Source: a virus. From it: a stretch of DNA of 34,560 nt. Below the pieces are notes generated by a model, which was given only the letters and a program-made list of their open reading frames with translations, searched no databases and was not told the DNA's origin. The position numbers were made by a program, and so were the translations under genes. Shown piece by piece: positions 1 to 34,560 of the stretch (its first letter is position 1; every line of letters starts with the position of its first letter). The DNA is taken from positions 1-34,560 of the IMG/VR virus record IMGVR_UViG_3300024520_000272. The stretch is one strand, 5' to 3'.

Positions 1-335
1 TTGTCGAATACTTTTTTTTCCTGTTTATTAAGACATTTAAAGTGCACTCTAAATGAGCCGTCAGAAAAATGTTTCTCGCTTCTGGCATCTTCTATGCCGT
101 AAAGATCAATAGGGGTAATATCATTATCAATCTCTATCATATCTTCACATCTATCACAGGGAAGGGCAGAACACTCTGGACATAAATAACCGTCCCGATA
201 TTGTCCTTCTTTAAAAACAATTTTCCCGCCATACTCAGATTCATAATCAGCGTCGGCTGGAATTCTGTTTACAAATAGGCCAGTCCCGAATGAAGTATCC
301 CGACCGCAACAAACACATTTATTCCCGACGTCCAT
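1..335 (-). CDS. zinc-ribbon protein, unknown function (partial)
   Basis: An open frame runs from an ATG at 335 leftward off the window edge, about 111 codons without a stop. The protein begins MDVGNKCVCCGRD and has three Cys pairs (CVCC, CPEC, CDRC), so one or two zinc-binding knuckles are likely. The start overlaps the stop of the next gene in a TAATG, consistent with translational coupling. The C-terminus is missing. The gene carries GTCGGG words at 299 and 324, like the small-terminase gene. I do not recognise a family; the Cys pairs suggest nucleic-acid or protein binding only by analogy. Confidence 0.75.
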   Translation of the reverse strand, partial: MDVGNKCVCCGRDTSFGTGLFVNRIPADADYESEYGGKIVFKEGQYRDGYLCPECSALPCDRCEDMIEIDNDITPIDLYGIEDARSEKHFSDGSFRVHFKCLNKQEKKVFD

Positions 336-826
336 TAGATCAACCCCAGCTCAAAATCTATTATTTGATCTTCCCATTTATCAGTTAGCTCACTAACGTT
401 AAAATAGTCATCTAGCCCTGTATAGTCTGTAAAACAATCGGTGTTAGTGTTGCCCCCGTAATTAGTCCATATAATGCAATAATCACCACAATAGTATTCT
501 TCTGGAAATTCTTTTATTAATTGCTCATCGTCGCAAGTTTTGAAATGTTCCAAATACTCATCATAACAATTAGCTAAAGCATTTTTTCTAATAGATTTAA
601 TTAGTTGTTTATGAGTTTTAACTTTATGAGCTGGTAGTAGCTGAATATTACCCCGTCTCTCATCAAGCTCAATTTCTTTAAAAGTATCGGCCAGAGAATC
701 AAAATCATATCCCCAAGGAACTATCATATCTTCTCCGCCATTATCAAAAAGATCATAAGCATTTGCCCTATACATCAGTTTATGCTTCTCGCACTCGTCT
801 AGTATTGTTCTAAGTAGTGATTTCAT
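335..826 (-). CDS. hypothetical acidic protein, 163 aa
   Basis: The start ATG at 826 has AGGAG about six bases upstream. The protein is soluble and rich in Asp, Glu, Tyr and Cys, with no membrane segment. It is the longest gene of the leftward cluster that begins at 2118. The Cys residues (CDDE, YCGDYC, TDC) are not arranged as an obvious zinc ribbon. I do not recognise a family. Position in a run of tightly packed small genes suggests an early accessory or host-takeover protein, which is inference. Confidence 0.75.
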   Translation of the reverse strand: MKSLLRTILDECEKHKLMYRANAYDLFDNGGEDMIVPWGYDFDSLADTFKEIELDERRGNIQLLPAHKVKTHKQLIKSIRKNALANCYDEYLEHFKTCDDEQLIKEFPEEYYCGDYCIIWTNYGGNTNTDCFTDYTGLDDYFNVSELTDKWEDQIIDFELGLI

Positions 827-834
827 ATTTTCTC

Positions 835-1080
835 CTATGCGTAATAGTTATAAAATTCAATTATTTCTTTCTTGGTCTTTGGTGTTCTTAATGCTTTTAA
901 GCTAATAGGTAAACAATTCTCCTCAGTAAAACCTTGTCTAATAACTGCTGTAATAACTCCATATGTATATGAATCATCAATATTGATTTCATCAAAATAA
1001 GCGATAGCATCTTTTAGATTACCAAAGGCTCTGTTTCCACTCGCAAACTCAAAATCATCTGTTTGTACTACATATATCAT
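835..1080 (-). CDS. hypothetical protein, 81 aa
   Basis: A small soluble protein beginning MIYVVQTDDFEFASG. Its start overlaps the upstream stop by one base (TGATG), so it is probably translated by coupling. It has a mixed alpha/beta composition and no recognisable motif. It is part of the leftward cluster 2118 to 1, where each gene abuts or overlaps the next. Confidence 0.7.
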   Translation of the reverse strand: MIYVVQTDDFEFASGNRAFGNLKDAIAYFDEINIDDSYTYGVITAVIRQGFTEENCLPISLKALRTPKTKKEIIEFYNYYA

Positions 1081-1292
1081 CAGTTAATCTCCGCTTCAGA
1101 ATATCTAACTGTTGAGCCATTTTCAGATTCAGAAAAATATACATTTGAATCTTTGTATTTAACAATACCTTTATCTATTAAAGTTTCAGTATCAAAATAA
1201 GTATCAAGAGTGCCTTTGTCTATCATCTCCAAGACCATATCTCTGTCTTCCTTGCTATTGCATCTTACTGTTATGTCGTATGTATATTTCAT
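1080..1292 (-). CDS. hypothetical protein, 70 aa
   Basis: A small protein beginning MKYTYDITVRC. The start overlaps the upstream stop in an ATGA. The pattern of short beta strands and charged turns, ending SENGSTVRYSEAEIN, suggests a compact beta-rich fold, but no family is recognised. A rightward frame over 1210-1428 covers the same DNA and is a shadow. Confidence 0.7.
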   Translation of the reverse strand: MKYTYDITVRCNSKEDRDMVLEMIDKGTLDTYFDTETLIDKGIVKYKDSNVYFSESENGSTVRYSEAEIN

Positions 1293-1552
1293 TTTAAACT
1301 CCCGTCTTTATTCATACCGCATACAACATACTGATCTGATTCTGTTAAATACTCTGCGATTGCTTGGTTTAATTTTCGGCCTAGTGCTGTATGACTATCC
1401 GTATAATCAATGGGCAATGATTCATTAACAGAACCACTCCAAGCTAATTTATCTGAATAAGTAATGTTAATTTCAATATGGACGCTTCCCATATCAACTG
1501 ATCTCTTAGCGTAAAATTCGTTTTCTTTTTTTATGCCTAATTCGTTGCTCAT
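1289..1552 (-). CDS. hypothetical protein, 87 aa
   Basis: A small soluble protein beginning MSNELGIKKENEFYAK. It overlaps its upstream neighbour by one base (TAATG) and its downstream neighbour by four (ATGA). It alternates polar and hydrophobic residues (HIEINITYS), suggesting beta strands, followed by a helix (RKLNQAIAEYL). No family recognised. Confidence 0.7.
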   Translation of the reverse strand: MSNELGIKKENEFYAKRSVDMGSVHIEINITYSDKLAWSGSVNESLPIDYTDSHTALGRKLNQAIAEYLTESDQYVVCGMNKDGSLK

Positions 1553-1836
1553 TATTTACTCCCAAAGTTAAAATGAATGGATAGATGATCTAAGTTTTCA
1601 CTTGGCCAGAATATGTCCATATCATTTCTTTTCCTGTAGAAATATCTATGTACAGTATCCTCGTATTCTCTAAAGGTAGTCTTTGGCCAACCTTCTAAAA
1701 AAACTCCATGTAATTCATGTGAATGTTTCTCAGCTTTTCTAATGCCAGTTATTTTATTTAATTTTAAGAATCTTATTAGATCGACATACTTGTCGTGATC
1801 ATCTATAAAATCTTGGTATTGGTTATCTTTATTCAT
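1552..1836 (-). CDS. hypothetical protein, 94 aa
   Basis: A His- and aromatic-rich soluble protein with no Cys and no membrane segment. The GGAG overlapping the end of the upstream gene, nine bases before the ATG, is a plausible ribosome-binding site. Position in the leftward early cluster is the only functional clue. Confidence 0.7.
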   Translation of the reverse strand: MNKDNQYQDFIDDHDKYVDLIRFLKLNKITGIRKAEKHSHELHGVFLEGWPKTTFREYEDTVHRYFYRKRNDMDIFWPSENLDHLSIHFNFGSK

Positions 1837-1839
1837 TTT

Positions 1840-2118
1840 CTAAAGCTCCCAGTTTATTTTTGGTGGATTGTCAAAAAGACTCTTATTGAAAACTCGTAAT
1901 TCTGCCCCAGTAAAAGTTTCCAGTTTTTCAAGATAGACATTATAAATATTAATATCATTCTTTAAGTTCTTGCCCACCCATTCTAAAAGCTCGTCTATCT
2001 TATCGTGATCTATTTTTGGATAAGGGTCAGATACTCCTATACCTGCTATATCAACTGGGTTCATTTTCTTCTCCAGATTAGCAAGTCGTCTATCAACATT
2101 CTTTTTATCTTTATTCAT
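1840..2118 (-). CDS. hypothetical protein, 92 aa; first gene of leftward cluster
   Basis: The start ATG at 2118 follows AGGAAA on the minus strand. The N-terminus is basic (MNKDKKNVDRRLANLEKKM) and probably helical, and the remainder is acidic. It is the promoter-proximal gene of the leftward cluster, facing the rightward cluster across the divergent region 2119-2272. No family recognised. Confidence 0.7.
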   Translation of the reverse strand: MNKDKKNVDRRLANLEKKMNPVDIAGIGVSDPYPKIDHDKIDELLEWVGKNLKNDINIYNVYLEKLETFTGAELRVFNKSLFDNPPKINWEL

Positions 2119-2272
2119 AATTTTTATTTCCTATAAATTTATTACTTTCTAATAATGCCTGTACTAAATCTAAATTGCAAACAATTTGTGTAAAACATTT
2201 TTAGTACAAACAGTAGACAGTAATTAATTATTAATGTTAGTATCTGGTTTTGTTAATCAAAGGAGAAAATAA
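2119..2272. promoter_or_regulatory. divergent promoter/operator region 1
   Basis: This gap separates two divergent clusters. It holds a perfect 9-base inverted repeat, TGTACTAAA (2160-2168) and TTTAGTACA (2200-2208), and within that span a smaller one, AAATTG-caaa-CAATTT (2172-2187). A possible rightward promoter is TAGACA (2214-2219), an 18-base spacer, then TAGTAT (2238-2243); both boxes match consensus only in part. A leftward promoter could use TTTACA on the minus strand near 2189-2194. The inverted repeat is a candidate operator controlling both directions. Confidence 0.45.
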
Positions 2273-2710
2273 ATGAATGAAGCTCATCAAATATCAAAAC
2301 AAAAATTGATAGAGAATAAAATAGGTTTCTGTATGTTTGATTTAGATACAGCAAAATCTGTTGTTATAGATTGTACCGAAGATTTAAAAATAGAATCCTT
2401 ATGTCATTCAGACGGGGAACTAGATAATGACGGCCATAATCTATTGGTAAAAATAAACAACTCTGAATACAAAGACGCATATATGTTTATGGCGTCTGTA
2501 GACTATCAAGACTTTGAAGAAGATTTCTATGGCCAATCTTTAAGGCAGATCAAAAACAGCCCCGACCATTACGAAACACATTCCAGAGACTATGTTGAAA
2601 AGTTAGTAATAGGTTTTATAAACAAAAATCAAATACTCGCTCAATATGGAAAAGACAGCGAAGGAATATTTCAAGTAGATTATATAGTTAAGGAGAGCAA
2701 CAATGAATAA
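2273..2710 (+). CDS. hypothetical protein, 145 aa; first gene of rightward cluster
   Basis: A strong AAAGGAGAAAATAA site precedes the ATG. The protein is soluble and acidic, beginning MNEAHQISKQKLIENK. It ends by overlapping the next gene by eight bases (ATGAATAA), with an AAGGAG site just before that overlap. No family recognised. Confidence 0.75.
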   Translation: MNEAHQISKQKLIENKIGFCMFDLDTAKSVVIDCTEDLKIESLCHSDGELDNDGHNLLVKINNSEYKDAYMFMASVDYQDFEEDFYGQSLRQIKNSPDHYETHSRDYVEKLVIGFINKNQILAQYGKDSEGIFQVDYIVKESNNE

Positions 2711-2906
2711 ATGGCAACAAGATACTTGGGCGGATATAGAAAACGAAGAAGGAGAATTGGTAGATGCTAATCTCTGGACGTGTGATGTATCTGGCCGACA
2801 ATACATTTCTTTTTATTCGACCAGTAGAAACAATAAAGGATTCTTAGAGACAGATACTTCTGTGGTCTTAGCAACCTTTAAAGTAATTCTCGAAGAGAAA
2901 GAATGA
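2703..2906 (+). CDS. hypothetical acidic protein, 67 aa
   Basis: It starts inside the end of the preceding gene behind AAGGAGAGCAACA. The sequence (MNKWQQDTWADIENEEGELV, then a beta-rich region) is acidic and soluble, with one Cys. No recognised family. Likely early and translationally coupled to its neighbours. Confidence 0.7.
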   Translation: MNKWQQDTWADIENEEGELVDANLWTCDVSGRQYISFYSTSRNNKGFLETDTSVVLATFKVILEEKE

Positions 2907-2990
2907 ATGGAATTTTTATTATTAATTATGGCAATACTTTTGTATGTGCTAGACAGTTCGCAAGAAAGCGAGGAGAACGAAGATGAATAA
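2907..2990 (+). CDS. predicted 27-aa membrane microprotein
   Basis: The frame MEFLLLIMAILLYVLDSSQE... encodes one hydrophobic helix (residues 2-15) and an acidic tail ending SEENEDE. It fills the gap between its two neighbours and carries in its last codons the ribosome-binding site and start of the next gene. A second open frame, ATG 2903 to stop 2986 (MNGIFIINYGNTFVCARQ...), overlaps it and is coupled to the upstream stop by ATGA. I cannot tell from sequence which is made. The membrane-anchor version looks more protein-like. Confidence 0.45.
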   Translation: MEFLLLIMAILLYVLDSSQESEENEDE

Positions 2991-3234
2991 TTTAATAACA
3001 GAAAAAGAATCAATCATATGGGCGAGCGGTCATTTTCAATCTCAACATCTACCAGATGAATATGACGAATGGAAGGATGAGGAATTGAACGAGCATCTTA
3101 TAGACTTTGCTTGGGAACCATTTCAATATCATTCAGCCGATCAAATTTGGGATTTCATACTAGGTCTTGCATTTGATTTTAGAGAAACTTTTAACAGAAA
3201 AATAAAGGAGAACGAAGATGAAACAGGATACTAA
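2983..3234 (+). CDS. hypothetical protein, 83 aa
   Basis: The start lies in the first copy of the GGAGAACGAAGATGA cassette. The protein is rich in Trp, Asp and Glu (MNNLITEKESIIWASG, then DEYDEWKDEELNEHL) and appears helical and soluble. It reads through the second cassette copy as KENEDETGY. No family recognised. Confidence 0.7.
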   Translation: MNNLITEKESIIWASGHFQSQHLPDEYDEWKDEELNEHLIDFAWEPFQYHSADQIWDFILGLAFDFRETFNRKIKENEDETGY

Positions 3235-3418
3235 TCAAGAAAGCGTAAACTTTTTATTCACTCATCAAGGCAAAGAGTATGAGATTGTGCTTGATGATGA
3301 GGGTAAATATCTAAGAGTTATTAGATGTGAACCAGACGATAACGAAAATATTACTTGGGAGTATGGAGAAGTAGTATTTGAATCAACAATTAATTTAAAG
3401 GAGAACGAAGATGAGTAA
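3218..3418 (+). CDS. hypothetical acidic protein, 66 aa
   Basis: It begins in the second cassette copy (3207-3221) and ends in the third as KENEDE-stop. The core is beta-rich (KEYEIVLDDEGKYLRVIRCE). It is very acidic. A DNA-mimic role is conceivable, as for other small acidic phage proteins, but nothing in the sequence proves it. Confidence 0.7.
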   Translation: MKQDTNQESVNFLFTHQGKEYEIVLDDEGKYLRVIRCEPDDNENITWEYGEVVFESTINLKENEDE

Positions 3419-3578
3419 AACTATGTGTTGCTCTGTTTGTAAGCAAGATAATATTTCTTGGCGAGTATGGGCAGATGAATTAAATAATGTTAATGGCAGT
3501 TGCGAAGATAAATTTGTTTATTGTGATAATTGCGAAGATGAAACTACAGCTATTTTTAAGGAAACCGAAGATGAATAA
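3411..3578 (+). CDS. zinc-ribbon-like microprotein, 55 aa
   Basis: This 55-codon frame begins MSKTMCCSVCKQDN and ends FKETEDE. Two Cys pairs, CCSVC near residues 6-10 and CDNC near 38-41, fit a small zinc ribbon. The start sits in the third cassette copy (3400-3414) and the end in the fourth (3560-3574), so it belongs to the same chain as its neighbours. The overlapping longer frame starting at 3487 is out of phase here. Confidence 0.65.
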   Translation: MSKTMCCSVCKQDNISWRVWADELNNVNGSCEDKFVYCDNCEDETTAIFKETEDE

Positions 3579-3702
3579 AGTAATTATAGAATTAGAATTT
3601 GATGATAAGCCGACTGATGCAGATGTTTACAATTATCTGAATGAGTTAATGGATAATGATTGTTTGGGATATGAAATAAAGGAAACCGAAGATGAGGACT
3701 AA
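3571..3702 (+). CDS. hypothetical acidic protein, 43 aa
   Basis: The start is placed at 3571, in the fourth junction cassette (GGAAACCGAAGATGA), rather than at an upstream in-frame ATG at 3487, because the cassette supplies a ribosome-binding site. The protein is MNKVIIELEFDDKPTDADV... and ends KETEDED. Its last codons form a fifth junction cassette with no gene of any length after it. Its TAA at 3700-3702 overlaps the TAG of the convergent terminase gene. Confidence 0.65.
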   Translation: MNKVIIELEFDDKPTDADVYNYLNELMDNDCLGYEIKETEDED

Positions 3703-4364
3703 TCCTCGTCCTCTTCTCCAGCTTCTTTAGGCAAAGGTCTAGCCCTACTTTTTTTCTTAACAACTTTCTCTTCAACAATCTCCCCGACCTCTATTTCCTC
3801 AGATCCCGACTTCCCCGACTTGTCTGCAATTTCGACTCCCGACTTATGTTCAATGGCCTGCTTCCCGAGTAGATCCGCTAGCCTTCTTTCAACTTCTCCC
3901 CGACTCATTTGATCTACCTTCCCATGCAATACTTCCCGACGATCGACAATTAAGCCCCCGACTTTTAAAAGTAAATTCTGGGCGTTAATTGCCGCCGTAA
4001 AGTTTCCTTGCGACCAGGCATCATCTCTTAGCTTATACAAGTCCTCGACTGCTCCCTCATGCGTAAGCTCAAACTTCTTCTTGGCTTCGCCCATCAGTCT
4101 TTCGTATTCCCGATACACATGCTGGTACTTCCCGTTAGGCCCCATGTACCGACTAATAACTTTTGGATTCTTAAACCCAGCCTTCTTTGCCGCTTCTGCA
4201 AATGTAAGAGTAGGATCGTTGACTGCATTCCAGACTAACAAACGCTGACGCTTGGTTAGATTCTTCTCGTTATGATTCATATACTCAACAGGCATATCCT
4301 CTGCATCTTCTAATACAGGCTCAACTTTCACCTTTGCTCTTATCCTTGATTCGTCCTTGCTCAT
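3699..4364 (-). CDS. terminase small subunit (TerS) candidate
   Basis: Predicted DNA-recognition subunit of the packaging motor. The 221-aa protein has an N-terminal HTH-like region (about residues 36-70, NLTKRQRLLVWNAV then FAEAAKKAGFKN). A central helical part includes LLLKVGGLIVDRREVLHGKV and MSRGEVERRLADLLG, a layout I know from phage small terminases. The tail is charged and ends EEDED. The ATG at 4364 follows AAGGAGAAAG. No large terminase is adjacent, which is unusual. The start lies inside the end of a 56-aa frame. Its TAG is interleaved with the convergent TAA. Alternative: another HTH DNA-binding protein. Confidence 0.65.
   Translation of the reverse strand: MSKDESRIRAKVKVEPVLEDAEDMPVEYMNHNEKNLTKRQRLLVWNAVNDPTLTFAEAAKKAGFKNPKVISRYMGPNGKYQHVYREYERLMGEAKKKFELTHEGAVEDLYKLRDDAWSQGNFTAAINAQNLLLKVGGLIVDRREVLHGKVDQMSRGEVERRLADLLGKQAIEHKSGVEIADKSGKSGSEEIEVGEIVEEKVVKKKSRARPLPKEAGEEDED
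3783..3962 (-). repeat. GTCGGG word cluster inside the TerS gene
   Basis: Seven exact CCCGAC words on the given strand (GTCGGG on the coding strand) start at 3783, 3805, 3814, 3838, 3899, 3935 and 3957. Near-matches follow at 3864 (CCCGAG) and 4109 (CCCGAT). They fall in all three codon phases: Val-Gly twice, Lys-Ser-Gly three times, and Arg-centred (CGG codon) twice. A simple amino-acid repeat therefore does not explain them. Two more exact copies are in the left-edge gene at 299 and 324. Confidence 0.75.
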
Positions 4365-4491
4365 CTTTCTCCTTATAGCTAATAAGCCGTCCGTTAAAAT
4401 ACCTAACTAATTCTACTACATCTGGTCTTTCTAGCAAAACAACGATTTCCTTGGGCAAAACCTTGCTGCATTTTTCTGTTAATTTATACAT
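4321..4491 (-). CDS. hypothetical protein, 56 aa, overlapping TerS start
   Basis: A 56-codon frame (MYKLTEKCSKVLPKEIVVLL...) with a good GGAGAAGAT-ATG site at 4491. It overlaps the TerS start by 44 bases in another frame. The sequence looks like a short helical domain with a basic, Lys-rich tail. Its ribosome-binding site and position just downstream of the promoter region support it. No family recognised. Confidence 0.55.
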   Translation of the reverse strand: MYKLTEKCSKVLPKEIVVLLERPDVVELVRYFNGRLISYKEKDEQGRIKDKSKGES

Positions 4492-4503
4492 ATCTTCTCC
4501 TAC

Positions 4504-4821
4504 TTTTGTCAGAGCCTATGACAAAACTCTGACAAAACTCCAAACGTGATAGAGTAAGGGTATACAGAGTAATATATATGTCTATATATATAGTTTTGTC
4601 ATACTTTATCTTACCTACCCTTTTCTTTTTCATTTTTAGGTACATTTGTAGGGTTATTTTAAGGGTACCCTGACAATATGACAAAACGCCTAAACCCTAC
4701 TGCTATAACCTTTTCTCTTGTCAGAGGTTTCTGACACTCTGACAAAACTACCCTGTTTTTAACTAAATATAGACAGTTTCGACCTATAAGGGGGTACTTT
4801 TGTCAGAAAAGCCTGACAAAA
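4504..4821. repeat. TGACAAAA repeat array in intergenic region
   Basis: The gene-free stretch 4492-4821 contains eight exact copies of TGACAAAA. Those reading rightward are at 4519, 4530, 4679, 4740 and 4814; those reading leftward (TTTTGTCA) start at 4504, 4594 and 4798. Shorter relatives are TGACAA at 4671, TTGTCA at 4718 and TGACA at 4732. Two pairs form inverted repeats, 4504-4526 (7-base spacer) and 4798-4821 (8-base spacer). A third, TGTCAGA-ggtt-TCTGACA, is around 4719-4736. Candidate roles are operators, origin iterons or terminase-binding (cos/pac) sites. Confidence 0.8.
4656..4684 (-). promoter_or_regulatory. putative sigma70-type promoter for TerS unit
   Basis: On the minus strand, TTGTCA (4684-4679) is followed by a 17-base spacer and TAAAAT (4661-4656). 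Each box differs from consensus at one position. The -35 box is the core of a TGACAAAA repeat, so a protein bound to the repeats would occlude or recruit polymerase here. It points toward the 56-aa gene and TerS. Confidence 0.5.
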
Positions 4822-5085
4822 CTATTCGGGATCTTTTTCCTCAGGTGTGAAGATAATTTCTTTCTCCATACCAAACTCTGAATTAAGTATGTGATCTATC
4901 TTAGATATACCGTCTTCGACTGTCTTTGCGTAATTAATAGTTTCAGTTACGCCGTAAGTAAAGATCAACAAAGCCGTAAACTCTGCGTCTGCTCCTCTGG
5001 ATATAAAATCTTCAAAGAGACTATCAAGTCTGCGTCGACCTTCCTCGAGTGTTGGTGGGCCTTTCTCCATTTTAAGTATCTTCAT
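4822..5085 (-). CDS. hypothetical protein, 87 aa
   Basis: A soluble, largely helical acidic protein: MKILKMEKGPPTLEEGRRRL and later FTALLIFTYGVTETINYAK. Its stop abuts the repeat array on its 3' side. An in-frame Met at residue 6 is an alternative start. No family recognised. Confidence 0.65.
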   Translation of the reverse strand: MKILKMEKGPPTLEEGRRRLDSLFEDFISRGADAEFTALLIFTYGVTETINYAKTVEDGISKIDHILNSEFGMEKEIIFTPEEKDPE

Positions 5086-5099
5086 ACCTAAAGTTTAAC

Positions 5100-5324
5100 T
5101 TATAATTCTTCGTAAGGGTACATCCAGACAGGGGTACTGCCGCCAACGTAAGATCCGCCAACGTTAAACTCAAAGTATTCTATCGCTTCCTCGTCTGACA
5201 TTTCGTGATCTCTAATCAACATGTCTATGCATTTATTGGCGTCGTAGATGAGACGTTCCTCACCTGTAGCTATATCCATGCACATACCAATAATGGCTTC
5301 GTTAAATCCGTCTGCTTTCAACAT
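5100..5324 (-). CDS. conserved phage protein of unknown function, 74 aa
   Basis: It begins MLKADGFNEAIIGMC and contains YDANKCIDMLIRDHEMSDEEAIEYFEFNVGGSYVGG in two parts. From memory, this pattern (a Tyr/Asp segment, an acidic helix, an EFNV segment, then a Gly-rich turn and a final PVW) belongs to a widely spread small phage protein family without a known function. GGAG lies seven bases before the ATG, and an inverted repeat lies further upstream. Confidence 0.7.
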   Translation of the reverse strand: MLKADGFNEAIIGMCMDIATGEERLIYDANKCIDMLIRDHEMSDEEAIEYFEFNVGGSYVGGSTPVWMYPYEEL

Positions 5325-5460
5325 ATTATCTCCAATAATAAAAGGTGAGATGTTCTTGTTGCAAAACTACATCTCAAAGTTTATGGAAACAGGAATGAAT
5401 AAACCCTGTTGCAACTGCACTTCTATTGTTTATACAAGCCAGGTGTTTGCCTGTTCGCGA
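5325..5460. promoter_or_regulatory. intergenic leader with 31-base inverted repeat
   Basis: The gap upstream of the 74-aa gene holds TGAGATGT (5346-5353), 15 bases, then ACATCTCA (5369-5376), a perfect 8-base inverted repeat. The same architecture, with different but compensating arm bases, recurs at 11145-11175. A weaker pair, ACAGG and CCTGT, lies between about 5389 and 5412. As RNA on the minus strand the main repeat would form a hairpin shortly before the ribosome-binding site; as DNA it would be an operator. Confidence 0.5.
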
Positions 5461-5640
5461 TTAGCAAGGGGGTTCTTGGGAATGAACGTAACCGTCCCAA
5501 AAATCTTCTAATAAACTTGGCGTGTATAAGATGTTCAGCTTACGCATCTCTTCTACAAATTTTTCAAACGAATTGCAAGAAGCCGAAACGCATTCAGCGT
5601 CCTCTTGCATACCAATTAATAAATCACCTATTTTGCTCAT
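5461..5640 (-). CDS. small phage protein, 59 aa
   Basis: The start is placed at 5640 (MSKIGDLLIGMQEDAEC), where GGAGAAGGT precedes the ATG and the upstream stop overlaps as ATGA. An upstream start at 5682 has no such support. The IGDLLIGMQEDA opening resembles short proteins common in phage early regions; function unknown. Confidence 0.65.
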   Translation of the reverse strand: MSKIGDLLIGMQEDAECVSASCNSFEKFVEEMRKLNILYTPSLLEDFWDGYVHSQEPPC

Positions 5641-5864
5641 ACCTTCTTCTCCTTTGTTTCTTGAAACAATATATCTATCCACTTAACATTCTTCATACCA
5701 ACCAATGCTTTTTTTAGCATTTGTTCGTCGTTTTTATTATCGGCAACGATAACAAATCTTTTCTCTTTAATAGTCGTGTTGCTTGGATTAACAATCATTT
5801 TAGATTTATTAATGTGAACCCTAGCTTCCGCAACAGTCTTAAAGTTTAAATCTCTGGAAACCAT
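5637..5864 (-). CDS. hypothetical protein, 75 aa
   Basis: A basic, soluble protein (MVSRDLNFKTVAEARVHINK). It is preceded directly by the stop of its upstream neighbour and coupled to the downstream gene by ATGA. The pattern of short strands (KRFVIVADNKND, KWIDILFQE) suggests an alpha/beta fold. No family recognised. Confidence 0.65.
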   Translation of the reverse strand: MVSRDLNFKTVAEARVHINKSKMIVNPSNTTIKEKRFVIVADNKNDEQMLKKALVGMKNVKWIDILFQETKEKKV

Positions 5865-6080
5865 TTAATGTATGTCTACCTTTTTCTTTTCAAGCTCAGC
5901 TATTTGCTCGACTAAATCAACCAAACGATTCTTGTCGTTTTCTATTTGTTGCTTTATAGAGTCTGGCCTATCTATTAATGTGCCTGCTGATTGCAAGTAT
6001 ATTTTAATCATTTGACATACAGCTTGATGTAAATACTCTCTGGTATTGTCTATGTAACTCGATGTTTTTTCGTCTATCAT
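5865..6080 (-). CDS. hypothetical helical protein, 71 aa; first gene of leftward unit
   Basis: The ATG at 6080 has TTGGAGAG upstream. The protein is helical, with a C-terminal heptad-like stretch (NDKNRLVDLVEQIAELEKKK) that could form a coiled coil. It is promoter-proximal in the leftward unit 6080 to 3699. Confidence 0.65.
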   Translation of the reverse strand: MIDEKTSSYIDNTREYLHQAVCQMIKIYLQSAGTLIDRPDSIKQQIENDKNRLVDLVEQIAELEKKKVDIH

Positions 6081-6182
6081 TTGTTCTCTCCAAGAATTAA
6101 TATACCTTTAGTATAAACTAAGGGGTTTACTTTGCAACAAAAATTTTATAGAATTAATAAAACAATTAATCAGGAGAAGATT
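6081..6182. promoter_or_regulatory. divergent promoter/operator region 2
   Basis: This 102-base gap contains the inverted repeat TTAGT-ataa-ACTAA (6108-6121). A rightward promoter candidate has TTTACT (6126-6131), a 17-base spacer and TAGAAT (6149-6154), one base off the -10 consensus. The word TTTAGTATAAAC (6107-6118) differs at one base from TTTAGTACAAAC (2200-2211) in the first divergent region. The two lie at nearly the same distance from their rightward start codons (76 and 73 bases). Confidence 0.5.
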
Positions 6183-6374
6183 ATGCCAATGAGCGAAATG
6201 GATTTTATCAGGGAAGGTATGAAGGCTTTACAGCCAGGACTACCAGCTCCCAATCATACAACAGATGTACAAAACGATATGCAATCGACCGAAAGGTTGC
6301 GTAAGTTTGTTGAGTACATTCGTCAATATCACCCAGCTCTTTTTGAACATGCTTATAAAGAAGCGTCTAAATAA
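6183..6374 (+). CDS. hypothetical protein, 63 aa
   Basis: The start is placed at 6183 because CAGGAGAAGATT immediately precedes this ATG; the longer frame from a TTG at 6132 would run across the promoter. The sequence (MPMSEMDFIREGMKALQPGL) ends in an aromatic-rich helix (RKFVEYIRQYHPALFEHAYK). It is the first gene of the rightward unit 6183-11140. No family recognised. Confidence 0.65.
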   Translation: MPMSEMDFIREGMKALQPGLPAPNHTTDVQNDMQSTERLRKFVEYIRQYHPALFEHAYKEASK

Positions 6375-6469
6375 TGCTTGAGTTTCTTCTTTGGGTTTTG
6401 GGAATAATAGCTGCTTACTCTGTAGGCGGCCTGCTTTACTTTATTTGGCTAATAAATAAAAACTTATGA
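6374..6469 (+). CDS. 31-aa single-span membrane microprotein
   Basis: The frame MLEFLLWVLGIIAAYSVGGL... is almost entirely one hydrophobic helix ending in a basic INKNL tail. It overlaps the stop before it (TAATG) and the start after it (ATGA), the coupling pattern used throughout this genome, which is the main reason to accept so short a gene. It could be a host-membrane-acting peptide; that is inference. Confidence 0.55.
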   Translation: MLEFLLWVLGIIAAYSVGGLLYFIWLINKNL

Positions 6470-6732
6470 AGGAGTTAAAGAAAGAGCGAGAGGTTTTGGT
6501 TGGAGCTACGTTTTATGCAGATAATGTAGATCCAAACGCTGAAGGTTTGCCAGACTTATTGCGTGATAAGTTTGAGCAAGAGGTTGATAGAAACAAAATA
6601 TTTTTTAGTATTTGTATTCCAGGCGACAACAACAAAATAAATTTAGAAGAAGTAGTTAAAGATAACAACGACCTAAAGCATCAAGTTAAGTTCTGGCAAG
6701 AGCTGTACTTAAAAGCAATAAATCCAAAATGA
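6466..6732 (+). CDS. hypothetical protein, 88 aa
   Basis: It begins MKELKKEREVLVGATFYADN, overlaps the upstream stop (ATGA) and is coupled to the HNH gene by ATGA. It is charged, with a C-terminal helix (NDLKHQVKFWQELYLK). No family recognised. Confidence 0.65.
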   Translation: MKELKKEREVLVGATFYADNVDPNAEGLPDLLRDKFEQEVDRNKIFFSICIPGDNNKINLEEVVKDNNDLKHQVKFWQELYLKAINPK

Positions 6733-7250
6733 AAAAAACAAGAAAATGCAGAGTATGTCAGAAGGTTAAGCCTTTAGAAGCTAAATACTTTAATAACAGA
6801 TATGAGATTACTTCTACCCCACCTTTTAGATGGGACTGTAAGGTTTGTTACAACACTAACAAAAGAACCAACCCAAAATATTTTTTAAGTAAGATGCTGC
6901 AACATGCAAGAAATAGATCTGAGTTATATAACAGAGACTTTAATATAACTGTTGATGATATTAGTATTCCAGAGAAGTGTCCTGTCTTGGGTATAAAATT
7001 AGAACATGGTTGGAAAGATGACGAGAGCTGTCCTACCTTAGAGCGGATAGATAACAACGAAGGTTATGTTAAAGGAAACGTAATGGTTGTATCGGCTTTG
7101 GCAAACAGGATAAAGAACTCTGCTACCTATCAGCAGATACTAACCGTTGGATGGTTTTATAAGAAACTCTATCGACAAAAACTTAGATCGGTATTAAAGA
7201 CCAGGATAAGAAATTTAAAAAATAATTTACAAAAGGAGAAGATAAAATGA
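6729..7250 (+). CDS. HNH-family endonuclease with zinc ribbon
   Basis: Predicted DNA endonuclease, 173 aa. Cys pairs CRVC (residues 7-10) and CKVC (37-40) form a zinc knuckle. A later segment has CPVLGIKLE (84-92), then LERIDNNEGYVKGNVMVVS (104-122) and a final ALANRIKNSAT. This is the D-N-x-x-G-Y-x-x-G-N-V signature of a phage HNH subgroup. The C-terminus is strongly basic, as expected for DNA contact. It may be a free-standing homing-type nuclease or a replication/packaging nuclease. ATGA overlaps on both sides integrate it in the operon. Confidence 0.8.
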   Translation: MKKTRKCRVCQKVKPLEAKYFNNRYEITSTPPFRWDCKVCYNTNKRTNPKYFLSKMLQHARNRSELYNRDFNITVDDISIPEKCPVLGIKLEHGWKDDESCPTLERIDNNEGYVKGNVMVVSALANRIKNSATYQQILTVGWFYKKLYRQKLRSVLKTRIRNLKNNLQKEKIK

Positions 7251-7420
7251 GTGATGCTCAAGACGCAAATAAAAGTCCGTTTCTAACCCAGAAGACTGCA
7301 TCAAAAAGTGGAAGCACTTGTAGAAAGGCAGAATCATTGTCAGACATGTTTGATGAAAACGGAAATCCTTTGAATAGAAAAGCAAGGCGCATGCTTAAAA
7401 AAATAATGAAGCGTCTGTAA
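7247..7420 (+). CDS. 57-aa protein with basic tail
   Basis: It begins MSDAQDANKSPFLTQKTASK behind AAAGGAGAAGATAAA, a strong site that also overlaps the HNH stop as ATGA. The last 15 residues (NRKARRMLKKIMKRL) are highly basic and likely an amphipathic helix. It is the first of a group of tiny basic proteins. No family recognised. Confidence 0.6.
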   Translation: MSDAQDANKSPFLTQKTASKSGSTCRKAESLSDMFDENGNPLNRKARRMLKKIMKRL

Positions 7421-7447
7421 AACAAAACAATAAACAGGAAAATAAAA

Positions 7448-7582
7448 ATGGCTAAAAATTGGATTAAAGAAAAAATACAAAGTATTAAAAAGAAAACATC
7501 CATTGGTGATTCTAGATTAAGCAGAGGCGCTGGCACTAACAAACGCAAGACGCGTAAAAAATATCGAGGTCAAGGCAAATGA
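7448..7582 (+). CDS. 44-aa highly basic protein
   Basis: The frame MAKNWIKEKIQSIKKKTSIG... continues GTNKRKTRKKYRGQGK. It is very rich in Lys and Arg, so nucleic-acid binding is likely on charge alone. A CAGGAAAATAAAA sequence before the ATG at 7448 can serve as a ribosome-binding site. No family recognised. Confidence 0.5.
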   Translation: MAKNWIKEKIQSIKKKTSIGDSRLSRGAGTNKRKTRKKYRGQGK

Positions 7583-7659
7583 GAGGTGTAAATTATCCGT
7601 GCGGTTGGTTTGACGTTGAACAATTACCAGGGGGATCAAGAGAAAATGACTCAGTATAA
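7579..7659 (+). CDS. possible 26-aa peptide
   Basis: A short frame beginning MRGVNYPCGWFDVEQLPGG overlaps the upstream stop as ATGA and the downstream gene by 14 bases. Its composition is unlike the basic neighbours and reads like a folded fragment (Cys, Trp, Gly). Support is only coupling and position. Confidence 0.3.
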   Translation: MRGVNYPCGWFDVEQLPGGSRENDSV

Positions 7660-7822
7660 AAAAAGTGTAGAGAAACAAAGAAAGAAACTTCAAGCCGAAG
7701 AAGATGATAAAAAAATAGTTTGGTATGAATATCAAAAAGGCGCTGGAGAACATTTTAAAAAAATTAAATATGCAAGCGGTAAAGAAACTAAAACTGATTT
7801 TGCAAATAAAGATGAAAAATAA
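7646..7822 (+). CDS. 58-aa highly charged basic protein
   Basis: The ATG at 7646 gives MTQYKKSVEKQRKKLQAEED..., a helix rich in Lys and Glu followed by GAGEHFKKIKYASGKETK. A start upstream at 7610 would need a TTG codon, so 7646 is preferred. Probably coiled or DNA/RNA-binding; no family recognised. Confidence 0.5.
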   Translation: MTQYKKSVEKQRKKLQAEEDDKKIVWYEYQKGAGEHFKKIKYASGKETKTDFANKDEK

Positions 7823-7919
7823 AAAAGCTAAAACAATCAACAGGCTTGATCGAATTATGAAGTCTGGCAAGTTATCTAAAGTTGTAAAGAAAGTTTTTCC
7901 TAAAAAGAAAAAGAAGTAA
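7812..7919 (+). CDS. 35-aa Lys-rich peptide
   Basis: The frame MKNKKAKTINRLDRIMKSGK... ends VFPKKKKK. It starts inside the end of its neighbour and its stop directly abuts the helicase ATG at 7920. The translational packing supports it. The polycationic tail suggests binding to nucleic acid or an acidic partner. Confidence 0.5.
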   Translation: MKNKKAKTINRLDRIMKSGKLSKVVKKVFPKKKKK

Positions 7920-9533
7920 ATGCCGTTAAGAGATTACCAACAAGAAGCCTTAGATTCCTTAGAGAACTATATAGCTATTGAAGATGGCAATCCTTTGGTC
8001 GTAATGCCAACAGGTTCTGGTAAGTCTCACGTAATTGCAGACTTTGTTCTGCATATGAATGAACAGAAGAAACAGAAGACTTTGATTGTTTCGCATGTCA
8101 AAGAAATACTTTTTCAAAATTACGAGAAGCTACAAGATGCTTGGCCATATGGCGATATAGGTTTGTATGGTAATAGTTTAGGCAGTCGAGATACAGACAA
8201 CGATATTATATATGCTCAGCTCCAATCAGTTTGGAACAAGGTTGGCGAACTACCTTTATTCGATTTGCTTACAATTGATGAAGCTCATCTTGTTCCAAAA
8301 GACGGCGAGGGAATGTATCGTTCTCTCGTTGTCGCCCTTAAAGAACGCAACCCAAATTTAAAAGTAATAGGCTTTACTGCTACCCCATATCGACTGAACT
8401 CTGGAATGTTAACTGAGGGCGAGGGATCTATCTTTGATGACGTTGCAGTAGATTTTGGAAGCGGAGATAACTTTATACGTTTAATTGATGATGGTTATTT
8501 GTCTCCTTTGGTAACTAAGTGTATGGATACTGAGTACGAGATTGACGATATAGGTTTAAGGGGCGGAGAGTTTATTCAAACAGACTTACAAGCCAAGATG
8601 AATGATAGCGGCAGAACCAACAAAGCCATGCAAGAGGTTCTAACCAAAGGTGCTAATAGAAAACAATGGCTAATATTTTGTGCTGGAATCAACCATGCAA
8701 GAATGGTCAGCGACATTCTAAATTCAAACAATATTACTTCTAGGGTAGTAACGGGAGACACCCATCAACTAGAAAGAGATAAGCTAATAAGCGATTACAA
8801 GAAAGGAGAGATAAGAGCCTTGGTTAATTGTGATGTTTTAACAACAGGTTTTGATGCTCCCAATACAGATATGATTGTGATGCTTAGACCAACTCAATCC
8901 CCTGGTCTTTATGTACAGATGATGGGAAGGGGTATGCGTATTGCTGAAGGCAAAAAGGATTGTTTGATCTTAGACTTTGCTAAGAATATTGAACGTCATG
9001 GCCCTATCAATCAGATAGCACCCAATCAAAAAGGTAAACGCAAGAAAACAGGCGAAGCTCTAGTTAAGAGCTGTCCAGAATGTAAGTCTTATGTGCCTAA
9101 AGCTGCTACCACTTGTTCAGATTGTGGGTATGTTTACCCCATGCGTAAATTAGAGCTAGACTTAGTTTCTTCTCAGTTAGATATTATTTCTAAAAATGCA
9201 AAGAAAGACAGATACGATACAAAGGTTTTAAGTATGTGGTTTGGCAATCATCAGAAAGCAGGCAAGCCAGTACCTGTTTTTAAGGTTAGCTATAAAACAC
9301 CCAAGAAGATTATTAGCGAGTACATATGTTTTGAACACTCTGGCTATGCAAGAGAGAAAGCTGTTGCTTGGTGGAACAGAATGGTAAGCGGAGAAAGTTT
9401 AAGAAAATCTCCCCCAAGAACTGTAGACGAAGCTTTGTTTAGACAGTTAGAAATAAACCAACCAGATTTAATTAAAGTAGATTACTCGGGCAAGTTCCCT
9501 AATATCGTAAATCATATATATGCAGATAGGTAA
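7920..9533 (+). CDS. RadD-like superfamily 2 helicase
   Basis: ATP-dependent DNA/RNA helicase of the DEAD/DEAH type, 537 aa. Motif I is TGSGKS (31-36), motif II DEAH (120-123), motif III FTATP (152-156) and motif VI QMMGRGMR (about 332-339). A zinc ribbon follows (CPEC and CSDC, roughly 387-403). The C-terminal domain contains FKVSYKT, EYICFEHSGYAREKA, WWNRM and PPRTVDEAL, which I associate with RadD (YejH) of bacteria and its phage relatives. RadD acts in recombination and crosslink repair. With the nuclease just downstream it probably processes replication or recombination intermediates. It starts immediately after the preceding stop. Confidence 0.85.
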   Translation: MPLRDYQQEALDSLENYIAIEDGNPLVVMPTGSGKSHVIADFVLHMNEQKKQKTLIVSHVKEILFQNYEKLQDAWPYGDIGLYGNSLGSRDTDNDIIYAQLQSVWNKVGELPLFDLLTIDEAHLVPKDGEGMYRSLVVALKERNPNLKVIGFTATPYRLNSGMLTEGEGSIFDDVAVDFGSGDNFIRLIDDGYLSPLVTKCMDTEYEIDDIGLRGGEFIQTDLQAKMNDSGRTNKAMQEVLTKGANRKQWLIFCAGINHARMVSDILNSNNITSRVVTGDTHQLERDKLISDYKKGEIRALVNCDVLTTGFDAPNTDMIVMLRPTQSPGLYVQMMGRGMRIAEGKKDCLILDFAKNIERHGPINQIAPNQKGKRKKTGEALVKSCPECKSYVPKAATTCSDCGYVYPMRKLELDLVSSQLDIISKNAKKDRYDTKVLSMWFGNHQKAGKPVPVFKVSYKTPKKIISEYICFEHSGYAREKAVAWWNRMVSGESLRKSPPRTVDEALFRQLEINQPDLIKVDYSGKFPNIVNHIYADR

Positions 9534-9828
9534 ACCAACACGTTGCTACCCATTCAAAATAGAAACAGGCGGTTTTATGTTTATCCCATATGATTATACG
9601 GAAGCAGAATTAAGTTTTACGGGATGCAGAGAGGATTTAATAAAAATAGAAGACTACTGGGATTCAATAGGAAATCCTAAGTACGATGAAAATATGTCAT
9701 TTAACGACCACATGTTAATGATGTATGACAATTTACGGTATTGGCCTTCGCCGATGCTTAATGATAAAGTCGTGCAAACGATTATTTTGGAGTATGAATA
9801 TGATAATAAAAGAACTAGAAGAATTTAA
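9520..9828 (+). CDS. hypothetical protein, 102 aa
   Basis: It starts within the last codons of the helicase gene (MQIGKPTRCYPFK) and overlaps the start of the nuclease gene by 29 bases. No good ribosome-binding site precedes 9520; an internal Met (MFIPYDYTEAELS) is an alternative start. The protein is soluble, rich in Tyr, Asp and Met. Weakly supported but it fills a gap in a gapless operon. Confidence 0.5.
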   Translation: MQIGKPTRCYPFKIETGGFMFIPYDYTEAELSFTGCREDLIKIEDYWDSIGNPKYDENMSFNDHMLMMYDNLRYWPSPMLNDKVVQTIILEYEYDNKRTRRI

Positions 9829-10630
9829 ATCTGAGCAAAAAGGTGACACCTTAGTGTTCGCAGATATACCTAACCCTGTTTACCATTCAGGTGTTGGGAT
9901 AAGCAGTAGCAAGATTAGAGCCTTTGGTAAATCTCAACTGCATGCAATTGAGAAAGTCCAGGAAACTACCCCTGCAATGAACTTCGGTACAGCCGCTCAC
10001 GCTTTACTGGTAGAAGGGGAAAAAGAGTTTAATGATACGGTAGCTGTTGTTATGGGATCTCCCTATACAAACGCTAACAAAGAACTCAAGAAGGAATACG
10101 AAGAGAGAGGTCTGACTGTTATTAAAGAGAGTGAGATGAAGGCCATCAAAGGTATGAAAGAACATATGATTGAAGAAGGCAATATTTACCTAAACGCAGA
10201 AGGCAAAGTTGCAGAAGCCAGCTTCTATTGGTATGAAGGTGAGGTTCTTTGTAAGTGCAGACCAGATGTTATCTGTCCTCCTGTCCAAAGTCCTTATCCA
10301 GACAATGCTATATGTGTGGTTGATTATAAAACTACTCAGTCTTGCGACCCAGTAGAGTTTGCTTATTCAGTTAAGAAGTATGGCTACGATATGCAAGCAG
10401 CTTGGTACAGAAGAGGTATGGAAGCGGCAGGATTTAAACTTGACGAGTTTGTGTTTGTTGCTCAAGAGAAAGCTTACCCATACGCATCCAAAGTATTTAT
10501 TATCTCAGAAGAGCAAATGAATCTTGGTTGGGACAAAATGGAAGGCTTTTTAGAGTTGTACAAAAATCATTCAGAAGGCGGTCATCTGTCTGTTTATAAT
10601 TCTCCCAATATTGTTACCTTGTCTCTATAA
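9800..10630 (+). CDS. PD-(D/E)XK exonuclease, RecE/DUF3799-like
   Basis: Predicted DNA exonuclease working with a single-strand annealing protein. The start is placed at 9800, where GGAG lies seven bases before the ATG, giving 276 aa. The RecB-type nuclease motifs are in order: FGTAAHALL (His67), CRPDVI (Asp156), VVDYKTT (Asp175, Lys177) and YGYDMQAAWY (Gln199, Tyr203). These match the catalytic D, D-x-K and Q-x-x-x-Y elements of phage RecE-like exonucleases. The Sak4-like annealing candidate lies 1.2 kb away on the other strand rather than next to it. Confidence 0.8.
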   Translation: MIIKELEEFKSEQKGDTLVFADIPNPVYHSGVGISSSKIRAFGKSQLHAIEKVQETTPAMNFGTAAHALLVEGEKEFNDTVAVVMGSPYTNANKELKKEYEERGLTVIKESEMKAIKGMKEHMIEEGNIYLNAEGKVAEASFYWYEGEVLCKCRPDVICPPVQSPYPDNAICVVDYKTTQSCDPVEFAYSVKKYGYDMQAAWYRRGMEAAGFKLDEFVFVAQEKAYPYASKVFIISEEQMNLGWDKMEGFLELYKNHSEGGHLSVYNSPNIVTLSL

Positions 10631-10633
10631 GAT

Positions 10634-10909
10634 ATGTACGATAGAAAAGAGCCTATTGATTATAAATTCAAAGAAGATATAACTCTTGCTGATTTGCAAG
10701 AGTATGTCGATAGCACCTACAACCAACATTATTCTCAAGGTAAATACCAGGCGACTGATATGATTGTAGATGCTGGATTTGGAGAGGGTTTTTGTATTGG
10801 CAATATAATGAAATATGCCATGCGCTACGGAAAGAAAGACGACAAAAGGAAAGAGCTTCTTAAAATCATTCACTATGCAATGATTGCTTTATACATCAAC
10901 GACCAATAA
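10634..10909 (+). CDS. DUF3310-family protein
   Basis: The 91-aa protein contains GFCIGNIMKYAMRYGKKDDK (about 55-74) followed by KELLKIIHYAMIAL. The G-N-x-x-K-Y-x-x-R-x-x-K signature and the following helix are those of the phage DUF3310 family. T7 gp1.7, a nucleotide kinase, carries a related domain, so nucleotide metabolism is possible but unproved here. The ATG follows the exonuclease stop by three bases without a clear ribosome-binding site. Confidence 0.7.
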   Translation: MYDRKEPIDYKFKEDITLADLQEYVDSTYNQHYSQGKYQATDMIVDAGFGEGFCIGNIMKYAMRYGKKDDKRKELLKIIHYAMIALYINDQ

Positions 10910-10930
10910 TTATATGCTAGGATTGTGGGT

Positions 10931-11140
10931 ATGTTATCACTCAAAATCCCTCAATACCTTTGCGTTTATGAAGTAAACAACGCTATTCATTTAATCTTAT
11001 TACAGGCCAGAGACGCTGATACAGCGGAACTATTTACTTTGCTCAAGACTATGGAAGAAAGCTTTGATTTTACTATGGGAAAAATTCTTGACGTAAGTAA
11101 GGTAGATCCTACGCATCATATAAGTTTAACAATTCATTAA
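10931..11140 (+). CDS. hypothetical protein, 69 aa; last gene of rightward unit
   Basis: I prefer the ATG at 10931 (MLSLKIPQYLCVYEVNNA), with AGGA eight bases upstream, over an in-frame GTG at 10925. A small soluble alpha/beta protein without recognised motifs. The stop is followed five bases later by the 31-base inverted repeat. Confidence 0.6.
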   Translation: MLSLKIPQYLCVYEVNNAIHLILLQARDADTAELFTLLKTMEESFDFTMGKILDVSKVDPTHHISLTIH

Positions 11141-11144
11141 AGAG

Positions 11145-11175
11145 TGAAGTGTTTTTCGACAATGCCTACACTTCA
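11145..11175. promoter_or_regulatory. second copy of 31-base inverted repeat
   Basis: TGAAGTGT (11145-11152), 15 bases, then ACACTTCA (11168-11175). Arm length and spacing are identical to 5346-5376. Both copies fit TGARRTGTT...ACAYYTCAAAG, and the two central arm bases changed in a paired way. The shared outer bases TT and AAG give it a direction. There is no T-tract after it on the given strand, so it is not an obvious terminator for the rightward operon. Confidence 0.5.
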
Positions 11176-11210
11176 AAGACATTAAACAAAGCCGACACGT
11201 TGGCTCCTGT

Positions 11211-11272
11211 CTAAAAAGAGCTAGGTAGGTATCTAATTAAGGGGGGAAAAAATACCTTTTGGGCGTCCTAGC
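11211..11272 (-). terminator. putative terminator of the Sak4/DUF669 unit
   Basis: On the minus strand, downstream of the DUF669 gene, GCTAGG (11272-11267) pairs with CCTAGC (11225-11220). An inner pair AGGTAT/ATACCT (11257-11252 and 11232-11227) lies between. The structure is followed by CTCTTTTTAG. The stem is interrupted and the loop is long, so termination efficiency is uncertain. Confidence 0.4.
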
Positions 11273-11284
11273 AAAACCCTATAA

Positions 11285-11797
11285 TTACAAGCTCGGTTTA
11301 GCTGGGGCCTTAGCCTCAGAAGTTCCTTCTTTTACCCAAGCTGGGCTGTCGTCTGCTTGTTTAGGCGACATTTTTTCTAAAGGTTTGAAAGCCTTGATGT
11401 TATTTTTATCATCAGGGTAGTCAGCGTTAGTGCTTTTTTCTATTCCAAAAGAACAGATCACTTTATTTCCGACCAACTCACCAGCATTCGAAGGTGGGTT
11501 ATCTTTTCTTCCAACAGCTTTAACCAAACTAGAAAATTTTCTAGAGGCTATTTCTCTGACAAGCTCTTGCTTCTCTGAGTCATTATTGGTGTACCAAAGA
11601 TTAAGGTTGTCTCTTGCGATCCATCCTTTATATTTCTCACCACATACTTTAACTTCTAACTTGAGATATTCATTGCCCGCTGCGGAAGTCGTCTTCTCGC
11701 ACGCGCTTACCTCTGTTAAATAGTCACCTTCTGGAATAGTAGATTCTCCACTATTACTACTTTCAAAATCAAACTTGACGTCTGCAAAATCGCTCAT
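11285..11797 (-). CDS. DUF669-family recombination/ssDNA-binding protein
   Basis: 170 aa, beginning MSDFADVKFDFESSNSGEST. IPEGDYLTEV (about 20-29), EYLKLEVKVCGEKYKGW and a following LNLWYTNN are the DUF669 pattern, and the C-terminus is Pro/Ala/Lys-rich and probably disordered. DUF669 proteins regularly follow Sak4-type ATPases in phages and are thought to bind single-stranded DNA or assist annealing. The start overlaps the upstream Sak4-like stop by one base (TAATG), so the two are translated together. Confidence 0.75.
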   Translation of the reverse strand: MSDFADVKFDFESSNSGESTIPEGDYLTEVSACEKTTSAAGNEYLKLEVKVCGEKYKGWIARDNLNLWYTNNDSEKQELVREIASRKFSSLVKAVGRKDNPPSNAGELVGNKVICSFGIEKSTNADYPDDKNNIKAFKPLEKMSPKQADDSPAWVKEGTSEAKAPAKPSL

Positions 11798-12510
11798 TAC
11801 TTTTCTCCTTTTGTAAATCCAAGCTTATTAATAATATATGTCAAGTTAGGCTCTTCAAAAGAATCTAGCTTGCCACTCCTATCCTTGGCGATGTAATTAT
11901 CTCCAAGAACTGTTTGCAACCAACGATTGGTTACTTTCTTCCCTTCATCATTCTCTTCAGTGAAAGTCCTAAGACATAACACCTCATCGAAGAAGTAAGG
12001 AATTTGGGTAGGTAGTTTTGCACCAACCATCATAGGCTGATAGTGGAACATACCTGTTGACTCATCTCTGAGTTTGTCTTCTTTAGCGACAAAAATAACG
12101 TGCATCTTTAGATCTCTAAATCTACGCATCGTTCTTGTCATTACTGTGATGACCTCACCGTAAGCTTGCCTGGGATCTTTAGACCTTGCTTTTTCTTGTG
12201 CTAGTAAAAGTTCAGACATTTCGGTTACGCTATCTAAACAGATAGTATCGTAATCGAGTTTGCCATTCTCTAGCATCTCAGCAATTTCTTCAATCTCATA
12301 CGCTTCTTTAACTTCAATAGCGGTAACGTTTACTGCGTCCTTAATAGACAACAGACCAGCTTCCATACTAATAATTAAAGTTTTTCCAGGTGCGGTTGCA
12401 AGTGAAGTTGTTTTACCAGCTCCAGCAGCCCCATACATTAAAATCTTAGCACCTTGATTTAAAACCAAGTCGCTAGGGCTTTTAATTCTACTCAATATAT
12501 CATCAGACAT
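11797..12510 (-). CDS. Sak4-like RecA-fold ATPase (single-strand annealing)
   Basis: 237 aa. Walker A is GAAGAGKT (27-34), a Walker B-type strand is DTICLDS (about 88-94), and IISMEAGLL follows the first strand, as in Sak4/AAA_24 phage proteins with a RecA core. Known Sak4 proteins promote single-strand annealing, usually with a DUF669 or SSB partner, which is the gene immediately downstream here. The ATG at 12510 has AAAAAGGAGAAGATAA before it. It forms a short leftward two-gene unit divergent from the HTH/primase unit. Confidence 0.8.
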   Translation of the reverse strand: MSDDILSRIKSPSDLVLNQGAKILMYGAAGAGKTTSLATAPGKTLIISMEAGLLSIKDAVNVTAIEVKEAYEIEEIAEMLENGKLDYDTICLDSVTEMSELLLAQEKARSKDPRQAYGEVITVMTRTMRRFRDLKMHVIFVAKEDKLRDESTGMFHYQPMMVGAKLPTQIPYFFDEVLCLRTFTEENDEGKKVTNRWLQTVLGDNYIAKDRSGKLDSFEEPNLTYIINKLGFTKGEK

Positions 12511-12600
12511 TTATCTTCTCCTTTTTATTTAAAATACTATTTTAATTTATTTTAATATGAATTACAATATGTGTAGATTAAATATTTAACGGAATGTAAA
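12511..12600. promoter_or_regulatory. divergent promoter/operator region 3
   Basis: This AT-rich 90-base gap contains TTAAAAT-act-ATTTTAA (12529-12545), a direct repeat ATTTTAATTT/ATTTTAATAT (12539 and 12549), and the perfect palindrome TTAAATATTTAA (12578-12589). TACAAT at 12563-12568 is a possible rightward -10 box. The HTH gene at 12601 is the obvious candidate to bind here and regulate itself and the Sak4 unit. Confidence 0.45.
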
Positions 12601-12936
12601 ATGAGAGAAGTAGACGTAAATCAATGGAAGGTGAATTATCTCTGGAGGTTAAAATGTTTAACCGAAGAAGAGCTTAAATCATTTAGACAGCAAAAGCTAG
12701 AACCACAATATAAGGAGAGAGAAGTGCAAAGAATAACCTTGAAGAAGTATATAGAATTTATTGGTACTGACCCCGCGGCAGAACTATTTGATTGCTCATC
12801 AGCGTCAACCAAAGCCTGGAGATACGGACTTAGACAACCCTCTATTAAACAAGCTAAGAAGATTATAAAAGCATCTGGCGGTAAGCTAGACTTTGAATCT
12901 ATCTTTGGCCCTATCGAAGAGAATGGCGAAGACTAA
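12601..12936 (+). CDS. HTH DNA-binding regulator
   Basis: 111 aa. The C-terminal half reads AAELFDCSSASTKAWRYGLRQ, then PSIKQAKKIIKASGGKLDFESIFGP, shown here in two parts. This is a Cro/YdaS-like helix-turn-helix layout: first helix, turn, recognition helix ending in W-R-x-G, then a helix bearing A-x-x-I. The N-terminal half is charged and helical. Probably a repressor or activator acting on the palindromes just upstream and on the adjoining replication genes. It precedes the primase-helicase gene by two bases. Confidence 0.65.
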   Translation: MREVDVNQWKVNYLWRLKCLTEEELKSFRQQKLEPQYKEREVQRITLKKYIEFIGTDPAAELFDCSSASTKAWRYGLRQPSIKQAKKIIKASGGKLDFESIFGPIEENGED

Positions 12937-12938
12937 GA

Positions 12939-15062
12939 GTGTTCAATTTACAAGTAACAGCGCAAGATTCTGCGTTGGACTTAGCTCTTGCTTATGCAGA
13001 ATATGGAATAAGTGTAGTACCTCTACATAGGCATAACAAAGTTCCGCCCAAAGAATTAGGGGGGTGGCAAAAGTTTCAAGAGCGACAGCCAACGACGGAA
13101 GAGATTGAAAAATGGTTTAAAGGGCGAGATGATTTAGTCGTCGCTTTAGTCTGTGGCAAGTTTATTGTTATAGATGCAGACACTCCAGAAGCAGTAAATT
13201 GGTGTGAAACCAATCTACCTATAACACCCTTTAAAGTAGCAACAGGTAAAGGGGTTCATTATTATTACAACAATCCAGAAAACTTTACTACTTGGGTAGC
13301 AAAAAGAGTTGAAGGATATGATCCTGCAAAACTAATTGATATTAGAGGTGTAGGTGGTTTGATAGTTGCTCCTCATAACATACATGCAACAGGTGCTATT
13401 TATACTCCTACTACGATTCCAGATTGGGATCTAAATGATATTGAGGACTTACCAAATCTTACGCAAGAACTTTGGGTCAAAGTTACAGGTGTTGATAAGT
13501 TAAACGGAAAACCAATTGCCACTCCTTTATCTATTCAAGGTATGGCCGAAGGTGGCAGGAACGATCAAGCTGCAAGACTTGCAGGTTATTTAATAGCCAA
13601 AGGTCTTAATACAGATTTTACAGAGTTCTTTGTTCAGTCTTGGAATGAGCAGAACAAACCTCCGTTGCCAGCTAATGAAATATCAACAACAGTAAACTCA
13701 ATTCAAAAAACGCATGATCGTAAAAATTTACAAGCACCAGCTTATATATCAACAACAAAAACAGTTGCTGAGCCAACCAATCTTTTCTCTCCTCCAGGAG
13801 TATTAAAAGATATATACGAATACTCTGAAGAAATAGCACATATCTCTCAGCCTGCTATCAGTATGCAAGCAGCATTATCTTTAGGCTCTGTTGCTTTAGG
13901 TAGGATGTATAGAACTGATATGAATAACTTTTCATCTTTGTTCTTTATGTGTATTGCTAAGTCGGGCCAAGGCAAAGAAAATGTTAAGACTGTTGTTGAG
14001 ACTATTCTTGATCGAGCAGAGCATAGTGATTTAATGGCAGGGGACGGCTACACATCAAGCGGAGCTATCTACAGCTTACTTAGATATAAACCAACTCATA
14101 TAACTGTTATGGATGAGTTTGGCAAAAGATTGGAAAGCATATCTAAATCTAGTAACTCAAACAAAGAAGACGCTCTGCAAGTGTTAATGGAAACTTGGGG
14201 TAGGTGTCATGGTGTCCTAAGACCAGATAACTATTCAATGATGACTCTAACCAACAAGCAACAAAAAGAAGTCTTAGATAGGTCAACAATCAAGCCTGCT
14301 ATTACTTTAGTTGGTATGAGTGTGCCTAAAAACTTTTACGGCGCTCTCTCAACAGGTCGTATTGTTGACGGTTTCTTAAATAGATTTATTGTTGTTGAAT
14401 CTCATGTGCCAAGAACAGTTGGCAAAATGGTAGCTTTCGTTGAGCCACCTCAATCTACTTATGATTGGGTGTCGCATGTAAGACAGGTTGATAACGAAAT
14501 GGAGCAGATATCTAGAGATAACGCTGAATTAGATTTTAAACAAAGAATTATAAAGTTTGATGATGACTCTAATGACTTGTTTGACAAGTTAGCTTACAAG
14601 CTAGTTGACCAACAAAATGCTTTAGAGAAAGAAGGTCTTGAAGTGCTGCTTTCTAGAACCAGGGAAAAAGCAATGCGTCTTGCTTTAATAGGAGCTTTGG
14701 CAGATGACAGAAAAACCAAAGTGATTAAAGGCGATGTAACTCAATGGGCTATTGATTATGTTTATTACTACGATCAAATGTTAATAGAGAACTGCAAAGA
14801 TAAAGTTGCTGGATCTGAAATGGAAGGCCGTATTAAACAGATACTTAGCTTTATTAGGTCGCAAGGGGATTGGGGTATAAGTAAGCGTGATATTGATAGG
14901 CGTGAGATATTCAGATCAATGAAGTCATATGAAGTAAAAGAAATTATAGAAAGATTAAAAAACTCAGGGGAAATACAAGAAAAAGATTTAAAGGCGAAGG
15001 GAACGGGAAGACCAACAAAACGTATTGTTGCGATCGACCCAGAATTTTTTAATGAAGATTGA
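12939..15062 (+). CDS. bifunctional primase-polymerase fused to DUF3987 ATPase/helicase
   Basis: Replication initiator-type protein, 707 aa. The N-terminal Prim-Pol domain has ALAYAEYGISVVPL (17-30), the catalytic DAD (79-81), KGVHYY (104-109) and DIRGVGGLIVAP (134-145). A primase C-terminal segment (GRNDQAARLAGYL) follows. The ATPase domain has SGQGKE (342-347) and Walker B VMDEFG (390-395). The P-loop Lys is followed by Glu, not the usual Ser/Thr. The C-terminus looks like a winged-helix. The GTG start at 12939 is inferred from the stop two bases upstream; the Shine-Dalgarno is weak. No DNA polymerase is seen in the window, so a host polymerase or one encoded elsewhere is needed. Confidence 0.85.
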   Translation: MFNLQVTAQDSALDLALAYAEYGISVVPLHRHNKVPPKELGGWQKFQERQPTTEEIEKWFKGRDDLVVALVCGKFIVIDADTPEAVNWCETNLPITPFKVATGKGVHYYYNNPENFTTWVAKRVEGYDPAKLIDIRGVGGLIVAPHNIHATGAIYTPTTIPDWDLNDIEDLPNLTQELWVKVTGVDKLNGKPIATPLSIQGMAEGGRNDQAARLAGYLIAKGLNTDFTEFFVQSWNEQNKPPLPANEISTTVNSIQKTHDRKNLQAPAYISTTKTVAEPTNLFSPPGVLKDIYEYSEEIAHISQPAISMQAALSLGSVALGRMYRTDMNNFSSLFFMCIAKSGQGKENVKTVVETILDRAEHSDLMAGDGYTSSGAIYSLLRYKPTHITVMDEFGKRLESISKSSNSNKEDALQVLMETWGRCHGVLRPDNYSMMTLTNKQQKEVLDRSTIKPAITLVGMSVPKNFYGALSTGRIVDGFLNRFIVVESHVPRTVGKMVAFVEPPQSTYDWVSHVRQVDNEMEQISRDNAELDFKQRIIKFDDDSNDLFDKLAYKLVDQQNALEKEGLEVLLSRTREKAMRLALIGALADDRKTKVIKGDVTQWAIDYVYYYDQMLIENCKDKVAGSEMEGRIKQILSFIRSQGDWGISKRDIDRREIFRSMKSYEVKEIIERLKNSGEIQEKDLKAKGTGRPTKRIVAIDPEFFNED

Positions 15063-15273
15063 TAAACTTGCTTTAAAGGAAAGTCTAAGCGATGTCGCTG
15101 TTGGCGTTGTGATAGCTTTACCTTTATCTTTTTTTGTTCTTAACATGTGTAATTATTTTAATGTTAGCCTACTGGCCACCTCAATAACTCAAACAACAGT
15201 ATTTACACTTGTTGCGATTATTCGTAAATATTGTGTGCGTATTGTATTTAAAAAAGGAGAAGCGAATGGATAA
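15052..15273 (+). CDS. two-span small membrane protein, DUF7220-like
   Basis: The start is taken at 15052 (MKIDKLALKESLSDVAVGVV), overlapping the primase-helicase stop by 11 bases. Two hydrophobic segments, about 14-36 and 46-63, are followed by RKYCVRIVFKK. The sequence layout matches from memory a family of small two-span phage proteins (DUF7220) often placed near replication genes. Function unknown. Confidence 0.65.
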   Translation: MKIDKLALKESLSDVAVGVVIALPLSFFVLNMCNYFNVSLLATSITQTTVFTLVAIIRKYCVRIVFKKGEANG

Positions 15274-15757
15274 TCCAAAACCAAAGATGGAGAATATTAA
15301 CGACCAGAAGCGTGAAGAACGCGTTGCTGGTTTTATAGAGGGACTCTGGAATGTTAGATGCCATAAACTACCAGTCAGTTACGGCTTAGATTACTGGTGT
15401 GAATCTAAAGAAATTTCATTCTGGCTAGAGGTAAAGTGCAGGACTTTTGGTATAGATAAGTATGACACTTTGCTGCTTTCTGCTAGCAAGCTAAGAATGG
15501 GCTCAGCTCTATCTCTTGCTACCAACCAACCTTTTGTAATTGTTTACGCTATGACTGATAGTGTTTATAGCCATACTTGGAAAAGAAGCCACATATACGA
15601 TGTTAGGTTTGGTACAATAGCAGAGCCTATATATGAGGAAGATTCAGAACCATACATTCATTTTAGTCGGGATGAGTTAGAATGTTTATCTCCCCATCCT
15701 TTAGGGTTTGACCGAGAAGAGATGGGTCTTGTAAACAATTATAAAAAGGAAAAATAA
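15266..15757 (+). CDS. PD-(D/E)XK-like nuclease
   Basis: The ATG at 15266 has AAAAGGAGAAGCGA before it, so the in-frame start at 15209 is rejected. The 163-aa protein has YGLDYWCES (Asp about residue 47) and, 13 residues on, WLEVKCRT, a D...E-x-K nuclease pattern. A helix (DKYDTLLLSASKLRMG) and a strand (FVIVYAMT) follow, as in restriction-endonuclease folds. Probably a structure- or DNA-specific endonuclease serving recombination. It overlaps both neighbours. Confidence 0.6.
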   Translation: MDNPKPKMENINDQKREERVAGFIEGLWNVRCHKLPVSYGLDYWCESKEISFWLEVKCRTFGIDKYDTLLLSASKLRMGSALSLATNQPFVIVYAMTDSVYSHTWKRSHIYDVRFGTIAEPIYEEDSEPYIHFSRDELECLSPHPLGFDREEMGLVNNYKKEK

Positions 15758-15894
15758 TGGATAACCCCGCCAGTAACAAAGGTTGGTTTTGGGATGATGT
15801 AAATAAAAGAATGTATCGCTGGCATGAGCTAGATTTACTAATGAAAGAAAGAGCTTTAAAGGAGAAGGAAAATGCCAATCAACTCAAGGACTAA
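15757..15894 (+). CDS. hypothetical protein, 45 aa
   Basis: It begins MDNPASNKGWFWDDVNKRMY and continues RWHELDLLMKERALKEKENA. The start overlaps the upstream stop (TAATG), and its last 23 bases overlap the resolvase start while supplying its AAGGAGAAGGAAA site. The acidic/basic helical composition and dense Trp suggest a small adaptor. No family recognised. Confidence 0.55.
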   Translation: MDNPASNKGWFWDDVNKRMYRWHELDLLMKERALKEKENANQLKD

Positions 15895-16285
15895 AGGAGC
15901 AACGTTTGAAAGAGATGTTGCTAAAATACTTAACGAGTTTTTTGAATCTGAAGGTATAGACTACACCTGCAAAAGAAACCTAGACCAATATCAATCTAAA
16001 GATCTTTGCGATATCAACATGCCTTACCACGCAGTAGAATGTAAGTTCTACAAAGAAGGAGATTGGTATCAAAATGGATGGTGGGATCAAGTCTGCAGAT
16101 CAACCGAAGGTCGCATCCCAGTATTAATATTTAAGTTTAATAGAAAGCCTATTAGGGTATGTATTCCTTTACATGCAATTAACCCTGAGTGGGAAGCAGA
16201 TAACAGTAAAGTTGCTGTAATGCCTATAGAAGATTGGTTAGATGTGTTGAGAAATAACTGGGAACTTTATTTAATTAAAGACTAA
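15872..16285 (+). CDS. Holliday junction resolvase-like PD-(D/E)XK nuclease
   Basis: 137 aa. RTKGATFERDVAKIL (6-20) is the conserved first helix with catalytic Glu. DLCDI and HAVECKF (about 46-62) give the Asp and E-x-K, and a later strand has RIPVLIFKFNRKPI. This arrangement is shared by Hjc-type and phage resolvase nucleases that cut branched DNA before packaging. It closes the rightward replication unit, and its TAA overlaps the TAG of the convergent structural block in CTAA. Confidence 0.75.
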   Translation: MPINSRTKGATFERDVAKILNEFFESEGIDYTCKRNLDQYQSKDLCDINMPYHAVECKFYKEGDWYQNGWWDQVCRSTEGRIPVLIFKFNRKPIRVCIPLHAINPEWEADNSKVAVMPIEDWLDVLRNNWELYLIKD

Positions 16286-19200
16286 GTTAGGCTTGCTATT
16301 CCACCTTGAGCGATATCCATATTAGCTGGATTGTTGCCTATCAAACTTTGACTCATTCTTCTTGGGGAACTAGGAGCTATTCCTTGGACCTTTGGAATAT
16401 CCATACTAAAGTTAGAAGCCCCTAAGTTTCTTTGCTGCACTTGTTGTTTAGCATCTTGCACTGCTCCAGAAATGCTAGAGATAATTTCGTCAAGAGCGCC
16501 CTTAGATTCTTGCCCTTGTTCACTTTCCCCTATCTCAGATGCAGCATCTTGAATGCCAGTTCTAGTTTGCTCAATTCCTTTTGTGGTTTGTAGGGCAATT
16601 TCTCTAACTCCGCTGAGTCTTGCAAATCTTTCTCCAAATCTTAAAACTTCTGCAACGGAGCTTTTGTCTGTTTTTGTTAATAAACTTACCATTCTTGGAT
16701 TTGCAAAAAGAGCTTTGTAGAAACCCATAGCTGCAATGGTTGGCCAAAGAGATACATTTAATATGTTAATAGCCAGCATCCCAGCAATCAATCCGCCAGC
16801 TCCTCCACCGCCTTCTTCTGCGACATTAGTTCTTATAGCTCTTGAAAAATTCCTCAAAGATTGAGTAATCTCTTTTCCAAACATTGCATTTAAAGTTTCT
16901 GTGTCGTACATCTTTAAAGCTCTGTCAAGATTGTTAGGTTTAAAAATTTCGTTTAATTTTTTGCTTCCTGTTTGAACGCTGTCTCTTAATATTTGTTCCA
17001 AGGCCTGTTCTCGTATTTCAATAAATGCGTCGTCGCTTACTATTTTCTTAACTCTTAATATGTCTTCTGCTGATTTAGGTCTAAATACCACCTTTGCTAT
17101 TTCTTCTGGAGATGCGTTTTCAATCCTTGAAAAAATATTTGTAGCTTTCATCGACTCTATTTCAGCACTTTTAATTGCTCTCGTCTCAAGTGCTTCTAAA
17201 AATCTTCCCGTACTTAAGCTAATATCATCTGGACTCATGCTTTGTATGTTTGCTACCTTGCCTTTAAATTGATTAGCAATTTCAGCCATTTCAGTTGCGG
17301 TTAATTTAGGTTTTAAGGTAACAAAATTATCAATGGTGCTAAAAAATTCTGTGGATTTATTTCCTAGTATGTATCGTAAAGTATCTTTATCTTTTAATAC
17401 TTTATTGGCAAAAGCCGCAATATTTATGTTTCTAGATATAGGGTCATTTATAGATGATTCAGATGTTTCCTTAATATACCTTCTCATAAATGATTGAAAT
17501 ATAGAGCCTCTTTTGTCTTCAGGTATTGCATTAACCAATGCTTTTATATCTGTGGTTGTTACATTCCCCTTAAAGATTGCATCGTAAACATCAGCAGGAT
17601 CAACCGATTCTGAGTTTTTAAGTTTTTGAATAAGAGCAGAATCAAAAGGCTTATGTTGTTTATAATAATCCGAATTTGCTTTATTCAATCTTGTTCTTAT
17701 TAAGTTTATTTCAAAAGACTGCGCTTTAGTTAAAGGCTTGCCTTGTTGTTTACCTACTCTCATTGCAGATGTAAGGGCTGAATCTCCTAAATTTTTAATT
17801 TTTTCATCTAAAATTTTTATTACTTCATCTACTAAATTTCCTTGTTTTCCACCACTTAATCCCATTATTAACTTTTTACCCTTTAGGTTAGAACGCATGT
17901 TTATTAATTGAGTAAAACTATGACCCCCTTCTGCTTTTAGTCTTGCGGGTATGTCTTGTCGCATGTGCGCAAGAACCTTTCCAACTGGGCCATCAATATC
18001 AAAAAATCCAGAATTTAAGTCGATAACTTCTTCTAAGTAATCACTTACATCTGAAAGATTGACTTTAAAGTCTGGATCTATTTTTCTTACTCTTGCAAAC
18101 AAATCATCATAGGTAGTTTCAAAACCTTCTTGCATAGTTCTATATGCTCCAGCAATTGTATCTTGAATATTTTCGCCAAGTTGTTCTTTGCCCATCAAAG
18201 ATGCGTTGCTAAAACCTCCGCTTTCTTCAGCCAAATCTTTAACCAAGCCTTCTATCTGTTTGGTTATATCTTCTTCCGCCATATCTAATTCTTTTCTTTT
18301 GGCTCTAACCTCTGCAATTGTTTTAGAGTCAGCTCCATCAAATTTTGATAGCTCTTTTAACTTTGCTCGTTTGTCTGTAACCGATCTTTTTAATTGATTT
18401 AATAAAGATATGTTGTAAGCAATAATTGACTGTTCTCTTCCTTCTTTGCCAAAAATAGTTTCACCAGCAGCTTGCATTCTCCCTGGGATAGCTCTTTTTA
18501 AAGCATTTTGACTAACAACAGCGCCTATATCAAACTTTTCAACTTTTTTATTTTTCCAGGCTTTTCTAATTTCTGCTTGAGTTGCGGTTCTTCCAAGAGA
18601 AGCATCAAGTTTTAAAACATCATCTAAACTATATCTATTAGACATAATCCAGGCATCTCTAATTGTTTCTGTTCCAGCCTTTCTTCCTAAGACTGCTCCA
18701 AAAGCTTTGCCAACAAATTCACCAAGGCCTTGCCCAGCAAAACCAACACCAGCTTCAAACTTTAACAAATTTCCTAATTCTTGGGCGTCTTTATCGTAGA
18801 AGCCTTGCATGTTATCTAAAGCCTCCTCAGCGCCTTTACCAGTAGCAGAACCAACACCAGATGCAATGGCATTTCTAAGCATCGGAGTTTTAAAGAGATA
18901 GCTAAGGCCTTTTAAAATTTTAAATTGAGGTGTTAAAGCTGCTATAGCTCCAAAAACAGGTCCAACCGCTCCCGCAAAATCTGCGTAATCTCCAGCAGAA
19001 CCAAATTTATTTTCATCTATAACAACGCTTTTACTCATTGGTTTTTCCCAATCTAGTAAACCTTGGTCAATTAATATTTGTTGACCTTCTGGAGTAATCG
19101 CTAGATCACCCTTAGTTGTCATATTGAAACCATCTTTTGTTACAGCAGCTCTAAGAACGTTTTCTTTTTCTGTCATCTTTTCTTGTCTTCCAAGTTTTGC

Positions 19201-19374
19201 TCTTAGGCTTGGGATATTGATGCCTGTTTCGTAATCAAAATATTCTTTATCAAAAATAGGAGAAGCTTCCTTTTTTATTATTTCTGCTTTTAGTATTCTT
19301 TCAGCTTCTTCCCTTGAATTAGCCTGAATGGGTACAGTAAGATCATCCGTTAATTGAAAATTAAAAGTTTTCAT
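16282..19374 (-). CDS. large virion protein, probable ejection/internal protein
   Basis: 1030 aa, last gene of the structural block. Gly/Ala-rich hydrophobic stretches lie near residues 130-150 (DFAGAVGPVFGAIAA) and 860-890 (GGLIAGMLAINILNVSLW). Long charged helices between them look coiled-coil. The tail ends NPANMDIAQGGIASL, a pattern I associate with marine phage internal proteins. By size, position after the gp10-like protein and alternating amphipathic helices it resembles podovirus ejection proteins that form a channel through the cell envelope. No lytic transglycosylase motif is seen. Assignment is by context. Confidence 0.6.
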   Translation of the reverse strand: MKTFNFQLTDDLTVPIQANSREEAERILKAEIIKKEASPIFDKEYFDYETGINIPSLRAKLGRQEKMTEKENVLRAAVTKDGFNMTTKGDLAITPEGQQILIDQGLLDWEKPMSKSVVIDENKFGSAGDYADFAGAVGPVFGAIAALTPQFKILKGLSYLFKTPMLRNAIASGVGSATGKGAEEALDNMQGFYDKDAQELGNLLKFEAGVGFAGQGLGEFVGKAFGAVLGRKAGTETIRDAWIMSNRYSLDDVLKLDASLGRTATQAEIRKAWKNKKVEKFDIGAVVSQNALKRAIPGRMQAAGETIFGKEGREQSIIAYNISLLNQLKRSVTDKRAKLKELSKFDGADSKTIAEVRAKRKELDMAEEDITKQIEGLVKDLAEESGGFSNASLMGKEQLGENIQDTIAGAYRTMQEGFETTYDDLFARVRKIDPDFKVNLSDVSDYLEEVIDLNSGFFDIDGPVGKVLAHMRQDIPARLKAEGGHSFTQLINMRSNLKGKKLIMGLSGGKQGNLVDEVIKILDEKIKNLGDSALTSAMRVGKQQGKPLTKAQSFEINLIRTRLNKANSDYYKQHKPFDSALIQKLKNSESVDPADVYDAIFKGNVTTTDIKALVNAIPEDKRGSIFQSFMRRYIKETSESSINDPISRNINIAAFANKVLKDKDTLRYILGNKSTEFFSTIDNFVTLKPKLTATEMAEIANQFKGKVANIQSMSPDDISLSTGRFLEALETRAIKSAEIESMKATNIFSRIENASPEEIAKVVFRPKSAEDILRVKKIVSDDAFIEIREQALEQILRDSVQTGSKKLNEIFKPNNLDRALKMYDTETLNAMFGKEITQSLRNFSRAIRTNVAEEGGGGAGGLIAGMLAINILNVSLWPTIAAMGFYKALFANPRMVSLLTKTDKSSVAEVLRFGERFARLSGVREIALQTTKGIEQTRTGIQDAASEIGESEQGQESKGALDEIISSISGAVQDAKQQVQQRNLGASNFSMDIPKVQGIAPSSPRRMSQSLIGNNPANMDIAQGGIASLT

Positions 19375-21749
19375 TAACTTGAACTTTTAAACTGCTTTCT
19401 GTAATCAATATCTACCTCTTCATACGCTTTGGCATAATCAGATCCGTATGTGTTTGTATCAAACTGAATAATCATTTTTATTAAATCTCTATTTTGTTCA
19501 GCTACAGATGAATTTATTTTTGCTCTTTTAAAGAATCCTAGATTAGTATTAACCAGTCCTTTTGTTTCATTGGCAGACATCATCACTCCTTCTCTTGAAT
19601 CTTCAAGCTTTCTTAATATTTCAGCTGGAGTTGTAGTTAATGTAATATCTCCAAATACGTCTTTAATAATATCCCTATCTAGGTTAGATATGGTTCTTCC
19701 TGATTCTCCAAGTATTTCTCTAATATTTGTTTGTTGCATAACTTTTAATAAAGCTCTTGCTCTTGTTGTTGGGTCCAAGTTATCCCAATCTTTTAGATTA
19801 GCTCCTCCGCCTAGAAGTCCAACAGCTTTAGTAATCCAACTTCGAGTAAATCCTGATAAACCAGTAGCTCCACCGCCATCAATAATGCCTGTTATTTCGT
19901 CAATATATTTTAAATTTTTTGCGCTTTTTTGAAAATTTCTTAATTGTTCTGCTAAATTTTCATCTCTTGTTGCAATTTTTTCAAAATCTTCAATTCCAAG
20001 CTGCTCAGCTTTACCAGCTTTAATTAACTCTAACCTTTCTTCTTGTTCTGCTTTTAAAGCTTCAGCCTCTCTTAACGCTTTTGCTTGAGATCCAAGAGCT
20101 GTACCTTTGACAAGACCTGAGGCCATATCATCTGCGCTAGAAAGACCTAGCCCAAGATTTCTAAGAAACTCGTTCCAGTCTGTAGACGAGAAGAATGAAC
20201 CTTGATTGGTTATTATTCTATTTATATTTTCTTGCTCTTCTTCAGTGGGTTGGCCTGTGATTTTACTTGTATCTGAAAGCTCCGCATCTAATCTTTCTTG
20301 TAAATCAGGTGCATATTTTGAAAAGTCTAAGCCCTCTGTTGCTTTTTCTTCAGCTTCAGTTGCATTTTTGTCAGTAATAACTTCATCTTCATCAGTAACA
20401 ATTTCAGTAGGGTTTTCTTCTTGAAGTTGTCTAATAGCTTCATCTGTATTATCTGTAATTTGACCGTCTGTCAAATCTACTAAAAGATTATCCCCCATAA
20501 CGCTAGGCGCCTTATATTTAGTTCCAGGTATTTGTAATAATCTTGATAAAGCCAGCTCTTGACTAGAAACTGACATGTCTGGAACATACTCTAAAAATTC
20601 TTTTCTTCCCCTGGCTCCTCCCTTTAATTCACCAAAAAACCCAGCTATTCCTCTAAGTGGATATTCTAATAAGTTTCCTGCCTTTCTGATTAACTCTTGA
20701 GACCCAGAACCAAAATCTTCAGATTGATTAAATGAGCCTCTTCTTTCCTCAAAAGATTTTCCGCCTCCTATTAAGTTAGTAAAAGGTTCATCCATCTTTG
20801 CAAAATTTTCTAAAGCATCTTGTACGTCTGGACTAAACTCAAAGTTTGTATTATTAATAATGGGGTATAAAGTCATTCCATTTAAAGTTCCGTTTTCTAT
20901 TAGTTGTAGAAAATTAGGCGGCAATTGAAAGTTGCTGTTTGTTGACTTGTCTCTTACTGTTAAAGTTTCGTCAGATAAAAGTCCTGTAGAAGAGCTTCCT
21001 GTAATTTCGCTTTCAGTTGGCAACTCTGAAAGTGAAACTTCTGAAGAAACTCCAGGAGAAACTCCAGTAATTTCTTGTTCGGTTGGCAGCTCTGGAAATA
21101 AAACTTCTGGCTCTACACCTAAATTTGGAGAAGAATTTATTGCCGATGGCTGTTGGATTTTAGTTTGAAGCTGATTCTTTAAAGATGCAATCTGTTGGTC
21201 TATTTCATCTAAATACAAAGGTATTTTATCTCTATTAAATATTTGAAAAACAGATTTTTCTTTAATTCTTCTTTTTTCAGCTAATAAATCTTCTATTTTT
21301 TGAGCTATTGCGGATATTTCGTCAGGAGACGTTACGCCAACTGGAATGCCTGTATTGGGTTGCGGTGCTTCTGCCTGAGACAAAGATAATTCTCCAGTTG
21401 GAGAACCAGTCACAATTGTTTCACCCATCGGCACTTGGTTTAACAAGTTACCAAACTGTGCTTCTGTTACAGCCTGAGGCATGTCTTCATAGTTATCTAT
21501 TGTATAAGGATTGCCATCTTCAATAGCTACAGTATATCCTGTAGTTTTACGTCCTTGAACTCCTGGATTTACAACTCCCCCAAACTCCATTGCAATTTGC
21601 TCGATCAAACCGTAAGGAGCTGCTGGGTAAGCATCTTTTATTTCTGCTGGATTATATCCTTGAGAAACGTAGTATCTAATAAGAGGTTCGTTAACTGATT
21701 TATTGGCTACATCTCCCTGAGCAAACATTTTTCTTTGAAGAATATTCAT
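19374..21749 (-). CDS. virion protein, probable ejection/internal protein
   Basis: 791 aa. The start MNILQRKMFAQGD is behind a strong GGAGGTTAATA site. The N-terminal 90 residues look folded. A Ser/Thr/Pro/Glu linker follows, with a repeated ELPTE(Q/S)EITG phrase, and then a long helical C-terminus (ALREAEALKAEQEERLELIK). It shares its position and low-complexity style with its neighbours and is probably a virion component released at infection. No family named. Confidence 0.6.
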   Translation of the reverse strand: MNILQRKMFAQGDVANKSVNEPLIRYYVSQGYNPAEIKDAYPAAPYGLIEQIAMEFGGVVNPGVQGRKTTGYTVAIEDGNPYTIDNYEDMPQAVTEAQFGNLLNQVPMGETIVTGSPTGELSLSQAEAPQPNTGIPVGVTSPDEISAIAQKIEDLLAEKRRIKEKSVFQIFNRDKIPLYLDEIDQQIASLKNQLQTKIQQPSAINSSPNLGVEPEVLFPELPTEQEITGVSPGVSSEVSLSELPTESEITGSSSTGLLSDETLTVRDKSTNSNFQLPPNFLQLIENGTLNGMTLYPIINNTNFEFSPDVQDALENFAKMDEPFTNLIGGGKSFEERRGSFNQSEDFGSGSQELIRKAGNLLEYPLRGIAGFFGELKGGARGRKEFLEYVPDMSVSSQELALSRLLQIPGTKYKAPSVMGDNLLVDLTDGQITDNTDEAIRQLQEENPTEIVTDEDEVITDKNATEAEEKATEGLDFSKYAPDLQERLDAELSDTSKITGQPTEEEQENINRIITNQGSFFSSTDWNEFLRNLGLGLSSADDMASGLVKGTALGSQAKALREAEALKAEQEERLELIKAGKAEQLGIEDFEKIATRDENLAEQLRNFQKSAKNLKYIDEITGIIDGGGATGLSGFTRSWITKAVGLLGGGANLKDWDNLDPTTRARALLKVMQQTNIREILGESGRTISNLDRDIIKDVFGDITLTTTPAEILRKLEDSREGVMMSANETKGLVNTNLGFFKRAKINSSVAEQNRDLIKMIIQFDTNTYGSDYAKAYEEVDIDYRKQFKSSS

Positions 21750-21751
21750 TA

Positions 21752-23587
21752 TTAACCTCCTGGACCGTAATTAATCTGCCCAGGTTGATATGGATTTGGA
21801 TTTAACGGATTATATTGATTGCTGTTAAAGCCTGCCCCTGTATTAAAACTAGGGGGTGGGTTCATACTTCCATACGAGCCTTGATTAAATGAACTTTGTA
21901 TAGCGCTCTGGTTAATTCCTGGATTTATTGGAGGTTGATAATTAAAGCTTGGCCCGCTTTGTTGAGGCGCTGGAGGAGTGTATCCAGGTATAGGAGGCAA
22001 GTAAGAGCTTTGATTAAATGCTGCTTGCGTATTTACTGGACCGCCTTGATAGCCTGTTCCAGTAGGCGCCGCAGTAATCCCCGCGGAAGGATTATTTATA
22101 TCAAATTGAGAAAATTGACCAGCCTGCCCAGGCGTGTAATAAGGCTGAGCGTTAGGTTGTAATGAATAATTTTGAGCTGGAGCTGGGGTCGGAGCTGGGG
22201 TCGGAGCTGGGGTCGGAGCTGTTCCGCCTTGAGGCTGTCCTTGATTGTTGCCAGCAAGCTGAGTATAAGTATTTATAGCTGCTCCTAATGCTTCTTGTCT
22301 TGGATCTCTAGGCATACCGTATACTTTATCAACTGTTGTTCTGCCTGCTTGATACTGAGGAGCAAACTGTTGAATAAACTTAGCAGCATTTGCTGGCGCC
22401 ATTCTTTGTTCTTCTTGTTGCTTGTATTGTCTATTAAGCATTTCTTGCTCAATACCTCTATCGGTAGCGCCAAGCGTACTTAAAGTTCCAATATCTTGAT
22501 CTCTAAGTCTTTGCTGAGTTGCACCTAAAGCGCCTAAGTCCGAACCGTATCCTGCTAAGTTAGCTCCAATTCCTGCAATACCAGAACCCACTCCTGTTAT
22601 ATCGCCAGCTAATTGTCTTTGTAAGCTACCTCTGGTGTCGCCTATATTTAATAGATCTTGACCATATTGTCTTTCTAGATCGCTTCTTCCTCTGCCTAAC
22701 CCCAGCAAGTCTTGAGCGTATTGTCTTTGAGCGTCTGAGCCTTGAGCGCCGAATCCAGCCTCTAAAGTAGCCCCAGATCTTGCTCCAGTTCTTTGATTTT
22801 CTAATTCTTGTAAAGCTCTTGATTGAGCTGTGTCAAACCCACCTGATCTAATTTGCCCTAAAGCTTTCCCTAAGCCTCTGCCTAAAGACTCTCTTCTTTC
22901 GTCAGCGGTTAACCTTGCTCTTGAACCAAAAGCTGATTCTCCGCCTTGAGAAATATCAGATGCTCTTTGTTGAATATCTTGCATGTCTCCAGCTTTCATC
23001 ATATCTTCAATTGTTTGGTTGACTACTTGGTTTTCAAAAGGGTTGTAGAATTGATTGGCCATTCCTGGGTTATAGCCTTGTAAAGATTGTCCCAATAAAT
23101 TTCTGCTTGTTCCCAAGCTATTAAACATTCCGCCTAAACCTGAACCTAATTGCTGTTCTGCTTGTCCAAAATAAGGTTGTTGAGCTCCGTATGCAGATCC
23201 AAATCTTTGTTCTGCCTGACCTAAGTATGGCTGTTGAGCGCCGTATGCGCTTCTATAACCACCTAAAGCCTCACCTAGCAACCCTCTTTGTTGCCCTAAA
23301 TCTGAAATACCTCGACCAATTAAATTTTCTTGCCTGTTTAAAAATGGTTGATAAGACCCAATTCCTTGCTGAGCTAACTGTTTAGCTTGTTGCTCGTAAT
23401 TAGATAAACCTGCAGTTCCTTGTAAACTAGGCGCTTGATCTAAAAATGATTTTTGAGCTGCTTGCGTAGCTTGATTCATTAAACCTGGCGTGTCAGCAGA
23501 ACCAAAATAAAGTTCTCTTAAAGCAGGATCAGAAATTATTTCATTTCTTTCAATCTCTTTTAAAACTGGATTAATTGGGCTAGCCAT
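21752..23587 (-). CDS. Gln/Gly-rich repeat virion protein
   Basis: 611 aa. The N-terminal half is helical and repetitive, with an 18-residue unit SAYGAQQPY(L/F)GQAEQ(R/Q)(F/L)G twice and related QYAQDLLGLG/QYGQDLLNIG units. The C-terminal third is Pro/Gln/Asn/Tyr-rich and low-complexity, including PTPA repeats. It is flanked by other virion genes with start/stop overlaps. Its length and helical repeats suit an ejection or tail-tube-associated protein. No enzyme motif seen. Confidence 0.6.
   Translation of the reverse strand: MASPINPVLKEIERNEIISDPALRELYFGSADTPGLMNQATQAAQKSFLDQAPSLQGTAGLSNYEQQAKQLAQQGIGSYQPFLNRQENLIGRGISDLGQQRGLLGEALGGYRSAYGAQQPYLGQAEQRFGSAYGAQQPYFGQAEQQLGSGLGGMFNSLGTSRNLLGQSLQGYNPGMANQFYNPFENQVVNQTIEDMMKAGDMQDIQQRASDISQGGESAFGSRARLTADERRESLGRGLGKALGQIRSGGFDTAQSRALQELENQRTGARSGATLEAGFGAQGSDAQRQYAQDLLGLGRGRSDLERQYGQDLLNIGDTRGSLQRQLAGDITGVGSGIAGIGANLAGYGSDLGALGATQQRLRDQDIGTLSTLGATDRGIEQEMLNRQYKQQEEQRMAPANAAKFIQQFAPQYQAGRTTVDKVYGMPRDPRQEALGAAINTYTQLAGNNQGQPQGGTAPTPAPTPAPTPAPAQNYSLQPNAQPYYTPGQAGQFSQFDINNPSAGITAAPTGTGYQGGPVNTQAAFNQSSYLPPIPGYTPPAPQQSGPSFNYQPPINPGINQSAIQSSFNQGSYGSMNPPPSFNTGAGFNSNQYNPLNPNPYQPGQINYGPGG
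22179..22220. repeat. 12-base tandem repeat encoding Pro-Thr-Pro-Ala
   Basis: GGAGCTGGGGTC occurs three and a half times in tandem. On the coding strand it gives consecutive PTPA units linking the helical and low-complexity parts of the 611-aa protein. Such a tract can change length by slippage without breaking frame. Confidence 0.85.
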
Positions 23588-24921
23588 TATATTGCCTCAA
23601 AAATATTCATTAATTCACGCATGTTTTCTACACCTTTTTCACGTGAAGCACTTCCGCCTTTAATAAGTTCTATACCAGATTTACTTTTGTTAACGTCAAA
23701 TGAGCCTGCGCCTCTTGTTGCTTTGGCTGTCATAACAAACTCACCATCGCTTAACATAGCAGGTATATCGTCTGAAGTTCCAGTACCTGGTCCTTCTGAT
23801 TCTCCGCCTTCACGCATATCTAAGTCTTGAACCATAGCTATACCGCCTTGGTTAAAATATTGTCTAGCTTCACCGCCGTAAGCAAAGTCTAAGGCTACGG
23901 GTGCAGGAGCTAAATCAAAGTCTGCTCTACTGCCACCTGTTCCAAGATTTTTAGCCATTTGATATCTGCCTAACTGATCCATAGACACTTGAGGTGTTTC
24001 TGCCAGTCCACCAGATCTAGATTTTGCTGAGTCGTAAACAAATTTACCCATTAACCCAGCAAGTCCTAAAGCTCCCATATTACCGCCAAACATGTTTCCT
24101 ATACCGCCGCCGCCACCCCCGCCACTACCGCCGCCAGGAAAAATTCCTCCGCCGCCACCGCCACTACCGCCGCCAGCTTGTCTTACTTTTTCAACTTCAG
24201 CGTTGTAAACAGCGTCGCCCTGAGCTTTTAAAGAGGCAATTTGTTGCGGAGTATATCCAGCGTTTTCTAAAGCTTGAGATCTACCACCAAAACCAAATTG
24301 ATTTCCAATTGTTTTTAATATTTGAGGTGTTGCACCTTTATCTCCTGTAAGTCTTTTAAACATGCCGCCTTCTGTAAAAGGATTTAAACTGGCTATTCCA
24401 GATTTAATTGCTCCTCCTCCAAACGATAAAGCTTGTCCCAAGGTTCCTCCAGCTCCGCCTGTAATAGCACTTCCAACACCGCCAAGACCAGGAATTTTAC
24501 CAACTAAACCGCCAATACCGCTGGCTACGTTGCCTAAGCCAACTTTACCTAAAAGAGATCCGCCTACAGCACCTAAAGCCTGACCAACGCCAGGAATAAG
24601 CATCGCTACAGGAGCTACTTTTTTAATTACTTTTTTAGCTTTTTTCCAAAGCTTAGATAAAAATCCAAACTCTGGTAAACCCGTTAAAGGGTTTAGATCC
24701 ATACTTCCATTTCCAACTAAGAATTGATTTGGATCAATCCCGTAATTCGAAATAGCTTTCTCGATTGCTAATTTTAAAAGGGGGTTATCGCGTAAAGCTT
24801 GAGCAGGTACGACCATCTCATCTGGGGCTACGTGAGCTAGATAAGTGTCTTCATTTCTGCCTAAAGCAGCGATTCCTTGGAGTTGTTCTTGTTGTCTGTT
24901 GTTCAGCATACCTTGTTCCAT
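23587..24921 (-). CDS. glycine-rich membrane-active virion protein
   Basis: 444 aa. N-terminal VAPDEMVVPAQALRDNP and C-terminal DDIPAMLSDGEFVMTAKA are related motifs that I recall from marine phage tail/ejection proteins. Between them is KKAKKVIKKVAPVAMLIPG, a basic amphipathic helix. Then come Gly/Leu/Val stretches (VGQALGAVGGSLLGKVGLG) and runs of up to seven Gly. Probably inserts in or crosses a membrane during DNA delivery. Its stop overlaps the next start (TAATG). The start lacks a good ribosome-binding site. Confidence 0.6.
   Translation of the reverse strand: MEQGMLNNRQQEQLQGIAALGRNEDTYLAHVAPDEMVVPAQALRDNPLLKLAIEKAISNYGIDPNQFLVGNGSMDLNPLTGLPEFGFLSKLWKKAKKVIKKVAPVAMLIPGVGQALGAVGGSLLGKVGLGNVASGIGGLVGKIPGLGGVGSAITGGAGGTLGQALSFGGGAIKSGIASLNPFTEGGMFKRLTGDKGATPQILKTIGNQFGFGGRSQALENAGYTPQQIASLKAQGDAVYNAEVEKVRQAGGGSGGGGGGIFPGGGSGGGGGGGIGNMFGGNMGALGLAGLMGKFVYDSAKSRSGGLAETPQVSMDQLGRYQMAKNLGTGGSRADFDLAPAPVALDFAYGGEARQYFNQGGIAMVQDLDMREGGESEGPGTGTSDDIPAMLSDGEFVMTAKATRGAGSFDVNKSKSGIELIKGGSASREKGVENMRELMNIFEAI
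24119..24176. repeat. 19-base direct repeat in Gly-rich segment
   Basis: CCGCCACTACCGCCGCCAG occurs exactly at 24119-24137 and 24158-24176, 39 bases apart (13 codons). It encodes duplicated Gly-rich segments in the 444-aa protein. The tract is a GC-rich island in an AT-rich genome and could expand or contract by recombination. Confidence 0.85.
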
Positions 24922-24937
24922 ATGTTATTTTAGCATC

Positions 24938-25309
24938 TTAGTTGTAATATTGTTCAATATCCCAGCCATATAAAGATGATCCTAAATTTATTGTTACATC
25001 CCCATTTGTAGTTACAGATACATTCCCAACTAAAGCTTTAGCTTGGTATCCTTGAGGATTTGCGGGGATTCCTAAATCTAGGAACTCATACCCGTTATAT
25101 ACTTGCAACACTTCGGTTGTAGTATTAAAGATTAGCGTGCCAATATTAAAGTTCAATTGATCACGTTGAGTAGTTGATAACTGTAAAGTATTATCAGGGT
25201 CTACTGATCCTAAGTTTATCTCTAAAATTCTGACAAGTCTATTAAAAACGTCAACAGAAGTCGTCTCTCCGTAAGCCAACGGCAGTTGAGACTGAAGTAT
25301 TTTACTCAT
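24938..25309 (-). CDS. small virion-associated protein, 123 aa
   Basis: It begins MSKILQSQLPLAYGETTSVD and has a beta-rich C-terminal half (GTLIFNTTTEVLQVYNGYEF), similar in style to small tail-attachment proteins. The start is coupled to the gp10-like gene by ATGA, so it is likely a partner in the same structure. Assignment is by position only. Confidence 0.55.
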   Translation of the reverse strand: MSKILQSQLPLAYGETTSVDVFNRLVRILEINLGSVDPDNTLQLSTTQRDQLNFNIGTLIFNTTTEVLQVYNGYEFLDLGIPANPQGYQAKALVGNVSVTTNGDVTINLGSSLYGWDIEQYYN

Positions 25310-27147
25310 CTTCTACCGTCTGTTTTTACGTCTAGTCTTGTAGCTCCTAATCTCCATCCTACGCTTGTATTTGCTATTGTATCGTCATCGTCAGACTCAA
25401 ACCTTAAAACGGCTTGACGCCCTCTTGCTCTAATATTGGCTTGTTGCGTTGTAGAGCTAATAGAATTGGTTGAGTTTGTTGTTAAAGAATCTCCTGGAAA
25501 GTTTCTTGTTTTAACAACTATATTAACTTTACCGCCACCTGAGTTAGATAAGAATTTAAAATCTGGAATAATTCTTCTAATAAAACTAAATTGTTCGCCG
25601 TCTCCTATATCAAAGTCGGAGCTTTCAATAAACACATTCGTCATCGGCGTGCCGTCATCGTCAAAACCAACTTCTTGTTGGTAAACATATCCGCTACTAA
25701 CAGCACGTGGATAGTTTTCAATACCAGAATCTAGCCAAGCTGTTCTGCTTAAAGACCCATATATCCAAGTTTGATCTGCGTAATTATAAATAACGTATCT
25801 GTCTATTTCTGTTGAAGATGCTGAACAGTAGAACCAACCCACTTCACTTTTATCGTTAATTGTAAAAGCATTAATTTTAAAAGATTGAATTAAATTAATA
25901 TCTGAAAAAATGTAATTCTGAACGCTGCAAGGCAAAGATTGGACTGTACCGTTGTAAGCGTAAAAATTATTGTAGCTCATCCAAAAAACAGCAGTTGGAG
26001 CTGTAACGGATGCTTTAGGCCCTATTAGACCTGTACCTTCGTTAATTAAGTTAACAGCAAAAGTAAATGGCGGTCCAACAAACTGCATGCTATATAAAGC
26101 AGTATCTGTCCAAACCAATATTTCTTGACGAGACTTGTTAGCTCCAATAATAGAAGAGCCAGACGATAGCCTCAAAGATCCTGCTGTATTGGTAATCAAA
26201 GGTTCAAATTGCAAATCGTTTTCTTGGTCAGAAAAAGCAATTAGCATTGGATCAATTGTTCCAGTCCTAGCGCTTCCAACAATAGGGTCGCATCCTAATA
26301 CAATTAAATGACGATCTTTCTCTGAAGTAATAACTTGAATACCCTTGGTAGGTACTAAATTAGCTCCAGATATACCAGATAACTCAACTGCTCTAGTTGT
26401 TACGCCGTTGTTTTCTGTCCACTTATAAATACCACCATTTCTAGCATTAATAATAAGGTTTTCGCCAAAGTGGTCATGTGACCAAAGTCTCAACTGCCCT
26501 GTTTCATTTAACGCAGTAGATGAACCAAACGTCCCCTCACCCCAATTGTTCGCACCCCAACCCGTAGATGGAACGTAAACATCCAAACCTACGTTTATTT
26601 GATAGGCTGCGTCTGTGGCACTTCCACCATTGCCTGTGTCACTACCATTAGCTGTAGCTGATGCTACAAAAGTATATGTGTTGGTAGTAATAGAGGTTAT
26701 CTGATGTTCTGTGTTTAAAACTGTGGCTGTAATTGCTCCACCTAAAGAAACAGCATTACTTATGGTTACAAAATCATTAATTACAGCTCCATGATCTGTA
26801 TCTGTTGCTGTAATAATTGCACTACCGTTTGTTGCGGCAAAAGTAGTAACGTTTAAATCTGTTGATCGTATTGGCGTAATATCATAAAAAACATTACCTT
26901 GTTGAACGTAGTATTTAAAAGTTGTTCCCAAACCTAATAATTTATCACCACCTAGAGAAACCCAAGCGTGCAAAGCTCTACATGTTCCTAGAAAAGTATC
27001 GGTTGTAAGTTTTGCCCAACCTCCAAATTTTTCAGGCAAGCCTTTTCTAAATCTTACAAGATTAATATCAAACCATCCCCCTTCATTGCTGTAGTCTGTT
27101 CCTTCTCTGTTTATCCCTGGTTTAAATATTGTTTTTTGTAAAGCCAT
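25306..27147 (-). CDS. P22 gp10-like tail/DNA-stabilisation protein
   Basis: Predicted portal- or tail-tube-associated plug. The start is placed at 27147 (MALQKTIFKPGINREGTDY), one base after the lysozyme stop, giving 613 aa; the frame upstream from 27177 lies inside the lysozyme gene. The opening with GINREGTDYSNEGGWFD and VRFRKGLPEKFGGW, then many short beta strands, resembles packaged-DNA stabilisation proteins of the P22 gp10 type in marine podoviruses. Residues about 95-190 form an inserted Ser/Thr-rich beta domain. The likeness is from memory. Confidence 0.6.
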   Translation of the reverse strand: MALQKTIFKPGINREGTDYSNEGGWFDINLVRFRKGLPEKFGGWAKLTTDTFLGTCRALHAWVSLGGDKLLGLGTTFKYYVQQGNVFYDITPIRSTDLNVTTFAATNGSAIITATDTDHGAVINDFVTISNAVSLGGAITATVLNTEHQITSITTNTYTFVASATANGSDTGNGGSATDAAYQINVGLDVYVPSTGWGANNWGEGTFGSSTALNETGQLRLWSHDHFGENLIINARNGGIYKWTENNGVTTRAVELSGISGANLVPTKGIQVITSEKDRHLIVLGCDPIVGSARTGTIDPMLIAFSDQENDLQFEPLITNTAGSLRLSSGSSIIGANKSRQEILVWTDTALYSMQFVGPPFTFAVNLINEGTGLIGPKASVTAPTAVFWMSYNNFYAYNGTVQSLPCSVQNYIFSDINLIQSFKINAFTINDKSEVGWFYCSASSTEIDRYVIYNYADQTWIYGSLSRTAWLDSGIENYPRAVSSGYVYQQEVGFDDDGTPMTNVFIESSDFDIGDGEQFSFIRRIIPDFKFLSNSGGGKVNIVVKTRNFPGDSLTTNSTNSISSTTQQANIRARGRQAVLRFESDDDDTIANTSVGWRLGATRLDVKTDGRR

Positions 27148-27148
27148 T

Positions 27149-27607
27149 TTATATATGTTCCCAAGGTTTTCCCTCAAACATTAAAGCTTCTGCTTCTCTT
27201 CTTCTTGTAAGCCCAGCCAAAACTTTTCTCTCGCCATTTACTGTAGCTTTATTCCAGCGTTTAATTTGATTTGAAACATCTTCGTAATCACCTGCATTTA
27301 ATTTTTTTAACAAAGTAGAAACTTTTAAATTAGCTGGGCCAAGGTTGTAAACCCAAGAAACCAAAGCATCAAACTGACATTGGTTCATTGGTACAGTCAC
27401 TAAAGAATTAACGTAATGCTCATATTCATCTTCAAGCTCGCGCCATAACATAAATTCTGCTTTTTCTTCGCCCCAAGTGTCGCCTTCTTGGACATCTTTA
27501 GTATGGCCATAACCAATAGTCCAAACTCCTGCAGCACATTTGTATGCTTCTAATTCACAACCTTCAAATTTTTTTATAAGGTCAAATCCTTCATCTGAAA
27601 TATGCAT
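27149..27607 (-). CDS. GH24 endolysin (lysozyme) with E-C-T triad
   Basis: Peptidoglycan-cleaving muramidase, 152 aa. The start at 27607 is chosen because it begins the family domain and overlaps the preceding stop by one base; the upstream extension is out of frame with the neighbour's protein. Active site: Glu15 in FEG, Cys24 in YKCAAG and Thr30 in TIGYGHT. That fits E-8aa-C-5aa-T, a known variant of E-8aa-D-5aa-T. VWTIGYGHT and SWVYNLG are diagnostic. No signal peptide or anchor, so release needs the holin genes just upstream. Confidence 0.9.
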   Translation of the reverse strand: MHISDEGFDLIKKFEGCELEAYKCAAGVWTIGYGHTKDVQEGDTWGEEKAEFMLWRELEDEYEHYVNSLVTVPMNQCQFDALVSWVYNLGPANLKVSTLLKKLNAGDYEDVSNQIKRWNKATVNGERKVLAGLTRRREAEALMFEGKPWEHI

Positions 27608-27822
27608 TATATTGCTACTATTCCTGTTAAAGAGGCAAGCAAAAGCGTTGCCATAAAACCAAAAGTCCCAAACATTGCCACTCTTAGAGTTCCGTTTAGA
27701 TCGTTCATTTCTTGTTTTATCTCTGCTGTTTCTTTGAATATGCTCTTCCATCTTTCTTCACATTTTGCCTCGTGAGATTTTAAGTCTGCGTGAACGTCAC
27801 CTGCTGTTTTTCTATTACTCAT
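27607..27822 (-). CDS. one-span membrane protein, XhlA-like holin partner
   Basis: The start is at 27822 (MSNRKTAGDVHADLKSHEAK), whose ATG overlaps the holin stop by eight bases. A charged helical N-terminus of about 45 residues is followed by one hydrophobic segment (FGTFGFMATLLLASLTGIVA). This is the layout of haemolysin XhlA-type phage proteins. Located between holin and lysozyme, it probably assists or regulates lysis. Confidence 0.7.
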   Translation of the reverse strand: MSNRKTAGDVHADLKSHEAKCEERWKSIFKETAEIKQEMNDLNGTLRVAMFGTFGFMATLLLASLTGIVAI

Positions 27823-28297
27823 CTTTATCAGGGGTGTTTGAAGCGCCAAAGTAAAAGGAGATGACAGCACTTGCTAAACCTCCTAAGTAACCTAAGACTA
27901 AGTTAATAAGAGCTTCAGAGTTTTGTTCTGGTGGCTGCAAAGTCACTAAGAATATATAACCCATAAACCCACCAACAACAACAGTACCCATAATTCTAGC
28001 AGTCCAGTCTTTGCTAAACTTACCTCTAGCATCTTGTTTGTCTTGAACTTCTAGTTTAAATACATCTACTTCAAGCTCTTTCATTTGTAGCTCAAAACCT
28101 TGTTCAGCTTTCTTAAGCTCTAACATTTGTTCTGGGGTTGCTGCTTGTATAGCTTTATTAATAGACTTGGGATCTGATTGACATCCAAGCACACCAGCAA
28201 TAACAGATGCTGCTTGACCGCCTAATGGCCCACCTAATGCTGAACCAAGCGTAGGAGCCAAAGCACCTACTACATTTTTAATTAAATTAAATTTCAT
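27815..28297 (-). CDS. three-span holin (GTA_holin_3TM type)
   Basis: 160 aa. A Gly/Ala-rich hydrophobic N-terminus (about 8-38) precedes a charged helix with LEVQDKQDARGKFSKDW, then two more spans (IMGTVVVGGFMGYIFLVTL and LVLGYLGGLASAVISFYFG). The D-x-x-x-A-R motif before the second span is typical of the GTA_holin_3TM family. The holin makes inner-membrane lesions so the lysozyme can leave the cytoplasm. Gene order in the lysis cassette supports the call. Confidence 0.8.
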   Translation of the reverse strand: MKFNLIKNVVGALAPTLGSALGGPLGGQAASVIAGVLGCQSDPKSINKAIQAATPEQMLELKKAEQGFELQMKELEVDVFKLEVQDKQDARGKFSKDWTARIMGTVVVGGFMGYIFLVTLQPPEQNSEALINLVLGYLGGLASAVISFYFGASNTPDKDE

Positions 28298-28301
28298 ATT
28301 A

Positions 28302-28643
28302 TTAACCTGCTAATGGATTGCCAGCTTCTAGTTTTTTAAGATCTCTATCTAAACTTTGAAGGTCTGCTTTAATAGTAGCTATATCAGTTTTTATTTCAGT
28401 AACATCTGGTACTTCTACGCTGTCTATTTCTTTTTCTAAAAACTTAACTGAAGTCTCAATAGATGCAAAACGTTCTTCAATGGCTTGTTGCGCTTGTTCA
28501 GTATCGCCTATACCGCCTATCTGAGCTTCTAGGTTGTCTAGTCTATTAACGTATTGAGCTCCTTGATAGCCAAACCCAGCAAGGGTAGTAACTATTCCAG
28601 CCAGAGCTATTAATTGAGTTGTTTTGTTTTCAAACCAATTCAT
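28302..28643 (-). CDS. membrane-anchored coiled-coil protein, lysis cassette
   Basis: 113 aa. One N-terminal span (TTQLIALAGIVTTLAGFGYQ, about 8-27) is followed by a long coiled coil (RLDNLEAQIGG and TDIATIKADLQSLDRDLKK). It overlaps in position with spanin or antiholin genes of other phages, but no lipobox or second span is seen. A strong AGGAGAATGAG site precedes its ATG. Confidence 0.6.
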   Translation of the reverse strand: MNWFENKTTQLIALAGIVTTLAGFGYQGAQYVNRLDNLEAQIGGIGDTEQAQQAIEERFASIETSVKFLEKEIDSVEVPDVTEIKTDIATIKADLQSLDRDLKKLEAGNPLAG

Positions 28644-28652
28644 CTCATTCTC

Positions 28653-30896
28653 CTATAAATTTGGTTGCAATTTTTGCAACTCAGTTAAAGTTTCTATACT
28701 TTGTCCAGCTAACTGATAAAACGCTAGAGTATTATCTGGTATTGTGTTATTAGTATAAATGCTTTTAGGCTCATACCAAAACTCTTTTTCAGGTATAGAG
28801 ACTATTCTATAGTTATTAAAGCCTGGTAAGAAACCCATAACAGCAATAATTGCATTCTCTGAGCCATATTCTCCCGTCTCTTCTTGTTGCGCTGTTACTT
28901 GATCTTGGGCTGTTTGTAGGTTTTTAGCTATGATGTTTTCTACTGTGGTGTCTGTTTCTGAGTTAACTTCTACAGAAGCAATAGACGTATCCATCTGATC
29001 TTGCGTTGTTTCATCTGTTCCACGTAGAACAACTGTTTCTGTTGATACTGTATCTGTTTCAACAGATGTAGAGCTAAACGAAGAGTTTGATACGGACACG
29101 CTGCTCATATCAAGAACTTGATTGGTTTGAGCAGTAGATGATGCAAACTGATCTGACATACTAGGAGAGCTACTAGTACTAAAACCAGCGTTAGATGAGG
29201 AACTTACAGCATTCCCAGAAGCTATACTGTTGCCTGTAGAATGAACTGAGTTGCCAGCATTAGTACCGCTAACGCTTTGGCTAGCTGTTGTTATTGTAGA
29301 AGCAACAACTCTAAGAGCTATATCTCTGCTAATAGAGCTCTTACCTGTAGCCTCTTGCCTCTCAACTACTTGGAATTCTTCTTGAAAAGTTTCTTCAAAC
29401 TCTTCTGCTACATCTTCTCTTTCTAATCTTTCTTCTTCTACTTCAGCTTCAGCCATTCTTTCTTCTATGGCCTCAAAGATTTCTTCTACAGCTTCTTCTT
29501 CAAATATCTCTTCTATAAATTCTTCTTCAGGCTCATCTAGTTCTGCCATTTCTTCTTCCATTCTTTCTTCTTCTTGATGTGTTTCTTCTTCAAACCATTC
29601 TTCTAGCTCTTCTATACTATTAAATTCTATAAATGTTTCTGGTTCTCTATAATCTTCTACCAAAAAGTTTTCTTGAAATAAAAATTCTTCTAATAAAATT
29701 TCATCTGGGTGATGATGCATTTGTTCTTGTTCTACATCCCATACATCCATCATTACGTCTACATCGTCATAAGACGTTATAAGTGTAGTCTCAAAATCTA
29801 TCATCCCATCATCACTGAAACTTATATCTGAACCCATCCAATCATCAACTTGTTCTTGACCAAATTGTTCTACATCCAACTCATACCAGTCTGCGTCAGT
29901 AAATCCAGCGCACCTATTTTCATAACAAGGATCATTGGGATCTAACCATTCGTCATACTCTTCGTCATACCACATATCTTCTTCTTGATATCCGTAGTCA
30001 GTATCATCGTCAAAATAAGCAACAGAATCTTGTTGCCTGTACCCAGGACAGAAAGGGCCGTATTGAGGATCTAAGTCACATTGAAAGTCATCAAAAGCGT
30101 CCCAGTAATAAGGGCATGATTCTGCGTACAATTGATCTATATCGCATTGTTGGGTTTGATATGCATCAGCATAGCCAGAGCAACTAGAGTCATTTAAAGG
30201 ATTACTACAATCTACACCATTACCAGTTCCTACTCCGAACAAAGAACCACCATTTTCTAGATTAGTATTTTTATCAGAGTTGTTCCAATCGTAGTTATAA
30301 CAACTAGAGCTGTTGGTTGAACCTGTATTGCACTCATCGTGGTAATAATATTGATAGAATTGTTTGCTGCCACTTCCAACCTCACCAATTAAAACATCGT
30401 GATTAATAATATCTAAAACACCATACCTAAACTCAAATGTATCGTTAGTCCAAAGTATTACTTCAAAGCTGTTATCAGAGGCTCGGTTGTACTCTCTCAT
30501 GTCATACCAACCGAATACTGTTTTATCGCTAAAGCTTTTAGCTAACATGCTTGAGTCGTTGTCTCGTATGAGGTCAGTCCAAAAAGGTAGTAAGGTGTAA
30601 GTATACTGAGAAGCTAATGGGTCGGGAGTAAAGTCATTACAGAAAGCGCCTGTTGTTTTAAAGTGTAGACATCCATTAGTAGCTATACGCCCTTGGGTAA
30701 AGGCTTCGCCATAAAAGTCAAAAGTAAAACCAAGATTGAAAGTTGCGGAAACTTGATCGTCTCCTGAGTTTAAACTGGTAGTACCAGATTGGTTGGTTAG
30801 ATCAATTAAAGACTGGTTAGCCTCATAAATGTATTGACTTAATACATCGAGACTAAACAGGCATGCTATTGCGTAGCATAAAATTCTTTTTTGCAT
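28653..30896 (-). CDS. secreted NIDO-domain, Cys-repeat, acidic protein
   Basis: 747 aa. A signal-peptide-like start (MQKRILCYAIACLFSLDVLS) is followed by a NIDO-like domain: FNLGFTFDFYGE, IATNGCLHF, then LLPFWTDL and VFGWYDMREY, about 50-170. Next are repeated Cys modules with CDxDxxYxxxCPxY (about 240-290), a very acidic helical stretch, and a Ser/Thr tail. NIDO occurs in cell-surface adhesion proteins; similar marine phage proteins exist to my memory. It may be a virion surface or outer-membrane factor. The start overlaps the upstream gene by 31 bases. Confidence 0.65.
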   Translation of the reverse strand: MQKRILCYAIACLFSLDVLSQYIYEANQSLIDLTNQSGTTSLNSGDDQVSATFNLGFTFDFYGEAFTQGRIATNGCLHFKTTGAFCNDFTPDPLASQYTYTLLPFWTDLIRDNDSSMLAKSFSDKTVFGWYDMREYNRASDNSFEVILWTNDTFEFRYGVLDIINHDVLIGEVGSGSKQFYQYYYHDECNTGSTNSSSCYNYDWNNSDKNTNLENGGSLFGVGTGNGVDCSNPLNDSSCSGYADAYQTQQCDIDQLYAESCPYYWDAFDDFQCDLDPQYGPFCPGYRQQDSVAYFDDDTDYGYQEEDMWYDEEYDEWLDPNDPCYENRCAGFTDADWYELDVEQFGQEQVDDWMGSDISFSDDGMIDFETTLITSYDDVDVMMDVWDVEQEQMHHHPDEILLEEFLFQENFLVEDYREPETFIEFNSIEELEEWFEEETHQEEERMEEEMAELDEPEEEFIEEIFEEEAVEEIFEAIEERMAEAEVEEERLEREDVAEEFEETFQEEFQVVERQEATGKSSISRDIALRVVASTITTASQSVSGTNAGNSVHSTGNSIASGNAVSSSSNAGFSTSSSPSMSDQFASSTAQTNQVLDMSSVSVSNSSFSSTSVETDTVSTETVVLRGTDETTQDQMDTSIASVEVNSETDTTVENIIAKNLQTAQDQVTAQQEETGEYGSENAIIAVMGFLPGFNNYRIVSIPEKEFWYEPKSIYTNNTIPDNTLAFYQLAGQSIETLTELQKLQPNL

Positions 30897-31942
30897 TGTT
30901 TATTAGTTTTAGTTTTTCTTGTATAAATAACTTTAACTGCACCCACAACATCTTTATTTATTTTTTCTCTTTTAGGGTTTGAATCGTATGTGCATTGTTT
31001 AATAAACAGTTCTTCTTGTTCTTTTGCGTCTGGTCTTTTTGATTTATTATCAGCCCAAGCTAACGTAGCTTCTTTGCCTATCTTGCCCTTGTATGGACAA
31101 GGCGTACCAGCCATCTCCATAGCTTTAAATACTCTTTCGTCCTGGCAAAGAATAGATACTGAGGCCACTTTCATCCCAGTATCGTAAAGATATTTTGAGA
31201 GTTTAAGCCTTTCGCAGTTTTGATCTGTAATTGTTTTACCGCCTGAGAAACCAAATATCTGTCCTTGAAAAGCTGCGGATCTTCCTACAGTACATAAATC
31301 CTGGCTGTAACTCATTATGCTTGGAGCGATAGCTGAAGCTGGTGGAGCTTCTGACTTTACGTTTTGATTTATAGTTTGAGTCGAATTCGATTCGTTAATG
31401 TTTCTATTCGTATTATCAGATTTGTTGTTATTTTGATTAACATTTTTGTTGTTAGTTGTAACATTTGAATCCGATTTTGAAGTATTGACATTTGTATTAT
31501 TCGAAGTGTTGACGTTAGTATTATTCGAAGTGCTTGAATTATTGACATTTTGGTTGACCGTTGAGTTTACGGTAGAGTTTGACGTAGATGTATTAACGTT
31601 GTTATTGCTATTGGTGTTATTGCTTGTAGCCGTTGAAGTATTAACGTTGTTGTTAGAATTAGTAGAAACGTTAGTATTTTGATTTGTATTAACGTTGGTA
31701 TTGGCATTTGTACTAGTGTTGATATTGGTATTGGCGTTAGTATTGGTATTATTATTGGTATTATTATTCGTATTGGTATTGGTATTGGTATTGGTTGTAG
31801 TCGTAGTATTTTGAGTATCTAAAACGCTGTTTTCACAATACTGAGTACCTGCTGTACAAGTTCCTGTTTGATTGTCTGCTTGTATATAATTTGGAAATAA
31901 TAAAAAGGCTATTAAGCCTGGAATAAGTTTAAGTTTTTTCAT
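30866..31942 (-). CDS. secreted Asn/Thr-rich protein with Cys-rich C-terminal domain
   Basis: 358 aa. The ATG at 31942 (MKKLKLIPGLIAFLLFPNYI) heads a clear signal peptide; an in-frame TTG two codons upstream is less likely. About 150 residues of Asn/Thr/Ser repeats follow. The C-terminal domain begins PSIMSYSQDLCTVGRSAAFQ and has Cys residues in SILCQDERVFKAMEMAGTPC and further on. This domain resembles proteins I recall beside NIDO proteins in marine phages. Likely exported, possibly disulphide-bonded. Function unknown; pairing with the NIDO gene suggests a joint role. Confidence 0.65.
   Translation of the reverse strand: MKKLKLIPGLIAFLLFPNYIQADNQTGTCTAGTQYCENSVLDTQNTTTTTNTNTNTNTNNNTNNNTNTNANTNINTSTNANTNVNTNQNTNVSTNSNNNVNTSTATSNNTNSNNNVNTSTSNSTVNSTVNQNVNNSSTSNNTNVNTSNNTNVNTSKSDSNVTTNNKNVNQNNNKSDNTNRNINESNSTQTINQNVKSEAPPASAIAPSIMSYSQDLCTVGRSAAFQGQIFGFSGGKTITDQNCERLKLSKYLYDTGMKVASVSILCQDERVFKAMEMAGTPCPYKGKIGKEATLAWADNKSKRPDAKEQEELFIKQCTYDSNPKREKINKDVVGAVKVIYTRKTKTNKQCKKEFYATQ
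31677..31800. repeat. ATTGGT/ATTATT hexamer tract
   Basis: A degenerate six-base tandem repeat (GTATTG and ATTGGT units) encodes Asn-Thr dipeptides in the Asn-rich secreted protein. Length is likely variable between relatives. Confidence 0.8.
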
Positions 31943-32363
31943 CTTCAATTAGCGTGTGTAGCCCTTTTTGTATTAATATATCTCTATTTTTAAGATGCTC
32001 TAATTGAATGTCTTTTTTGCTTTGGCCCTCATACCTAACTGCTAGATGATTTGTAACCATTCTTTGATTAATATTTATTCCATCTACAACAACTGACGCC
32101 AAAACTCTGCCGAATTTTCCTTTAGAGTCTTTTAATTGCGTTTGTAAGATAACGTTTTTGCCATTTAATATAGCGTCTTTTAAAAACTTAGCAGCTAGCT
32201 TACCTCTAACCTTTTCGTCTTTGTTGCGAGTCCTAGACTCGGGCGTGTCAATACCGTATAAACGTACGCGACACTTGTAAATAATATCAAAGCCAAGATC
32301 TAAGTCAACGTCAATAGTATCACCATCAACAACACGAGTGACTTTGCAGCCATACTCGTACAT
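31929..32363 (-). CDS. staphylococcal-nuclease-like (SNase) thermonuclease
   Basis: 144 aa. The SNase core is intact: VVDGDTIDVDLDLGF (Asp13, Asp15), Arg34 with LYGIDTPE (Asp39, Glu42) and GKFGR (Arg86). These match the Asp/Arg/Glu/Arg active site of calcium-dependent SNases, which cut DNA or RNA. There is no signal peptide, so it acts in the cytoplasm or in the particle. It sits among virion and secreted-protein genes. It could degrade host DNA or process DNA at entry; both are inference. Confidence 0.85.
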   Translation of the reverse strand: MYEYGCKVTRVVDGDTIDVDLDLGFDIIYKCRVRLYGIDTPESRTRNKDEKVRGKLAAKFLKDAILNGKNVILQTQLKDSKGKFGRVLASVVVDGININQRMVTNHLAVRYEGQSKKDIQLEHLKNRDILIQKGLHTLIEDEKT

Positions 32364-32554
32364 TATAATCCTGCTTTATAAATTATTTTTTTTTTCTTAG
32401 GAGATTTTGTTTTTTTTCTTAAGACTTTTTTGTAAGCTTCGTTTTGTACTGTTTTTGGATCATCAGCTATATAACGGCCTTTAACATCTCTAGTTCTTAC
32501 ATCTACATAAGAAAGAGGTGTGATAAAAGTAAGAAACTTTTTAAACCAGCTCAT
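32363..32554 (-). CDS. hypothetical basic protein, 63 aa
   Basis: It begins MSWFKKFLTFITPLSYVDV, an amphipathic N-terminal segment, and ends in a Lys-rich tail (KKTKSPKKKKIIYKAGL). It overlaps the SNase start by one base (TAATG). Probably membrane-peripheral or DNA-binding; no family recognised. Confidence 0.6.
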   Translation of the reverse strand: MSWFKKFLTFITPLSYVDVRTRDVKGRYIADDPKTVQNEAYKKVLRKKTKSPKKKKIIYKAGL

Positions 32555-32555
32555 A

Positions 32556-32663
32556 TTAGTTTTTAAACTTTGATTTAATTTGCACCCAAAGCGCAGGTTT
32601 AAATTTTCTTATTGAAACAAGAACTACTGCTGTAATTATTGCTAATGGTATTAATATATCCAT
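32556..32663 (-). CDS. 35-aa membrane microprotein
   Basis: The ATG at 32663 has AAAGGAGTAGAAT upstream, overlapping the end of the preceding gene. The product MDILIPLAIITAVVLVSIRK... is one hydrophobic helix with a basic tail (KSKFKN). It exactly fills the gap between neighbours. Strong ribosome-binding site and span make it credible. Confidence 0.6.
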   Translation of the reverse strand: MDILIPLAIITAVVLVSIRKFKPALWVQIKSKFKN

Positions 32664-32666
32664 ATT

Positions 32667-32873
32667 CTACTCCTTTTCTTTTAAGACTTCTTCAGCAACT
32701 TCTTTAGATGCTTCTACGAAGGCTTGATTAAAAACTTGTTGAGATGCTTTTATTTGATCTAATTGAAACATTAAAGTTTTCTCTTTGTTAGCAAGATCAG
32801 TTAATTGCAACTGTATGTATTTTTGTTTTTCTGACAACTCAACTTCTTTCGGTTCTACTTTATCTTTAGTCAT
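32667..32873 (-). CDS. coiled-coil protein, 68 aa
   Basis: MTKDKVEPKEVELSEKQKYI leads into regular heptads (LQLTDLANKEKTLMFQLDQI). Highly helical and charged. It overlaps the preceding gene by one base. A scaffold or chaperone for the fibre is possible by position. No family recognised. Confidence 0.65.
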   Translation of the reverse strand: MTKDKVEPKEVELSEKQKYIQLQLTDLANKEKTLMFQLDQIKASQQVFNQAFVEASKEVAEEVLKEKE

Positions 32874-33154
32874 TATGAGTTATCTGCTATGTAAGTTTTA
32901 CCTGCTGCTATTGCATTAGTGTAAGGTGTCTTGCTTGTAGAATCTGCAACGATTGCATCAATACTCATTCGCCATTCTAAACTTTCAACATTTCTATCAA
33001 CCAAAGCATTTTTACCTGCTTGGTCTAAAGTAGCATAATTATTATTAACCCAATTATCTGCTATTACTCCATTAATTAAATCAACAGAATCATCACATGA
33101 AGCATAGAATTTTACTAATTCTTCTGCTGTGTATGTTAGGTTAGGTGCGCTCAT
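32873..33154 (-). CDS. hypothetical protein downstream of tail fibre, 93 aa
   Basis: It begins MSAPNLTYTAEELVKFYASC with a GGAG site four to eight bases before the ATG. Small proteins starting with this TYTAEELV-FYASCDDSV pattern often follow S74-type fibre genes in marine phages to my memory, and may be fibre-assembly factors. The rest is helical and acidic. Confidence 0.6.
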   Translation of the reverse strand: MSAPNLTYTAEELVKFYASCDDSVDLINGVIADNWVNNNYATLDQAGKNALVDRNVESLEWRMSIDAIVADSTSKTPYTNAIAAGKTYIADNS

Positions 33155-33155
33155 A

Positions 33156-34560
33156 TTATTCTCCTTTTAATTCTTTTATTTCTGCTGAAAGTTCTTGAAC
33201 AGCATTAATTAAATACCAAGTTAAATTATCAGAGTTTACTGATAAACAGCCTGTTGTTTGTTCTTTAACAAGGTCTGGTAGTATTTCTTGAATTTCTTGA
33301 GCTATCACACCTACTTGATTGCCTTCTTTTTTAATGACAGACTCTTTAGGTAATTCAGTAATTTCATCTTCAGTTCTATACTCAAAGTTTTTTATTTTAA
33401 TTTTATTGATTGCATCAAGACCTATTTTATTATCGCTAATATTTTTCTTAATTCTAATATCTGAAACTGTTTGCCATGCTGTAGTATTACCTTCGTTGTA
33501 TACTCCACTAGCACCACCAAACAAGCCTGTGCTATTACCTTTACCTGCTAAATTATAAGCAATAACGACTTGTCCTGTTCCACCTACTGCACTTGGTCTA
33601 GCTAAATAACCCATACAAATATTTTCGTCGCCAGTTGTAATATTATTTCCTGCTTGTCTACCTATTAAAACATTGTGTAATCCTGAAGTAACAGATTGTC
33701 CTGATGAAAATCCAAGACCAGTATTACCATATCCTGCAAACCCTGCGTCTGGAAAAGCCTGTGAGCCAACTATAGTGTTTTGAGAATTTGATGGGCTATT
33801 TCCAGCGTGCATTGCTAGATAACCAATAGCAACATTATCTTCTTGGGTGGCTTGTAATTCTAACGCTTCTCTACCAATAGCTACATTATTTCTTGTTTCA
33901 TAAGGTGAGCCTGTTACTAATGACGATGCTGCTAAAAATCCAATTGCAACATTTGAATGTGCATCTGTTGCAGAGCCAAGAGCAGAAGTACCAATAGCAA
34001 TATTGTGACTTCCTGTAGTAGCTGCTGTTAAAGCTCCATTACCTATAGCTACACAATCATCTCTATCACCTGCCGCATCAAAAGCTGTGTGTCCAATACC
34101 AACATTTCCATCACCAGTTAATCCACTTCCTGTGTTATAACCAATCATTATATTATTTGCTACACCTGAACCTGCTGCTCCTAGTGAGTCTGTTCCGATG
34201 GCAACATTAAAACTTCCAGTTGTAAGGGTGTCTGCTGCATCGAAACCGATGGCAATATTAGAATCGCCTGAAGTTAAAGCTGAAAAAACATCTACACCCA
34301 AGCCAACATTATAATTAGCACCATCAATAGTTCCTGTGGTTGCATCGCCAAGCATAATGGATGAAGTACCAAATGTTTTGGCATCTGATAATCCATTTAT
34401 ATCAGTAGCACCACCACTAGCTGCTTCCCAAGCAACTCCACTTCCTGTTGAAGTAAGAACTTGTCCATCATCACCTTGACCACCATTAATCTTAAAGTTT
34501 TCAGAATCTACTAGACCTGCAAAAAAACTTTTGTATTTTAAACTGGCTGTACCTAAGTCA
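33156..34560 (-). CDS. tail fibre with YadA-like head repeats and S74 chaperone domain (partial)
   Basis: The frame is open to the right edge, so the N-terminus is missing; the Met at 34355 is internal. The edge segment contains KINGGQGDDGQVLTSTGSG, a fibre-shaft phrase. Next come about 12 repeats of (N)VAIG-x-x-A type (NVAIGTDSLGAAG, NIAIGTSALGS), as in trimeric YadA/Hep_Hag head domains. The end is a peptidase S74 intramolecular chaperone: SDIRIKKNI with the cleavage Ser and Lys (about 33440-33468), IKIKNFEYR, then VGVIAQEIQEILPDLV. This domain trimerises the fibre and then cleaves itself off. Host receptor binding is the expected role. Confidence 0.85.
   Translation of the reverse strand, partial: DLGTASLKYKSFFAGLVDSENFKINGGQGDDGQVLTSTGSGVAWEAASGGATDINGLSDAKTFGTSSIMLGDATTGTIDGANYNVGLGVDVFSALTSGDSNIAIGFDAADTLTTGSFNVAIGTDSLGAAGSGVANNIMIGYNTGSGLTGDGNVGIGHTAFDAAGDRDDCVAIGNGALTAATTGSHNIAIGTSALGSATDAHSNVAIGFLAASSLVTGSPYETRNNVAIGREALELQATQEDNVAIGYLAMHAGNSPSNSQNTIVGSQAFPDAGFAGYGNTGLGFSSGQSVTSGLHNVLIGRQAGNNITTGDENICMGYLARPSAVGGTGQVVIAYNLAGKGNSTGLFGGASGVYNEGNTTAWQTVSDIRIKKNISDNKIGLDAINKIKIKNFEYRTEDEITELPKESVIKKEGNQVGVIAQEIQEILPDLVKEQTTGCLSVNSDNLTWYLINAVQELSAEIKELKGE

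Follow-up and report, generated by a model that had tools for sequence, protein, structure and literature searches.

Dual-coding junctions as probable short-homology exchange sites in a mini-gene array of an uncultured marine phage

The sequence studied is a virus record of 34,560 bases from IMG/VR (IMGVR_UViG_3300024520_000272), belonging to an uncultured marine phage, and its whole length is called the window here. We found no close named phage relative of the window at the DNA level, and no relative of its terminase-like gene in the sequenced host genomes searched. From 2273 to 3702, a rightward chain of seven short and mostly overlapping genes runs up to a convergent gene at 3699-4364. The genes, the repeated junctions between them and the end of the array are the following:

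2273..2710, + strand: gene that opens the rightward array, 145 aa (open reading frame with a Shine-Dalgarno site)
2703..2906, + strand: array cassette, 67 aa, family 7
2907..2990, + strand: 27-aa single-TM-like cassette MEFLLLIMAILLYVLDSSQESEENEDE (open reading frame translation)
2970..2986, + strand: junction 1, GAGGAGAACGAAGATGA (repeat search)
2983..3234, + strand: cassette 1, 83 aa (open reading frame)
3205..3221, + strand: junction 2, AAGGAGAACGAAGATGA (repeat search)
3218..3418, + strand: cassette 2, 66 aa (open reading frame)
3398..3414, + strand: junction 3, AAGGAGAACGAAGATGA (repeat search)
3411..3578, + strand: cassette 3, 55 aa, F1 family (CxxC pairs, zinc-ribbon-like by eye)
3558..3574, + strand: junction 4, AAGGAAACCGAAGATGA (repeat search)
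3571..3702, + strand: cassette 4, 43 aa, F3 family (open reading frame and family clustering)
3679..3695, + strand: junction 5, AAGGAAACCGAAGATGA, the 3' array end (repeat search and comparison with relatives)
3688..3707, no strand: array terminus hairpin GATGAGGACTAATCCTCGTC (fold; recurs in many relatives)
3699..4364, - strand: terminase-small-subunit-like gene, convergent, a conserved anchor beside the arrays (similarity)

The product of the convergent gene is weakly similar (31-33% identity) to the terminase small subunit of the Pelagibacter phages HTVC027P and HTVC023P. The 2273-2710 protein matched no Pfam or PHROG family, and a scan of IMG/VR for relatives of this protein and of the 2983-3234 protein retrieved none. 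Relatives of the 2703-2906 protein (ELVDANLWTCD) are present in other arrays, and the start of its gene carries a related junction, AAGGAGAGCAACAATGA, coding the KESNNE tail of the preceding gene. An earlier reading of the sequence alone had placed the array at the junctions themselves, which do span 2970-3695, but the array begins farther left, the genes at 2273-2710, 2703-2906 and 2907-2990 being part of the same chain. Two cassette proteins tried against named phages were absent from them, and the scanned proteins gave almost no family matches that would point to cassette functions; the exception is one cassette family that corresponds to DUF3310 and mostly lies alongside junctions of dialect D (see below). 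Very short single-TM-like cassettes recur (loci L039, L012, L096 and L132, and 2907-2990 in the window), often as the last one before the terminus, and the arrays of L039, L012 and L096 end with such cassettes similar to that of the window.

The junction occurs in five copies, all on the + strand, as AGGAGAACGAAGATGA (three copies) and AGGAAACCGAAGATGA (two copies). It had been described as one and the same 15-base sequence repeated five times, which holds for the number and the positions of the copies, while two variants rather than identical copies are present. With up to two mismatches these five are the only matches in the whole 34.5-kb record, and with up to three there are six matches against 0.39 expected, a number reached in 0 of 100 shuffles. 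The 46 other listed gene starts of the window all differ from the junction consensus at 3-12 positions. Read in the upstream frame, the junction codes E-N-E-D-E or E-T-E-D-E, and the other frame provides a Shine-Dalgarno site, a spacer of 6-7 nt and the ATG of the next gene, which lies within the overlap. The ORF overlaps thus agree with the sequence-only reading that each next gene starts behind a Shine-Dalgarno site inside the junction. The dual coding is also as that reading described it, although the proposed K-E-N/T-E-D-E ending is not general: the upstream genes end in SEENEDE, KENEDETGY, KENEDE, KETEDE and KETEDED, each followed by the stop codon, so that the first copy codes EENEDE and the second upstream gene extends three residues beyond the motif. 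Junctions 1-4 join unrelated genes of 43-83 aa. Among 138 distinct junctions from 25 loci, a set that had been selected by the motif itself, conservation is limited to positions -12 to +3 around the ATG, and the low information at -35 to -16 indicates no conserved upstream element. No recurrent inverted repeat was found at the junctions. In 10 longer records, the junction of the type present in the window (dialect A) is confined to the array.

At least 122 stretches in IMG/VR encode a relative of the terminase-small-subunit-like gene, and the array was readable in about 80 of these loci. The junction site is kept beside this gene, while the cassettes and their order vary, with 2 to 14 mini-genes at the array position and the same junction between them. 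The 138 genes fall into 76 protein families, 29 of them shared, and most neighbouring gene bodies are unrelated; related neighbours are few (e.g., two F13 genes in L101). The largest family, F0, has 11 members and 11 recorded classes of right neighbour, and the F1 family (6 members, including 3411-3578 of the window) has five distinct neighbours on its left side and six on its right. The F3 family of cassette 4 is also found in L019, L107 and L148, with other neighbours there. Cassette 3 of the window is 97.7% identical to its counterpart in L204 over 3399-3575, i.e., from junction 3 to junction 4, while the neighbouring core is 80% identical. A cassette body that is 100% identical in L024 and L148 lies in phages whose terminase proteins are 53% identical, and L019 and L101 differ by a one-cassette indel of 184 bp at a junction, with flanks 99.5-100% identical on both sides.

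The borders of these exchanges were resolved by comparing near-identical cassettes with different neighbours. In 29 pairs that are at least 80% identical near the start and have different left neighbours, identity is 0.96-0.97 beyond +12, and to the left of -12 it is 0.27-0.39 (unrelated pairs give 0.30-0.44). In 30 pairs with the same left and a different right cassette, it is 0.93-0.97 up to -12 and 0.25-0.34 beyond +8. Identity therefore drops to background inside the junction of about 16 bp on both sides, and because this loss is so abrupt, breakpoints within the junction are required. Besides, of 316 blast alignment ends located in arrays, 201 are no more than 10 bp away from a junction, where 56 would be expected from coverage. 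Related phages thus bear out the proposed comparison: junctions are conserved, cassette content and order differ strongly, and the fixed gene content with non-conserved junctions that would have spoken against exchange was not seen in the approximately 80 related loci. At the level of the compared sequences, these results show that cassettes have been gained, lost and re-ordered among related phages with breakpoints inside the junctions. We consider it unlikely that metagenome chimaeras formed at short repeats produced an apparent shuffling of this kind, given that contigs of different samples carry the same multi-cassette arrays (e.g., L090, L096, L136/L137).

The fifth copy had been interpreted as the trace of a lost cassette. 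Its ATG opens just a 12-codon ORF that runs antisense to the convergent gene. Many relatives with different last cassettes share the array end GAAGATGAGGACTAATCCTCGTC, in which the stop of that cassette overlaps the terminase-side stop within a hairpin (-14.9 kcal/mol for the window terminus). The homology of the window to nine relatives begins at 3672-3690, that is, at junction 5. Because the same end follows different last cassettes in many relatives, we reject the remnant of a lost cassette; the fifth copy is the fixed terminus of the array.

The reading frame at the junctions follows a rule. The overlap length is almost always 8, 11, 14, 17 or 20 nt, corresponding to a single frame, to which 87 of the short overlaps conform. 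A stop within 20 nt in the upstream frame is found in 98% of the cassettes and in 47% of the ordinary genes of the window, and the early stop at the 5' end of a cassette is usually ATGA[A/G]TAA. Since the stop of the upstream frame sits in the next cassette, each cassette is built to close any gene that precedes it. With this early stop on each one, any two cassettes that share a dialect can be joined in frame, the upstream gene being closed and translation coupled.

Other subclades carry other junctions at the same place: GGAGAAAAGCTAATG (tail KEKS, TAATG overlap), GGAGCAAGACTAATG (tail KEQD, TAATG overlap), GGAGTCCGACAATG (tail KESDNE), GGAGGTAGCTAATG (tail EEVAN) and GGAGAAGAAAAATGA (tail KGEEK, ATGA overlap). 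Together with the window type (A), these make six natural joint variants, here called dialects, and each one keeps largely to a single frame (the ENEDE frame in A, 64/66; TAATG in C, 42/45, and in E, 19/20; D, 21/22; F, 11/13; ATGA in B, 9/16). Of 49 typed families, 24 occur in two or more dialects, and their last residues vary with the dialect: the same protein body ends in KENEDE, KESDNE, KEKS or KEQD, and the tail of one family reads ...TNPDLKESEDES in A and ...TNPDLKESDNET in D. As the last residues change with the dialect, the tail belongs to the joint and not to the protein. The acidic C-terminal tail is thus unlikely to be a functional protein motif and probably arises as a by-product of the junction.

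On the terminase tree, the dialects form clusters (11 changes against 27.9 when shuffled). Between phages with less than 80% terminase identity, 6 of 16 same-dialect families, and none of 21 cross-dialect ones, contained cassettes that are 90% or more identical (Fisher p=0.003, with genome pairs that are not independent). Twelve C/D arrays contained no A junction at strict settings, and at these settings 60 of the 125 called starts in A-dialect loci match no dialect. The sequence comparisons show that lineages use different dialects, each with its own frame and tail, and that recent cassette sharing stays within a dialect, which suggests that a matching joint is what permits cassettes to be traded. 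Because dialect correlates with terminase lineage, shared ecology or host overlap within a dialect could contribute to this pattern. Over longer times, cassette bodies do pass between dialects by another route, as homologues found in different dialects show. In six loci (L147, L150, L124, L196, L198, L200), two dialects form consecutive blocks of one array, B then A or D then C, as if arrays had fused or had been locally homogenised.

The record also encodes a RusA-like resolvase and the following recombination proteins, of which the RecE-like exonuclease is a candidate partner in the exchange:

6729-7250: endonuclease VII/HNH-like gene
9725..10630, + strand: exonuclease VIII (RecE)-like gene (PHROG 412, E 3.1e-59; DUF3799 PDDEXK-like)
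11285..11797, - strand: single-strand DNA-binding-protein-like gene (PHROG 378, E 4.2e-7)
11797..12510, - strand: Sak4-like single-strand annealing protein, candidate junction recombinase (PHROG 124, E 5e-49; Pfam AAA_24)

An exonuclease and single-strand annealing module (RecE-like, Sak4-like and SSB-like genes) is thus found in one genome, and such recombination genes are typical of many phages. We consider it probable that the locus is a cassette array whose dual-coding junctions of about 16 bp act as short-homology exchange sites that preserve frame and translational coupling. The array is an operon in which unrelated mini-genes of about 30-120 aa run rightward and end against the convergent terminase-small-subunit-like gene, each junction giving the last 4-6 codons of one gene (ENEDE) and the Shine-Dalgarno site, fixed spacer and ATG of the next. 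The junction would serve as the short homology for exchange between co-infecting phages and could also drive deletion or duplication within one array. The RecE-like exonuclease, the SSB and the Sak4-like annealing protein would probably carry out the exchange, selection would retain the in-frame, translated products, and repeated exchange would keep the junctions within an array alike. Sak4 anneals single strands with the help of its SSB (PMC5928155). The minimal efficient pairing segment is 31-34 bp for RecA and 23-27 bp for Red-beta, and phage recombinases of this sort work on short, diverged sequences (PMC3945230). Because the perfect homology of about 16-18 bp lies under the RecA and Red-beta segments, exchange would be infrequent or would depend on relaxed annealing; strong selection acting on rare events may be enough, and copy-choice replication may contribute. 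The earlier proposal that small genes are swapped as modules by recombination at the junctions is therefore upheld as regards junction-bounded swapping, while recombination as the physical mechanism is what we infer from the sequences.

Selection on translation is the alternative that survives best. It would keep the junctions alike as sites for phage or host factors, while cassettes enter by illegitimate recombination and only those that fit the local start signal survive. The junction does lie exactly at the ribosome binding site and start, the dialects track phage lineage, and the start-associated sequences (SAS) of mycobacteriophages and Microbacterium phages share both this position and an unusual conservation (PMC3203893, PMC7302621). 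Nevertheless, a single array can hold two dialects side by side (B then A, D then C), junctions are missing from the other genes of these records, and the abrupt two-sided loss of identity needs breakpoints in the junction, which random breakpoints followed by selection would rarely give; we regard this explanation as unlikely. Tandem duplication of a single ancestral gene and its junction, with later divergence of the bodies and no exchange between phages, would account for the few related neighbours (the two F13 genes of L101), but most neighbours are unrelated (76 families in 138 genes), and bodies at least 90% identical occur in different neighbourhoods and in phages with only 53% terminase identity. 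As the main process it is rejected on these grounds and deemed very improbable, local duplication being possible. Even less probable is a site-specific system of integrase, transposase or homing-endonuclease type with the junction as its target. The boundaries are precise and an endonuclease VII/HNH-like gene is at hand, but no integrase or transposase family was found among the scanned subset of window proteins, and the junction lacks inverted symmetry and varies in sequence between close lineages. The weakest alternative, that the likeness is ordinary ribosome-binding-site similarity made of a Shine-Dalgarno core and an AT-rich spacer, can appeal to AGGAG at many gene starts of the window and in every dialect, but we reject it, and chance convergence with it, in view of the spacer AACGAAG (strongly conserved within A arrays, different in the other dialects and unrelated to the spacers at ordinary starts of the same genome), the same-frame tails and junction-bounded swapping that it does not predict, the shuffle counts, the comparison with other starts, the identity drop at junctions, the uniform frame and the L204 cassette match.

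Beyond exchange at the junctions, the dual-coding junction may be a lineage-specific adapter in an open exchange of mini-genes among marine phages of this group, allowing any two cassettes to be joined in frame with coupled translation, in which the dialect would set the trading partners, act as a barrier to gene flow and be homogenised by concerted evolution. We give this wider reading an even chance of being correct.

Among known systems, the SAS/ESAS of cluster K mycobacteriophages and cluster EF Microbacterium phages are short, conserved, one-orientation repeats (PMC3203893, PMC7302621), with 13-bp SAS consensuses GGGATAGGAGCCC (cluster K; PMC3203893) and GGGAAAGGACCCC (EF; PMC7302621). 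As in our arrays, many small non-structural genes from different families carry the repeat over their ribosome binding site, and its conservation exceeds the need for 16S pairing or the Shine-Dalgarno core. On the other hand, neither GGGATAGGAGCCC nor GGGAAAGGACCCC is matched by AAGGAGAACGAAGATGA or by the other dialects. SAS lie upstream of the start and often have an inverted-repeat extension (ESAS), which the junctions lack, whereas the junction here spans a two-gene overlap and, in a fixed frame, codes the C-terminus of the first gene; it is restricted to one array, exchange breakpoints fall on it, and its dialects differ by lineage. T4-type phages reportedly carry mobile regulatory cassettes (PeSL), promoter/stem-loop repeats between small hypervariable genes, as Arbiol in 2010 and Comeau in 2014, both cited in PMC4503421, are said to have described. 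PeSLs resemble the junctions as repeated short sequences at which gene modules exchange by homology; they are non-coding promoter-terminator units, whereas the junctions are coding and frame-keeping, hold a start and a Shine-Dalgarno site and lie in gene overlaps of 1-20 nt in place of an early promoter and intergenic stem-loop. SAS and PeSLs are the nearest known kinds, each sharing half of the features (the position at the start in SAS, the shuffling at a repeat in PeSLs) and failing another.

Phage mosaicism through relaxed recombination at gene boundaries (PMC3945230) and Sak4 annealing proteins (PMC5499656, PMC5928155) likewise involve gene-sized segments exchanged at short homologies by phage recombinases, and the present record has a Sak4-like gene next to one for an SSB; the difference is that the homology here is a standard repeated dual-coding sequence and not an incidental similarity. 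Integrons also hold arrays of promoterless single-gene cassettes with standard ends, a functional analogy only: no attC-like site was seen, nor an integrase among the scanned subset of proteins, and the ends here are coding overlaps. In a limited literature search, the combination of dual-end coding, a frame rule and exchange-limiting dialects was not found.

It is a long-standing question whether clean single-gene swaps arise at gene borders by short homology or by random breaks and selection. The homology requirement becomes directly measurable here because the breakpoints are visible, repeated and testable, with six natural joint variants. The joints also offer a way to find fast-turnover pools of phage mini-genes, which are likely host-interaction genes, and they supply a rule for interpreting phage ORFs that are very short and overlap.

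Other repeats lie near the array. CCCGAC occurs seven times in 180 bases (3783-3962) inside the terminase-small-subunit-like gene, all copies on the + strand, as are 10 of the 13 copies in the window, which also include copies at 299-329; the nine relatives checked keep 5-8 copies there in the same orientation. This cluster may be a pac site or a Chi-like motif. Seven copies of CTGACAAAACT (up to one mismatch) lie in both orientations at 4501-4824, between the gene 4321-4491 and the gene 4822-5085; they form many inverted repeats and look like an operator or replication iterons. Finally, the leftward small genes at 1552-1836 and 1840-2118 (- strand) share their first 14 bases, ATGAATAAAGATAA, a hint that the other strand may carry exchangeable mini-genes of a second set.
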